Origin: Clostridia bacterium | GTDB lineage: Bacteria; Bacillota; Clostridia; Peptostreptococcales; Acidaminobacteraceae | Length of the DNA stretch: 64,000 nt | Direction of reading: 5' to 3' | NCBI GenBank assembly: GCA_014859095.1 | Contig: JACUUV010000003.1 | Location: 62,001-126,000 of the forward strand | Part shown: positions 1-64,000 of the stretch, one piece after another | Layout: each line of letters opens with the position of its first letter | Position numbering within the stretch: the first letter of the stretch is position 1 | Position numbers and translations under genes: made by a program | Notes under the pieces: generated by a model | What the model saw: the letters and a program-made list of their open reading frames with translations, nothing else | What the model was told of the DNA's origin: nothing | Database searches by the model: none

Positions 1-636
1 AGGACCACAATTCTTCTATCGATCCTCCACCACGTGCCAATACAATCAGGTCCACAGGATTTCTTTCGTTGAAATACTTGATGGCGTGAGCAATTTCAGA
101 ACTCGATCCTTCACCTTGTACCCTGACCGGATAGATTAAAATTTCTGAATATGTAGACCTTCTTTTGGCGACTGATAGGATATCTTGAATGGCAGCTCCG
201 GTGGGCGAGGTGATTACACCGATCCTCTTTGGCAGTTCAGGCAGTTTTTTCTTATGTCTTATGTCAAAGTACCCTCTTTTTTCAAGAGAATCCTTCAACA
301 ACTGAAATTTGATGTGAAGCGCACCAAGACCAATATTTTCAATCTCGTGAACATACAATTGGTATTTGCCGTCCCTTTCAAAAATGGTGATTTGCCCCTT
401 GGCATGCACCTTGTCTCCATTTTTGAGCATGTGGATATTTTCTGTGACGTATTGTGCAAATAGTACACAAGTCATCCTGCTTTGATCATCTTTGAGCGTG
501 AAATAACAATGACCGCTGGAATGTCTGGTAAAATTTGATATTTCACCCTCAACGATCACATTGTTCAAAATGGGGTCTGCTCCAATGATCCGCTTTATAT
601 ATCTCGTGATTTCCGTCACAGTGAATGCTTTCATTT
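1..636 (-). CDS. xseA: Exodeoxyribonuclease VII large subunit (3' part runs off the window start)
   Basis: Minus-strand translation from ATG at 636: MKAFTVTEITRYIKRIIGADPILNNVIVEGEISNFTRHSSGHCYFTLKD...; typical XseA OB-fold N-terminus, and ...VLARGGGSIEELWS near the window edge. Confidence 0.93.
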
Positions 637-646
637 TAATCACGTC

Positions 647-1570
647 TTATCTCCTCCAAAACCTTATCCTGCCTAGTTCGGCTATACCGTAGGCATTGTC
701 TCTCGAGTAATCCGGACTTGCGAAATAGACATTTGCTTTTTTCTCAAGATAGGCCTTAATGATACGGTTTGATGCCACTCCACCCACGAGTACAATCGGA
801 ATCTCCTTGTCCCTATCTTCGATCCACAGCTCAATCAATCGTCCAATCGTGTTGAAAATATGTTTGCATACATAGGCCGTTTCATGTGAGCCCATCATCT
901 TCATATATTTGTTTTCAAGACCTGATATATTGAAATCCTCATGAAATTTGAAATCGACTTTGAAAAACGATTCGCAATCTGAAGTGCTCGCCAGTTCATC
1001 CATCTCTCTTCCAGCAGGAAAAGACAGCCCGAGCCCCACACCGATGCGATCGATCAATTGACCGAAATTGATGTCCAGTGTTCTTCCAATAATATTGATT
1101 TCATAACGGTCACCCTCATTTTTCACATCCAATAGTTCTGTGGTACCTCCTGAAAGGTGCATAGAAATAAAATGAGAAGGTTCATCATCCAGTCCACACG
1201 TCTTAAGTGCCGCTTTGATGTGACCTTCCTGATGAGAAAATTCATAAAGTGGAATCCTTAGTGCAGTTGAGATATTCCTGCAAAACAAAAGACCAGCATG
1301 AAATACTGGCATATAGGAATTTTCTATATTTCTGGGTCTGCTGCTCAGTGCGATTGCCTTCAATCCAGCAACAGGTAATTGACGGGACATCTCTTCAAAT
1401 ATTTCGGTCAATTGTCCTGAATGCTTGAAAAAACCTTCGGATTGACGCAATCCACGTTCTCCATTTTTAACCTTAAGCAACCGGTTGTCTTCGAACAGAA
1501 TTTCTCCGGTTTCGATGGACAGCACTATGAAGGAGGTCGTGTAACAACTGGTATCAATACCAAGTATCAT
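647..1570 (-). CDS. TsaD/Kae1-like (ASKHA) protein, paralog of tRNA t6A synthase subunit
   Basis: MILGIDTSCYTTS..., HQEGH metal-site-like motif, ...VLVGGVASNRII... characteristic of the Kae1/TsaD family; located between xseA and nusB. Confidence 0.8.
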   Translation of the reverse strand: MILGIDTSCYTTSFIVLSIETGEILFEDNRLLKVKNGERGLRQSEGFFKHSGQLTEIFEEMSRQLPVAGLKAIALSSRPRNIENSYMPVFHAGLLFCRNISTALRIPLYEFSHQEGHIKAALKTCGLDDEPSHFISMHLSGGTTELLDVKNEGDRYEINIIGRTLDINFGQLIDRIGVGLGLSFPAGREMDELASTSDCESFFKVDFKFHEDFNISGLENKYMKMMGSHETAYVCKHIFNTIGRLIELWIEDRDKEIPIVLVGGVASNRIIKAYLEKKANVYFASPDYSRDNAYGIAELGRIRFWRR

Positions 1571-1573
1571 AAT

Positions 1574-1969
1574 TTATTCCTCTTCTGCAAAATGACTGAG
1601 TACGCCATTGACAAATTTGCCTGATTTTTCATCGACATATTTTTTTGCCAAATTAACGGCTTCATTGATGCTGACTTTTATGGGGATATCATCCGCATAG
1701 ACGAGTTCTGTGATGCCGAGTCTCAATATGGCCAAATCAATTTTGGCGATTCGATCGAGTTTCCAACCCTTAAGATGTTCAGTGATCTTGTTTTCCACCT
1801 CGTCACGGTGGGTCAACCATAATTCCACAAGTCTATGGATATACTGCGTATCCAAAACTTCTTCATAATGTACCAAAAATTTATGCATGTCATCCATTTC
1901 ATAAGTCTTGTGGATTTCCATCTGATACATTATTTCCATGACAACTTCACGACTTCTTGCGCGATTCAT
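1574..1969 (-). CDS. nusB: Transcription antitermination factor NusB
   Basis: NRARSREVVMEIMYQMEI...DLAILRLGITELVYADDIPIKVSINEAVNLAKKYVDEKSGKFVNGVL is the NusB signature. Confidence 0.95.
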   Translation of the reverse strand: MNRARSREVVMEIMYQMEIHKTYEMDDMHKFLVHYEEVLDTQYIHRLVELWLTHRDEVENKITEHLKGWKLDRIAKIDLAILRLGITELVYADDIPIKVSINEAVNLAKKYVDEKSGKFVNGVLSHFAEEE

Positions 1970-2026
1970 GTATCCTCCTTACATGAAAATGACCAACTTC
2001 AATGAAGCCAGTCTTTTCAAACTTTC

Positions 2027-2416
2027 CTACTTATTTTCTTTTTTAATGATGATGTTCTCAACTGTGATGTTCACAGCCTCAACCCCGACACCGGTCATGG
2101 ACTCAACGGCAAGTTTCACGTTCTCCTGTACCAATAAAGCCGTATCATCAATTTTAGTACCATAATCCATGACAACACTAAGGTTGATGGTCGCAATATT
2201 GTTCACCATTTCAACATAAACACCTTTGTGAAAGGTTTTCTTACCCATTTTTTCCATAACTTCTTCAGAAATTGTTCCGCTTAGTCCTTTGATTCCTTCG
2301 ATCTCCGACGCAGCAATCGACGCAATGACACCGATCACATCATCAGCGATATTAACTTTGCCGTGTTTCAAAGAATCAATAGTCATATTTTCAGCCATAT
2401 TAGCCTCCCAATCCAT
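2027..2416 (-). CDS. Asp23/Gls24 family envelope stress protein
   Basis: Family-like sequence: ADDVIGVIASIAASEIEGIKGLSG...VYVEMVNNIATINLSVVMDYGTKI. Confidence 0.9.
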   Translation of the reverse strand: MDWEANMAENMTIDSLKHGKVNIADDVIGVIASIAASEIEGIKGLSGTISEEVMEKMGKKTFHKGVYVEMVNNIATINLSVVMDYGTKIDDTALLVQENVKLAVESMTGVGVEAVNITVENIIIKKENK

Positions 2417-2494
2417 CTATCTTATCGCTTTTATAAACTTATTAATAGTTATTTCAATTATAACAAAGTTGGCGTTTTAATACAAATAAAAGTG

Positions 2495-2526
2495 AAAAAC
2501 CCCATCATGGTTTCCCACGACAGGGT
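2495..2526 (-). terminator. Putative intrinsic terminator downstream of the CD1247-type gene
   Basis: On minus: ACCCTGTCGTGG-GAAA-CCATGATGGGGT followed by TTTTTC; 12-bp stem counting G-U pairs. Confidence 0.7.
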
Positions 2527-2534
2527 CTACATTC

Positions 2535-3017
2535 TTACTTGTCTTCCGATTCCGATTCCGCCTGAGCTTCCACTTCATCTTCACAACATTCGCAATCTTT
2601 GTCGCCGCAGCATTCACAATCATCAGCAAATTCAATTATGACACCACAACTTGGGCATTCCACTTCTTCGCCTTTGTCAATCAATTGACTTTCAACAAAA
2701 ACGCTTTCCCCACATTCAGGACACTCAACTTCTTCGTAATCGTCATCAAAATCGTCATCGTCTTCTTCGTCTAAGTCAAAAAACTCATCTTCAAGGTCTG
2801 ACAAATCTTCGTCGATGGAATCCACATAATCGTCAAGCTCGACGATTGCGTCACTAAGGTCATCCAGTTCATCGTAAACTTCCTCTACTTCTTCGGCAAA
2901 GTCTTCGAGTACGTCGATGATTTGAAGCAACAATTTGCCCTCTTTCGAGTCCTTATCCACTTCCATGCCTTCTGCCAATCCCTTAAGATAAGCAACTCTT
3001 TCATGCATATAGCTCAT
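2535..3017 (-). CDS. CD1247-type N-terminal domain protein with zinc-ribbon and very acidic linker
   Basis: MSYMHERVAYLKGLAEGMEVDKDSKEGKLLLQIIDVLEDFAEE..., CPECGESVFVE...CPSCG zinc ribbon. Confidence 0.75.
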   Translation of the reverse strand: MSYMHERVAYLKGLAEGMEVDKDSKEGKLLLQIIDVLEDFAEEVEEVYDELDDLSDAIVELDDYVDSIDEDLSDLEDEFFDLDEEDDDDFDDDYEEVECPECGESVFVESQLIDKGEEVECPSCGVIIEFADDCECCGDKDCECCEDEVEAQAESESEDK

Positions 3018-3076
3018 GTGTTTCCCTCCTTAGTGGGTATTTTTTATTAAAACAGCATTTGCTGATTTAAACGATT

Positions 3077-3634
3077 TTACGCTCTTGACAAGTATTCGCC
3101 TGTACGCGTGTCGATCTTGATTTTGTCACCTTCGTTGACAAACGTCGGCACGTAGATCTCAGCACCGGTTTCAACAATTGCCTTCTTGGTGACGTTTGTG
3201 GCGGTATCGCCTTTTACACCAGGCTCGGACTCAGTTACTATCAATATTACAAAGTTAGGCGGTTCTACGAGGAAACACTTGCCTCTGTAAAATTTAAGAG
3301 TGGCGTTGTCATTTTCTTTGATATAAAGAATCGCATCCTCAACTTGTTCAGCAGAGAGTGGAATTTGATCATATGTCTCATTGTCCATGAAATAATACAA
3401 ATCGCCTTCATTGTATAAATACTGCATTTCTTTAGTTTCAATATGTGCTCTAGGGAATTTTTCAGACGGGTTGAAGGCCTGTTCCCTGATGGTGCCATTC
3501 AACAAACTTTTGTACTTGGTCCTAACAAACGCAGCACCCTTACCAGGCTTAACGTGTTGAAAATCTACAACTACAAAAGGTTCGCCGTTTATTTCAAATG
3601 TAACCCCTTTTCTAAAATCACTCGCAGCTATCAT
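3077..3634 (-). CDS. efp: Elongation factor P (start revised to [10 protein letters not shown])
   Basis: [42 protein letters not shown]...GEYLSRA. Confidence 0.96.
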
Positions 3635-3741
3635 GCTAACCTCCAAATATATTCAATTGTAAACCACCATTTATTATACTGATAAATCCTATTGGTTGTC
3701 AAGAATGCTGTGATCAATAAAATTCTATCAGATGTAATCCG

Positions 3742-4170
3742 TTATAGCAACTTCTTTAAAAAATCAAGTGCCTCAAAGTAGCTTCTTTCCTTCATTCCAT
3801 AAACCTGTTTTCGGCACACAGGCGCAATCACAGACACCTGTCTGAACGTTTCGCGTTCAAAAATATTGGAGAGATGGACTTCCACAAAGGGGATATCGAC
3901 ACTCTCTATGGCATCTCGTATCGCGTAACTGTAGTGGGTGAATGCACCCGGATTGATTAAAACCGCATCATAAATTTGTTCTGAATCATGAATCCAATCG
4001 ATCAGTTGTCCTTCGTGATTGGACTGAAGAAACTCAGTTTCGATGCCTAAAGTCTTGCCATACTCCTTGATCACACCATTGAGTGCCTCAAGAGTCATAG
4101 CCCCATAATGGAATTCGGTTCTTTTTCCCAACCGGTTTAGGTTGGGTCCTTGAATAACAAGCACTTTCAT
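3742..4170 (-). CDS. aroQ: Type II 3-dehydroquinate dehydratase
   Basis: MKVLVIQGPNLNRLGKR...FLQSNHEGQLIDWIH...INPGAFTHYSYAIRDA...EVHLSNIF. Confidence 0.96.
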   Translation of the reverse strand: MKVLVIQGPNLNRLGKRTEFHYGAMTLEALNGVIKEYGKTLGIETEFLQSNHEGQLIDWIHDSEQIYDAVLINPGAFTHYSYAIRDAIESVDIPFVEVHLSNIFERETFRQVSVIAPVCRKQVYGMKERSYFEALDFLKKLL

Positions 4171-4174
4171 GAGA

Positions 4175-4672
4175 TCACCTCTTCATATGATTTGAAATCA
4201 AATCTATTATTTCCTGATTGTCGAGTGAATCTATGTCGATCACAAGTTCAGCTGAATTGGTATAGAGTGGATTTCTCACCCTATAAATGACATCGATGTT
4301 CTGGTGGTCAAGAAGCGGTCTACTCTTGGTATAACCGTCAAGGTTTGCACTCAATGTTTCCGGCATGGCTTTCAAGTAGACAATAAGGCCCACTTCTCTT
4401 AGCGTCATTGTGTTCAGATGATTGAGTATGATTCCCCCACCAGTTGAAATAACCGCATCTTTAACAGATTTCAATTGTTCGACCAATTTTGACTCGAGTG
4501 ACCTGAAATGACTTTCACCATATCGGTCAAAGATTTCTCTGATGGTCATGCCCTGCATTTCTTCGATCATTTTATCTGTATCAAGATGCTTCCATCCAAG
4601 TTTTTCACTGATTTCTCTACCGATGGTGGATTTGCCTGCTCCCATCATTCCTATAAGTATCAAATTATTCAT
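4175..4672 (-). CDS. aroK: Shikimate kinase
   Basis: NLILIGMMGAGKSTIGREISEKLGWKHLDTD...ISTGGGIIL. Confidence 0.95.
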   Translation of the reverse strand: MNNLILIGMMGAGKSTIGREISEKLGWKHLDTDKMIEEMQGMTIREIFDRYGESHFRSLESKLVEQLKSVKDAVISTGGGIILNHLNTMTLREVGLIVYLKAMPETLSANLDGYTKSRPLLDHQNIDVIYRVRNPLYTNSAELVIDIDSLDNQEIIDLISNHMKR

Positions 4673-4681
4673 AATACGCTC

Positions 4682-5743
4682 CTATATGAGTGACTTCTCG
4701 AGTCTTTTCACCACCTCGGTGTCGGTACAGTAGCGGTACAAAGTATCTTTGGTGATGGCCCCTTTTGAATACATCTCATAAAGGGAAGCATCCATGGAAA
4801 CCATGCCTTGTCTTCTGCCGGCAATCAACGTGTTTTGAATTTCAGATAAATTGTCTGAAATGATGTTGGATTTGACCACGTTGTTCATAATTAGCAGTTC
4901 ATACCCCAAAAGCCTGATGTCATTATTTTTACTTGGCACAAGTTGTTGCGAAATGATGCCCAGCAGAACCGAAGCCAACTTATGTTTTCTGATTTGCTTG
5001 CGTTCGGCCTGTTCCGAGAACAGAAAACTTCCGAGGGCTGATATGGCATTGATTCCCGAATACCCGGCTATGACCAGTTTACCGGCTTCAGCCAATTTGA
5101 GCGCCAAATCTTGCATAGACTCGCTATTGATTTCAGAAATCATTATGACATCCGGATCATGAAGCAACGCACTGCTGAGCCCTTCATAAAAATCGGCACA
5201 GTCGGTTCCGACATCCCTTTGAATGACGATGGCCTTATCATGCTTGAAGAGGTACTCTATAGGAGATTCAATCGTCATGATGTGAACACGTTTTGTGGAA
5301 TTGATGTGTTGGATGAGTGAAGCGATTGTGGTGGATCTACCAGTTCCAGAAGCGCCACTGACCAGAAAAAGTCCTTGCCCTTTTTCAAGCAGTTCATACA
5401 GATTTTCGGGCAGTCCAAGTTCCGACTTGTCCGGAATCACGAGTTTCAAAATCCGAATCGACAGACTATATGAACCTCTTTGTTTGAGGACGTTGACTCT
5501 AAATCTACCCACTTCGGGAATGGAATACCCGAAATAAAGCTCACCCTTTTGATTGAGTGTATCCAGTTGTGACTCAGTGCAAAGTTCACCAAGCATGGTC
5601 ATGATGTGATCGTGTGAAAGGGTTTGCTCATCTTCAAGTAGCCTAACGATACCGTTCACCCGTATGAGTGGACAGGCACCAGGTGCGATATGAATATTTG
5701 TAGCGCCTTTTTCTACTGAATTTCTAATCAATTGATTGATCAT
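4682..5743 (-). CDS. Degenerate PilT-like secretion/pilus ATPase paralog
   Basis: Full-length PilT-like sequence, but Walker A reads GASGTGRST, the Asp-box region reads IESPIEY and the His-box region reads AGKLVIAGYSG. Confidence 0.85.
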   Translation of the reverse strand: MINQLIRNSVEKGATNIHIAPGACPLIRVNGIVRLLEDEQTLSHDHIMTMLGELCTESQLDTLNQKGELYFGYSIPEVGRFRVNVLKQRGSYSLSIRILKLVIPDKSELGLPENLYELLEKGQGLFLVSGASGTGRSTTIASLIQHINSTKRVHIMTIESPIEYLFKHDKAIVIQRDVGTDCADFYEGLSSALLHDPDVIMISEINSESMQDLALKLAEAGKLVIAGYSGINAISALGSFLFSEQAERKQIRKHKLASVLLGIISQQLVPSKNNDIRLLGYELLIMNNVVKSNIISDNLSEIQNTLIAGRRQGMVSMDASLYEMYSKGAITKDTLYRYCTDTEVVKRLEKSLI

Positions 5744-5753
5744 TCGAGCCGCC

Positions 5754-6383
5754 TTACTGATTCTTGGAGTTGATGATGGAAAGCACTTTTGTGGTCATCA
5801 GATCGATGGCCACTTTATTGTATCCACCTTCAGGTATTATGATATCCGCGTATTTCTTCATCGGTTCAATAAATTGCTCATGAGCGGGTTTTACAGTTGT
5901 GAGATATTGCTCGATCACGGACTCGAGTGTTCTTCCACGCTCATTGATGTCACGGGTGATCCGTCTGACGATTCTCACATCCGCATCTGTATCCACGAAA
6001 ATTTTGATGTCCATCAATTTTCTGAGCCTCTTGTCCTCGAGAATCATTATGCCTTCTAGAATGATGATTTCGCGTGGATGGACCAATATGGAATCTTTTT
6101 CACGGTTGTGGTTGGCGAAATTGTATATCGGTTTTTTAATGGGTTTGTTGTCGCACAACATTTTTATATGTTCAATGAGCAAATCCGTATCAAATGCCAT
6201 AGGATGATCGTAATTGGTCTTGATTCGTTCTTCATAGGACAAATGACTTTGGTCCTTGTAATAAGCATCTTGCTCCAAAATCAGGATGTTTTCATCCGGA
6301 AGCGACTGAAATATGGATTGTGCCACAGTGCTCTTTCCAGAACCTGTTCCTCCGGAAACTCCGATAACGATAGGCTTGCCCAT
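5754..6383 (-). CDS. udk: Uridine kinase (start revised to MGKPIVIG)
   Basis: [45 protein letters not shown]...; the longer ORF start would overlap the upstream U32 gene. Confidence 0.95.
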
Positions 6384-6384
6384 T

Positions 6385-7614
6385 CTAATTCTCCTTTGCT
6401 TTTCTGAGTATATAATACGGCTCCACAGGAACATCCATTGGAATACGTATGATTTGTTGCGCATGAGGCGCCACCTTGACCGATTCATCTTTTGCATTGA
6501 TGATTTCTTCGATGACTTGTTCCGCAAAAAAATAATCAGGTCCTATGATCTCAACTTTATCGCCCACTTTAAAATGGTTCCTTTGTTCCACAGTGGCGAC
6601 TTTGGTTTTTTCGTCATAAGACTCCACAACACCTATAAAGTCATAGCTTCTGATGTATGCGCTTGAACCGTAAAGCTGTGAGTTGTGATCCGGTTTGCCG
6701 GTATAAAATCCATTTGTGAACTCACGATGTGATGCTTTTTTGATCTCTTCAAACCATTCGGGATCATATTCATAATTGTTGGGATTCTCATAGAAAGTAT
6801 CAATGGCCTTACGGTATGCTCTTACCACATTGGCCACATAATAAACACTTTTCATCCGTCCTTCTATTTTTAGGCTGTCCAGTCCGGAAACAATCAACTC
6901 AGGAATCATGTTGATTGTACAAAGGTCTTTTGAATTGAAGAAAAATGTCCCATCTTCCGTTTCAACCACTGGATAACTTTCATCTGGTCTGGTTTTTTCC
7001 ACAAGATTGTACTCCCAACGGCACGGTTGTGCACAAGCACCCCTGTTCGCATCTCGGTCAGTCATATAATTGCTGATCAAACATCTGCCTGAATAGGAGA
7101 TACACATGGCGCCATGCATGAATGCTTCGAGTTCCAGTGTCATCGGAGTGTTTTTTCTGATTTCCGCAATCTCGTCAAAGGAAAGTTCTCTTGCGAGAAT
7201 CACTCGTTTGACGCCTTGCTCGTGCCAAAAAGTGGCACTCATGTAATTGGTGTTGTTGGCCTGTGTACTGAGATGCATTTCAAGATTTGGTGCATACTTT
7301 TTTATGAACATCAAGGTTCCGGGATCGGAAAGTATGACCGCATCCAGATCAAGGTCCTTGATTTGGTCAATATATTCTTCCAAGTAATGAATGTCTTCAT
7401 TGTGTGGAATTATATTGAGTGTCAGGAAAACCTTTTTTCCCCTCTCATGTGCGAAAGCAATGCCCTCTTTCATATCCTCAAAAGAAAAATTCTTTGCGGC
7501 AGCACGTAGACCGAAAACCTGACCTCCGATATAAACGGCGTCAGCACCATAAAGAATTGCGAATTTCAATTTTTGCAAGTCGCCTGCAGGCGCTAATAAT
7601 TCAATACGCTTCAT
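6385..7614 (-). CDS. Peptidase U32 family protein (TrhP/RlhA-like)
   Basis: [28 protein letters not shown]...[38 protein letters not shown]. Confidence 0.93.
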
Positions 7615-8282
7615 GCGCCATCAGCCTCCTTTTTATAACTGATTGCCATTCCATCTCCCATTGGGAGCACTGTCGTGTCGAGTTCAGGGTGATTGGATAT
7701 GAAATCAAGATAAATTCTCATTCTTTTGACTATTGTTATTTTTCTGCGCACCAAATAAAGATTGGTGGCCACCATTCCCTTGTAAAGGACATTATCCGAT
7801 ACAATCAGACCATGCGGCTTCAGCATGGGCAAGCACAGCTCTAAAAACGCCTTGTAATGCCCTTTTGAGGCATCGATGAAGATCAGGTCGAATTCACTGT
7901 TCATGTTCTCAAGGACACCTATTGCATCCCCATGGTGTTGGATGATATCAACATTCGGCTTGTACAGTTTCAATTTTTCAAAGGTTTCCGCAGCTATAGA
8001 AACCATCTCTTTTTTGAGTTCGATGGTTTCTATGACACCCTTTTCCATTTGTTCTGCCATCAGGGTCGCTGAATATCCTATTGCTGTGCCTATTTCCAAA
8101 ACCCTAACAGGTTTGTGAACTTTCATCAGAACTTTAAGATATTGGGCAATTTCAGGTTGAACAATCGGAACCCGATGCTCATCTGCATAACGCTCAAGTT
8201 CATACAGCAGTCCGGACGATTTCGGAAGCAAAGCCCTTATATACTGTTCGACATGCTCGTCGACTATGTTGTGGTCGGACAT
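7611..8282 (-). CDS. O-methyltransferase family 3 (YrrM/TrmR-like)
   Basis: VRVLEIGTAIGYSATLMAEQM...FDLIFIDASKGHYKAFLELCLPMLKPHGLIVSDNVL; start MSDHNIVDEH avoids overlap with mltG. Confidence 0.88.
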   Translation of the reverse strand: MSDHNIVDEHVEQYIRALLPKSSGLLYELERYADEHRVPIVQPEIAQYLKVLMKVHKPVRVLEIGTAIGYSATLMAEQMEKGVIETIELKKEMVSIAAETFEKLKLYKPNVDIIQHHGDAIGVLENMNSEFDLIFIDASKGHYKAFLELCLPMLKPHGLIVSDNVLYKGMVATNLYLVRRKITIVKRMRIYLDFISNHPELDTTVLPMGDGMAISYKKEADGA

Positions 8283-8286
8283 AACA

Positions 8287-9297
8287 TCAGTTTCCCTTCT
8301 TGGCATCCCTGTTGTGACCTGCAAGCGTCTCATTGAAGTAATGGGTGCCATCATTCTTTTCTGTGGTCACAAAAAACAAATAATTCGTTTCGGCCGGATA
8401 AAGGGCCGACTTGATGGCAAGCTCACCTGGTGACGCTATCGGAGCGGGAGTCAAACCTGAATTGATGTAAGTGTTATAGGGATCTTTTATCTCTGTATCC
8501 GCATAAGATAATACCGGTTTGCGCTCCTGTAAAATGTACTGCACTGTTGCGCATGACTGCAGAGCCATGCCTATTTCCATACGATTGTGAAAAACGCTGG
8601 AGACGATTTCAAATTCCTCAGCCACTCGAGCCTCACGCTCGATGATGGATGCAAGTGTCACAACTTCATCGATTGTCATGCCGAGTTCTTCAGCACGCGA
8701 ATAATACTCCGGCTTGAAGACTTCTCCGAATCTTTTGAGCATTTTACCGACTATAGCGACCTCATCTGCACTCTTTAGAACTTCATAAGTGTCCGGAAAC
8801 AGGTATCCCTCTAGTCTTTTGCTTCGATCCACGCCTTCAAGGAAAGGATAATCAAAAGGATGGTTCTCAAGAACATCCAGAAAAACATCCCGATCGACCA
8901 TACCCTGTTCCACAAGCTTGTCGACGATTTGCCTTATTTCAAAACCTTCAGGAATTGTGAACTTGTTCGTTTCGACGTAAACCTTACCCTCCACCAATTT
9001 TTCAATGATGGCATCGGCAGACATGGAAGGTGAGAGCATATAATCTCCCGCCTTCATCTTGCCATCCACTTCAAGCAATTTGACTCTTGCTTTGAATGCA
9101 TTGACATTTTGAATCAAGCCTTCTTCGAGCAAAAGATTCGCGATTCCTGTCGTGCTTGAACCCGGTACGACAGTGACCACAAAAGTGCTTGTGTCACTTT
9201 CATTCACAGGTCCATTATATTTTTCAAGGACACCCGCACATCCTGACAAAAGCGATAGTGCGACCATCAGAGTCATTACCAATAATAATCTCTTCAT
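8287..9297 (-). CDS. mltG: Endolytic murein transglycosylase MltG (YceG-like)
   Basis: Lipobox-like N-terminus; EGYLFPDTYEV...VVTLASIIEREA...PYNTYINSGLTPAPIASPGELAIKSALYP. Confidence 0.94.
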   Translation of the reverse strand: MKRLLLVMTLMVALSLLSGCAGVLEKYNGPVNESDTSTFVVTVVPGSSTTGIANLLLEEGLIQNVNAFKARVKLLEVDGKMKAGDYMLSPSMSADAIIEKLVEGKVYVETNKFTIPEGFEIRQIVDKLVEQGMVDRDVFLDVLENHPFDYPFLEGVDRSKRLEGYLFPDTYEVLKSADEVAIVGKMLKRFGEVFKPEYYSRAEELGMTIDEVVTLASIIEREARVAEEFEIVSSVFHNRMEIGMALQSCATVQYILQERKPVLSYADTEIKDPYNTYINSGLTPAPIASPGELAIKSALYPAETNYLFFVTTEKNDGTHYFNETLAGHNRDAKKGN

Positions 9298-9322
9298 CCT
9301 TTCCCTCCGTATTCAAAGGTGA

Positions 9323-11062
9323 TTACACTTCCATGAACACCGGTAAGATCATTGGTGAACGTTTTGTGTTTTGATAAATATATTGGCTGAGCCCATCTCT
9401 GACGGATGACTTGAGCGTAGCCCAGTCTTTGATGTTCTTTTCGTAGCATTTTTTCAGTTCCCCATCCACAACTGCACGGGCACTTTCCATCAATGTTTCT
9501 GATTCTCTGACATAGACGAATCCTCTGGAAATGAGGTCCGGTCCGTTGACAACCTCTCCAGTGGCGCTTGAGATGGCGACTACGATGATGATCAGGCCAT
9601 CCTCCGAAAGATGCTTTCTGTCTCTGAGCACAATGTTGCCCACGTCACCAACACCAAGTCCATCGATGAAAATGCGTCCAGATGGGACGGATTTTGCCAA
9701 TTTGGCACTGGTGCCATCAAATTCCAGCACGTTGCCGTTTGCTAGAATGAATACATCTTTGTCATTCATTCCAAGATCGATTGCAAGTTGTTTATGTCTC
9801 TCAAGATGAACGGATTCCCCATGCACAGGCATAAAGTATTTCGGCCTTACAAGCGAATGCATTAATTTGAGTTCTTCCGCTTTGGCGTGACCAGAAACGT
9901 GTACGTCAGCAAGCGATTCATAAATCATGGTCGCACCTTTTTTAGTGAGTTGATTGATGATTCTATAAACTGACTTTTCATTGCCCGGTATAGCGGATGA
10001 CGATAGTATAACCAAGTCACCCTTTCTGATTTCCATGTTTCTATGCTCAGAATTGGCCATTCTAGCTAAGGCACTCATAGGCTCACCTTGTGACCCCGTT
10101 GTTATGACCACGAGTTCGTTGTCAGGATATCTGTCAATGTCTTTGATGTCGATCAACATATCCTCATCCACTTTCAGATAACCAAGGTTCATGGCAACAT
10201 CGGATACATTGACCATGCTTCTTCCAGAGAACGCCACTTTTCTGTTGTTCATACTCGCCGCATTCACCACTTGTTGGATTCTGTGGATATTGGATGAAAA
10301 TGAGGCCACTATGATTCTTGATGTTGCGTGTCTGAAAATTTGTTCAAAAGTGTCACCAACAGTCACTTCGGACATAGTATACCCTTCTCTGACCACGTTT
10401 GTGCTGTCAGCGAGAAGGGCAAGCACACCTGCGCGTCCCAGTTCAGCAAAACGATGGAGGTCAGTAGTTTGACCATCTATAGGCGTAAAATCAATTTTAA
10501 AATCACCTGTGTGAACGATTACTCCGTGAGGTGTTGTGATTGCGTACGCTACGGCATCCGCGATACTATGACATACTCTTATTGGTTCCAGATCGAATAC
10601 GCCAAGTTTGATGTGATCTCCAGGTGCGATGGTGATGAGTTTTGGATTCAGTTTATGTTCCTTCATCTTGTTTTCAACAAGTCCGAGTGTCAGGCGGGTC
10701 CCGTAAATCGGTACATTGATTTCCTTCAGAAAATACGGTAATGAACCGATATGGTCCTCATGACCATGTGTCAAAACGATTCCTCTGATTTTAGATGCGT
10801 TTCTCTTGAGGTAAGTGATGTCCGGAATAACGACATCGATTCCGAGAAGTTCATCTTCTGGGAAAGCCATCCCGCAGTCTACGATAGCGATATCATCTTC
10901 ATATTGGTACACAGTCATGTTTTTGCCGATTTCTTCAAGGCCACCAAGAGGAATGATTTTCAGGGATGAGTCTAAACTTGTCACTAAATTTTCTTCCAGG
11001 TTCTCCTTTGGTTTGTTGGTTCTCTTTTTCTTGAAATTGTTGTTTGGTTTTTGGTTTGTCAT
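9323..11062 (-). CDS. rnj: Ribonuclease J
   Basis: LGGLEEIGKNMTVYQYEDDIAIVDCGMAFPEDELLGIDVVIPD...LTHGHEDHIGSLPYFL. Confidence 0.95.
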   Translation of the reverse strand: MTNQKPNNNFKKKRTNKPKENLEENLVTSLDSSLKIIPLGGLEEIGKNMTVYQYEDDIAIVDCGMAFPEDELLGIDVVIPDITYLKRNASKIRGIVLTHGHEDHIGSLPYFLKEINVPIYGTRLTLGLVENKMKEHKLNPKLITIAPGDHIKLGVFDLEPIRVCHSIADAVAYAITTPHGVIVHTGDFKIDFTPIDGQTTDLHRFAELGRAGVLALLADSTNVVREGYTMSEVTVGDTFEQIFRHATSRIIVASFSSNIHRIQQVVNAASMNNRKVAFSGRSMVNVSDVAMNLGYLKVDEDMLIDIKDIDRYPDNELVVITTGSQGEPMSALARMANSEHRNMEIRKGDLVILSSSAIPGNEKSVYRIINQLTKKGATMIYESLADVHVSGHAKAEELKLMHSLVRPKYFMPVHGESVHLERHKQLAIDLGMNDKDVFILANGNVLEFDGTSAKLAKSVPSGRIFIDGLGVGDVGNIVLRDRKHLSEDGLIIIVVAISSATGEVVNGPDLISRGFVYVRESETLMESARAVVDGELKKCYEKNIKDWATLKSSVRDGLSQYIYQNTKRSPMILPVFMEV

Positions 11063-11174
11063 TTTTACACCTCGTAAATTTATATGTTTAGCGCTAATAT
11101 TGACCGATCCTGCTAAACGTTTAAGATCATTATGACAAAGGTTCCAGTTTGTGATTTGCTATTTACGAAAAATA

Positions 11175-11196
11175 AACCCTGTACTAAACAAGGTTT
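11175..11196 (-). terminator. Putative intrinsic terminator overlapping the fur/perR stop codon
   Basis: On minus: AAACCTTGtttagtaCAGGGTTTATTTTT. Confidence 0.5.
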
Positions 11197-11627
11197 TTAC
11201 ATTTCTTGCATAATCCGTAGAATTTCAATTTATGATCGACAATCTTGAAATCGTATTCGCTTTCAATTTTGAGTTCCAATTGTTCGAGTAAATCTCCTTC
11301 TACTTCAAGCACATCACCACATCTTGTACAAATCAGGTGGTGATGGTTGTGTGCGCCGTCGTCACAGTAAAGTTCATAACGAATGCAGCCGTCCTCTAAA
11401 TTAAGTGAGGATACGACTTCCAGCTCATCCAACATTTGTAGTGTTCTGTAAACAGTGGCCAATCCCATTTCAGGATTCCTTTGCTTTACAATATCATATA
11501 TCTCCTCAGTACTTAGATGTTCACCTTTATTTTCAGCAATGACATTAATAATCGCAATTCTTTGAGGCGTCAGTTTATAGCCCGCCTCTTTTAATTTTTT
11601 CTTATATCCATCATGACACGAATCCAT
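11184..11627 (-). CDS. Fur/PerR family transcriptional regulator
   Basis: KLTPQRIAIINVIAENKGEHLSTEEIYD...GLATVYRTLQMLDEL...HHHLICTRCGDVLE. Confidence 0.93.
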   Translation of the reverse strand: MDSCHDGYKKKLKEAGYKLTPQRIAIINVIAENKGEHLSTEEIYDIVKQRNPEMGLATVYRTLQMLDELEVVSSLNLEDGCIRYELYCDDGAHNHHHLICTRCGDVLEVEGDLLEQLELKIESEYDFKIVDHKLKFYGLCKKCKNLV

Positions 11628-11689
11628 ATAAACACCTCAGCACTTAAATTCTTGTTGATCATTGACCACACGAATGTGGTATACCCAGC

Positions 11690-11998
11690 CTATTCTTCCG
11701 TATCTTCTTCATCGAGGAGCTCGTTGTATGCTTCGATTACCGCATCCAGCTCTTCTTCATTCTCAATGCTTTCGAACACGAACTCATCATTATCTTCCAT
11801 GACTTTGAAAATGAGCACTTCCTCTTCGTCATCCACATTTGAAAGGATTGCATACTCCTGCTCATCCAGTTCAAGGTTCGCAATGATGTTGAACTTCACA
11901 GCCACACCATTTTCGTCGAACAATTCGACAATGTCACTCTGTTCAAGCTCATGATCTTGGTCATAAACCACATCGAACAAATTCTCTTCTTTTTTCAT
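11690..11998 (-). CDS. DUF1292 family protein
   Basis: Acidic YrzB-like sequence ...VELFDENGVAVKFNIIANLELDEQEYAILSNVDDEEEVLIFKV. Confidence 0.85.
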   Translation of the reverse strand: MKKEENLFDVVYDQDHELEQSDIVELFDENGVAVKFNIIANLELDEQEYAILSNVDDEEEVLIFKVMEDNDEFVFESIENEEELDAVIEAYNELLDEEDTEE

Positions 11999-12024
11999 TA
12001 AGCACCTCTTCTAATATTTATTTT

Positions 12025-12465
12025 TTAAACCGTTCTATTTCCATCCAAATAACCTTGTAAAATCAACACTGCAGCAACCGTGTCAACGACACCTTTCCGT
12101 TTTTTGCGGCTCATGTCCGTTTCGATCAAACTGCGGGTTGCACCCATCGTCGTCAATCTTTCGTCCCAATAGACAATTTCGATTTCTCGATCAATTCGTG
12201 TGGAATGAATCAATTTTTTTTCCAGTTTAGCGACAAATTGTTTGGTCTTTTCACCTTGTGGTCCGAGGGACCCGTTCATGTTCAGTGGCATACCTACCAC
12301 TATTTTATGCACATCATACTCGTTGATGTAATGAATCAATTTGTCGAGATCCACTTTCAAGGATTCGCGAAAAAGGGTTTCTTTACCTTGTGCTGTAATC
12401 AAAAGTGAGTCACTGATGGCCACACCTATCTTCTTGTCGCCGACATCCAAACCCATTATTCTCAT
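12025..12465 (-). CDS. ruvX: Holliday junction resolvase RuvX/YqgF (start revised to MRIMGLDVGDKK)
   Basis: MGLDVGDKKIGVAISDSL...VVGMPLNMNGSLGPQGEKTKQF...YWDERLTTMGATRSL. Confidence 0.94.
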   Translation of the reverse strand: MRIMGLDVGDKKIGVAISDSLLITAQGKETLFRESLKVDLDKLIHYINEYDVHKIVVGMPLNMNGSLGPQGEKTKQFVAKLEKKLIHSTRIDREIEIVYWDERLTTMGATRSLIETDMSRKKRKGVVDTVAAVLILQGYLDGNRTV

Positions 12466-12511
12466 TAACCATATCCTCCAGTATATCTCATTTGGTGATA
12501 ACATACAATCT

Positions 12512-13462
12512 CTAATACACTTTTATGCAGAATTCAGGACATACAGAGGAACAATACCCACAAAGTACGCATCTCGACCTATCGATTTCCACTCCACAGG
12601 TTCCCATGTTCAGTGCCTTATGGTCACATTTTTTGATGCATGCGCCACATTTTGTACACCAATCAGCGATCTGAAGTGACTTTTTCTGCTTCATCAGTTT
12701 GTTTTTTAAATTTAAATCAATCGGTTCACCCATGATCCGATTGACATTGTAATCGATTTCATCGTTGCTTTGCATGCCGAACGCTATGGCATCCAGATAG
12801 TCTCTTCCCAGCACGTAATCAAAACAGGCATCGATTGAGGAAAGAAGATTTCCACCTCCGAGCGGTTTCATGCCAAATATTCCACCACCACTGTTCTTAA
12901 AAGCCTTAAGCGCATTTTCCATATCCGCCATCGACCCATCTTGTATCCCGAGCCCATTTATATTGACAATCGGATGAATCACCTCGATTTCAGGATACCT
13001 AAGGGCTGCACGGACAGCTTCCACATAATGTGTTGATATACCAAATGCCCTGATGGCACCTTTTTCTTTCATTCTGAGTAAATATTCTATAGCCTCATAA
13101 TGGCCTTTGATCGTATGGATACTCATTTGCTCATGCAACATGAACACATCCAAATAATCGGTTTGCAGTTCCTTCAATGCCTTTCTAAGGCTTTTTTCTG
13201 CCGTTTCAGCCGAATAGGCGTAGCATTTGCTGGCGATGACGAATTCATCTCTAGGTATGGACCTCAGCGCTTTGGCGATGTGCGCATTGGTTTCATAAAG
13301 TTCTGCCGTATCAATGAAATTTATGCCTTTATCGAACGCGTACTCAATTAAGGATGCGCCCTCTGTAGCGCTTAAATTTCGCTGTAGAGGGCCCATCGTC
13401 AAACTGCCGAAACAGATTTTTGATATTCTGATTCCCGTTTTTCCAAGTTCATTGTATATCAT
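12512..13462 (-). CDS. Aldo/keto reductase with C-terminal 2x[4Fe-4S] ferredoxin domain
   Basis: [22 protein letters not shown]...[16 protein letters not shown]...[19 protein letters not shown]. Confidence 0.92.
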
Positions 13463-13713
13463 TTTTTATAACTGTCGATATAATGGTTCACCAACTCTTC
13501 GAGGATTTCATCACGTTCAATTTTTTTGATCATAGTTCGAGCTTCATTGAAAGTTGTGATATAGGTCGGATCTCCGGTAATGAGGTATCCTACGAGTTGG
13601 TTGACAGGATTATATCCCTTTTCTTCCAATGCGTTGTAGACATAAAGTAGAATATCCTTTTGATCGCCTTGTTCAAGGAATTCCTCAACGCTGAATTTTC
13701 TAGTATTATTCAT
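13459..13713 (-). CDS. ireB: IreB family regulatory phosphoprotein
   Basis: [49 protein letters not shown]. Confidence 0.95.
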
Positions 13714-13751
13714 GATAACAACCCCCTTTGTATGGTGTCATTATACCCTTT

Positions 13752-16376
13752 TTAGGACAATAATGCATAGACTTTTTGTAAAGCTTCATCAATTTTTTCC
13801 GCATCCTTGCCACCGGCTTGAGCCATATTTGACTTTCCACCACCACCGCCACCGGTGATCTTTGCAACTTCCCTGATGATATTGCCCGCATGCGCTCCAT
13901 TTTTGATGGCCGCATCCGATACCATGGCCAGCAGCTCTACTTTATCTCCCGCATCGTTCGCAAGCACGACCACACTGGACTCCCACTTGTTTTTGAGTTG
14001 ATCACCCATGTTTCTAAGGGTGTTCATGTCGATTCCGGCAAACTTTGCCGTAACGATGTGAATGCCGTTTATGACAGTGACATGTTCGATGATGTCCGAA
14101 AGTGAGCTTTTTGCGAGTTTGTTTTTGAGTTGCTCGTTTTCACGGTTCAAAGCTTTTATTTCAGATAAAACGCTTTCCGCTTTGCTTTCCACATCTTGTA
14201 CAGTGGTCTTAAGAATATCAGAAACACTTTGAATTTTTGCTTCATATAGTGCTAACAAATTATAAACGTTTTCACCGGTTGTCGCTTCAATTCTCCTCAC
14301 TCCGGCTGCCACACCCGATTCAGAGGTGATTTTGAACATGCCGATTTCGGAAGTGTTTGTGAGATGGGTTCCCCCACAGAGTTCTACGCTATAGTCTCCC
14401 ATGGTCACAACCCTTACCGAGGCACCGTATTTCTCTCCGAAAAGTGCCATGGCACCCCTTGTTTTTGCGGATTCGATATCCATCTCTTCTGTGTTGATTC
14501 TCAAAGCCCTGAAAATTTGCTTGTTGACCATTTTTTCAATGGCTCTGATGTCCTCTCCGGATATAGGCTCAAAATGGGAGAAGTCAAACCTCAGACGTTC
14601 CGGGCTGACCATAGATCCAGCCTGCTCGACGTGTGTTCCCAGAAGATCTCTAAGCGACTTGTGGAGAAGATGGGTCGCGGAGTGGTTTCTTGCGGTCGAC
14701 ATGCGTGTTTTCAGATCCACAATCGCCTCAACTTTCTCACCCACTTTGATTTTGCCTTTTGTCACAGTCGCATGATGGATGATCCTATTGCCAACACCTT
14801 TTTTCGTCCCAATCACTTCAGCAGTGAAAGCATCTGTCATGAGGATACCGATGTCACCTACTTGCCCACCGCCTTCAGGATAAAATGGTGTCTCATCCAA
14901 AATGAAAGAGACTTCCATACCTTCAAAAGCTTCCTCGAGTGTGACTTCCGCTACAATTGCGGTCACTGTGGATGACATGGAAAGCTTATTGTAACCATCA
15001 AATCGCGACTGGATCTCTTTAGGCAGCTGACTCACTGCATCGTTTGCCCACCCTAGTTCATCCCCACTGCCTCTTGCGGCACGGGCACGCTCTCGTTGTG
15101 CTGTCATTTGCTCCACAAAAGACGCCTCATCTATGTTGAGTCCGTATTCATCCAAAATCTCCTTGGTGAGTTCAAGCGGAAAACCATAAGTGTCGTATAG
15201 ACGGAATGCATTTTCACCGCTGAGTTCTGAACTTCCTATTGCTTTGAGTTCGTCCATGTACTCTGTCAAAATCGTAAGACCTTGGTCGATGGTCGCTTGA
15301 AAACGTTCTTCTTCCACTGCAATTATTTTTTTAATGTAATCTTTTCTTTCGATCAGATTCCCATAACTCTCACCATAGGCTTCAATGACTGTATCTACAA
15401 GAATTGTGAGCACAGCTCCTGACATACCGATCATTTTCGCATGTCTTGAAGCTCTTCTAAGAAGTCTTCTGAGCACATACCCTCTACCTTCGTTATTTGG
15501 CATGATGCCGTCGCCAACCATGAACGTCACCGCTTTGATATGGTCTGTGATGATTCTGACCGAAATATCTGTTTTACGGTCTTTACCATAGGTGATACCT
15601 GACATTTCAATAACCTTGTCACGTATGAGCTTGATGGTATCCACTTCAAATATGGAGTCCACGTCCTGCATGATACATGCAATTCGCTCAAGCCCCATCC
15701 CCGTGTCTATGTTTTTCTTTTCAAGGTCTGTATAGTTGCCGTTTTCATCTCTGTTGTATTGAGTGAAAACAAGGTTCCAAAACTCTAGATAACGTTCACA
15801 TTCACAGCCGGGTTTACAATCTGGCGAACCACAACCATATGCTTCCCCGCGATCAAAATAGATCTCTGAACACGGACCACATGGGCCAGTTCCAATTTCC
15901 CAGAAATTATCCGCTTTGCCGAGTCTTACAATTTTCTCTTCTGGCACACCAATGACATCTCTCCATATGGCAAACGCTTCATCGTCCTCATGATAAACAG
16001 ATGGCCAAAGAAGATCAACCGGCATTTCAAGCACCTCGGTGATAAACTCCCAACTCAACTCAATTGCCACTTCCTTGAAGTAATCTCCAAACGAGAAATT
16101 GCCGAGCATCTCAAAAAATGTGGCATGTCGTGCAGTCACACCGACGTTTTCTATATCACCTGTACGAATACATTTTTGACAAGTGGCCATACGCACATTG
16201 GGTGGCGTCTCAATACCGGTGAAATAATTTTTAAGGGGTTGCATTCCCGCATTAACGAGCAACAAACTTTTGTCATTCAGTGGTACTAGTGGATAGGAGG
16301 CTGACACGTAGTGTCCTTTTCCCTCATAAAAATCCAAAAAAACTTTTCTGATTTCATTTAATCCCATTTTTTTCAT
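13752..16376 (-). CDS. alaS: Alanine--tRNA ligase
   Basis: GLNEIRKVFLDFYEGKGHYVSASYPLVP...ATCQKCIRTGDIENVG...RNHSATHLLHKSLR...GGGGGGKSNMAQAGGKD. Confidence 0.98.
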   Translation of the reverse strand: MKKMGLNEIRKVFLDFYEGKGHYVSASYPLVPLNDKSLLLVNAGMQPLKNYFTGIETPPNVRMATCQKCIRTGDIENVGVTARHATFFEMLGNFSFGDYFKEVAIELSWEFITEVLEMPVDLLWPSVYHEDDEAFAIWRDVIGVPEEKIVRLGKADNFWEIGTGPCGPCSEIYFDRGEAYGCGSPDCKPGCECERYLEFWNLVFTQYNRDENGNYTDLEKKNIDTGMGLERIACIMQDVDSIFEVDTIKLIRDKVIEMSGITYGKDRKTDISVRIITDHIKAVTFMVGDGIMPNNEGRGYVLRRLLRRASRHAKMIGMSGAVLTILVDTVIEAYGESYGNLIERKDYIKKIIAVEEERFQATIDQGLTILTEYMDELKAIGSSELSGENAFRLYDTYGFPLELTKEILDEYGLNIDEASFVEQMTAQRERARAARGSGDELGWANDAVSQLPKEIQSRFDGYNKLSMSSTVTAIVAEVTLEEAFEGMEVSFILDETPFYPEGGGQVGDIGILMTDAFTAEVIGTKKGVGNRIIHHATVTKGKIKVGEKVEAIVDLKTRMSTARNHSATHLLHKSLRDLLGTHVEQAGSMVSPERLRFDFSHFEPISGEDIRAIEKMVNKQIFRALRINTEEMDIESAKTRGAMALFGEKYGASVRVVTMGDYSVELCGGTHLTNTSEIGMFKITSESGVAAGVRRIEATTGENVYNLLALYEAKIQSVSDILKTTVQDVESKAESVLSEIKALNRENEQLKNKLAKSSLSDIIEHVTVINGIHIVTAKFAGIDMNTLRNMGDQLKNKWESSVVVLANDAGDKVELLAMVSDAAIKNGAHAGNIIREVAKITGGGGGGKSNMAQAGGKDAEKIDEALQKVYALLS

Positions 16377-16399
16377 AGTTTTAATCCTCCCCGATTCAT

Positions 16400-16640
16400 T
16401 TACGTAAAAAAACCTCCAGAAGTGGCGTAATGCAGGGACGACGTAATCGCGGTACCACCCTGCTTATTGGAATCATCCAATCACTCTGAAGGTCATTAAG
16501 GCACGTTATCGTGTGCAAAACGCCGAATTCTACTCGACTTTCGAAATCGGTGCTCAAGAGCTGCTTCAATCACGGTGTACGCTTTCAGCAAGGTGCGTAC
16601 TCTCTGAGGTGTGATCTACTCCTCTCCATCATTGCGTCAA
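16400..16640 (-). promoter_or_regulatory. T-box leader upstream of alaS
   Basis: Minus strand contains AGCAGGGTGGTACCGCGATTACGTCGTCCCTGCATTACG followed by a T7 run (T-box AGGGUGGNACCGCG consensus); a candidate specifier lies in GAAGCAGCTCTTGAGCACC (Ala codons GCA/GCT). Confidence 0.93.
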
Positions 16641-16696
16641 ATATAAATTTACTTTAAAACATTTTACCATAAAACCTGACAATTGGCATCTTTTTT

Positions 16697-17140
16697 TTAG
16701 AATTCGATATCGACGACATCGTGATGGTCATGATCCTGTACCGGATTATAACCCTTTAAGCCCTCAAATTCCAAATTGTTTTTTGTCGCGTAGTCGTATA
16801 TGGCCGCTTTCAGAGCTTGCTCCGCAAGAACGGAACAGTGGATTTTGACAGGTGGCAATCCGCCGAGTGCGTCAATAACTTGCTTATTGGTCACTTTCAG
16901 AGCGTCTTCCACAGTCTTTCCCATAATGATCTCAGTAGCTACCGACGAGGCTGCAATCGCTGATCCACAACCGAATGTCTTGAATTTGATGTCTGCAATC
17001 ACATTGTCCTCTACTTTTATATATATTCTCATGATGTCGCCGCATTTGATGTTGCCGACTTCACCTATACCATCGGCATTTTCGATCTCCCCGACATTTC
17101 TAGGATTCATGAAATGATCCATTACCTTATCTGTATACAT
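16697..17140 (-). CDS. nifU: Fe-S cluster assembly scaffold NifU/IscU
   Basis: MYTDKVMDHFMNPRNVGEIENADGIGEVGNIKCGDIMRIYIKV...FKTFGCGSAIAASS...PPVKIHCSVLAEQAL. Confidence 0.94.
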   Translation of the reverse strand: MYTDKVMDHFMNPRNVGEIENADGIGEVGNIKCGDIMRIYIKVEDNVIADIKFKTFGCGSAIAASSVATEIIMGKTVEDALKVTNKQVIDALGGLPPVKIHCSVLAEQALKAAIYDYATKNNLEFEGLKGYNPVQDHDHHDVVDIEF

Positions 17141-17143
17141 GCC

Positions 17144-18319
17144 TTATTTTCCTCCCTTGACTTTATCATAAAGCGGTGACATCATTCTCAGTTTGTGAAC
17201 GATTTCCACCAGTGATTCCACAGCGTAATCCACTTCTTCTTCAGAATTGAAGTCTCCAAGCGAAAGTCTAAGTGAGCCGTGTGCTATTTCATGAGGCAGT
17301 CCTATGGACATAAGCACATGTGACGGATCAAGCGACCCCGACGTACATGCGGAACCACTGGATCCTGCAATCCCTTTGGCGTTGAGGCTGAGCAGAAGCG
17401 CCTCGCCTTCGATGAATTCAAAACAGACATTGACGTTGCCTGGATGTCTGAGTGTCGGATGACCGTTGTATTTGGAATACTCTATAGACTCTAAAATACC
17501 TTTCACAAGGCGATCTCTCAGGTAGGTCAACTTTTCGATATGCGCATCCAAATTCTCATTGGCGATTTCAGCCGCTTTAGCGAATCCGACAATCCCTGGA
17601 ATATTTTCAGTGCCCGCACGTCTTTTTCTTTCCTGAGCGCCACCTTCGATCAAATTCTGAATTTTGATGCCTTTTCGGATATAAAGTCCGCCGATCCCTT
17701 TGGGGCCATATATTTTATGGGCTGAAAAGCTCATGAGGTCTACATTCAGTTCGTCCACGTCGATTTTGACGTTTCCGAAAGCTTGAACCGCATCCGTATG
17801 GAAAATGACACCGTGCTTGCGTGCGATTTTTCCGATTTCCGCAATGGGTTGCATCGTACCGATTTCATTGTTGATGAACATGATGGAAATCATGACGGTA
17901 CTTGGTTTTATTGCCGCCTCGAGCGCCTCAAGACTGACCATTCCCTCGGAGTCCACGTCAAGATATGTGACTTCGAACCCCTCTTTCTCAAGAGTCTCAC
18001 ATGTGTGCAATATGCCATGATGCTCAATTTTACATGTGATCAGATGGTTGCCCTTAGCCGTATTCGCTTTCATGACACCTTTGAGCGCCCAGTTGTCCGA
18101 TTCTGAACCACCACCAGTGAAATAAAAGGTGTCGGCAGGTGCGCCGATGGTGCCTGCTACTATTGCACGAGAGGCTTCAAGCGCCCTTTTCGCATCTTGA
18201 CCATAACCATGTATACTGGATGCGTTTCCAAAATGTTCGGTGAAATACGGAAGCATTGCTTCAAGCACTTCTTGTTTTACAGGTGTTGTCGCGGAATAAT
18301 CCATATAAATTCTTTTCAA
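17144..18319 (-). CDS. nifS: Cysteine desulfurase NifS
   Basis: IYMDYSATTPVKQEVLEAMLPYFTEHFGNASSIH...SFSAHKIYGPKGIGGLYIRKG...GSSGSACTSGSLDPSHVL. Confidence 0.96.
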   Translation of the reverse strand: MKRIYMDYSATTPVKQEVLEAMLPYFTEHFGNASSIHGYGQDAKRALEASRAIVAGTIGAPADTFYFTGGGSESDNWALKGVMKANTAKGNHLITCKIEHHGILHTCETLEKEGFEVTYLDVDSEGMVSLEALEAAIKPSTVMISIMFINNEIGTMQPIAEIGKIARKHGVIFHTDAVQAFGNVKIDVDELNVDLMSFSAHKIYGPKGIGGLYIRKGIKIQNLIEGGAQERKRRAGTENIPGIVGFAKAAEIANENLDAHIEKLTYLRDRLVKGILESIEYSKYNGHPTLRHPGNVNVCFEFIEGEALLLSLNAKGIAGSSGSACTSGSLDPSHVLMSIGLPHEIAHGSLRLSLGDFNSEEEVDYAVESLVEIVHKLRMMSPLYDKVKGGK

Positions 18320-18340
18320 AGTGTTTCCCTCCCCCAGATT

Positions 18341-18802
18341 CTATTTGCATTCACAAATAGTGTGTACAATCATCGAATCCTGATTGTTTTCATAATCATC
18401 GATCATATGCTGTAATGTTATTGAGTTGACTACACTGGTAATGCTTTCATAAATCTTTTCATATATGACTTTGGTCACGCAATACTGTGAGTGATCACAA
18501 AAGTCCTCGCCACCATCTATGACCACACAATCCGTAGGAGCAAGAGGCCCTTCCAACGTGGTGAGTATGCTTCCAACCGTTATTGCTCCCGGAGCTCTCG
18601 ATAGCATGTAACCACCTTGTGCACCACGTACACTTTCAACAAGTCCCGCTTTTCGAAGTGGCGATATCAATTGTTCCAAATAATTGACCGATATTGCCTG
18701 TCTTTCGGCGATATTCGTAAGCGATATAGGCCCTTCACCATAGTAAAGCGCCAAATCAAACATTGCCTTTAAACCGTATCTGCCTCGTGTTGATAATTTC
18801 AA
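18341..18802 (-). CDS. Rrf2/IscR family transcriptional regulator
   Basis: MKLSTRGRYGLKAMFDLAL...ISVNYLEQLISPLRKAGLVESVRGAQGGYMLSR, with C-terminal Cys residues. Confidence 0.93.
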   Translation of the reverse strand: MKLSTRGRYGLKAMFDLALYYGEGPISLTNIAERQAISVNYLEQLISPLRKAGLVESVRGAQGGYMLSRAPGAITVGSILTTLEGPLAPTDCVVIDGGEDFCDHSQYCVTKVIYEKIYESITSVVNSITLQHMIDDYENNQDSMIVHTICECK

Positions 18803-18957
18803 ATCAATACACTCCTTTAATCCCTAGTTGTTTACTAAGAAATCATATTCATTATAATATATCCGATTAAAAGCGTCAACTTTATATCATCATAAAGTTT
18901 TGAATAAATTGTTAACACTTTATCTAATTTTGCCGATATTAATTTAGGGGTGAAATC

Positions 18958-19830
18958 ATGTCTGAAAAAACTAACGAACTCTATATTCTCACACAAAAAG
19001 CTCAAAAAATGGAAATGATCAATGAGGAAATCGCTCTCGGCATCTATTTGGAAATATTTGAAAAATACACACCAAAAATTTCAAAAACATATGAAAGTGC
19101 CATACGGCTGCTTGAAAAAAGGCATCGTCTGACCGAAGCACTCACAATATGCACTCAAGCCATCGAACTCATCAATGCGGATGAGGTTTCAGGAATCGTG
19201 GACCGTTTTGAGACCACTAAAACAAGATTGGAACGCAAACTCTCAGAAGAAGGCATTCAGCCTTCAAGCTCAGAAAAGAAAAAGTATAAGTTCAAAATTA
19301 GGCATCTGGTGTTTTTTCTCATTTCACTGTTGTTGGTATTTGCGATATTAAGATTTGCAACGCCTTACGACGAACTCGATGTCAATCTCGAGGGCAAGGA
19401 ATCGCTGGATGGCGGTCCGTCCGGATTTGGCACCGATACCGATCCTGAAAAGGAATCCCCGGAAACGGTCTATCCGATCACTGAAACTATGATTTCCATC
19501 GCAACGGATGAAATCAAGAAAAACATTGATGTCGAAAGCGCTAAAATCATTCCTCAAGGCAATACGCTTGGTGTTGCCATCATTGTGAAACCCGGAACCA
19601 GTGAAGAAAGATCCAGAGAACTGGGTACACTTTACATCAAAGCTCTCGCTGGCACTGCCGCCGCAACATACGAAGATCTAAGGAGCCCTACGGATACCAC
19701 TCTTGGCGGACTCTACGAACATTACATTCTTATCATCAGTGTCGGTACAGGTTCCAAAGAGGAGGATTTCACGGCCAAAGGATCGACAACCAAAGGGTCA
19801 AAGAGCATTTACTGGAGAAAATTGGACTAG
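18958..19830 (+). CDS. Single-TM protein with helical (TPR-like) N-domain and unknown extracytoplasmic domain
   Basis: Intact 290-aa ORF; TM segment HLVFFLISLLLVFAILRF near the middle; RBS-like AGGGGTG before ATG; ends before a hairpin terminator. Confidence 0.75.
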   Translation: MSEKTNELYILTQKAQKMEMINEEIALGIYLEIFEKYTPKISKTYESAIRLLEKRHRLTEALTICTQAIELINADEVSGIVDRFETTKTRLERKLSEEGIQPSSSEKKKYKFKIRHLVFFLISLLLVFAILRFATPYDELDVNLEGKESLDGGPSGFGTDTDPEKESPETVYPITETMISIATDEIKKNIDVESAKIIPQGNTLGVAIIVKPGTSEERSRELGTLYIKALAGTAAATYEDLRSPTDTTLGGLYEHYILIISVGTGSKEEDFTAKGSTTKGSKSIYWRKLD

Positions 19831-19832
19831 AT

Positions 19833-19868
19833 AAAAATAAGAGCATGCCTACGCATACTCTTATTTTT
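19833..19868. terminator. Bidirectional intrinsic terminator between convergent genes
   Basis: AAAAATAAGAGCATGCctacGCATACTCTTATTTTTT. Confidence 0.85.
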
Positions 19869-20434
19869 TAATCCCTCATCACCATCTGAGTTCTAAGCGC
19901 GTCGCTGGTGATTGGATTTTTTAGATGTTTCACAATTTCAAGTCCGAATTCCAAAGCGACACCCACACCTCTCGCAGTGATCAATTTACCGTCTGTCACA
20001 ACCGATTCAGAAACATGTACGTGATTCGGCAAATCTTTCTCATATCCAGGGTAACAGGTGAATTTTTTACCTTTCATAATGCCAAAGTGGGCGAGGACAA
20101 TTGGAGCCGCACAAATCGCCGCTATATATTTTCCATTCGCCTCTGCATTTTTCAGCCATTTCCCGACTTTGTCGTTTGCCTTCAGATTGTCGGTTCCAGG
20201 CATACCGCCAGGAAGTACAATGCATTCCAAATCATCAACTGAGCCCAAATCCTCAAAAACTCCATCCATTCCAACGTTTATACCATGTGAACCTTTTACG
20301 GTCATACTTTGGATGCCGATCATTTTCACATCAATCTTTGCACGCCTCAGCACGTCCACAGTTCCCAGTGCTTCAACCTCTTCAAAACCTTCTGCGAAAA
20401 AAACAACTACCATAACATGCTCCTTATTCTTCAA
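19868..20434 (-). CDS. DJ-1/PfpI family protein
   Basis: VVVFFAEGFEEVEALGTVDVLRRAKIDVKMIGI...IVLPGGMPGTDNLKAN...IAAICAAPIVLAHFG. Confidence 0.93.
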   Translation of the reverse strand: MKNKEHVMVVVFFAEGFEEVEALGTVDVLRRAKIDVKMIGIQSMTVKGSHGINVGMDGVFEDLGSVDDLECIVLPGGMPGTDNLKANDKVGKWLKNAEANGKYIAAICAAPIVLAHFGIMKGKKFTCYPGYEKDLPNHVHVSESVVTDGKLITARGVGVALEFGLEIVKHLKNPITSDALRTQMVMRD

Positions 20435-21228
20435 TAATCATATACTTTTGTATAATCGCCTGTACTTTTGTACATTCTCACATAAACTTTTGCTCCTGTC
20501 AAAGTGGCATCAACGGTCGAGTCGATGATGTACCAGTCGCCGTTGATGTAGATCTCGTTCCATGCATGATAACCATCCACGAATTTGGAATATCCTTTTA
20601 CAAGTCTGGTCGGTATTCCTTGACTCCTGTGGATGCTGGCGAAAAGGGCGCTATAGTCATAACAGATTCCCTTGAGATCCGCGTAAGTCTCATCAATGTT
20701 CGGAACATAATCCGCAGTGAGTGTCGGAATTTTATCATAGTCATAAGCGACATTTTTAACCACATAATCATATAGCGTTTTGATTCTGGTTTTTAAAAGC
20801 GAAGTCGGTTTGATCAGTTCTCTGCCAAAAACTATGGATTCGTTTTCTTCGTTCCAATTGACATTTTGAATGGAATTCAAATATACCACATTGGGATCCT
20901 TGAGATCTATGACGATTGTCTTTGAGGAGACGTAAGCATATTTGGTGCCCCCCACATTTTTGAGGAGTCCCACCTTGTAGCTTCCGTTACCCATTTGAAG
21001 CGGGAATGATTCTGTGACGCCATCCGCTTTGAAAGGGTAGGAGATTTTTTTGTCATCTTTCATGACCAATACTTTATACACGGCTGCATCTGCTTTTTTA
21101 TAGGTTATATGAACTACTCCCAGTTGCTTGTCCGAATCGTCTACGATAGGTTTGACCTCGGAATATCCGAAATCGCCAACGAGAAACATGCTCACCAAAA
21201 TCAGTAAAAATATACTTTTGCGCAACAT
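20431..21228 (-). CDS. Secreted transglutaminase-like (papain-fold) protein
   Basis: Signal-peptide-like MLRKSIFLLILVSMFLV; catalytic-triad motifs KGICYDYSALFA, DGYHAWNEIY, WYIIDSTVD. Confidence 0.85.
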   Translation of the reverse strand: MLRKSIFLLILVSMFLVGDFGYSEVKPIVDDSDKQLGVVHITYKKADAAVYKVLVMKDDKKISYPFKADGVTESFPLQMGNGSYKVGLLKNVGGTKYAYVSSKTIVIDLKDPNVVYLNSIQNVNWNEENESIVFGRELIKPTSLLKTRIKTLYDYVVKNVAYDYDKIPTLTADYVPNIDETYADLKGICYDYSALFASIHRSQGIPTRLVKGYSKFVDGYHAWNEIYINGDWYIIDSTVDATLTGAKVYVRMYKSTGDYTKVYDY

Positions 21229-21232
21229 GCCA

Positions 21233-22306
21233 TCACCTGCTTTCCTTATTATTGTCAAGATATCTTTTAATTGTATCATGATTGATACAATGAAGCAACG
21301 CGTCGTCAATGGTAATTAGTCCTTTATTTGCCAAACGAGCCAGACTTAAATCCATTCCCACCATACCGTCAGCTTTTCCAGAGTGTATGGCCGAATCGAT
21401 CTGATGAACGTTACCTTCTCTGACCATATTCCTTATCGCATGGTTCATGGTCATGATCTCAAATGCCGGTACTCTTCCCATTGCTTCAGAAGGAATCAAT
21501 TGTTGCGAGACGACACCTTGCAGAACTGTTGAAAGTTGTACCCGCACCTGCTGTTGCTGGTTGGGAGGAAACACATCTATGATGCGATCGATGGTTTTTG
21601 CTGCGCCAATGGTATGAAGTGTCGAGAACACAAGGTGTCCCGTTTCCGCTGCGGTCAGTGCGATCGCCATGGTCTCATAGTCTCTCATCTCACCGATCAG
21701 TATGACATCCGGAGCCTGCCTAAGTGCAGATCTTAGTGCATCGGCGTAACTTCTGGTATCAATTCCGATCTCCCTTTGATCGATAATGCTTTTATCGTGT
21801 TTATGGATGTATTCGATAGGATCCTCTAGTGTCAATATGTGACAAGCACGTTCTTTGTTGATCAAGTCAATGATGCACGAAAGTGTTGTGGATTTTCCAC
21901 TGCCGGTAGGTCCCGTGATCAAAACAAGACCTTTGGTCTTCTTTCTGATGTCGAGCACCAAATCGGGAATCATGAGCGCTTCCGGTTCCAGTTGCTCAAA
22001 CTTGAGCACTCTTATCGCTGCCGCATGGGATCCTCTTTGTGTGTATGCGTCAATTCTGAAGCGTCCCACACCCCTGAGTGAAAACGAGAAATCTTTTTCA
22101 CCATATGCCAGAAATTCTCCGTAATACTCATCTTTTGTGAAAAGAGATTTGACCAATCTCTCCGAGTCAACGGGCGCCAATTTCTCTTCTCCGCAAGTCA
22201 CGTGATTGCCATGAATTTTAAGTGTGGGCGGCACTCCGACAGTGATGAAAAGATCTGATGCGTTTTTTGTCACTGCTTGTTTCAGCAATTCTACAATGTC
22301 ATACAT
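21233..22306 (-). CDS. pilT: Type IV pilus retraction ATPase PilT
   Basis: GPTGSGKST Walker A, LEDPIEY, PDVILIGEMRD, TGHLVFSTLHT. Confidence 0.94.
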   Translation of the reverse strand: MYDIVELLKQAVTKNASDLFITVGVPPTLKIHGNHVTCGEEKLAPVDSERLVKSLFTKDEYYGEFLAYGEKDFSFSLRGVGRFRIDAYTQRGSHAAAIRVLKFEQLEPEALMIPDLVLDIRKKTKGLVLITGPTGSGKSTTLSCIIDLINKERACHILTLEDPIEYIHKHDKSIIDQREIGIDTRSYADALRSALRQAPDVILIGEMRDYETMAIALTAAETGHLVFSTLHTIGAAKTIDRIIDVFPPNQQQQVRVQLSTVLQGVVSQQLIPSEAMGRVPAFEIMTMNHAIRNMVREGNVHQIDSAIHSGKADGMVGMDLSLARLANKGLITIDDALLHCINHDTIKRYLDNNKESR

Positions 22307-22308
22307 AT

Positions 22309-22920
22309 CTATTTTCCCCCTGGATCAGTAAATTCCAATACCTCGTCATATTCAAACACCTCAGGAATCTCTCTCCACTCCATAAGTGCGATTTCCCTCT
22401 CGTCAATCTGAAGACGTGTCCAAAAATGACGGTTGTCTTCTGAAGTCGAAACGAAAGCCAAAGACCCTTCGGACCCCAGATCCAACTCATATTCAATATC
22501 CATTAGCGAAAATGAATCCATCAAGTTTTTTTCAAAAATCCAAGCCCTGATTTCATCTATAAATGCCTCCTCTTGTTCGGATACCAACCATTTCTTATAG
22601 ACTTCATCTTGCCAAGGATAATCAAAACCTTGAGGGGAAGGTTCTTTGTATCTCATCTCCTCTATATATTCATCGGCAAAATCGGCCGAATGGATTATAT
22701 GAGTTTCAACTTCTGCCAAATGATATCTCGCCAAACTTTCAAGTTTATAAAAAGCCTGTGTCCATTCGGCGTTTTTTCTGGATATTTTCAGATTGGAATA
22801 AGACGTCATCATGGCAAGCACGCCAAACGTGATCAGCATCAAAAGTACCATGATGACCAGAACCGACGAGCTCCCCCTTTGTTCGTTCTTATCAATAATA
22901 GATTTCCATTTCAAGTTCAT
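22309..22920 (-). CDS. Putative PilX-like minor pilus component
   Basis: N-terminal basic segment then GSSSVLVIMVLLMLITFGVLAMMTSYSNL; position inside pilus cluster. Confidence 0.55.
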   Translation of the reverse strand: MNLKWKSIIDKNEQRGSSSVLVIMVLLMLITFGVLAMMTSYSNLKISRKNAEWTQAFYKLESLARYHLAEVETHIIHSADFADEYIEEMRYKEPSPQGFDYPWQDEVYKKWLVSEQEEAFIDEIRAWIFEKNLMDSFSLMDIEYELDLGSEGSLAFVSTSEDNRHFWTRLQIDEREIALMEWREIPEVFEYDEVLEFTDPGGK

Positions 22921-23350
22921 ACAGCACCGACTCCTTAACACGATCCGACGGATCCGTTTTTATGACCTTCAATTGATAATTCGTTACAACATAATTAAAT
23001 GTTGACACATCCTGTTTGCTTACGATGACTTTATAATTCGGTGCACTCTCGGTCACAGGAATGGTTTTCCACGCCCCGTCATAATGCAGCGTCATCACTG
23101 AAGCATCGTTCTTATCCTCGAAATCCGCATGCTCGAAGCCTCTTTGTCCACCTAATGTTTCAAACGACTGGACAGTCTGGATCCTTTCAAATATGGATTC
23201 GGCGACAATAACACTCCGGTCCAGCTCCCTGGCGTTTTCATTCAGATTTCTCGCTGTCGAGAACATTTGAAGGACAAACACCGAAAGAATGGAAAAAACC
23301 GCAATGGACAGCAGGATCTCCACCAATGAAAAACCTTTTTTTCTTTTCAT
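22892..23350 (-). CDS. Prepilin-type N-terminal cleavage/methylation domain protein (PilV-like)
   Basis: MKRKKGFSLVEILLSIAVFSILSVFVLQM prepilin motif. Confidence 0.88.
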   Translation of the reverse strand: MKRKKGFSLVEILLSIAVFSILSVFVLQMFSTARNLNENARELDRSVIVAESIFERIQTVQSFETLGGQRGFEHADFEDKNDASVMTLHYDGAWKTIPVTESAPNYKVIVSKQDVSTFNYVVTNYQLKVIKTDPSDRVKESVLYELEMEIYY

Positions 23351-23364
23351 GTCAAAGCCTCCCG

Positions 23365-23868
23365 CTACCGATCCGACATCAATGCAACCCAAAACAGTTG
23401 TGATTCCGATCCTTCTTTAAACAGTTCTATGCCAATGACACCCTCTTCATCATCTATCAATTCCATTTGATCGATCTCAGCAATTACGAAAGCATAATCG
23501 CCATCAAATGCCACGCCTGCGGGAATCATGACTTCTTTCAAAAATCCATCAGCCACATAGATCCATGTCTCATAGATTTCTCCGGATAAATCCTCGGAAA
23601 TCTTAATGGCAACACCAGGTTCAGTGTCTTGAGATATCAACACCACAGCCCCTGACCTATCATTTTGCCTGAGTTTTGTCGTCAGATATGAGGATGCGAT
23701 TCTAAACTCAGTATCGATTGCCTTTTCATTCACCAAACGCTCATAGGATCCTGCGCTGGAAGCGGTCAAAGTGAGTAGGGCTGTTCCGAATATCAGAAGC
23801 AGCAACATTCCGACCGCCATTTCAACAAGACTGTATCCTTTTTCATTGCCTTTCAGTTTTTTTAGCAT
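23365..23868 (-). CDS. Prepilin-type N-terminal domain protein (PilW-like)
   Basis: MLKKLKGNEKGYSLVEMAVGMLLLLIFGTALL prepilin motif; the longer ORF start extends into the upstream gene. Confidence 0.82.
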   Translation of the reverse strand: MLKKLKGNEKGYSLVEMAVGMLLLLIFGTALLTLTASSAGSYERLVNEKAIDTEFRIASSYLTTKLRQNDRSGAVVLISQDTEPGVAIKISEDLSGEIYETWIYVADGFLKEVMIPAGVAFDGDYAFVIAEIDQMELIDDEEGVIGIELFKEGSESQLFWVALMSDR

Positions 23869-23875
23869 GACAAAC

Positions 23876-24181
23876 CTACCATTTCTTATAGACCGCAATG
23901 ACCGGAAGTATATTGGACGCCACGATTTCATAATGATAAAAATATGCATCTTTGTTGACAACCAGACCGTAATGTTCCGCCAGATAATCGATATCGGGCG
24001 GATAGCTGCCCTCGATCGCATAACACTGAACAGCCGCTTTTGTTACCGCTGTTTCAAGCGCCTGAATTCTCTCGTTTTCAGAATAGTTGTCAAACCTGCT
24101 GACGCCTATGAAGGATTGTATGAAAATCACACCCACAATAATCAAAAGTAAAGTGAATGCGATTTTATTCAGTTTACTCAT
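23876..24181 (-). CDS. Pilin-like small membrane protein lacking a canonical prepilin site
   Basis: One N-terminal TM (KIAFTLLLIIVGVIFIQSF) then pilin-like AVTKAAVQCYAIEGSYPPDIDYLAEHYGL. Confidence 0.65.
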   Translation of the reverse strand: MSKLNKIAFTLLLIIVGVIFIQSFIGVSRFDNYSENERIQALETAVTKAAVQCYAIEGSYPPDIDYLAEHYGLVVNKDAYFYHYEIVASNILPVIAVYKKW

Positions 24182-24193
24182 ATCCGCTCCTCA

Positions 24194-25258
24194 CTAACCT
24201 ATGGAAGACATTATGTTGATGAGTGGCAACATCACGAGGAGCATGATGGCTCCAACCACAACTGACAAGATAATCACAAGTGCGGGTTCTATGGATGCCG
24301 AGATCTTTTGAAGTTTTCTCGTCAGCTCCTTGTCGTAAATTCCTGCAATTCGATCCAAAGTCTGATCGAGTGATCCGGTTTTCCTTCCGATTCTCATCAT
24401 CTTCAAAAAAAGTTCGGGAAACACGCCTATATCCTTAAGGGCAGTTTCATAATCCTCACCTTTTTCCACAGAGGTCAGACTTTCTTTGAGTGCACTGGAG
24501 ATATGCTCGTTATCCACCAATGGAATGATCATCTCAAAAGACTTGTCGATGTCCATTCCGCTATGGACCAACATGGACAACGCTTTTGCGAATTTGATCG
24601 TCACAGACAATTTGTACAGCTGTTTGACAATCGGAAGATTGAGCAACCATCTGTCACGACGCGTTTTTTGTGCATTCGTGTTGAATACGACCCCGATAAA
24701 AATCAATGCAAGACCGACCAGTCCAAGAATGATGAAAATTCCACTTTGAAGCCACATGCTGATATTCAATATCGCCTGACTGGCACCTGGAACAGTCCCT
24801 CCCACAGAAAGTAATATATCGTGAAATATCGGAAGAATCTTCACGACCAAAAGCAAGATGACTCCTGTCATCAAGGCAATCAAAATAATCGGATAAGTCA
24901 GTGCGCTTTTGACCTTTTGTTTGATTTGGTCACTTTGCTCGTAATAATCGGAAAGTCTCTCAAAGACTTCCGGCAACTTTCCTGACGTCTCCGCAATCCT
25001 TATCATTTCTACGGTATAGACCGGAAAAACGGATTGTCTTGAGAATGCTTCGGAAAGCAAAAATCCCTCTTCGACATCGCCTGCGATTGAGGTCGAATAC
25101 GCTTTCATCTTTTCATCGATCACATCTTCAGCCAGCAAATGAATGGCTTCCAAATAGGGAATCCCAGATTTTAACACCACAGAATATTGGTAACAAAAGA
25201 GAGCCAGATCAGAATGCTTGATCACTTTATTATTTTCCATATCTACCACCTTATTCAA
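24194..25258 (-). CDS. pilC: Type II secretion system F / PilC family protein
   Basis: LALFCYQYSVVLKSGIPYLEAIHLLA...MIRIAETSGKLPEVFERLSDYYEQSDQIKQKVKSALTYPIIL...MMRIGRKTGSLDQTL. Confidence 0.92.
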   Translation of the reverse strand: MNKVVDMENNKVIKHSDLALFCYQYSVVLKSGIPYLEAIHLLAEDVIDEKMKAYSTSIAGDVEEGFLLSEAFSRQSVFPVYTVEMIRIAETSGKLPEVFERLSDYYEQSDQIKQKVKSALTYPIILIALMTGVILLLVVKILPIFHDILLSVGGTVPGASQAILNISMWLQSGIFIILGLVGLALIFIGVVFNTNAQKTRRDRWLLNLPIVKQLYKLSVTIKFAKALSMLVHSGMDIDKSFEMIIPLVDNEHISSALKESLTSVEKGEDYETALKDIGVFPELFLKMMRIGRKTGSLDQTLDRIAGIYDKELTRKLQKISASIEPALVIILSVVVGAIMLLVMLPLINIMSSIG

Positions 25259-25307
25259 GTTGAAATCTCATTTTCTACTTCATACCCATTTTGAGATACT
25301 GATAATC

Positions 25308-26642
25308 TCATGGTTTGGCATACTTTGTTCGCTCAAGATAGGCTTTTATGACTTTTTCGTGCCCGTTTTCAGATGGACTGTAATATCTTTTTTCAGAGAT
25401 TCGATCGGGCAGATATTGCTGTTTGACGTAGTTTTTATCAAAATCATGTGGATATCTGTATCTTTCCATTTTATCAGTGGCGCCATATTGTCTCTCAAGT
25501 TTGAGCGATGTCCCATCCTTGAGATAATAAGGCATTGTACCGGTTTCCATGGTGGCGATATCGTTCATGACCTCGTTGATGCCCATATAGGACGCATTGG
25601 ATTTTGGGGCGGTGGCCACATATGAAGCCGCTTGTGCGAGCAGTATCCTGCCTTCAGGCATCCCTATGAAATCCACAGCCTGTGCGGCGCTGTTCGCCAC
25701 AACCAAAGCCATCGGATCTGCGTTGCCTACATCTTCAGATGCGCAAATGACAATCCTTCTTGCAATGAATCTCGGATCTTCTCCACCGTAAATCATCTTG
25801 CCGAGATAAAACAGTGCGGCGTCCGGATCGGATCCACGCATGCTTTTGATGAATGCCGAGGTGATGTCATAGTGGTTGTCTCCGCCCTTGTCATAGGGTG
25901 TATGCTTCATCTGCATGCACTCGTCGACATCGTCAAAAGTGATGACGAGCTCCTCTGAAAGGTCTGCTTTTGAAAGAACTGATAGTTCGAGAATATTGAG
26001 GGCTCGTCTGGCATCACCTGATGACATTTCTGCGATATATAGAAGAACTTCCTCAGATATCTTGACACTCAAACCTCCGAGACCTTTTTGATCATCCTTT
26101 AAAGCCCGAAGCATGATACTCATAAGGTTGTCCACCGTCAGCTTCTCCATCCTGAAGACAGATGATCTGGAGATCAAAGCACCATTCACTTCAAAATACG
26201 GATTTTCTGTTGTCGCTCCAATAAGTATGATGGTCCCATCCTCGACAAATGGAAGCAAAGCATCTTGTTGGCTTTTGTTGAATCTATGGATCTCATCTAT
26301 AAAAAGGAGCGTCCTCTTTTGATACATTGCCAAATTGTCTTTTGCGACCTGAACCATCTCGCGGATGTCTTTGACGCCAGCTGTGACAGCATTGAGGCTC
26401 ATAAAGGCGGCCTCTGTGGTCTTGGCGATGATTTTGGCCAGTGACGTCTTGCCACTGCCTGGAGGACCATATAGTAGTATGGAACCCAAACGGTCTGTTT
26501 TGATGAGCTTGGTCAACAATTTTTCACTACCCAAGATTTTTTCTTGTCCGAAAAAGTCATCCAATGACTCCGGTTTCATTCGCTCAGCAAGGGGAGCTTG
26601 ATTCTCAAGTTGTTTTTGAGCGAGCATTTCAAACATATCCAT
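25308..26642 (-). CDS. rarA: Replication-associated recombination protein A (MgsA/RarA AAA+ ATPase)
   Basis: [22 protein letters not shown]...[18 protein letters not shown]...[19 protein letters not shown]. Confidence 0.95.
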
Positions 26643-26646
26643 AATA

Positions 26647-27297
26647 TTACGCCTCTTCCATTTGTATCAAAATCAAATCCAGCATACTGCTTACCGCAGC
26701 AACAGTTTGATCTTTGTCACCATTTATTATGGCATCCACATATTTCGAATAATAATCTTTGACAGATGAGTTGTACTGAACCTGAAATTCACCAATCAGA
26801 CGGCGCAATCCATCATCGACTATTTTCGCCATTCTGTACCCAAATTGCATTTCCAGTTTTAAAAAAATGGTCTCACTAACATCACACATTTTAAAAATAA
26901 GCTGATTCACGGTCAATATGTTGTGATTTTCAATCCAGCTTGATCTTTCTTCTTTACCAAAAAGATGTAAGTGATCGACCGCATCCGCATGAACACGCTT
27001 TGCCCATTTTATAACTTCCCTTTTTTCGCCTGCAATCAATATATAATCAAGTCCGAGTGGATCCGTGCTGAGTCCTGGCGTATGAGAGACAAAGGTGCCT
27101 ATGCCTCGCCTTACCTCGAGGACATTTTGGCTGATCAATATCTTGATTGCCTCCCTCAGGGTGGCTCTTGAAATGCCGAGCTCTTCTGAGAGTTCCATTT
27201 CGTTGGGCATCTGGTCTCCAATTTTGTAAAACCCTCCCACTATGGATTTTCCGATGTTTTCAGCGATTTTTTCAGACAAAATTTGTTTCTGGACCAT
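26647..27297 (-). CDS. GntR/FadR family transcriptional regulator
   Basis: GGFYKIGDQMPNEMELSEELGISRATLREAIKILISQNVLEVRRGIGTFV plus FCD-like C-terminus. Confidence 0.92.
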   Translation of the reverse strand: MVQKQILSEKIAENIGKSIVGGFYKIGDQMPNEMELSEELGISRATLREAIKILISQNVLEVRRGIGTFVSHTPGLSTDPLGLDYILIAGEKREVIKWAKRVHADAVDHLHLFGKEERSSWIENHNILTVNQLIFKMCDVSETIFLKLEMQFGYRMAKIVDDGLRRLIGEFQVQYNSSVKDYYSKYVDAIINGDKDQTVAAVSSMLDLILIQMEEA

Positions 27298-27432
27298 ACT
27301 CCACCTTCTTCTTTCCTTATTTGACCAAAAGCCATAAAGATTTCACGAATAAATGCCGATAAACTTAAATGCAAGGATGCAACTTAGAAGTTCACTTCAT
27401 TTTATCACGTTTGTCTTCAAGGAGGAATACTT

Positions 27433-28014
27433 ATGGACATAAAACAACTTGGCAAATCTATGGAACATGCGAACATTCAGCCACATTCAAATTCAGCCCA
27501 CAATCGGTTCGGTGGAGTCCAAAACGAATCACAGGTGAATGCACCTGTCGATGAACTCACTTTGGGCAACAAAGGACAGGAAGATTTCGGCACATATAAA
27601 ATCGACACCAAAAAACTCGCACAAATCAAACAGGAATTCCATAAAAATACCGAATCATTCAGGGTCATGGTCAGATCCATGATCGAAAAGCAAGGCGGTA
27701 ATGTTGGTGAAATACTTAAAGCACTGGCAAATGGTGAGGAAGTCACTATTACAGTCGATGCTGAAACCAAACAAAGCGCTCAGGAAGCCATATCCGAAGA
27801 CGGCTATTGGGGCGTGAACCAAACATCTGAACGAATTCTGGAGTTTGCAAAAACGATATCAGGAGGCGACAAATCCAAAATAGATCCCTTGATCAATGCT
27901 TTCAAAGAAGGTTTTGAGGCTGCGAAAGAGGCGTTTGGAGGTACACTTCCAGAAATATCACAGAAGACTTTTGACAAGGTCATGGAAGGCTTCGAGGCTT
28001 GGAAAGCGGAATAA
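27433..28014 (+). CDS. Conserved-looking hypothetical protein
   Basis: Intact 193-aa ORF with GGAGG RBS (aaggaggaatacttATG); SEDGYWGVNQTSERILEFAKTISGGD...GFEAAKEAFGGTLPEISQKTFDKVMEGFEAW. Confidence 0.75.
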   Translation: MDIKQLGKSMEHANIQPHSNSAHNRFGGVQNESQVNAPVDELTLGNKGQEDFGTYKIDTKKLAQIKQEFHKNTESFRVMVRSMIEKQGGNVGEILKALANGEEVTITVDAETKQSAQEAISEDGYWGVNQTSERILEFAKTISGGDKSKIDPLINAFKEGFEAAKEAFGGTLPEISQKTFDKVMEGFEAWKAE

Positions 28015-28024
28015 TTCAAAGGAA

Positions 28025-28123
28025 AAACAAATGGGGACAGGTCCAAATTGGTGAAAATGGGGACGGGTCTGAATTGGTATCTAGCTTTGCTAGGTACCAA
28101 TTTGGACCTGTCCCCATTTGTTT
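28025..28123. repeat. REP/RAYT-like palindromic repeat (GGGGACAGGTC type), copy 1
   Basis: 28-bp perfect inverted repeat AAACAAATGGGGACAGGTCCAAATTGGT (28025-28052) / ACCAATTTGGACCTGTCCCCATTTGTTT (28096-28123), with a second, imperfect 5' arm and the loop AGCTTTGCTA. Confidence 0.85.
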
Positions 28124-28137
28124 AACATTTATTTTCA

Positions 28138-29208
28138 TTATTCAGATTTCACCTTCACAGGAAACAACATTTTAACTGCGAACTGCTTATCGTTTTCATA
28201 AAACTTTACTTTGCCTCCGACGCTTTGAACCACATGCTGGACAAATTTGCCTTGGCTTTCAACTGTGCTTTTGAACGACTCTGTGACCTCGCATTCCACT
28301 TCAAGCATCACGACCACAATATTTTTATCGGGGTGTTGTTTTATGAATATCTTGACCGGTTTTGATTCCTTGGATATGATCCAATCCAGTATATCTGTGA
28401 ACACATTGGTCAACAGCTTGAAGTTGTCCATGAACATAATTTCTTGCGATGTTTCCTCGACTTCGACCAATACATCGTTGCAGCCGATCTCACTCAGCCT
28501 TTTTTGTAGCGCATGTTTGATATCGTAGATATCAAACGCTTTAAACACTTGCTTTCCAAAATCGAAAATCCGATTCAGATAATACACTCTATTCTTGACT
28601 TGTTCCAAAGTCTTTTTCTTCATCTCTTCAAATCGGTCGTCTTCCTGAAGCGCATTGATTTCCTGCAGCGTCAACAGATTATGATAATTGTAGGCTTTGA
28701 TGAGCTCTTCATAAAGGCGTGACATATAGTCCGATTTCTCGTAACTTTCCACCAACATCTTGTTGAATATCTTGTTTTTTTGTTCTTGGGACCTGAAACT
28801 GTCTCCCATGATTTTTCTTTCTTCATAGATTTCAATCGCTTCCCTGAGGTAGACCTTGATCTCATTTTCTATGTCCCAAGGTTTTGTCAAAAACTTATAG
28901 ATATCGACTTTGTTGACCGTCGCTAAAATCTGAGGCATTTGCGTATAGCCGGTGAGCACCAGCTTGACTGTATCAGGACTGATCTCATTGATCTTGTCGA
29001 GCAATTCAAGACCTGTCATTCCAGGCATTCTCATATCTGTCAGAACAACACTGATCTCACCTTCCTCTGAAAACACCTGAAGTGCGTCAGCACCAGAGCT
29101 GGCGAATCGCATTTTATACGGCTCGTTTCTCAAATCCCGTTTCAGAGCCTTGAGTATGTTCATTTCATCATCTACAATCAATACAGTATACTTCTCATAA
29201 TCAACCAT
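28138..29208 (-). CDS. Response regulator with unusual, possibly degenerate HATPase-like C-terminal domain
   Basis: REC: YTVLIVDDEMNILKALKRDL...VVLTDMRMPGMTGLELL...FLTKPWDIE; C-terminus DNFKLLTNVFTDILDWI...VQHVVQSVGGKVKFYENDKQFAVKMLFPV. Confidence 0.8.
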   Translation of the reverse strand: MVDYEKYTVLIVDDEMNILKALKRDLRNEPYKMRFASSGADALQVFSEEGEISVVLTDMRMPGMTGLELLDKINEISPDTVKLVLTGYTQMPQILATVNKVDIYKFLTKPWDIENEIKVYLREAIEIYEERKIMGDSFRSQEQKNKIFNKMLVESYEKSDYMSRLYEELIKAYNYHNLLTLQEINALQEDDRFEEMKKKTLEQVKNRVYYLNRIFDFGKQVFKAFDIYDIKHALQKRLSEIGCNDVLVEVEETSQEIMFMDNFKLLTNVFTDILDWIISKESKPVKIFIKQHPDKNIVVVMLEVECEVTESFKSTVESQGKFVQHVVQSVGGKVKFYENDKQFAVKMLFPVKVKSE

Positions 29209-29222
29209 AATTCACCTTCCGA

Positions 29223-30392
29223 CTATTGGGAGCGTTCCAACTCATACTTCTTTTCTATTGTATCAAAATAATCATCTTCTATACCAAGTATTTTTTGGGA
29301 AGTCTTATAACTTTCAAGTCTAAGCGCACAATCTCCGCTATCAATTTGGGAGGCTATACACATCAGGGCCACAAGTTCCTTGTTGAGGATGTCCGGATTA
29401 CCAGGGTCATGATGATACATGGTCATCTCAATGATATCGAGCGGAAATGCCCACCAATTCAAGAAATAGCCACCCAAGGTGCTATGATCGATTTCATAGT
29501 GTTCAATTTCACGGGCTAAAAGCTCATCGGTATTGTCTTTGCTTTGCAAAACTTTGTCAAAATATGAACTCCCGAAAATTTGAAGCATGATTATTTTACC
29601 AATGTCATGCATCAGACCGGCTGTGCCTATAACAGATGGAATCTTCTTATTGAAATATTTCTCATATATTTCCTGAAATATTTTATTGGTCTGTGTCGAA
29701 TGCGACCAAATGGTAGCGCTCTTTTCAAAATACTTGATTTTGAAATTCGATATTTCATAGGTCAGTATGATTTGCTTGAGATTGTTGAGCCCGATATACA
29801 TGATCGCTTGCTGAAGGTTTCCTGTTCTGGCCGCATAAAAGGCAGAATTGGAGATTCTAAGGATATTTGCGGCAATTGCGGGGTCTTTTTCAATCATTTC
29901 AGATATCTCTTCAATGCTGTCATCCTTTTGGATGGCCATGGAGACTTCACTGAAAAGACGTGGAATGGTCTTGATTTGTTCAAATTTATGCACAACTTCA
30001 AAGAGGTTCACATCTTTCAGTTTTTCTTCGAGTAAAAACATCTTTCTGATGTATTCAATCAGCTCTTCGTTCTTCCAAGGTTTGTAAAAATACTGTTTGG
30101 CGAGATTCTTACCGACCGCTTCGGTGATGCTCCTGGTTGAGGCGTATCCGCTCAGTGCAACCCTGATCGTGTCAGGAGAAGCCTGTTTGAAAAGTTTTAG
30201 AACTCTAAGGCCGTCGAACTCTGGCATCTTGATGTCTGTAATGAGCATGTTGATCTTGTCGACCTCAAATAATACTTTAACTGCTTCTTTTATGTTTTGG
30301 GCATAATAACATTCAAATTCAAGGTTTCTGAAAAGTCTTTTTAGGGCATTCAAAATATTGACTTCGTCATCTACAAATAAGATAGTTTTCAA
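29223..30392 (-). CDS. Response regulator with HDOD domain
   Basis: REC: KTILFVDDEVNILNALKRLFR...LITDIKMPEFDG...FYKPWKNEEL; HDOD: ...IPRLFSEVSMAIQKDDSIEEISEMIEKDPAIAANILRISNSAFYAARTGNLQQAIMYIGLNNLKQIIL...GLMHDIGKIIML. Confidence 0.9.
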   Translation of the reverse strand: MKTILFVDDEVNILNALKRLFRNLEFECYYAQNIKEAVKVLFEVDKINMLITDIKMPEFDGLRVLKLFKQASPDTIRVALSGYASTRSITEAVGKNLAKQYFYKPWKNEELIEYIRKMFLLEEKLKDVNLFEVVHKFEQIKTIPRLFSEVSMAIQKDDSIEEISEMIEKDPAIAANILRISNSAFYAARTGNLQQAIMYIGLNNLKQIILTYEISNFKIKYFEKSATIWSHSTQTNKIFQEIYEKYFNKKIPSVIGTAGLMHDIGKIIMLQIFGSSYFDKVLQSKDNTDELLAREIEHYEIDHSTLGGYFLNWWAFPLDIIEMTMYHHDPGNPDILNKELVALMCIASQIDSGDCALRLESYKTSQKILGIEDDYFDTIEKKYELERSQ

Positions 30393-30455
30393 AGGGACCT
30401 CCTTAAGGTGTTTTTGATATTATACCCTAAGGCGTGGTTATAAACTCATAAAAAT

Positions 30456-30542
30456 GGGGACGGGAAACAAATGGGGACAGGTCTTAATCGGTACCTAGCT
30501 TTGCAAGGTACCGATTAAGACCTGTCCCCATTCACCGTCCCC
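30456..30542. repeat. REP/RAYT-like palindromic repeat (GGGGACAGGTC type), copy 2
   Basis: 27-bp perfect inverted repeat AATGGGGACAGGTCTTAATCGGTACCT (30470-30496) / AGGTACCGATTAAGACCTGTCCCCATT (30506-30532), plus outer GGGGACGG/CCGTCCCC; same loop core AGCTTTGC as copy 1. Confidence 0.85.
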
Positions 30543-30547
30543 AATCG

Positions 30548-31606
30548 TCATTCAGTAACTTTATCCACATAATGCGAAGTGAACAGTCTCAGCATCGCAC
30601 CATAATCCATTCTGAATTTGACCACATCACCAACTGAATAACCAGCAGTCACATGAGTCAAATCCAAAATCATATGGTCACTGGAAGCGCCGATGATTTC
30701 AATTTTTTCATCAAAAGGCACGAGTCCCGATGGTTCCACATCTTGACGTCCAATGGCGACAATGGCGCGTTTCATCTGTCCTTTGTCTTCAAAAGTCGGT
30801 TTGTTGCCGAATGCGTCCATCCCGATTTCGCCTCTTGGAATCGATGATTTTTCTTTAAGTTCAATGATTTTCGCCTCTAAAACAAAAACATCGTCATGCG
30901 TTCCTGGGATTTGATCACCATAGGCAGTTTCTCTGCCAAGGACAATCGCCTCACCCACTCTGAGTTGGTTGATTCGCCCCGGCATATCGCCTCTCTCCAG
31001 TAAATATAGACTGCTGGAGTTGCCTCCTGAAACGGCTTTGAGAGCGATGCCATATTTGGTTTCGATATCACTCGATATCTGGCTCAACTCACCCAAATTC
31101 AACGGGTTCGGAATAACACCACCATAACAAGTCAGGTTGACGCCTATACCTTCAAGTTCCAGGTTTTTAAGTTTTAAGATCTCAGATACTATTTCATCCA
31201 CCTGTTCTGGTAGAATACCTTCTCTGAGATCGCCGAGGTCTATCATGAGAATAACCCCGTGTTTTTTCCCGATGCCTTCAGCGGCTTCATTAAGCAATCT
31301 CATGGTGGATAACTCTGAATTAAGACTCACATCGGCATACTTCACGACTTGATCCGCTTCAGAGCCCATAGGCAATCTGAGCAACATCTTCGGCACATCG
31401 AGGTCTTTCATCAGGATTAGATTTTCCACTCTCGAATCTGCGATTCCAACCACTCCAGCTTTGATACTTACCTCTGCGAGTTCCTTGATGCCACAATATA
31501 CTTTCGTCACCGCATAGACATTTATGCCTTGCTTTCTGGCTATGTCAACAACGACTTTTGAATTTTCATACAACTTTTTCCTATTGATGACCACTCTCGG
31601 ATACAT
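30548..31606 (-). CDS. orr: Ornithine racemase (PLP, alanine racemase-fold family)
   Basis: MYPRVVINRKKLYENSKVVVDIARKQGINVYAVTKVYCG...GGNSSSLYLLERGDMPGRINQLRVGEAIVLGRETAYG; adjacent to oraSE. Confidence 0.9.
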   Translation of the reverse strand: MYPRVVINRKKLYENSKVVVDIARKQGINVYAVTKVYCGIKELAEVSIKAGVVGIADSRVENLILMKDLDVPKMLLRLPMGSEADQVVKYADVSLNSELSTMRLLNEAAEGIGKKHGVILMIDLGDLREGILPEQVDEIVSEILKLKNLELEGIGVNLTCYGGVIPNPLNLGELSQISSDIETKYGIALKAVSGGNSSSLYLLERGDMPGRINQLRVGEAIVLGRETAYGDQIPGTHDDVFVLEAKIIELKEKSSIPRGEIGMDAFGNKPTFEDKGQMKRAIVAIGRQDVEPSGLVPFDEKIEIIGASSDHMILDLTHVTAGYSVGDVVKFRMDYGAMLRLFTSHYVDKVTE

Positions 31607-31618
31607 GTTCCCCTCCAT

Positions 31619-32998
31619 CTACAATTCAATCAATCCCAATGATTTCTTAAGCAACTTGAGGGCAGATTCCTTATGTTCGATGGAAAGCACCCCTAGAGAA
31701 GCCATTATATAGTCATTGTCGATAAGTATTTCCACGTCTTCGTTCGGAAGCAGTTTGTCGCCCAATATATTCTTGGTGATTTCTCTAAGCAATGCAACAC
31801 GGTTAGGTAGTCTCGTACATGCACCACCGGTTCCGACGATATACTTGACGCTTGTCAAATCCTTGCCTTCAGCGTAAGATTTTTTGCCTCCACCACCATA
31901 CATGACCCTGAATCCTCCGGCATGTCGATTGGCGGACGTGATGATCGCCTCTTTTGTAAGACGTTCGACGAAATCGATTTGAAGCTGATCAGTCGGTATT
32001 GGCACGTGATTTTCAATGAGTTCATGCACAACTTCATCCGGCAAGTTGAGATCCGATGTCAATTTTTCACGGCCAATCATCTCTACTATATTGCGCATAT
32101 TCACATAAACTCCAAGATCGCCTTCCACAGTTCTTTTTGCAACAGGTTCAGGACTGATCAAAACTCTCGAGACTTCTTCACTACCCTCAGTCACCGAGTG
32201 AATATCAGTAGTCGCACCACCGACGTCCACAGTCATCAAATCTCCCAAATCTTCCTTTAGAAGTTTCGACGCCTCCATAACCGCGCCTGGTGTCGGTATG
32301 ATTGTTCCTGTGACCATTTCACGAATATGTTCCATACCAGGAGCATGAACGATATGTTCCTCAAAAATATCCTGCAGAACTTTTCTTGACGGTTCGACAT
32401 TGAGTAGATCGATTTTCGGATAGACGTTTTCCACCACAAAAAGCCATTCGGCCTTCCCCGCATCTTCAAAGATCATACGGATATCATCCTGATTGTCGAT
32501 ATTGCCAGCATAGAGCACCGGAACATCGAAATCCAGTTCGACAATTTTCTCAGCATTATAAAGTGCAGTATCCCGTTCACCATAATCCACACCACCGGCG
32601 ATCATTATGATGTTGGGTCTTATTTTTTCAATTTTTTTCATATCGGAAGGTCTGAGTCTGCCCGCCGTCACGAGATGTATATTTGCGCCCGCACCTAGAG
32701 CAGCTTCTTTGGCGGCTTTGGCTGTCATGTCATAAACCAGGCCATGAACGGTCATTTTCAGACCGCCCGCAGCACTGCTTGTCGCCAAAAGTTTGCCATA
32801 CTCGATTGAATCCCAATTCTTTTTATTTTGAAGATGATCAATGGCCGTATGAAGACCGATTGTGACATCACCTTCTTTTACCGTAGTCGGAGATTGTCCC
32901 TGTCCGATAAAAACAGGAAAATCCGTGTCTATACCATTAAACGCGTTGACGACAGTAGTCGTACTTCCGATTTCAGCAACCAATAGATCTACTTTCAT
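31619..32998 (-). CDS. GlmL/MutL-like protein (ASKHA reactivase-type) of the ornithine aminomutase operon
   Basis: MKVDLLVAEIGSTTTVVNAFNG...TVDVGGATTDIHSVTEGSEE...MYGGGGKKSYAEG. Confidence 0.9.
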   Translation of the reverse strand: MKVDLLVAEIGSTTTVVNAFNGIDTDFPVFIGQGQSPTTVKEGDVTIGLHTAIDHLQNKKNWDSIEYGKLLATSSAAGGLKMTVHGLVYDMTAKAAKEAALGAGANIHLVTAGRLRPSDMKKIEKIRPNIIMIAGGVDYGERDTALYNAEKIVELDFDVPVLYAGNIDNQDDIRMIFEDAGKAEWLFVVENVYPKIDLLNVEPSRKVLQDIFEEHIVHAPGMEHIREMVTGTIIPTPGAVMEASKLLKEDLGDLMTVDVGGATTDIHSVTEGSEEVSRVLISPEPVAKRTVEGDLGVYVNMRNIVEMIGREKLTSDLNLPDEVVHELIENHVPIPTDQLQIDFVERLTKEAIITSANRHAGGFRVMYGGGGKKSYAEGKDLTSVKYIVGTGGACTRLPNRVALLREITKNILGDKLLPNEDVEILIDNDYIMASLGVLSIEHKESALKLLKKSLGLIEL

Positions 32999-33025
32999 AT
33001 CTTTAACCTCACTCCGAGTGGTTAA

Positions 33026-33052
33026 AAAGAGGGTGCGATTGCATCCCTCTTT
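33026..33052 (-). terminator. Intergenic hairpin (attenuator/processing site) between oraE and glmL-like gene
   Basis: AAAGAGGGTGCgattGCATCCCTCTTT; on minus followed by TTAACC. Confidence 0.65.
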
Positions 33053-33064
33053 CATGTGTTATAA

Positions 33065-35281
33065 TTATTGACCTCTTTTTTCTCTGCCTTTGTGTACTAA
33101 GAATGTCGCAACATTGACTCCTCTGTCATATCTGCCGAAACCTTCATCCATTCCGTTTGCTCTAGCGACTTCAGGTGTAACCTGTGTACCGCCCGCACAA
33201 ATTATGAAACGGTCTCTGACGCCTTTCTCCACTGCATATTCATGAATACGTTTCATGTTTTTATAGTGGACATCGTCGTGTGAGATGATGGTTGATGCGA
33301 GGATGACATTGGCATCGATTTCGATAGCCGCATCCACCAATTTCTCAATCGGAACAGATGTGCCAAGATACTCGACATCACAACCGTATTTTTCAATACC
33401 GCCATGCTTGATGTCGATGACCTCTCTTAAACCGACAGAGTGCTCGTCTTCTCCAACAGTACCTGCAACGATTTTTACAGGAAACTTATCGAACTCTTCT
33501 CTGATTTCATCATCGCTCATTACCTCTGGCTCTGGTGGAATCTCAACAGTTCTCATGTCGAGGTCGAAATCGAGAACACCTTTGAGCTGGACACGTGTGC
33601 CTTCAGTAGGATGCATTTGCTCTATGTGGATCACTTCTACGTCTTTGAGATTCATTTTTTTAGCGAATTCTATTGCGGCGTATTGCGCTCCTCTGAGGTA
33701 AATCGGCAATAAAATTTCAACTTGGACAACACCATCGCCAAGCCATTGTACTTCAGGCTTCACAAATGGTGACTCCCCATGCTCGCCACGGTATTTTTCA
33801 GACTCAGCCATACGTTGGTTGACATTGTCATTTTCGTCGAGTTCGTCGATGTAAATGATTTTGTCAGCATTTTCAAACGTACAACCATCGATCAATGATG
33901 AAGGATTGGATACAGCATTTGCATCATATTGAGCCACATTGTTGTACCCATAATGAGCTGTAACCGGAGCAAAATAGTCTGCTGCTCTCTCGTAAACTGT
34001 TCCTGCGCCAACGCCGCCATCGATTTTTCTACCGATACCGTCACCGTTGCGCTCAGGATAAAGTGCCGAGTCAACAAAGAATCCTTGCTCAACAGCATTG
34101 AAGTAACCACCAGATTTGATGATTTCCTCAAGGTAAAGTACTGCTCTTTCCTTAAGCTCTCTCGCTTGATCTCTGAGGAAGCCTTCGTTTTTGAGTTCAA
34201 TCATATCCATCAAACCATCAAATCCTGCAAGAGTTTGCTTTGCGGTATCACACGCTTCGATGTTGAACATATGCCAAGGCACGTTTCTGCCTTCGTCAGG
34301 AGTGATTGTGGATTGAATATCAGCAGACGTCAATCTTGAAATAAGCATGTTCATGACATGTGTCACAGTGGCTTCTCTTGAAGAAGATGTGATATATTTG
34401 GTGTTCATTTGCGCACGCATTTTGTACTCTGAAAATATTTCTCTGAGCGCTACAGCGTATGGCAAGTCGAGCTTCATATTTGGAGCTGGTGCCGATGTTG
34501 GAGGTACTGTGGAAAGTGCTATATTCGCCTTTGGCATACCCGCTTTAAATGAATAAAGGGCATTGATACCGTGTTGAACCATAAGTTCAGGCATAACTTT
34601 CCAAGCTTCTCTTGCTGTGGCATTCGCATTATGCGCACCATCGATTTGAACCATTTCTGCCCAAGCCATGACTTTTTTAGACTCTGCCGCATCGACAAAA
34701 GAACGTACCATGTTGATGTTTCTGTAAAGCACATTGTATTGAGGATCCTGGTGAGCGCCGTTTACGCCTTCTTCAGCGAGCATTACGGCTACGTCAGGAC
34801 CTGCTACTCCAGATACATATGAGTGGTAATTGATTGGTCTGCCGACTTCATCTTCGATCAGGTCGAGCGCTTTTCTGTGTGCTCTAACTTGCTTTCTTGA
34901 AATTGGAACACCGCCGATTCCTTGTGGAGTACCTTCGATCAAACCATCAAAGTGGGATTGTCCAGCAGTACGGATAACCATGATATGATCCGCTCCATGC
35001 CATGCTGCCATTCTCATTCTTCTTATATCGTCTTCGAAACGACCAGATGCGATTTCAGTGGTGATTGTATTATTTGGTTGTGGATCGATATTACCAAAGT
35101 ATTGAGCTGCAGGAATACCGATGTAATTTTTAAGCGGTGTGGACATATCTGTGTATTCAAAAGGACCATAAACCTGCTTGTCACTTTTCTCTCTCCAAGT
35201 CCATCCGCGTCTCTTAGGTCTGTAGTTTTCAAGATCCTTGAGGATTTCTTTCACGTCAATTTTCTTATTGATATCCAGCAT
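33065..35281 (-). CDS. oraE: D-ornithine 4,5-aminomutase subunit OraE (B12/PLP-dependent)
   Basis: 738 aa; NYRPKRRGWTWREKSDKQVYGPFEYTDMSTPLKNYIGIPAAQYFGNIDPQPN...; C-terminal cobalamin-binding-like domain. Confidence 0.95.
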   Translation of the reverse strand: MLDINKKIDVKEILKDLENYRPKRRGWTWREKSDKQVYGPFEYTDMSTPLKNYIGIPAAQYFGNIDPQPNNTITTEIASGRFEDDIRRMRMAAWHGADHIMVIRTAGQSHFDGLIEGTPQGIGGVPISRKQVRAHRKALDLIEDEVGRPINYHSYVSGVAGPDVAVMLAEEGVNGAHQDPQYNVLYRNINMVRSFVDAAESKKVMAWAEMVQIDGAHNANATAREAWKVMPELMVQHGINALYSFKAGMPKANIALSTVPPTSAPAPNMKLDLPYAVALREIFSEYKMRAQMNTKYITSSSREATVTHVMNMLISRLTSADIQSTITPDEGRNVPWHMFNIEACDTAKQTLAGFDGLMDMIELKNEGFLRDQARELKERAVLYLEEIIKSGGYFNAVEQGFFVDSALYPERNGDGIGRKIDGGVGAGTVYERAADYFAPVTAHYGYNNVAQYDANAVSNPSSLIDGCTFENADKIIYIDELDENDNVNQRMAESEKYRGEHGESPFVKPEVQWLGDGVVQVEILLPIYLRGAQYAAIEFAKKMNLKDVEVIHIEQMHPTEGTRVQLKGVLDFDLDMRTVEIPPEPEVMSDDEIREEFDKFPVKIVAGTVGEDEHSVGLREVIDIKHGGIEKYGCDVEYLGTSVPIEKLVDAAIEIDANVILASTIISHDDVHYKNMKRIHEYAVEKGVRDRFIICAGGTQVTPEVARANGMDEGFGRYDRGVNVATFLVHKGREKRGQ

Positions 35282-35658
35282 TATTTTGTACCTCCCTTAA
35301 AGATTGCCACAGCGTCGTCCCAGTGCTTGCCTTCAATAAGTTCGAGACCAGCTGTTCTGATGTCGAGGTTCTTTTCTTTGGCAATTCTGTAAACAACATG
35401 CCCAACGCCATGACCCACAAGTCCTCTATCCGCAGCACCATCAACAAGCGGTTTTGCTTCAAGGCTTGAGAAACCCATTCTGAGTAGTACAGAACGCTCG
35501 ATTGCAGGTGAGGTGTTCTTTTCTGCAAGTTCCATAAGCGGATCCACGATTTCTTCCACCAAACTCCAGAATTTTTCTTTCAATTGCTCATCCGTTAGAT
35601 CAGCAAGGTGTTGACGTCTTTCTTGAAAGTCGTCGTCTCTCTTTAAAAAACCTTTCAT
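35281..35658 (-). CDS. oraS: D-ornithine 4,5-aminomutase subunit OraS
   Basis: RRQHLADLTDEQLKEKFWSLVEEIVDPLMELAEKNTSPAIERSVLLRMGFSS...GHGVGHVVYRIAKE; overlaps the oraE start. Confidence 0.94.
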   Translation of the reverse strand: MKGFLKRDDDFQERRQHLADLTDEQLKEKFWSLVEEIVDPLMELAEKNTSPAIERSVLLRMGFSSLEAKPLVDGAADRGLVGHGVGHVVYRIAKEKNLDIRTAGLELIEGKHWDDAVAIFKGGTK

Positions 35659-35686
35659 GAATTGATCCTCCTTAATTTTATCCGCA

Positions 35687-37117
35687 TTAAAATTCTATTC
35701 CGAGTTCCTTAAGTGTTTCTGTTACAAATGTTCTATCTGTCTTTGTCTCTGCAACTAGAAACTGTATGTCTTGTTCGCTGACACGAGTCGCCTGATTGGC
35801 GTTGACCGCATTTTTGATGACCGATTTTCTGGTTTTCGTCATATCGAGATCAATTGCCTGAATAAGATCCGGGGTCTTTGGTAAAATGATGTTTTTTCCA
35901 GGCACTTGATCGGTTGGATTGCCGAAGAAGATTTCTATGCCATTGTCTCTTGCAAATGACAGTTGGGGTTGAATATGCTTTCCGGCACCTGTGTATTCAG
36001 TCTCTTGAACAATGATCATCTGATCTTGGTCCATTTCTCTTGCAATACTGAAAGCCGCTGCAAGTGCTGTATTACCAGCCGGTCCTCTTTCGAGTCCTTC
36101 AATTTGTGCCAGCGCCTCGGTCATATAGAATACTTCACCTTGTGTCACGGTGACATATCTGTCCATATATCTCATTGGACGAGCAGCCGATCTCGGAACA
36201 TCCGAACGGTCCGGATAGGTTGAAAACGGTATACCAAAACCTGTATGACCAGTTGTGAATGACTTGCGATTGAATTGGCTATCGCTTGCCATGTGAAGTC
36301 CGGAAAGATCAACCGATGCCGCGACCACTTGAGTGTCAGTGGCTCCAGCTTTGATGAGACCTCTCGCTGTACCAGTAAGGTTTCCGCCACCTGCATTGGT
36401 ACAAACCACTACATCCGGGTCCTTACCATATTTTTCACGCATTTGCATGGAAAGCTCATAACCGAGTGTTTCCACACCTGCGATCCCGAATGGTGTATAG
36501 AGTGACGCATTGAAGTATCCAGTTTCTTCGAGCAACAACAGGAACTCATAGAAGAGTTCCGGACCCACTGAAAGTTGCATGACTTCAGCACCATAAGCTT
36601 CACATTTTCTTGCTTTCTCTACAATTTCAGGTTGTCCCATGCCTTTCGAATCATACGTTTCCTGTACGATTATGCATTTGAGACCATGCATAGCCGCTTG
36701 GGATGCCACAGCTGCTCCATAATTGCCGCTGGTTGCGGCGATGACACCTTTATAACCGCGCTTTTTGGCATGATATACAGCATTTGCCGCACGTCTGGCT
36801 TTAAAACTTCCAGATGGATTTCCACCTTCGTCTTTTATGAATATACGTGCGCCTTTACCAGGTTCAGAATATTTTCTGGCAAGCGCCGTCATATTTCTGA
36901 GTTCAAAGATTGGCGTGTTTCCAACGCCTGTCTCTCCTTGAATCTTTTGCATCTCTTCAAGAGTGTATCCGGTTTCACGCATCATACGCTCATATTCGAA
37001 GCTGATGCCTTCGTTCTCAAAAGTGGAATAATCAATACCAATAGCATTTTTCATGATTTCATTTTTTCGGCTCATCACCGCATTATACGAATTATCTTTC
37101 AACCGAATCACCTCCAA
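35687..37117 (-). CDS. ortB: 2-amino-4-ketopentanoate thiolase beta subunit (PLP)
   Basis: ...IFIKDEGGNPSGSFKARRAANAVYHAKKRGYKGVIAATSGNYGAAVASQAAMHGLKCIIVQE; operon context. Confidence 0.94.
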   Translation of the reverse strand: MEVIRLKDNSYNAVMSRKNEIMKNAIGIDYSTFENEGISFEYERMMRETGYTLEEMQKIQGETGVGNTPIFELRNMTALARKYSEPGKGARIFIKDEGGNPSGSFKARRAANAVYHAKKRGYKGVIAATSGNYGAAVASQAAMHGLKCIIVQETYDSKGMGQPEIVEKARKCEAYGAEVMQLSVGPELFYEFLLLLEETGYFNASLYTPFGIAGVETLGYELSMQMREKYGKDPDVVVCTNAGGGNLTGTARGLIKAGATDTQVVAASVDLSGLHMASDSQFNRKSFTTGHTGFGIPFSTYPDRSDVPRSAARPMRYMDRYVTVTQGEVFYMTEALAQIEGLERGPAGNTALAAAFSIAREMDQDQMIIVQETEYTGAGKHIQPQLSFARDNGIEIFFGNPTDQVPGKNIILPKTPDLIQAIDLDMTKTRKSVIKNAVNANQATRVSEQDIQFLVAETKTDRTFVTETLKELGIEF

Positions 37118-37403
37118 ACAGAATTTCTTTAAGATCCAATCCTATTTGTAACAATTCAGGTACGAAATTACCAAAAGAATGAGTATATGTCGGATTGATT
37201 TCCACGAGTTTGCCGCTTTCCATTCGATCAGTAATCGTCTTGACCTCGACGATATCTCCAAGCTCTGCATCCGCGGTTAAAAACCCTTTGACCCACATTT
37301 CCAGTGGTACAAGTTTTGTATCGTCAGGCACCTGGGGAGCTCTTTCCTCAGGCTTTAAAATGACTCTGTAAATTTTTACCCAATCGCCTTTTTTAGCGTT
37401 CAT
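37092..37403 (-). CDS. ortA: 2-amino-4-ketopentanoate thiolase alpha subunit
   Basis: MNAKKGDWVKIYRVILKPEERAPQVPDDTKLVPLEMWVKGFL; overlaps ortB start; operon context. Confidence 0.93.
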   Translation of the reverse strand: MNAKKGDWVKIYRVILKPEERAPQVPDDTKLVPLEMWVKGFLTADAELGDIVEVKTITDRMESGKLVEINPTYTHSFGNFVPELLQIGLDLKEILFGGDSVER

Positions 37404-37420
37404 TCAAACACCTCTTTCGT

Positions 37421-38473
37421 TTAAGCTTTGATCCAGTTTCTCATATCTCCCATGATTGCTCTTGGTACTGGCAAATCTAACATTGTCTTGAGACCTGGTT
37501 CTGAGTTTATGATTTGAGGAATCATGTTGACACACATCGCGATGGTTCCGAGTCCACCTTCAACTTCAGGCTTGATGGTCATATTGACTTCTGGTGTGCC
37601 TTTAAGTGTAATGTAATCGCCAGTGTATGTGCCTTCCATTTCAGGCTCGATCTGTTGTGGGTGAATCATGTCGATCTTCACTTCACCGTCAACATAACCT
37701 TGTCCAGTCATGCTTACGCCAGCAACATTTCCAGCAGCAGCAAAGCCATGTGGTGCTTGTCTGTCAACCGTAGTAACTATAGGTGCCATTTGTGTCTTGA
37801 TGTCATCCACTTTCCAACCGATAGCATCAGCGATCATATTGATGGACTCTGCAAATCCAACGTGACCTGCAAGCGTTCCTTCTTCAACACCTTTATTGAA
37901 CTCATCTACAGTGATACCGACACCTTGCTCTTCCATTACCGCATGGCCGAATGGCGATAAGCTGTTGACCCGCTTCGCTTCTACATGAGTCACATCAGTC
38001 ATACAACCGGTGAGCACAACAACAAGAAGGTCCATGATCAAACCTGGGTTGATGCCTGTACCTAAGATCGATACGCCATTTTCTTTTGCGATTTGATCCA
38101 GCTTAGCTGCAAGTTCCGGATTTTGTGCTTTAGGATAAGCCATTTCCTCTGCTGTTGAAATGACATTGATTTTCTTTTCAAGAACGTACTTGAGTCTAGG
38201 AAATGCTTTTTCAGTGAACGAATCAGTTGCGCAAAGGCAAACATCACAAGAGCCTTCACTGATGACTTCGTCGATTTCAGGACGTACTATGACAGGTTTG
38301 CGATCTCCACGCTCAACGCCTAAAATTTCGTGGATATCTTTACCCACACGATCTGGATTTCTATCACAAACACCAACGATTTCAACACCTTGTTTGGTCA
38401 AAAGCATCTTTGCCATTCCGCTTCCCATTGCGCCGAAGCCCCATATTGCCACTTTTACAGTTTCTTTTCTCAT
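37421..38473 (-). CDS. ord: 2,4-diaminopentanoate dehydrogenase (start revised to MRKETVKVAIWG)
   Basis: VKVAIWGFGAMGSGMAKMLL...GTGINPGLIMDLLVVVLTGCMTDVTHVEAKRVNSLSPFG; GGAGG RBS upstream of ATG at 38473. Confidence 0.94.
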   Translation of the reverse strand: MRKETVKVAIWGFGAMGSGMAKMLLTKQGVEIVGVCDRNPDRVGKDIHEILGVERGDRKPVIVRPEIDEVISEGSCDVCLCATDSFTEKAFPRLKYVLEKKINVISTAEEMAYPKAQNPELAAKLDQIAKENGVSILGTGINPGLIMDLLVVVLTGCMTDVTHVEAKRVNSLSPFGHAVMEEQGVGITVDEFNKGVEEGTLAGHVGFAESINMIADAIGWKVDDIKTQMAPIVTTVDRQAPHGFAAAGNVAGVSMTGQGYVDGEVKIDMIHPQQIEPEMEGTYTGDYITLKGTPEVNMTIKPEVEGGLGTIAMCVNMIPQIINSEPGLKTMLDLPVPRAIMGDMRNWIKA

Positions 38474-38518
38474 TACACATACCTCCATTTTAATATTTCA
38501 TTGTTATATGGTTATATA

Positions 38519-38535
38519 CGCAAGAGTCGTGCCAA
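38519..38535 (-). promoter_or_regulatory. Sigma-54 (-24/-12) promoter of the ord-ort-ora-orr operon
   Basis: Minus strand TTGGCACGACTCTTGCG (TGGCAC-N5-TTGC, GG-N10-GC spacing), about 46 nt upstream of the ord ATG. Confidence 0.93.
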
Positions 38536-38631
38536 CTGAATACGTTTTATAAAAAAACGCTCAAAACGTTCCAAAGACACGTTGTACAAATATCCATACA
38601 ATGAATAATCTGAATGTTACGAATTATCTGC

Positions 38632-38709
38632 AAAGTAAAAAGCAAAATATTTTGCACTTTTAATGCAAAATATTTTGCTTTTTACTTTAAAGTGCAATTT
38701 TTTTTGCAC
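38632..38709. promoter_or_regulatory. Nested palindromic element, putative enhancer (UAS) for the sigma-54 activator
   Basis: 25-bp perfect inverted repeat 38632-38656 / 38664-38688 (AAAGTAAAAAGCAAAATATTTTGCA), each arm containing the 14-bp palindrome GCAAAATATTTTGC; a third related site GTGCAAttttttTTGCAC at 38692-38709. Confidence 0.75.
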
Positions 38710-38710
38710 C

Positions 38711-40549
38711 TCACGTCATTGTTATTTTATAACTACTATCTGAAATTTGTTTTATTTCTTTTTTTAGCACAGCCAAAGCTTCACTTAACGACTCTGATGT
38801 CCTATATTTTGATAAGTCGCCAGCAATTCCTGCAATTGAAAGCTTAGTGAGTGGAAATTCTCTCATCACTCCGAATCGATCTTCTGAAACAATCTGATTA
38901 TTCATGATGTGTTTGTCAGAAAACAGAAAAATTTTGTTCGTTTCAAAATCATCCAGGATATTTTGAAGCACTTGATGATATTCTTTGGATTCACCGTTGA
39001 TGATCATAATGAAATCATCGCCTCCCACATGACCAATAAAACTGGAAAACGGGAAAATCTTCTTGACGTTATCCTGTATGAGCTGCGCCAAAAACCGGAT
39101 CATATTGTCTCCGCTTTCAAAACCATAGACATCATTGTATATTTTGAAGTCATTGATATCCAGATAGCAGATACAAGAGTTGTTCTTATATGTTACAAGA
39201 TCCGACATGACCCGCTTTATGATTGGATTGCCTGGAAGACCCGAAAGCGGGTTGTGTTCCTTGGCATTATTTTTCTCAAACATGAGTGTATATTCAAAGA
39301 TTTTTTTCATCGAGACAATTCCAAGATACTTTGAAGCTTTTGTCACTATTATATCATCAAAAAGTTCTTCGTCGGAACGTTCCATGGCACGCTTGGCAAC
39401 AACGCTTATAGGCGTATAAGAATCGACAATCAAGGGATTGGTATTCATGATCTTTGAGACCGGACGATTTGAATAGAGCGAATAGCCATAGCGTCCCGAA
39501 AGTTTCGAGTCTATATTATGTTTCATCAAAAGTCCAACGGGATAATCGTGCTCGCAGATACATGCACTGCTTAAATTTTCTTTTTCAAGATGCTGCTTCA
39601 CCGTCTGGCTTTCAATCATAGATTCAAAAGTGCAGTGTTTATGGCTGTTCAAAAGGTTCGAGATGTAATGATAATCCTGTGCATAAGCATTAAGATTGGT
39701 CGAAATCTTATTATAATCCTCAATACGCCTGACCACTTCTAGTTCAAGATTTTCAAACTTTGGCGACGGTTTTTGGAGTAAATAGCCTTGACCAGCATGT
39801 ACCCCAAGCAAGATGAGCGTTTTGAGCTCTTCTTTGGTTTCAATGCCCTCTGCGATCAACTTTATATTTGTCTTGATGGCTGTATCGACAAATGCTTTGA
39901 GCAGTGCCTGTTTAAATGCATCTTTGTCGATATTTCTTATGAGATCCATATCGATTTTGATGAAATCCGGACGCACTTCGTTGATGGTCTTGAGTCCAGA
40001 ATAGCCGGATCCCACATCGTCGATGGCAATCTTATACCCCTGATTTCTATAGTGGTCCAAAACAATATGAAAGGAATCATAGTCATTGATGGAAGTTCTT
40101 TCTGTGATCTCAAACACAATTGCTTTTTCAGAGATTCCCATTGCATCAAGACATTCTTTGGTTAAACCGATTTTAAAAGCACTCGATTTGATGATGTCGG
40201 GGTCGACATTGACAAAAAGATATTTCTCTGGACTGATCTCGACAGCGCGCTCAAGTGCCTTTTGCCTGAACAACATCTCCAGTTCCCATAACTTACCATA
40301 TTCATGAGCGGCTTTGATCATTTCTGTAGGCGAGTAAAATTCAGTGTTTTGCGGCCCTCTTGATAGTGCTTCATAGCCCATCACAGTACCGGTTTTCAAA
40401 CTGACTATTGGTTGATAGTAAGTGGTTACGCTTTCCTCGATGAGGATTTTATGAAACAATATAGCCCGACTATCAATGATTGGCGCGGTCATTACAAGCA
40501 TATTCTCAACTCCTTCGATGGAATGATAACATACAGACGTTAATTTCAT
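38711..40549 (-). CDS. EAL - CBS pair - GGDEF c-di-GMP signalling protein
   Basis: EAL: YYQPIVSLKTGTVMGYEALSRG...IAIDDVGSGYSGL...LIAEGIETKEE; CBS: VSKIMNTNPLIVDSYTPISVV...; GGDEF variant GHVGGDDFIMI. Confidence 0.93.
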   Translation of the reverse strand: MKLTSVCYHSIEGVENMLVMTAPIIDSRAILFHKILIEESVTTYYQPIVSLKTGTVMGYEALSRGPQNTEFYSPTEMIKAAHEYGKLWELEMLFRQKALERAVEISPEKYLFVNVDPDIIKSSAFKIGLTKECLDAMGISEKAIVFEITERTSINDYDSFHIVLDHYRNQGYKIAIDDVGSGYSGLKTINEVRPDFIKIDMDLIRNIDKDAFKQALLKAFVDTAIKTNIKLIAEGIETKEELKTLILLGVHAGQGYLLQKPSPKFENLELEVVRRIEDYNKISTNLNAYAQDYHYISNLLNSHKHCTFESMIESQTVKQHLEKENLSSACICEHDYPVGLLMKHNIDSKLSGRYGYSLYSNRPVSKIMNTNPLIVDSYTPISVVAKRAMERSDEELFDDIIVTKASKYLGIVSMKKIFEYTLMFEKNNAKEHNPLSGLPGNPIIKRVMSDLVTYKNNSCICYLDINDFKIYNDVYGFESGDNMIRFLAQLIQDNVKKIFPFSSFIGHVGGDDFIMIINGESKEYHQVLQNILDDFETNKIFLFSDKHIMNNQIVSEDRFGVMREFPLTKLSIAGIAGDLSKYRTSESLSEALAVLKKEIKQISDSSYKITMT

Positions 40550-40574
40550 GTTAACCCGCCATTATATATAAGTA

Positions 40575-40603
40575 AACCCTCCACTCATGGAGAGTGGAGG
40601 GTT
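40575..40603 (-). terminator. Intrinsic terminator after sigma-54 activator gene
   Basis: AACCCTCCACTC-atgga-GAGTGGAGGGTT perfect 12-bp stem followed on minus by TTTACTTATAT. Confidence 0.8.
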
Positions 40604-40606
40604 CTA

Positions 40607-42004
40607 TTATTCATAATATTTTTTTATTTTATATTGCAGATTCTGTCTGGAGACCTTGAGATGCTCAGCTGATTTGCTGATGTTGTTGTTATACAACTTA
40701 AGCGTTTTATCGATGATGTCTTTTTCTATGGATTCAAGATGTTTGTTGAGATCGTCAACCGTTGTCGTCTGAGTCGGAATATACCGCTCTTTCTTCATGA
40801 GCACTTCCGAGACATGTGATGGCATGTGTTCCTTACCTATGACACGATCGTCTGTGACAAGGTTCATGGCGGATTCTATGAAGTTCTTGAGTTCGCGGAT
40901 GTTCCCTGCCCAGTTGTAGCGTTTAAACGCCTCCATAATCTCATCGGAAACCATCCAGACATCTTTTTTCATCTTTTCATTGTATTCACGTATGAAAAAA
41001 TCAACGAGAATCGGTATGTCATCCACACGTTCATTCAAACTTGGAATTCTGATATTGATGACATTCAATCTATAAAAGAGGTCTTTTCTGAACTGACCTT
41101 TTTCAATGAGTGTCTCAGGTTCTTCATTGGTGGCCGCTATGATTCTCACATTGATCGGTATATCTTTGTTGCCGCCAACTCTTCTGACATAGTTTTCCTG
41201 AAGCACCCTGAGGATTTTTGCTTGAAGCGTCTGACTCATGCTGTTGATCTCGTCGAGCAGCAGTGTTCCTCCTTCAGCTTGTTCAAAAAGACCAGGCCGG
41301 TCTTCAGCTCCGGTGAAAGAACCTTTCGAAGTGCCGAACAGGAGTCCCTCAAGTAGATTCTCAGGAATCGCAGCGCAGTTCTGGGCTATGAATGGCATGG
41401 TTGCACGATCACTGGCAAAATGGATACTCTGCGAGAATAATTCCTTGCCCGTTCCTGTGTCACCATAGATCAGGACGCTTGAATTCGATTTCGCAGCCCG
41501 TTTGGCAATCTTGATCGCTTCCAGATATTTATGGTTCTTACCGATCAACTGATCAAAATGGTATTGTTTGATGCCATTTTGTCTTTTGACCGGTTTGATC
41601 AACTTTTGCTGAAGCTCGATGATTTGCTTGGTCATGTCAGTGACCGTCGTCATGTTTCTCGACACTTCCACCGCGCCTACAAGTTGCTTCCCATCAAAAA
41701 TTGGAATGGTCGTATTGACAGTGCGAATGCGTTTGCCTTTGAAATTGAGATAACTCTGTTCACGGTTGTATATGGGCTCTCCGGTATTGAGTACAGTCAA
41801 AAGCGTGCTGTTTTCCTTGGTCCAATCCGGAAAGATATCCAGCAGATGCCTCCCAATCACTTGATTTTGGGGGAGCCCTTCAATGGTTTCTATCGCTTTA
41901 TTGTATAGAATCGTAACACCAGTCCGGTCAACGATATGAATACCTTCTTCAATTGTATCCAGTATGCCTTTGCTGGCCAATAAAAGTATAGAATCCAGAT
42001 GCAT
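40607..42004 (-). CDS. Sigma-54-dependent transcriptional activator with PAS domain (RocR/BkdR-like), likely regulator of the ornithine operon
   Basis: PAS N-terminus; AAA+: LIYGDTGTGKELFSQSIH, GSFTGA motif, GGTLLLDEIN; C-terminal Fis-type HTH NNNISKSAEHLKVSRQNLQYKIKKYYE. Confidence 0.93.
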   Translation of the reverse strand: MHLDSILLLASKGILDTIEEGIHIVDRTGVTILYNKAIETIEGLPQNQVIGRHLLDIFPDWTKENSTLLTVLNTGEPIYNREQSYLNFKGKRIRTVNTTIPIFDGKQLVGAVEVSRNMTTVTDMTKQIIELQQKLIKPVKRQNGIKQYHFDQLIGKNHKYLEAIKIAKRAAKSNSSVLIYGDTGTGKELFSQSIHFASDRATMPFIAQNCAAIPENLLEGLLFGTSKGSFTGAEDRPGLFEQAEGGTLLLDEINSMSQTLQAKILRVLQENYVRRVGGNKDIPINVRIIAATNEEPETLIEKGQFRKDLFYRLNVINIRIPSLNERVDDIPILVDFFIREYNEKMKKDVWMVSDEIMEAFKRYNWAGNIRELKNFIESAMNLVTDDRVIGKEHMPSHVSEVLMKKERYIPTQTTTVDDLNKHLESIEKDIIDKTLKLYNNNISKSAEHLKVSRQNLQYKIKKYYE

Positions 42005-42021
42005 GTGTTCCCCCTATTTCA

Positions 42022-42468
42022 CTATTGTAATGGTATGATGCCTTCGTGTTCCGTCTGAAGGATCTTCATGATTTGCGCGGTATATTTCTCACTTTTCATA
42101 AAATGCTTGTCGTTCATTTTGATGACCAAAAATGCCATTACCATCAAAACGAGGCCGAGCAGTCCTGAAAAAAGCTCTGAATTTGGTGAAGACTGGAATA
42201 GGAAATATCCTGCCGCCAATCCTGCGAAAAGTGCGATCAAAGGGATTACATACATTATAAATGCAGCACTGAGAACGCTGTCAGTCGCCATAGCCACTTC
42301 AACCATATCCCCAACATGAGCATGCACGTCGTTTTTTGCCACCAAATGGACATCCTTTTGGTCATCTCCGAGTTGACAAGCGCCGCAGTTCCCACAAGCC
42401 GTATGTCTTAAAAGTTTAACTTTTGAGTACGCACCCATTTCTCCCACAACAACTCCTGTTCTATCCAT
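42022..42468 (-). CDS. SoxR-reducing system RseC/MucC family protein
   Basis: RTGVVVGEMGAYSKVKLLRHTACGNCGACQLGD... plus two TM helices. Confidence 0.88.
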   Translation of the reverse strand: MDRTGVVVGEMGAYSKVKLLRHTACGNCGACQLGDDQKDVHLVAKNDVHAHVGDMVEVAMATDSVLSAAFIMYVIPLIALFAGLAAGYFLFQSSPNSELFSGLLGLVLMVMAFLVIKMNDKHFMKSEKYTAQIMKILQTEHEGIIPLQ

Positions 42469-42480
42469 ATTGACTCCTTC

Positions 42481-44277
42481 CTATTTTTCAAAAGGCCTTA
42501 TGCTGACATAAAGCTCATCCAATTGTTTGTCCTCTGCCACACTAGGCGCATTGGTCATCAAACATTTTGCATCTTGTGTCTTTGGAAACGCTATGACGTC
42601 TCTGATGTTATCGGTTCCTACCATAAGCATGACAATTCTATCGAGGCCATATGCGATACCGCCATGAGGAGGTGCTCCAAATTTGAACGCATCAATGAAG
42701 AAGCCAAATTTTTCCCTCGCTTCTTCTTCAGTGAATCCAAGCGCTTTGAACATACTTTCTTGAACCTTCGAATCGTGGATTCTGATGGATCCACCGCCGA
42801 TTTCATAACCGTTGAGGACGATGTCATATGCCTTGGCACGACACGCACCCTGATCTGTATTCAATTTTGAAACGTCTTCATCCTTGGGAGATGTGAATGG
42901 ATGGTGTTTGGCAAAGAAACGATCTTCATCCTCATCATATTCAAAGAGTGGAAAATCAGTTACCCATAGGAAATTGAATACTTTTGGATCTAAAATCTCA
43001 AGTTGTCGTGCAATTTCCGATCGAAGCGCTCCAAGAGAATCAAATACCACCGAAGGTTTGTCGGCAACCATAAGAATCAAGTCACCGGGTTTAGCTTCAA
43101 AGGTATCAATGATCCCTTTCATTTCCGCATCGGTTAGGAATTTGGCAATTGGCGAGGAAACTTCTTCCTCTTGTATTTTTACCCAGGCAAGGCCTTTGGC
43201 ACCATAAGATTTACAGAAATCTTCAAGTTTGCTGATATCTTTTCTAGAAAAACGGTCTCCATAACCACTTACGTTGATGCCTCTAACGTCTCCACCTGAT
43301 GCAATCGCCCCGCTGAACACCTTGAATTCGGACGCACAGAGCACCTCATTAAGTGATTTGAGTTCAAAACCGAAACGCGTATCCGGTTTGTCGGAGCCAT
43401 ATCTGGTCATGGCTTCATTATAAGACAGTCTGAGAAATGGTGTCTGAATATCCAGGCCGGCAACCTCTTTGAACATATTGGCGAGCATCTTCTCATTGAT
43501 GGCCATGACATCGTCTTCATCCACAAAAGACATTTCAATGTCAATCTGTGTGAACTCAGGCTGTCTGTCAGCCCTAAGATCCTCATCTCTGAAACATTTG
43601 GTGATTTGGTAATATCTGTCTATTCCCGAAACCATTAAAAGTTGCTTGAAAAGTTGAGGAGATTGTGGCAATGCGTAGAATTTGTTAGGATTGACCCTAC
43701 TAGGCACCAAATAATCTCTTGCACCTTCAGGTGTCGGTTTGGTGAGTACAGGTGTCTCAACTTCCACAAATCCGTTGCTATCAAAGAAACGACGTGCTGA
43801 AGATGCGATTTGATGTCTGATCATAAGATTCTTTTGCATTTTTGGTTTTCTGAGATCCAAATAACGATATTTCAGCCTGAGACGTTCATTGGCTTCGTCA
43901 TTGTCGTCAATATGAATCGGTGGCACATCTGCCTCGCACAAAATCTTAATGCTATCCGCAAAGATCTCAACGGTTCCCGTAGGGAGGTTCGCATTGATGG
44001 ACTCTCTCATTTTGACAGTACCGGTGATGGCTATGACATATTCACTTCTTATGCCGTTCGCTTTCTCAAAAGCAGATTCCGAAACCGCTGTATCAAAAAC
44101 GATTTGACAAATTCCTGTACGGTCTCGCAAATCCACAAAAATCAAACCACCTAGATTTCTTCTTTTTTGTACCCAACCCATAAGGGTCACTTGCTCATCG
44201 ATATGAGTTTCTTTCATGTCTCCACAGTAATGTGTCCGCTTTAATCCGTTTAATGCTTCTCCCATTTTGCCCTCCAA
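42481..44277 (-). CDS. aspS: Aspartate--tRNA ligase (start possibly 44265)
   Basis: RTHYCGDMKETHIDEQVTLMGWVQKRRNLGGLIFVDLRDRTGICQIVF...GAPPHGGIAYGLDRIVMLM. Confidence 0.97.
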   Translation of the reverse strand: MEGKMGEALNGLKRTHYCGDMKETHIDEQVTLMGWVQKRRNLGGLIFVDLRDRTGICQIVFDTAVSESAFEKANGIRSEYVIAITGTVKMRESINANLPTGTVEIFADSIKILCEADVPPIHIDDNDEANERLRLKYRYLDLRKPKMQKNLMIRHQIASSARRFFDSNGFVEVETPVLTKPTPEGARDYLVPSRVNPNKFYALPQSPQLFKQLLMVSGIDRYYQITKCFRDEDLRADRQPEFTQIDIEMSFVDEDDVMAINEKMLANMFKEVAGLDIQTPFLRLSYNEAMTRYGSDKPDTRFGFELKSLNEVLCASEFKVFSGAIASGGDVRGINVSGYGDRFSRKDISKLEDFCKSYGAKGLAWVKIQEEEVSSPIAKFLTDAEMKGIIDTFEAKPGDLILMVADKPSVVFDSLGALRSEIARQLEILDPKVFNFLWVTDFPLFEYDEDEDRFFAKHHPFTSPKDEDVSKLNTDQGACRAKAYDIVLNGYEIGGGSIRIHDSKVQESMFKALGFTEEEAREKFGFFIDAFKFGAPPHGGIAYGLDRIVMLMVGTDNIRDVIAFPKTQDAKCLMTNAPSVAEDKQLDELYVSIRPFEK

Positions 44278-44282
44278 CTTAA

Positions 44283-45740
44283 TTATAATGATTTGATTAC
44301 TTTCTTCTTTTCCAGCACTTCATCAAAACGATTGATGTAATCTTCAAGTCCTTTGAAATTGGCGACTCTCTCATGTCTGTTTTCCTCCGGATAACAGATT
44401 TTGGAAACAGCGCCAGCCCCTAGAGCTATTATCGTGTGTTTTTCTTCCATAATCCTCATATTGTAAAGGGACGAGTGTCCTTTGATTGCATATCCAACAT
44501 TTTCGAGATGACCGATCATTTTCTTTTGTCTGTACATGTAATATGGGGTATGCCCCACTGCCCTGAGTTTTGCATCACAACGTTCAAGCATGGTTTCTAC
44601 AGTCACGTCATGCGCCAGTTCCACAGTCTCCCGTGATTCATTGAGAGCAGATGCCCGCTTAACCGCGAGTGTATGGACCGTTATGTTCTCAGGTGCCATC
44701 TTTATGATGCTGTCAACAGTTTTTTCGGCATCCGCCACCGTTTCACCAGGCAATCCCATAATCAGATCCATATTGATGGTCTTGAATCCCACATTTCTCG
44801 CAAGTGCCATCACATCAATGATCTGATCGGCCCCATGGTCTCTACCGATAGCGACCAAAGTCTGATCGTTCATGGTCTGAGGATTGATACAGATTCTATC
44901 GACTCCATGTCGTCTCATGATTTCAAGCTTTTCACGCGTTATCGTATCAGGTCTGCCCGCTTCGACGGTGAACTCTTTGATCTCATCGATTGCCACATGA
45001 CTTTTGATTTTGCCCAGCAATCGCTCAAGTTGTTGTTCATCCAGTGACGTCGGAGTTCCGCCACCAACATAGATACAATCTATCGTCTTGCCGATTTTTT
45101 TTATTTCCCCGACAACAAAATCAAGTTCTTCAATCAATTTATCCAAATAAATCGGTAAAAGTTTGCCTTTCTTTTGAAGATCATTCGATGGAAACGAACA
45201 ATACAGGCATCTTGTCGGACAAAATGGAATACAGATATAGAGTGATATCAAATCGGGATCGTGTGGATAAAGATGTGGCCGTTCCCTCAATGCCGTCTCA
45301 ATCAACAAATCGACTTTTTCGGGTGACACCAGATAATCCTCACCGATGATTGGTTTGATCTCTTCCACAGGCACACTGCGGTCCAACAGTTCATGAACTA
45401 TTTTAACCGGCCTGATGCCAACGAGGGTTCCCCACTTGCTTAGTGAGTCAAATGACTCCGACATCAATTGATATATATGTTTTTTGAACCGATTCTTAAA
45501 TGAGTTCTCCAACGCAAATAAGGTCCTTTGCTCAAGAACCTTAGCTGAAAACGCCTCGTGGGAACTTATTACCGTCTTATTTCCATCAGATTCAATGGTC
45601 AATCCGAAAGCCCCTTCAGTGACGCCATTATGAAATTCGTCACGTTTATCAGTGTATTGAATTTGAGATTGAGGTACAAACAATTCAAGAATAAGCTTCA
45701 ATTCATAGTTCAAAGGGTTTCCATGTTCGTATACAATCAT
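44283..45740 (-). CDS. hemZ: Coproporphyrinogen dehydrogenase HemZ (radical SAM)
   Basis: LISLYICIPFCPTRCLYCSFPSNDL (CxxxCxxC-type cluster), DCIYVGGGTPTSL; HemZ-like N-domain. Confidence 0.92.
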   Translation of the reverse strand: MIVYEHGNPLNYELKLILELFVPQSQIQYTDKRDEFHNGVTEGAFGLTIESDGNKTVISSHEAFSAKVLEQRTLFALENSFKNRFKKHIYQLMSESFDSLSKWGTLVGIRPVKIVHELLDRSVPVEEIKPIIGEDYLVSPEKVDLLIETALRERPHLYPHDPDLISLYICIPFCPTRCLYCSFPSNDLQKKGKLLPIYLDKLIEELDFVVGEIKKIGKTIDCIYVGGGTPTSLDEQQLERLLGKIKSHVAIDEIKEFTVEAGRPDTITREKLEIMRRHGVDRICINPQTMNDQTLVAIGRDHGADQIIDVMALARNVGFKTINMDLIMGLPGETVADAEKTVDSIIKMAPENITVHTLAVKRASALNESRETVELAHDVTVETMLERCDAKLRAVGHTPYYMYRQKKMIGHLENVGYAIKGHSSLYNMRIMEEKHTIIALGAGAVSKICYPEENRHERVANFKGLEDYINRFDEVLEKKKVIKSL

Positions 45741-45748
45741 GGCCTCTC

Positions 45749-46378
45749 CTATCCTTGAATGAACGGATTTTTTCTGCGTTCGAACCCAATGGATGTGCTT
45801 GCGCCATGTCCAGGATAAACACTCACTTCATCACCAAGTTTCATCAGCTGCTTTATGATGGCACCGATCATTTGCTTGTGATCGCCTCCTTCGAGGTCAG
45901 AACGTCCTACCGACCCATAAAACAAAGTGTCTCCTGTGATGACAATTTTTTCATTTGGGGCATATAGGCATATACCGCCATAGGTATGACCTGGCGTATG
46001 CAAAACTCTGATTTTGATTTTACCAATCTGAATGACATCGCCATCACCGATGGTGCGATCCGGTTTGAAGGCAATTGAATTTCCATGAATGGAACTCGAA
46101 AAGTTTTTACTGGCATCCTCAAGCATGTAGGCATCATCATGATGAATCATGACCTGCGCACCGGTCATAGTCTTAAGAGCCTCCACAGCTCCGATATGAT
46201 CTCCGTGGCCGTGTGTGAGCACTATATATTTGACAGAGAGCGATTTGTCATTGATTTTTTTAAGTATTCTATCGGCTTCAGCGCCGGGATCTACCACTAT
46301 GGCTTCTTTTGAGACCTCGTCGCCGAGGATATAACAATTTACAGCATATGAGCCCACTACAATTTTTTCTAATAACAT
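45749..46378 (-). CDS. MBL-fold hydrolase (glyoxalase II-like)
   Basis: VGSYAVNCYILGDEVSKEAIVVDPG...IVLTHGHGDHIGAVEAL...VLHTPGHTYGGICLY...VYPGHGASTSIGFERRKNPF. Confidence 0.93.
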   Translation of the reverse strand: MLLEKIVVGSYAVNCYILGDEVSKEAIVVDPGAEADRILKKINDKSLSVKYIVLTHGHGDHIGAVEALKTMTGAQVMIHHDDAYMLEDASKNFSSSIHGNSIAFKPDRTIGDGDVIQIGKIKIRVLHTPGHTYGGICLYAPNEKIVITGDTLFYGSVGRSDLEGGDHKQMIGAIIKQLMKLGDEVSVYPGHGASTSIGFERRKNPFIQG

Positions 46379-46397
46379 TTTTGCCTCCTTTATCCTA

Positions 46398-46847
46398 TTA
46401 AAACCCTCTTTTGCTGTCCACGAGTAGGGTCACGGGACCATCATTTTGAATATCGACAACCATATGTGCCTGGAATTGACCTGTTTCCACCCTAATCCCC
46501 GCTAGTCCCACCTCTTTCACAAACTGCTCGTATAAAGCATTTGCATCATCTGGTCTTGCCGCACTGCTGAAACTTGGCCGTCTGCCTTTTCTACAGTCGC
46601 CCATCAGGGTAAACTGGGATATGCAAAGCATTTCACCTTTTACATCCAACAACGAGAGATTCATTTTTTCCTGATCATCTTCGAAGATTCTCAAATTGAC
46701 GATTTTTTCCACCATATATACGACGTCCTTTTCAGAATCGCCTTCTTCAACGCCAAGTAGGACGTTGAGTCCTTTTCCGATTTCGCCAACCACTTTCCCA
46801 TCTACTATTACAGATGAGTGGTTAACCCGTTGCACTACTGCTCTCAC
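46398..46847 (-). CDS. dtd: D-aminoacyl-tRNA deacylase
   Basis: [37 protein letters not shown]...[35 protein letters not shown]. Confidence 0.97.
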
Positions 46848-46859
46848 GTTTCTCCTCCA

Positions 46860-49040
46860 TTAAGAACTCACACGCTTGACTTCAATGACTTCCTCGAGTG
46901 CTTTCAATTTACGCATAAGTTTATTCAATTCTTCGATGTCAGAAATCTCAATTGAGATATTCACTATGGCAATACCATTTTTATTAATTTTTGCATTGAT
47001 CCCTGTCATCATCATATCCATGTCTTGCATAAGAATTGTGATTTCTGAAAGAAGTCCTTTACGGTCCGATGAAACAACCTGAACACTTGTTTTGTACGAA
47101 GATGCGTTATTGTCAGCCCAAGCCACTTCGATGTATCTGTTTTCTGAATCATCGGTTTTTTCGAAATTTTCACAATCGCTTCTGTGAATCGTCACTCCGC
47201 GGCCTCTTGTGACATATCCGATGATTTCATCACCTGGCACTGGTGAACAACATTTCGCAAATCGCACCAAAATGTCATCGATTCCTTTGACGACTATGCC
47301 GGTTTCATTGCGTTTGACGGAGTTTTTCTTAGGGATCTCCTCAATTCTTTCCATGAGCGGTTTGTTCTTAAGTTGCTCATCTCTTTGTTCCTTGAAGTAC
47401 TTTTCTTTTATTTTAGGAACAACCTGACTTGTGAGTATGCCTCCATAACCGACGGCATTGTACATGTCATCTATATTTTTAAGACTCAGTCTTTTCAATA
47501 TTTGATCGAGATAATCTTCATTGAGAACTGCCTTGACTGGTAAATTCTGCTTTCTGAGTTCCCCGACTATTATATCTCTTCCATTTTCAACATTTTCTTC
47601 ACGACGCTCTTTCTTGAACCACTGTTTGATCTTTTGTTTGGCTTGAGTGCTCTTGACGAATTTAAGCCAATCCCGTGAAGGTCCATTTGAGTTTTTGGCG
47701 GTCATGATTTCAATCCGTTGACCATTTTGGAGTTGGTAGTTGAGCGGAACAATTCTGCCGTTCACTTTTGCTCCAACACATTTGTTTCCCACTTCAGAGT
47801 GAATCTTGTAGGCGAAATCAACTGGTGTGGAGCCTACTGGCAAATCGACTACTTCACCCTTTGGTGAGAATACAAAAACTTCTGTATTGAAAAGGTCCAA
47901 TTTAAGCGAATTCATGAACTCACTTGGATCTTTAAGATCGCTTTGCCATTCCATCATTTGTCGGAAAGACGATATTTTTTGTTCCATCTCATTGTGCGAT
48001 TTTTTTGATCCTTCTTTATACTTCCAATGTGCTGCAATACCGAACTCAGCAATTTCGTGCATTTCTCTGGTGCGGATTTGTATTTCAAAAGGCTCACCGT
48101 TGCCCATGAGCGTCGTATGCAGAGATTGGTAAAGGTTGGGCTTGGGCATGGCAATGTAGTCCTTGAATCGACCCGGGATGGGTTTCCAAAGTGTATGCAC
48201 TGCCCCAAGAGCGCTATAACAATCCTTGATGTCCTCACATACGATCCGTATGGCGGTAAGGTCATAGATTTCATCAAATTCTTTTTGCTGGTATTTCATT
48301 TTCTTATATATGCTATAGAAATTTTTAGGTCTTCCATAGATTTCAAACTTCAGATTAAGATCAGCAAGGGACTTTCTGATCTGATGGATGTAATCGTTGA
48401 TGATGGATTCACGTTCCGTACGTTTTCGGTCCACTTTCCTGACAAGATCACGATAGCCTTCGGGATCCAAATGTTTCAAACTCAAATCCTCAAGTTCCCA
48501 TTTGATTTTGGATATACCTAGGCGATGTGCGATCGGTGCGAATATCTCGAGCGTTTCTTCCGCTTTTTCCTTTTGCTTTTCCGGTGTCATTGCACCAAGA
48601 GTTCTGATATTATGAAGTCTGTCAGCAAGTTTGATCAAAATGACTCTAATGTCGCCCGACATGGCCAAAAACATTTTTCTGAGATTCTCAACTTGTTGTT
48701 CCTGCTTCGTCTCATAGTTGATGACGGCAAGCTTTGTAACGCCGTCCACCAATGTGGCGACTTCTTCTCCGAAAAGCTTTTTGACATCCTGTAAAGTGAC
48801 ATCCGTATCTTCCACTGTATCGTGTAAAAGTGCGGCAATAATGGTTTCTTCGTCCATCTCTAGCTCCGCAAGAATCAACGACACACTGGCTGGGTGGTTG
48901 AAGAAAGGCGTTCCGTCTTTTCTCAGCTGTCCCGTATGTGCCTTGTCGCCAAATTCATAAGCCTTGGCTAATTGATCAAGGTTCACATAAGGCGCATATT
49001 TTTTAACTTTTGACAAATATCCTTCTAAGTTCATAACCAC
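46860..49040 (-). CDS. relA: Bifunctional (p)ppGpp synthetase/hydrolase RelA/SpoT
   Basis: HTGQLRKDGTPFFNHPASVSLILAELEMDEETIIAALLHDTVEDTDV...YDLTAIRIVCEDIKDCYSALGAVHTLWKPIPGRFKDYIAMPKPNLYQSLHTT, TGS and ACT domains. Confidence 0.97.
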   Translation of the reverse strand: MVMNLEGYLSKVKKYAPYVNLDQLAKAYEFGDKAHTGQLRKDGTPFFNHPASVSLILAELEMDEETIIAALLHDTVEDTDVTLQDVKKLFGEEVATLVDGVTKLAVINYETKQEQQVENLRKMFLAMSGDIRVILIKLADRLHNIRTLGAMTPEKQKEKAEETLEIFAPIAHRLGISKIKWELEDLSLKHLDPEGYRDLVRKVDRKRTERESIINDYIHQIRKSLADLNLKFEIYGRPKNFYSIYKKMKYQQKEFDEIYDLTAIRIVCEDIKDCYSALGAVHTLWKPIPGRFKDYIAMPKPNLYQSLHTTLMGNGEPFEIQIRTREMHEIAEFGIAAHWKYKEGSKKSHNEMEQKISSFRQMMEWQSDLKDPSEFMNSLKLDLFNTEVFVFSPKGEVVDLPVGSTPVDFAYKIHSEVGNKCVGAKVNGRIVPLNYQLQNGQRIEIMTAKNSNGPSRDWLKFVKSTQAKQKIKQWFKKERREENVENGRDIIVGELRKQNLPVKAVLNEDYLDQILKRLSLKNIDDMYNAVGYGGILTSQVVPKIKEKYFKEQRDEQLKNKPLMERIEEIPKKNSVKRNETGIVVKGIDDILVRFAKCCSPVPGDEIIGYVTRGRGVTIHRSDCENFEKTDDSENRYIEVAWADNNASSYKTSVQVVSSDRKGLLSEITILMQDMDMMMTGINAKINKNGIAIVNISIEISDIEELNKLMRKLKALEEVIEVKRVSS

Positions 49041-49067
49041 ACCATCTACAACTTTCTACGTATTAAT

Positions 49068-49100
49068 AATAGTCCGTCCAAAATATTTGAACGGACTATT
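49068..49100 (-). terminator. Hairpin terminator/attenuator between apt and relA
   Basis: AATAGTCCGTCC / GAACGGACTATT near-perfect inverted repeat. Confidence 0.6.
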
Positions 49101-49144
49101 TTACACTTATTTTACAGACTTATCAGAGGCATTACAACTGTTTT

Positions 49145-49663
49145 TTAAGACTCGTATGAAACAACTGAGAAGACATCGTACTTTTCAAGCACTTTTCTAC
49201 CATCAAGGAAGTCCAGTTCAATGAGAAATGCAAGACCAGCAACCACACCACCTAATTTTTCAACGAGTTCACATACAGCTTTGGCAGTGCCACCGGTAGC
49301 GAGCAAGTCGTCCACAACCAGTACTTTTGCCCCAGGTTTGATGGCATCTCTATGAATCTCCAAAATATCAGATCCGTATTCGAGAATATATTCGTGTTGA
49401 ATGGTTTCCGCAGGCAATTTTCCAGGTTTTCTAACTGGTATAAATCCTTTTTGAGTGAGTACCGACATCGGTGCCCCCAGCAAAAAACCTCTGGCTTCAG
49501 GACCGATGATCACATCATATTCCACATCTTTAAGCTGTTCGATGCAAGTCAAAACCGCTTCCCTGTATGCGGCTCCATCAAGAAGCAAAGTTGTTATATC
49601 CTTAAAGCTGATTCCCTCTTTTGGAAAATCTTCAATCACTCTGATCTTCGATTTGATATCCAT
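49145..49663 (-). CDS. apt: Adenine phosphoribosyltransferase
   Basis: [30 protein letters not shown]...[16 protein letters not shown]...[27 protein letters not shown]. Confidence 0.97.
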
Positions 49664-49690
49664 GTGTTCCTCCTCAATGTCATTCCACAT

Positions 49691-51991
49691 TTATAATTCT
49701 CTAGAAAGCTTTTGAAACAAAGGCACTTGTTCCAGATCCCTCTTGATTTTAGGTTTAGGTAAGAAATTCAGTTCAAGTGCCGAATTGAAAATTCTATATT
49801 CCAGCAGGTTCATTTGATTCAGCAAATCAAGGCAAAATAAAATTTTGCACTGGGTCATTCTCAGTTTGCCGGCCAAAATCGGTAGTGTGGTCTGAGTGAA
49901 TGTCGCACTCTGTTTGTAGAAATATACGAGATCCTCCCTATTTGGGATGAAGCTGGAAACAGATCGGCCTTTATCAATATAGTACGCCGAATCACCACTA
50001 AACTCGACAGGCATAAAAATCACATCCAGGTGGTCCATACGACTTTCACTTTCCACAAAATGGTTGAAATGGATTGTATAGTTTGTTATATTGCTTCTCA
50101 TCACATGGTCTTTGAACTCAATCAGTCCTTCTAGTGAATAAACCAGCAAAGGTTGCATATCAGCACTGTCAAATATTATATCAAATGTATCCACAGATGT
50201 AAATTTGGAATCAACGACCACAGTCTGATGTACTTTGTAATACTCATAAAGCGCACTTTGTACTTTTGCCTCAAGGTAATCCTTGATCGGCATTTTGTCC
50301 TTGATCAGATCCTGGACCAGAAGTTGGATGGTTTCCACACCCATAAAATTGTTTTTCTCCAAATTCAACAAAAGATGTATGCTGTCCGTTTTTCTGAGTG
50401 CCGAAATCGCCTCCGCCTTATTGAATGCCAAGGCGTCATAGACGCGAGCTCCATCGTTGACAACCATTTTAAGATGGTTTTGTTCTTTACCGATCAACCG
50501 GTAATCATCGATCCTCAGATTTTCAAATATGAATTGTGGTTTGGGGTTGCCCACACCGAATGGTTTCAGATTCTCAATCTCATCCACCAATTGATGGGTC
50601 ACCATGTGAGGTTTAAGAATTCCATTGACCCTGCGTACAGTCACCAGTTTGTATTTAGGAATATGCTTCAATCCGTAGTCCAGCAAAGATTGCCTGAGAA
50701 TTTCCACATTCTCAAGTCCGAGGCTTAACCCCGCAGCTTGTTCATGTCCACCAAACTTGTCAAACAAATGCTTGAACGTCAAAAGAACTTCATAAATACT
50801 GATGCCTTCAATACTTCTAGCGGAACCTTTTGCGACGTCGCCATCTATATTGAGCACCACAGTCGGTCTGGAATAGCGCTCCGAAAGCTTGGATGCTACA
50901 ATCCCTATTATTCCCGTATGCCAATTTTCTCCGACCACCAACAATATTCTTGCTCGATCGAGGTCAATCGACTTTTGAATATACTTTTCAGCTTCTTCCA
51001 TGATCTCACGTTCTTGAGCTTGTCTCTCGCCATTGAGCTCACTCAATTTTTTTGCAATCTCAAGTGCTTTGAAATAGTCATCCTCGAGCAACATCTCAAC
51101 AGATATGCTCGGATTGCCTATTCGGCCGGAAGCGTTGATCCTAGGGGCAATCACAAATCCGATATGACCTGAGGTGATTTCTTTTCCAGTCAGATTCGCT
51201 TCCGAAATCAAAGCTTGTATACCGGGATTGGAGGTGTGCATCATATTTTCAAGGCCTATACGTGTGATGATCCTATTCTCATCCACGAGTGGCACTATGT
51301 CTGCAACCGTTCCCAGTGCGGCAATATCGATCACATTTGGATAGAATGAATAAAATGCCTCACCGAGCATCGCTTGCGTCAATTTAAGAGCGACACCGCA
51401 ACCGGCCAACATGTCAAATGGATATCCTCCACGTTTTGGGTTCACCACGGCAACGGCATTCGGCAACACATCTTGGCACTCATGATGGTCGGTGATGATC
51501 AAATCGAGATCGATCGCCTTCGCGTACAGCGCCTGCTCCACGGCTGTAATGCCACAATCCACTGTGATGACAAGCTCTCCGCCCTGTGATTTGATCCATT
51601 CCAGTCCTTGTTCACTGATGCCGTATCCCTCATCATGTCGATTCGGAATATAAAATTTGGCAGGATGTCCTATATATTCGAAATATTTGCTTAGAATCAC
51701 TACGCTCGTAATCCCGTCCACGTCATAGTCGCCATAAATCCAAACGGATTCCTTGCGCTCTATTGCGAGTTTTATTCTTTCAAAAGCAAGAGGCATATCC
51801 GAAAGCAGAAAAGGGTCATGCAAGTCCTCAAGTGTAGGATTCAAAAAGCGATCCACCTTTTCAGCTGTATCAAGCTTGCGTTCAATGAACAACTGAGCCA
51901 CAATTTCAGAACAATTGTAAACTTTCATCACATCTTTTATTTTATTGTCATCGATTTTCGGGTACTGCCATATCGCATTTTGAAATATCAT
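49691..51991 (-). CDS. recJ: Single-stranded-DNA-specific exonuclease RecJ
   Basis: VWIYGDYDVDGITSVVILSKYF...LIITDHHECQDVLPNAVAVVNPKR...HIGFVIAPRINASGRIG. Confidence 0.96.
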   Translation of the reverse strand: MIFQNAIWQYPKIDDNKIKDVMKVYNCSEIVAQLFIERKLDTAEKVDRFLNPTLEDLHDPFLLSDMPLAFERIKLAIERKESVWIYGDYDVDGITSVVILSKYFEYIGHPAKFYIPNRHDEGYGISEQGLEWIKSQGGELVITVDCGITAVEQALYAKAIDLDLIITDHHECQDVLPNAVAVVNPKRGGYPFDMLAGCGVALKLTQAMLGEAFYSFYPNVIDIAALGTVADIVPLVDENRIITRIGLENMMHTSNPGIQALISEANLTGKEITSGHIGFVIAPRINASGRIGNPSISVEMLLEDDYFKALEIAKKLSELNGERQAQEREIMEEAEKYIQKSIDLDRARILLVVGENWHTGIIGIVASKLSERYSRPTVVLNIDGDVAKGSARSIEGISIYEVLLTFKHLFDKFGGHEQAAGLSLGLENVEILRQSLLDYGLKHIPKYKLVTVRRVNGILKPHMVTHQLVDEIENLKPFGVGNPKPQFIFENLRIDDYRLIGKEQNHLKMVVNDGARVYDALAFNKAEAISALRKTDSIHLLLNLEKNNFMGVETIQLLVQDLIKDKMPIKDYLEAKVQSALYEYYKVHQTVVVDSKFTSVDTFDIIFDSADMQPLLVYSLEGLIEFKDHVMRSNITNYTIHFNHFVESESRMDHLDVIFMPVEFSGDSAYYIDKGRSVSSFIPNREDLVYFYKQSATFTQTTLPILAGKLRMTQCKILFCLDLLNQMNLLEYRIFNSALELNFLPKPKIKRDLEQVPLFQKLSREL

Positions 51992-52392
51992 TAAATCACC
52001 GTTTCATTTTCATTTTTTTCTTCATTTATAATGGCACTTTGATTTTTTCTTAGCGCATCGATTGTTTCCAGTTGACTGTCCACAACCATTTCCTTCTGTT
52101 TGAGGGTATCTTCCAACTTATGGATGGTTTCGTCTTTAGAAGCGATCTCTTTTTCAAATCCATTCGCTTTTTTAGTCATGTCTTTCAAATTCTTACCCGA
52201 TCTGATACGTCTGAACGTATCAAAAATGAGCATTGTGACTGCACCAATCAAAGCTGAGGCAATGATCACAAGTGCAAGTGGAATCTGAAGTTCCGTAAAG
52301 AAAAAGTTCACTGCAACCACAGCTGAATTGAAAATCGCGAACAAAGTGATCAGAATTCCGAAAATCAAGGACAGAACGATATAAATTTGCAT
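51991..52392 (-). CDS. LapA-domain membrane protein (start revised to MQIYIVLSLIFG)
   Basis: Two TM helices then coiled coil; NSAVVAVNFFFTELQIPLALVIIASALIGAVTMLIF. Confidence 0.88.
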   Translation of the reverse strand: MQIYIVLSLIFGILITLFAIFNSAVVAVNFFFTELQIPLALVIIASALIGAVTMLIFDTFRRIRSGKNLKDMTKKANGFEKEIASKDETIHKLEDTLKQKEMVVDSQLETIDALRKNQSAIINEEKNENETVI

Positions 52393-52474
52393 AATACACC
52401 TCCATATTTTAGTATGTATATAGGATTGAAATGCGCAAGTGCCCAAGGCCATTGCGCATTTCATTGATACCCTA

Positions 52475-53371
52475 TTATTTAGCAGCGTAAGCGCCTTTCC
52501 TGCTGATTTTATGTCTTAATAGCGCCCAGACAGGGCTCGCGATGAATACTGAGGAATAAGTTCCTACTGCGACACCGGCGAGCAATGGGAATGCGAATTC
52601 CCTGATGGATGACACTCCGAATATGAACAATGATCCGATAACCACCAATGTTGTAAGTGATGTGTTGATGGTTCTTGTAATGGTCTGGCTTATGGACATG
52701 TCTGCAATTTCAAAGTGTGTTTTGCCCTTTTCACGCTTCACATTCTCACGAACCCTGTCAAAGACGACAATCGTATCGTTGATGGAATAACCCACAATTG
52801 TTAGGATTGCCGCGATGAAAGATGAGTTCACTGAAATTCTGAAAATCGCATAAATGGAAAGCAGAATCATAACATCATGAACAAGTGCTATTACAGCCGC
52901 AAGGCCGAAAATAGTCTCAAATCGCACAGAAATGTATAAAAGCATCGCAACAGATGCGATCACAACCGCCAAAAGTGCGCGATTTCTAATCTCAGCTCCA
53001 ATCGATGGGCCAAATTGCTCCGCACCCCTGAACGCTTCATCTGCAAGGCCGTACTCAGCTTTGAGAACTTCGAATATATCAATTCTTTCAGTATTGCTTA
53101 GTGAAGCTTTGGTCTTGATGATCACTTCATTGCTGTCGGTTCCGGCATGAACGATGTCCGCATTCAGGTCGAACTCCGCAATGACATCCTTGATTTCGGA
53201 TACTTCAACTGTTTTACCAAGGTCGACTTGCATCATCGTTCCGCCTGTGAAGTCGATTCCAAAGTTAAGTCCGTTCAACAGCATGACGATCAATCCGACA
53301 AGGATGACAGCACCTGATATGGAAAACCACAATTTGTATTTTTTCGTCACATTAATATTTCTCACCGTCAC
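52475..53371 (-). CDS. secF: Protein translocase subunit SecF
   Basis: GLNFGIDFTGGTMMQVDLG...FIAAILTIVGYSINDTIVVFDRVREN. Confidence 0.97.
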   Translation of the reverse strand: MTVRNINVTKKYKLWFSISGAVILVGLIVMLLNGLNFGIDFTGGTMMQVDLGKTVEVSEIKDVIAEFDLNADIVHAGTDSNEVIIKTKASLSNTERIDIFEVLKAEYGLADEAFRGAEQFGPSIGAEIRNRALLAVVIASVAMLLYISVRFETIFGLAAVIALVHDVMILLSIYAIFRISVNSSFIAAILTIVGYSINDTIVVFDRVRENVKREKGKTHFEIADMSISQTITRTINTSLTTLVVIGSLFIFGVSSIREFAFPLLAGVAVGTYSSVFIASPVWALLRHKISRKGAYAAK

Positions 53372-54666
53372 TACCCCCTTGATCCATAAAGTTTTTTACG
53401 ATCTGAAAATCCAAGTGACAGTTTTAAAAGTGTTTTGGTAATTATTACTGCCGTGAACATACTCGATACGATACCGATCATCAATGTGACCGCAAAACCT
53501 TTGATTGGACCTTCACCAAATGCAAACAATATAAGTGCCGCGATGAATGTCGTCACGTTGGAATCGATGATAGTTCTCATGCCTCTATGGAATCCACTAT
53601 CGATACTTGCTCTAAGTGATTTTCCTGTATGCATTTCTTCCTTCAAACGTTCGAATATGATGACATTGGCATCCACTGCCATACCCAGCGAGAGAACGAT
53701 ACCCGCCACACCTGGTAGTGTCAATGTCGCGTTGAATCCGATCATGGCATAAACGATGATGCAAGCATAAAGCGTCAAAGCGATCGATGCTATGATCCCT
53801 GGAATTCTATAAAATATGATCATGTATCCGACCACCAGCAACAATCCGACAATCGCCGCATTGATCGCGGATTTGAGTGAGTCGAGACCGAGTGTCGGTC
53901 CAATGACTGATGTTTGGATCTCGTCAAGTTGAACTGGAAGAGCACCACCTCTGATGAGCATCGCCAGATTGTTGGCCGATTCAAAACTGAAACTGCCTTG
54001 TATGATGGCTTGACCGTCAGAAATGACAATTCTTGTATATGGTGCGGAAATGATTTCACCATCTAGAATGATTGCGATTTGTCCTGATCTTTCAGGATTG
54101 TCTATTGCTTTTTTTGTGCCTTCAAAAAACAAGCCCGTACCGACGCTGTCAAATTTCAATGATACGACAGGTGCGTTGAATTCATCTTGTGACACAAAAG
54201 CGTCTGATATGTTGGTACCTGTAAGAATAGTCTCATAATCGATAGTGGTCGCAGGCAAACCTTCTATTGCCGGAACCGGACCGGTTACAAGTCCAAATTC
54301 AAGTAATGCGGTCTTGCCGATTACATCAATGGCATCCTGGGCATTGTCCACACCCGGAAGCTCGATTCTGATCCGATCATCACCTTGAAGTGTTATGATA
54401 GGTTCAGTCAATCCAAGCTCATTGACACGTCTGCTGATGATTTGCTTGGTCTGTTCCATGGTTCGTGCCAGATCAGCACCCTTCTCTTCGGTTTGCGCTT
54501 CATAGACTACTACAACGCCACCCTTAATATCCAGTCCTAATTTCATGGCATCGCCCACTGGTTCAATGGAAAACGAACCAATCGTTAAACCATTGACTGC
54601 GATAAATGCAGTGCCCGCAATCAATGCGACAATTAGGAAAAATAAGAGCGTATTTTTTCCTTTCAT
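53371..54666 (-). CDS. secD: Protein translocase subunit SecD
   Basis: MKLGLDIKGGVVVVYEA...RIRIELPGV...GMAVDANVIIFERLKEE. Confidence 0.97.
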   Translation of the reverse strand: MKGKNTLLFFLIVALIAGTAFIAVNGLTIGSFSIEPVGDAMKLGLDIKGGVVVVYEAQTEEKGADLARTMEQTKQIISRRVNELGLTEPIITLQGDDRIRIELPGVDNAQDAIDVIGKTALLEFGLVTGPVPAIEGLPATTIDYETILTGTNISDAFVSQDEFNAPVVSLKFDSVGTGLFFEGTKKAIDNPERSGQIAIILDGEIISAPYTRIVISDGQAIIQGSFSFESANNLAMLIRGGALPVQLDEIQTSVIGPTLGLDSLKSAINAAIVGLLLVVGYMIIFYRIPGIIASIALTLYACIIVYAMIGFNATLTLPGVAGIVLSLGMAVDANVIIFERLKEEMHTGKSLRASIDSGFHRGMRTIIDSNVTTFIAALILFAFGEGPIKGFAVTLMIGIVSSMFTAVIITKTLLKLSLGFSDRKKLYGSRG

Positions 54667-54678
54667 TTGGAAGCCTCC

Positions 54679-55185
54679 CTATTTCTGATTGTATTGTTTT
54701 GACAATTCCACATAATGGTGTGCAGATGTTCCAATGCTCTCTATTTCTTCCTCTGAAAGCGTTCTGACAACTTTAGCGGGAGAGCCCATGACCAAAGACT
54801 TCGATGGAATTCTCTTGCCAGGGGGAACCAACGATCCTGCGCCTATGATCACGTCTTTTTCGATATGTGCCCCATCAAGAATAATGGCTCCCATTCCAAT
54901 CAGAACATTGGATTCAATCGTACAGCCGTGAATTGTCGCGTTATGACCTATTGTGACGTCATCTCCGATTATAACCGGAAACCCACTACTCGTATGAACC
55001 ATAACCAAATCCTGCACATTGGAGTTCTTGCCGATTCTTATTGGTTCCACATCACCCCTAACTACTGTATTATACCAAACGTTTGCATGTTCTTCCATAA
55101 AAACTTGCCCGATCAGTACAGCAGTCTCCGCTAAAAAATTTGTTGTTCCAATTTCAGGCGAAAACGCCTGGAATGATCTGATCAT
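54679..55185 (-). CDS. Gamma carbonic anhydrase family protein
   Basis: Left-handed beta-helix hexapeptides: WYNTVVRGDVEPIRIGKNSNVQDLVMVHTSSGFPVIIGDDVTIGHNATIHGCTI. Confidence 0.93.
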   Translation of the reverse strand: MIRSFQAFSPEIGTTNFLAETAVLIGQVFMEEHANVWYNTVVRGDVEPIRIGKNSNVQDLVMVHTSSGFPVIIGDDVTIGHNATIHGCTIESNVLIGMGAIILDGAHIEKDVIIGAGSLVPPGKRIPSKSLVMGSPAKVVRTLSEEEIESIGTSAHHYVELSKQYNQK

Positions 55186-55205
55186 GATCCATCCTCCCAA
55201 CTAAT

Positions 55206-56558
55206 TTACTCTTGATTGAGTTTCCCATAAATGTAAATTGAATTCTCAATTCTTTTCTTTTCCATCTCACATCCCAAATTGTATGGAACATAGATATCAT
55301 TGTTGAAATTATACGCATTGGCATGACATCCACCACTGCAGTAAAATTTCGCCCAGCAACTTCTGCACTTTTCTTTGTTATAGACATGTGCGTTTTTAAA
55401 TTCTTTCGTAAGGCCGAAATCGAGAATACCCGCCATGACATTACCCATTTTAAAATGGTCATTGCCTACAAACTGGTGGCAAGGGAAAATGTCTCCTTCC
55501 GGTGTGATGGCAAGGTATTCGGAACCCGCACCGCAACCTGAAAGACGCTTGACAACACATGGTCCCTGTGACATGTCGATTGCAAAGTGGAAGAAATTGA
55601 ACTCGCGATCCGTGTTTTTTCTCGCAATAATCTCTTCAGCCAATTTATCGTACTCATTTTTGATGATCTCGAGATTTTCTTCGGAAAGCGCATATGGATC
55701 CGTTGGGCTTGCCACGACAGGTTCCACGGAAGTGCTCGAGAATCCCAGGTCTGCCATATGAATGACGTCAGCTGCAAAGTCAAGATTGTTCTTTGTGAAT
55801 GTTCCTCTTACGTAATATGATTTGCCTCCGCGCGAATCCACCAATTGCTTAAATTTCGGAACGATGACATCATAAGATCCCCCACCGCCGATGGTGTATC
55901 TCATCTTGTCGTTCACTTCCTTGCGGCCATCGATACTGAGTACGACATTTTCCATGTGTTCATTGATATACGCTATATTATCATCATTCAAAAGCACTCC
56001 GTTGGTAGTGAGTGTGAATCTGAATTTTTTTCCATGTTCCGCTTCAATGCTTCTACCGTATTCAACCAATTGTTTGACCACTTCAAAGTTCATCAGCGGT
56101 TCCCCTCCAAAGAAATCCACTTCAAGATTTCTGCGATTCGCCGATTTCTCCACCAAAAGATCCAGTGCTTTTTTTCCGACTTCAAATGACATCATCGATC
56201 TTGATCCCTGGAAATCTCCCTGTGACGCAAAACAATATTCGCATCTGAGGTTGCAATCGTGTGCGATATGAAGACACATAGCTTTGACTATTGGACTTCT
56301 CTGCTGGAATTCGATGGAATTCACATAAGCGTCATCTGTATAAAGCATATCATTTTCAATCAAATAATCCACATCTTCAAGAACGTCTCTGATTTCGGCT
56401 TCTGTATAGCGATCTTTGAGCGACTTGATCACCTCGACAGGCGACTCCTCAGGGTAATATTCCAATACGTCATAGACAATCTCATCTATAACATGAACTG
56501 CTCCGCTGTTGACGTCCAGCACAAAATAAAGATCGCCCTGTTTAAACTTATGAATCAT
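55206..56558 (-). CDS. scfB: Thioether cross-link-forming SCIFF peptide maturase (radical SAM-SPASM); start revised to MIHKFKQGDLYF
   Basis: CLHIAHDCNLRCEYCFASQGDFQGSRSMMSFEVGKKALDLLV; SPASM Cys-rich C-terminus; GGAGG RBS before ATG at 56558. Confidence 0.95.
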   Translation of the reverse strand: MIHKFKQGDLYFVLDVNSGAVHVIDEIVYDVLEYYPEESPVEVIKSLKDRYTEAEIRDVLEDVDYLIENDMLYTDDAYVNSIEFQQRSPIVKAMCLHIAHDCNLRCEYCFASQGDFQGSRSMMSFEVGKKALDLLVEKSANRRNLEVDFFGGEPLMNFEVVKQLVEYGRSIEAEHGKKFRFTLTTNGVLLNDDNIAYINEHMENVVLSIDGRKEVNDKMRYTIGGGGSYDVIVPKFKQLVDSRGGKSYYVRGTFTKNNLDFAADVIHMADLGFSSTSVEPVVASPTDPYALSEENLEIIKNEYDKLAEEIIARKNTDREFNFFHFAIDMSQGPCVVKRLSGCGAGSEYLAITPEGDIFPCHQFVGNDHFKMGNVMAGILDFGLTKEFKNAHVYNKEKCRSCWAKFYCSGGCHANAYNFNNDIYVPYNLGCEMEKKRIENSIYIYGKLNQE

Positions 56559-56580
56559 ACTTTCCTCCGTCTGCATAAAG

Positions 56581-56606
56581 AAAAAGCAGAGTACACTCTG
56601 CTTTTT
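56581..56606 (-). terminator. Intercistronic hairpin between SCIFF precursor and maturase genes
   Basis: AAAAAGCAGAGTACACTCTGCTTTTT perfect inverted repeat with T-run. Confidence 0.85.
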
Positions 56607-56618
56607 AAATAGTTCTAA

Positions 56619-56759
56619 TTATTTATTTTCGCACTCTTGATTGCCTACCGTACATGAAGTTTTACAAGCTGATTGGCAAGATGTCTGACACTCTCCACAG
56701 CCACCGTGTGCAGCGGAACTCTTTAAAGATCCCGTATTTATTGTTTTGATATGTTTCAT
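56619..56759 (-). CDS. scfA: SCIFF ribosomal peptide precursor (six cysteines in forty-five residues)
   Basis: Minus ATG at 56759: MKHIKTINTGSLKSSAAHGGCGECQTSCQSACKTSCTVGNQECENK*; 46 aa, 6 Cys; adjacent to maturase; not in the supplied ORF track. Confidence 0.96.
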   Translation of the reverse strand: MKHIKTINTGSLKSSAAHGGCGECQTSCQSACKTSCTVGNQECENK

Positions 56760-56832
56760 GGTTGATCCTCCCAAACGTTTAAAATGTCTCACTTCTAAAA
56801 TACAAGATATTATAACATAATTTCTAAAAATA

Positions 56833-56866
56833 AAAAAGACTTATCTCATGATGAGCAAGTCTTTTT
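56833..56866 (-). terminator. Intrinsic terminator downstream of yajC
   Basis: AAAAAGACTTaTCTCATgATGAGcAAGTCTTTTT. Confidence 0.8.
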
Positions 56867-56880
56867 CAGTCCGTTCAAAA

Positions 56881-57189
56881 TTATTCGATTGTTTCCACGT
56901 CAACAGCCACAACTTCTTCAGTTGAAGGCTTTTCAATAGCGGATAAGGCCCACTTTTTGAAAGTCAATTTCGTTTTTGCAGCGCCTACTTCAAGTACGAA
57001 TTCATCTTCTTTGACGTTCATCACTTTTCCGACGATTCCTCCGATAGTAACGACCATATCACCGGAGCGGATGTTGCTTCTTAGTTCATTCAGTTGTTTT
57101 GTCTTCTTCTTTTGAGGTCTGACGAGCAAGAAATACATCAGTCCGAAGAAGAAACCCATATAAAGAATTAATCCTAAAGTACTTTCCAT
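56881..57189 (-). CDS. yajC: Preprotein translocase subunit YajC
   Basis: LGLILYMGFFFGLMYFLLVRPQKKKTKQLNELRSNIRSGDMVVTIGGIVGKV. Confidence 0.95.
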   Translation of the reverse strand: MESTLGLILYMGFFFGLMYFLLVRPQKKKTKQLNELRSNIRSGDMVVTIGGIVGKVMNVKEDEFVLEVGAAKTKLTFKKWALSAIEKPSTEEVVAVDVETIE

Positions 57190-57272
57190 AATTATTCTCT
57201 CCTTAAATGTCTATTCGCTTCGTTTTTAATACAAAGCTCATTTAAATATCATTATAACAGAAATTTAATGAA

Positions 57273-58415
<1,143 letters not shown>

Positions 58416-59438
58416 TCATATAATCATCATTGCATCGCCAAAGCTGAAAAAACGATATTCCTCGGCTACTGCTGTTTCATAGGCGCCAAGTATGGTCGCC
58501 TTATCGATCAGTGCGCTTACGAGCATGATCAACGTCGATTCCGGCAAATGGAAATTCGTAATGAGTCCATCCACCACTTTGTATTTGTAACCTGGATATA
58601 TGAATATCTCTGTCCATCCGCTTCCCGCTGTGACCTGACCACGATCATCCGCAATGGTTTCGAGTGTTCTTGTGGATGTCGTTCCCACTGAGATGATTCG
58701 CCCCCCCGACGAACGGGTTTCATTGATGAGTGCCGCATTCTCGACGTCGAGTTCATAGTACTCGGAGTGCATTTTATGATCGTTCACATCCTCCACTTTG
58801 ACGGGTCTGAATGTCCCAAGTCCCACATGAAGCGTGATATAGGCAATCTTGACGCCCTTTGCCTGTGCCTGCTCAAGAAGTTCAGGTGTGAAATGGAGTC
58901 CGGCTGTCGGCGCTGCCGCCGAACCGTTGTGTTTGGCATATACCGTATTGTATCGCTTTGGATCATCCAATTTTTCAGTGATGTATGGAGGTAATGGCAT
59001 CGTTCCAAGCTCATCAAGTATTTCTTCGAAAATACCGTCATAACTGAACTCGATAATCCGTGTTCCTTCGTCGCCTATCCCAATTACAACACATTTCAGT
59101 TTTCCATTACCAAAAATAAACTCAGTACCGATCTTGGCTTTTTTCCCTGGCTTGACCAGCGTTTCCCACTGATTCAAATCCAGCCTCTTAAGTAGAAGGA
59201 ATTCCACCGAAGCGCCAGTATCCTTGACACCAAAAAGTCTCGCAGGGATGACTTTGGTGTTGTTGAGCACCAAACAATCCCCGTGAGACAGGTAATCCAA
59301 AAAATCGTAAAATTTGCGATGCGTGATCTCTCCAGTCGCACGGTCCAAATGCATCAATCGCGATTCAGATCGGTCCAAAAGAGGCGACTGTGCTATCAAA
59401 TGCTCTGGTAAATCAAAATAAAAGTCTTTAGTTCTCAT
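58416..59438 (-). CDS. queA: S-adenosylmethionine:tRNA ribosyltransferase-isomerase
   Basis: [50 protein letters not shown]...[16 protein letters not shown]. Confidence 0.97.
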
Positions 59439-59450
59439 TTTCCACCTTTT

Positions 59451-61082
59451 CTAATTCTGTTTATTATATATTGCATCGAGTCGGGTGTCATTGTAATAAT
59501 GTGCCAAAATCTTTGTATAATCAAAGCCGAGCTCCGCCATCTTTTTAGCACCCCATTGACTCATGCCAAGACCATGACCGTACCCATGACCGTAAAAAGT
59601 CACCGAACCGATTTTTGCGTCCACTTCCTCAAACACATCTACTGTAGTGGTCACAATTTGTTGAGGGGGCTCTATTCTGTTGATTCTGAACAAAGTTGTT
59701 CCTCTGCTTGTCACCACACGAATCGAGTCTTTTGTTTCGTATTCAGCGTAAGCACCCTCTGAACTGAGTGCGATTTTAGGCGCTAAAACAACTCCTGGCG
59801 CAGGTAGCCTTTCAGGAATTTTTGTCACTGCTGTTGAAGGATCAAAGCTGAACATCAGACTTTTTAGTGTGGTCGTACCCAGGATTGAACGTGTCTTTTC
59901 CTTATATAACGTGGCTGTGCTCATGGTTCCGACAAACTGCACAGTCACGGCTCTTCCGTTTTCAGTTCGTTGCAGGATTCTGATCTTATCCAATTTGCCG
60001 ATGTTGTAACCCGCGATAAGAAGTTTTTGTTCAATCTCCAAATTGTTCATGACGAGTTGCCAATCCGTATTTGGAGCACCAAGTGAAAAAGGGTCCTCTA
60101 CGGGTTTGAGATAAGGAATTTCCGCAGACCATATATTTTCAGGCGAATCGGTATACCCGCCGCTATTTGAATGATAATAGCATTGCGCAAGCAGTCCTTG
60201 ATAAGTCAGAACCATTCCCGCAGTGGCATCCACTGCCAAGTTGCTCATCGGTTTTTCCACCGAATAGCCTCCGTACACCTGACTTTTGATTGTATCACAG
60301 ACATCGAATCCAAATTCTCCATATTTTCCAACACTTTGAATCGCGTAATTTCTGGCTGCCACAGCTTGTGCTTTAAGAGCTTCTATCGGCCAGTCACCAC
60401 TCATTTCTTTTGGCAATACACCATAAAGATAATGTGACATGCCGACGCGATTGATGAACGTCATGTCACTTCCCGGAAGGCGTTTCACCAAAAAACCATT
60501 TCTATATTGCACTTGTCTGAATTTGAAAACATCACTCTTGAACATGGTTTCCGGAATCGATGAATCATAGGACAATACCGGCACGCCATCCGCGGATAAA
60601 AGCACGCCAGTGTTTCCAAAATCAAATGTTTGAACCATGTCCAAACCGAATTTAATACCAATACTTCCAGTGGCAATCATCGCTTCCTGTTCAGAAGCAA
60701 AATCGCCAAAAAGGATATGCCATTGTCCATCATAAGCCATATATACTGCTTCGTCAATGGATTTCAACCTGATAAAATCGAGTTGCGCCATTTCATGGTT
60801 CGGATAGGCCTTCCCAAGTTTCAAATGATACCCTTCATCTTTTTGGATCTTCAATCGGTTATTGGCACCAAGATTCATAAGCGATATGAATCCTCCTGCC
60901 TTGCTGTCAATCCCAAATTCAAAACCATTGGAACTCTCAACGTCGAAAGGACCTGTGCTGACACTCCCATAAGAGAGGCCGACATCGATCACTGGTTCCG
61001 AATTCGCATAAGTGAGTTGTCCCATCATTATGGCAATCAGAATCAACATCATTATTATTTTCAGTGGTCTCATATTTCTCAT
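59451..61082 (-). CDS. SpoIID/LytB domain protein
   Basis: [37 protein letters not shown]...[19 protein letters not shown]...[33 protein letters not shown]. Confidence 0.94.
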
Positions 61083-62125
61083 AATACCTCCTGAAGATCG
61101 TCACCGACGACAAATGCCAGTTGTTCACCAGTAGCCACAGCCTCATATCCGAGATGCATACGCCCTTTATTGGTGACCACACGGCCACGAGGGGTCCGAT
61201 GAATGAAACCGATCTGCATCAGATAAGGTTCATAGACATCTTCTATAGTAGTATTCTCTTCTCCGGTTGTCGCCGCCAGCGTGTCGATGCCTACTGGACC
61301 GCCATCGAAAAATTCGATGATGCATTCCAGGATCTTTCGATCGACGGCATCAAGTCCAATCGGATCGATTTCAAGCATATCGAGCGCTTTTTTTGCGATT
61401 TCTCTTGTAACTATGCCCGAGCCTCTGACCTGTGCATAATCCCTGACCCTTTTAAGGAGTCTGTTGACAATTCTAGGTGTGCCTCTACTTCTGGTGGCCA
61501 TTTCCATCGTCGCATCCTCATCAATGGGGATGTTCAGGACGTCTGCAGATCTCCTGATGATTTCAGCCAGTTCATCCACACCGTAAAGATCCAGTTTGCA
61601 TATGACTCCAAATCTATCTCTGAGCGGTGCGGTCAACTGCCCCGCTCTTGTGGTCGCACCGACCAGTGTGAAATGGGGAAGATCAAGTCTTACCGATCTC
61701 GCCCCGGGTCCTTTGCCGATCACAATGTCGATTGCATAATCTTCCATGGCGGGATACAGCACTTCTTCCACGTGTCTGCTGAGTCTGTGGATCTCATCTA
61801 TGAACAAAACGTCACCGTCCTTAAGGCCTGTCAATATGGCGGCCAAGTCGCCAGGCCTCTCTATTGCGGGTCCTGACGTAATCTTGATCCCGGCGTTCAT
61901 TTCGTTGGCTATGATCGCTGATAGTGTAGTCTTGCCAAGTCCTGGTGGGCCGTACAAAAGAACATGGTCGAGTGACTCGCCACGTAATTTTGCGGCTTTC
62001 ATAAAGATTCCGAGTTTTTCCTTCGTTTTGGTCTGACCGATGTATTCCTCTATATGTTTAGGCCTAATGGACTTTTCTTGTATATGGTCTTCTTCTATGT
62101 GCTGGGGAGTGACAAAACGTTCCAT
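61079..62125 (-). CDS. ruvB: Holliday junction branch migration DNA helicase RuvB
   Basis: [59 protein letters not shown]...[19 protein letters not shown]. Confidence 0.98.
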
Positions 62126-62138
62126 GTGACCTCCATCT

Positions 62139-62732
62139 TTATTGTGTCATTAATTTTCTGAGTGCTGATTTTATGATATCTTCAACCGACATGCCGGCGA
62201 GATCCATACTCTTGATCACGCCTTGCGCCTCGCTTTTTGTGTATCCAAGCGTCACAAGTGCCGCGAGAGCGTCTCCTTGATCACCGACTAAAGTCGGTGT
62301 GTCAATGGAATCCAAGCCTACATGTCCGAGTTTTGCAACTTTGTCCTTAAGTTCCAGTACAATTCTCTCTGCGGTTTTTTTACCAACGCCGTGGGCTGAA
62401 GTCAATGCCTTGATATCCCCAGTCCCTATAATGAATGCCAATTGGGTGAAAGGAATGGAGGATAAAATGCCTATGGCGACTTTTGTGCCTACGCCACTTA
62501 CAGCAGTGAGAAGCTGGAACATATGAAGTTCATCCCTGGTGGAAAACCCGACGAGAGCGATCAGATCTTCTCTTACGATCATTTCAGTGTAAACCACAAC
62601 CGCCTCACCAGGACTGCTGAAATCCGAAATGGATGGTGTGGACGTCGCAATCTTATATCCTATTCCTTGGTTCTCAACCACTATGAAATCAGATTCCACA
62701 TGGTTCAGTGTGCCTTTTATATAATCAAACAT
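62139..62732 (-). CDS. ruvA: Holliday junction branch migration protein RuvA
   Basis: [28 protein letters not shown]...[19 protein letters not shown]...[22 protein letters not shown]. Confidence 0.97.
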
Positions 62733-62773
62733 CCTACGCTCCGTATTTTTCTTCTATTATAACCTATTTGACT

Positions 62774-62813
62774 AAAAAACGCACCCATAATCCTGTTGGA
62801 CTATGGGCGCGTC
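62774..62813 (-). terminator. Intrinsic terminator downstream of PspC-domain gene
   Basis: On minus: GACGCGCCCATAGTCCaacaGGATTATGGGTGCGTTTTTTAG. Confidence 0.8.
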
Positions 62814-62829
62814 TATCTGGCTTTGAGTT

Positions 62830-63096
62830 TTATCTTTCATACCGGTCCGCATCATCGTATTCATCAATTTCTTCTTCATCGATGTCGGTGAATTTGACTT
62901 CATTCGGGTCACATGTCGGCAATACGATTGCGAGTATGATGTAGATCAAAACTGGTGATCCCACTCCGAAAATGATGGCGAGTACCCAGATGAGTCGTAC
63001 GATTGTCACATCTATGCTAAAATAATGTGCAAGTCCCGCACAGACTCCTGAAACTTTTTCTTCACTTTCCATTTTACATAATTTCTTGGTGGCCAT
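62830..63096 (-). CDS. PspC domain-containing protein
   Basis: KKLCKMESEEKVSGVCAGLAHYFSIDVTIVRLIWVLAIIFGVGSPVLIYIILAIVLP. Confidence 0.92.
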   Translation of the reverse strand: MATKKLCKMESEEKVSGVCAGLAHYFSIDVTIVRLIWVLAIIFGVGSPVLIYIILAIVLPTCDPNEVKFTDIDEEEIDEYDDADRYER

Positions 63097-63277
63097 AACG
63101 TTTCCTCCTTTATAATCTCTTGTGATAATATTAACCTAAATTTTGTCTATCCGCAAGCGTTCTAGAGGATTCTAACGTCATTCTAACCCTTTATTAATCT
63201 GACTACGTTTTCGGATTTCAAATACAGCTCATATTCCAAATAGTGTTTCTTTTGTTTGGTTGTGGGCGACTTCCTTC

Positions 63278-64000
63278 CTACGCACTTTTGAGTACGCTTT
63301 TCTCTTGGTGATTGAGAATTTCCCGCTCACCTTCTTCAACGAATTGATTCGTGTAAAGCTCATAGTAATGGCCTTTGAGTGCCATGAGTTCATGGTGGTC
63401 GCCGTTTTCGATGACGACTCCTTTTTTGATGACCAGTATACGGTCCGCATTACGGATGGTGGAAAGTCGGTGAGCTATGATAAAGCTCGTCCTGTTTTCA
63501 AGCACCCTGTCGATCGCATGTTGGATTTTCGCTTCTGTTTCCGTGTCGATGGAAGATGTCGCCTCATCAAGGAAGAACAATCTAGGCTTCGCAATAATTG
63601 CACGTGCGAAGGAAATCAGTTGTTTCTCACCAGTGGATAGAAGACCGCCACCTTCTCCAACTTCTGTGTCGTAGCCTTTTTCCAGTTTGGATATAAAATC
63701 ATGTGCGTTGACGGTTTTGGCGGCTTCGATAATTTCCTCATCTGTGGCGTCCAGTTTCCCGTAACGGATGTTATCGACGATTGTGCCACTGAAAAGATGT
63801 GGCGATTGGAGCACATAACCGATGTTCGCATGCAACCAGTTTTGTGAACGTTCCCGATAATCGATGCCATCCACAAGAATCTGGCCTTCAGTGGGTTCGT
63901 AGAATCTACAGGCGAGGTTGACGATTGTGCTCTTTCCCGATCCCGTCTCACCGACAAGTGCGATGGTCTGTCCTTTTTTGACATTCAAGTTGAAGTCTTT
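63278..64000 (-). CDS. ABC transporter ATP-binding/permease protein, C-terminal nucleotide-binding part (5' end beyond window)
   Basis: GETGSGKSTIVNLACRFYEPTEGQILVDGIDYRE...LSTGEKQLISFARAIIAKPRLFFLDEATSSIDTETE; reading frame continues to the window end. Confidence 0.93.
   Translation of the reverse strand, partial: KDFNLNVKKGQTIALVGETGSGKSTIVNLACRFYEPTEGQILVDGIDYRERSQNWLHANIGYVLQSPHLFSGTIVDNIRYGKLDATDEEIIEAAKTVNAHDFISKLEKGYDTEVGEGGGLLSTGEKQLISFARAIIAKPRLFFLDEATSSIDTETEAKIQHAIDRVLENRTSFIIAHRLSTIRNADRILVIKKGVVIENGDHHELMALKGHYYELYTNQFVEEGEREILNHQEKSVLKSA

Follow-up and report, generated by a model that had tools for sequence, protein, structure and literature searches.

The ornithine fermentation operon of a Fusibacter-like Clostridia bacterium is preceded by palindromes nested within a larger inverted repeat, which raises the question of what such an arrangement does at the boundary between two genes. 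The initial annotation of the surrounding 64,000-nucleotide stretch of DNA (the window) proposed an enhancer for the sigma-54 promoter of the operon, and named a role solely as a terminator for the gene on its other side as a finding that would count against it. Our analysis suggests that this is a false choice, as the close pair of palindromes also has the anatomy and the evolutionary signature of an intrinsic terminator. We consider it likely that the pair forms one composite element, common to many relatives, in which the same letters would act as an operator in duplex DNA and as a terminator in RNA. What is new in this proposal is the composite enhancer-terminator nature of the element, as control of ord by sigma-54 and an enhancer-binding protein (EBP), named OrdR, has already been predicted (Nie et al. 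2019, PMC6615313). The element and the genes around it are as follows.

38632 to 38688, minus strand: hairpin of a predicted intrinsic terminator, with a 25-bp stem and a 7-nt loop (3 nt if extra pairs form)
38641 to 38632, minus strand: terminator T-tract, TTTTTACTTT, which overlaps the end of the stem and pairs in part with the A-rich flank upstream
38641 to 38656, no strand assigned: predicted OrdR site 1, AGCAAAATATTTTGCA, promoter-proximal, 3' arm of the minus-strand hairpin
38664 to 38679, no strand assigned: predicted OrdR site 2, TGCAAAATATTTTGCT, 5' arm of the minus-strand hairpin
38693 to 38708, no strand assigned: predicted OrdR site 3, TGCAATTTTTTTTGCA, promoter-distal, 2 nt past the stop codon of the EAL gene
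38534 to 38519, minus strand: -24/-12 sigma-54 promoter of ord, TGGCACGACTCTTGCG, a motif match that is kept in relatives
40607 to 42004, minus strand: OrdR-type EBP with PAS, sigma-54 activation AAA+ and Fis HTH domains
38711 to 40549, minus strand: EAL-CBS-GGDEF (c-di-GMP) gene, which separates ordR from ord; the would-be terminated gene
37421 to 38488, minus strand: ord, 2,4-diaminopentanoate dehydrogenase, the first gene of the operon (NF040740, above cut-off)
30548 to 37403, minus strand: remainder of the operon, i.e. ortA, ortB, oraS, oraE, a MutL-type reactivase and orr (Pfam, NCBIfam)

The arms of the inverted repeat (38632-38656 and 38664-38688) are complementary at 25/25 positions and are separated by 7 nt. 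Each contains the 14-bp palindrome GCAAAATATTTTGC, with a start-to-start spacing of 23, and a third palindrome, GTGCAATTTTTTTTGCAC, is located at 38692-38709; its TGCAAN6TTGCA core (38693-38708) is the sole exact match within the window. The centres of the three sites are positioned ~116, 139 and 168 nt upstream of the -24 GG of the ord promoter. This promoter, like the palindromes, was found where the initial annotation had placed it, and all of the annotated coordinates are exact to the base. Read along the minus strand, the stop codon of the EAL-CBS-GGDEF gene (38713-38711) is followed by the single palindrome (38708-38693), the close pair (38688-38632), the T-tract (38641-38632), the -24/-12 promoter (38534-38519) and ord. 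The 25-bp inverted repeat that had been described as perfect is so in this genome, but in its closest relatives (L041 and L042) the outermost 4-5 bp of the arms are no longer fully paired; because of this mispairing, the perfection of the repeat is, as judged from the alignment, partly accidental, and its conserved part is ~21 bp. The third site recurs across the Fusibacteraceae at a spacing of 28-32 bp, which lends support to the earlier suggestion that three sites together control the ord operon.

The genome encodes sigma-54, and its nearest named relative by ord is Fusibacter tunisiensis (89% ord identity). EBP orthologues adjoin ord in most relatives, whereas one gene intervenes here; the EBP in the window shares ~52% identity with its counterpart upstream of ord in L251, a C. 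difficile-like genome. As presented in the main text of PMC6615313, the OrdR/sigma-54 system of ord-ortAB-oraSEF-orr shares with this locus the head of the operon, a nearby EBP of the same type, a -24/-12 promoter and sites 100-250 bp upstream, the likeness being one of layout. It differs in that here the EAL-GGDEF gene splits ordR from ord, and in that no nhaC antiporter gene is located directly after orr in the window, as one is in the published C. difficile operon. The EAL-CBS-GGDEF gene lies between ordR and ord across the Fusibacteraceae (L041-L046, L048 and L040), and its match in F. tunisiensis (L089) is confined to a fragment; the gene may link c-di-GMP to ornithine fermentation, or it may be an insertion. 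Directly after orr are two response-regulator-like genes (28138-30392, minus strand), one of which has an HDOD-like layout. Elsewhere, one Clostridia MAG carries a tandem pair of ord copies (L087:2341-4465) that are 75% and 68% identical to the ord gene in the window. A plasmid BLAST search returned no match.

The operator was evaluated in ord upstream regions from named genomes found with ord and from genomes of the same order, 185 of which remained after duplicates were removed. The site [TAC]GCAAAWWWWTTTGC[ATG] is present in 144 of the 146 regions that have a -24/-12 promoter, as compared to 3/34 of those that lack one (Fisher p 5e-29), and in 108/109 regions with an EBP within 700 nt. A conserved palindromic site, the predicted upstream activating site, is found 100-250 bp upstream of the promoter; the distance from the site centre to the -24 GG has a median of 154 nt (middle half 125-199 nt). 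Loci with the site numbered 49/49, as compared to the ~6 predicted by shuffles. Gut Clostridia and Christensenellaceae that have ord without the promoter and EBP are mostly without the site. The GCAAA-TTTGC half-sites hardly vary, whether the copies are single, paired or distant, and even outside of any hairpin. In C. difficile, a SigL promoter of ord with the sequence TTGGCACGATTTATGCTTT has been mapped (PMC7438776), and the promoter of L251, TGGCACGATTTATGCT, matches it. The nested palindrome is very probably the binding site of OrdR, the activator of ornithine fermentation, as predicted from these comparisons. The co-occurrence of site, promoter and EBP among the 185 loci backs the initial proposal that it is the operator of the adjacent PAS-AAA+-Fis activator, and alignment of the ord upstream regions of relatives revealed that the motif is present alongside the regulator. 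The enhancer reading of the element is therefore supported, and it was largely known already.

Within this genome the predicted reach of OrdR is narrow. Of the 7 occurrences of GCAAANNNNTTTGC in the 2.98-Mb genome, the two copies at ord alone have an all-A/T centre. When the 32 exact TGGCAYN5TTGC promoters were compared with all GCAAAN4TTTGC cores in the whole genome, no coincidence was found outside ord, and a wider OrdR regulon in this genome was rejected. As the A/T-centred core is found nowhere else in the genome, the regulon is predicted to consist of just the ord operon. The looser pattern TGCAAN6TTGCA has 22 matches in the genome, none of them near another listed promoter; it is too loose to be used as a search motif, and its backward-read control is unfair because it contains CpG.

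Several features of the pair point to a second function in RNA. A 99-nt minus-strand segment has a predicted folding energy of -42 kcal/mol, as compared to a shuffle mean of -15 (z = -9.35), and 0/200 shuffles were equally stable; a terminator scan also scored a hit at the pair, where 0.1 were expected. The hairpin begins 22 nt past the EAL stop codon. This placement at the 3' end of a gene is typical of intrinsic terminators, as is a stable hairpin that is followed by a T-rich tract on the transcript strand. The same placement is seen in relatives, as 86/113 pairs have an upstream stop codon within 60 nt (median 5 nt), and the preceding gene is most often ordR. T-runs of 5 or more follow 55% of pairs, as compared to 11% of the remaining windows of these intergenic regions, and T-runs after the pairs exceed A-runs before them (p 3e-6), such that the runs are located on the ord side, in the direction of the transcript. 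When the interval from the upstream stop codon to the promoter was scanned for its best hairpin with a T-tract, that hairpin included a site in 94/105 loci (rotated-site null 36±5), a count that is inflated and partly circular because palindromic sites form hairpins alone, so more weight is given to the position of the T-tract and to covariation. The hairpin in relatives usually arises from a close pair of sites, and in five Clostridium-type loci (L054, L061, L068, L078 and L080) it consists of one palindrome and its G/C-richer flanks. Because the stem is A/T-rich, with 4 G-C pairs among 20 counted, and so weaker than that of a textbook terminator, 'terminator' is used here for a predicted working role rather than for membership in the textbook class. 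Predicted termination at ord sites is not universal, because 23 loci with sites have no hairpin and T-tract at -12 kcal/mol or better.

The arms of the pair also change together. Among pairs that are 21-24 bp apart, partner matching between the arms is, for example, 0.84, as compared to 0.47 when arms are exchanged between loci. In an ungapped alignment of 42 pairs there are 134 double-changed cells (62±6 after shuffling), and the hairpin covariation score is 0.295, as compared to at most 0.105 when the arms are slid. Self-palindrome symmetry was rejected as the cause of this covariation, as the corresponding within-site model is far weaker (41 versus 31.5±3.8). The loci are related to each other, and the test that controls for kinship is the one that uses 35 non-overlapping sister pairs, built from the EBP C-terminus; in these, partner columns change together with an odds ratio of 21.9 (0.5-4.2 in slid controls), and there are 38 switches from one Watson-Crick pair to another. 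The stem is thus kept by compensatory changes, as is typical of intrinsic terminators. The symmetry of the site itself is often broken where the pairing between arms is kept, for example in L239 (TGCCAAGTATTTTGCA / TGCAAAATACTTGGCA) and in L133 as compared to L132. Arm matching at 6 informative positions is 5.15 when a T-tract follows and 3.47 when it does not (p 4e-6), and because of this difference arm matching appears to be tied to termination. Pairs that lack a T-tract nevertheless exceed the 2.38 obtained by permutation, so something besides termination also keeps the arms alike, perhaps template-switch correction or protein geometry.

If the sites were operators only, the mirror layout of the pair would reflect the geometry of a bound OrdR oligomer rather than RNA pairing. 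This would fit the near-constant company that the sites keep with -24/-12 promoters, the loci that have sites without a T-tract, and the spacings themselves, which cluster at 20-24 bp, or about two helical turns. Longer spacings fall into groups of 28-32, 50-51, 71-74 and 105-106 bp, each close to a whole number of DNA turns, and a periodicity of ~10.75 bp was obtained (R = 0.80, n=38 spacings); because the spacings are not independent, this helical phasing is no more than suggestive. However, a dyad imposed by a protein would be expected to favour one fixed asymmetric form, whereas the partner positions swap among A-T, T-A, C-G and G-C and remain complementary, and a bound oligomer would not explain why T-tracts follow the pairs in the direction of the transcript or why the quality of the arms goes with the T-tract. 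We therefore regard this alternative as improbable.

Two further arrangements of sites were observed. An extra operator-like palindrome of the TGCAAAAATATTTGCA type is positioned 206-209 bp upstream of the pair, within the ordR coding sequence and just before the HTH region, in thirteen loci (L049, L055, L057, L064, L126, L127, L129, L139-L141, L213, L214 and L217). In eight others (L062, L066, L067, L071, L072, L076, L096 and L105) the pairs are 20 bp apart, mostly unmirrored and mostly without a T-tract, and several of these have a further site ~106 bp upstream; the operator seems to have been kept in this group and the terminator role lost.

The likeness of the arms might instead be a product of mutation rather than selection, as template switching during replication can perfect inverted repeats (quasipalindrome correction). 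The residual matching of arms that lack a T-tract is compatible with such a process, and by eye only close pairs look mirrored, distant pairs mostly not. It predicts neither the T-tract, nor its direction, nor its link to arm matching, and among pairs 21-24 bp apart (sites and flanks) the mismatches on the transcript strand are G.U in 43 cases and A.C in 27, which weakly favours selection at the RNA level; correction alone is thus quite an improbable account. It is very unlikely that the palindromes just mark where the EAL or ordR gene ends and play no part in activation. A hairpin and T-tract do lie right behind the stop codon, but termination does not call for any particular sequence, whereas GCAAA-TTTGC is almost fixed; almost every locus that lacks a -24/-12 promoter lacks it too, and its A/T-centred form occurs at no other position in this genome. 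Perfect A/T-rich arms of 25 bp are a sequence type that can extrude under supercoiling, but a cruciform acting as a structural switch is extremely unlikely, as the outer arm already diverges among the closest relatives, imperfect arms are common among relatives in general, and extrusion would not account for a directional T-tract; a terminator role appears to account better for the layout of a palindrome within a palindrome.

The composite element that we favour would work as follows. In duplex DNA, the [TAC]GCAAAWWWWTTTGC[ATG] palindromes would be bound by OrdR dimers as upstream activating sites, and looping of the DNA would let OrdR activate the sigma-54 RNA polymerase at the -24/-12 promoter, ~116-168 bp away, and so turn on ord-ortAB-oraSE-orr. 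When the upstream gene is transcribed, ordR in most relatives and the EAL gene here, the close pair would fold in the RNA into a long hairpin followed by a U-tract and would act as an intrinsic terminator. The benefit is probably insulation of ord from transcription of ordR or EAL, such that read-through would be prevented and ord expressed solely via OrdR and sigma-54. The steps that sequence comparison supports are the conservation of the site, the promoter, the linkage to the EBP, the hairpin, the T-tract at the stop codon and the covariation.

Two other EBP-to-operon tandems among the promoters of this genome look alike and have different motifs. In the first (L188; G000:C92, promoter 25321-25307, minus strand), an NtrC-like EBP precedes a symporter-like membrane protein, and the TAA stop codon of the EBP lies inside a GAGAAATAAATTTC / GAAATTTATTTCTC pair that forms a hairpin and T-tract before a -24/-12 promoter. 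This layout is kept in relatives L258-L267, down to ~64% EBP identity; in the three most distant (L265-L267, of the f4 family) the arms are kept and the T-tract is gone. In the second (L169; G000:C16, promoter 5521-5535), the EBP is upstream of a butyrate-kinase-like gene and is followed by several TGCAA-N4-TTGCA sites, and among its relatives (L288-L316) two TGCAA-TTGCA sites pair as a terminator stem in L298-L300 and L309. That one genome holds three such cases points to a design more than to chance, the two loci other than ord being judged by layout.

The main text of PMC6615313 mentions neither terminators nor hairpins, whereas the close pair described here doubles as a predicted terminator. 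Classical UASs of the NtrC/NifA/FhlA type share with these sites dyad half-sites for a Fis-type HTH, multiple copies and looping at a distance; here, the half-site differs (GCAAA) and the pair also exhibits base-pair covariation between sites. A literature search on operators or UASs embedded in terminators surfaced no direct precedent, only inverted pairs of DNA uptake sequences in Neisseria (PMC3630211), in which a protein-recognised sequence likewise forms intrinsic terminators. The Neisseria sequences are scattered genome-wide and serve transformation, whereas here the sequence is the predicted operator of an activator, each arm is itself palindromic, and the terminator belongs to the activator's own gene or to an inserted neighbour.

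Enhancers and terminators are usually treated as separate parts, and in this case both roles seem to be filled by a single 57-bp stretch. A motif search alone would catch only the operator, and a terminator search alone only the hairpin. Two kinds of selection can be separated in the alignment, as the invariant GCAAA/TTTGC half-sites would reflect protein recognition and the co-varying arm positions RNA pairing; the two should also be separable by mutation, as pairing can be altered with the operators intact, and vice versa. It is possible, and we propose it only tentatively, that building an enhancer from the activator's own terminator is a recurrent design of clostridial sigma-54 systems in which the two functions are coupled, with OrdR affecting polymerase arriving from ordR (by roadblock or altered termination) and transcription affecting occupancy of the sites. 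If so, a single DNA segment would link the output of the regulator and its enhancer in mutual feedback. It would be worth searching for hidden operators at the 3' ends of other EBP genes, and for Stickland fermentation the analysis provides a concrete predicted OrdR site sequence across many species.
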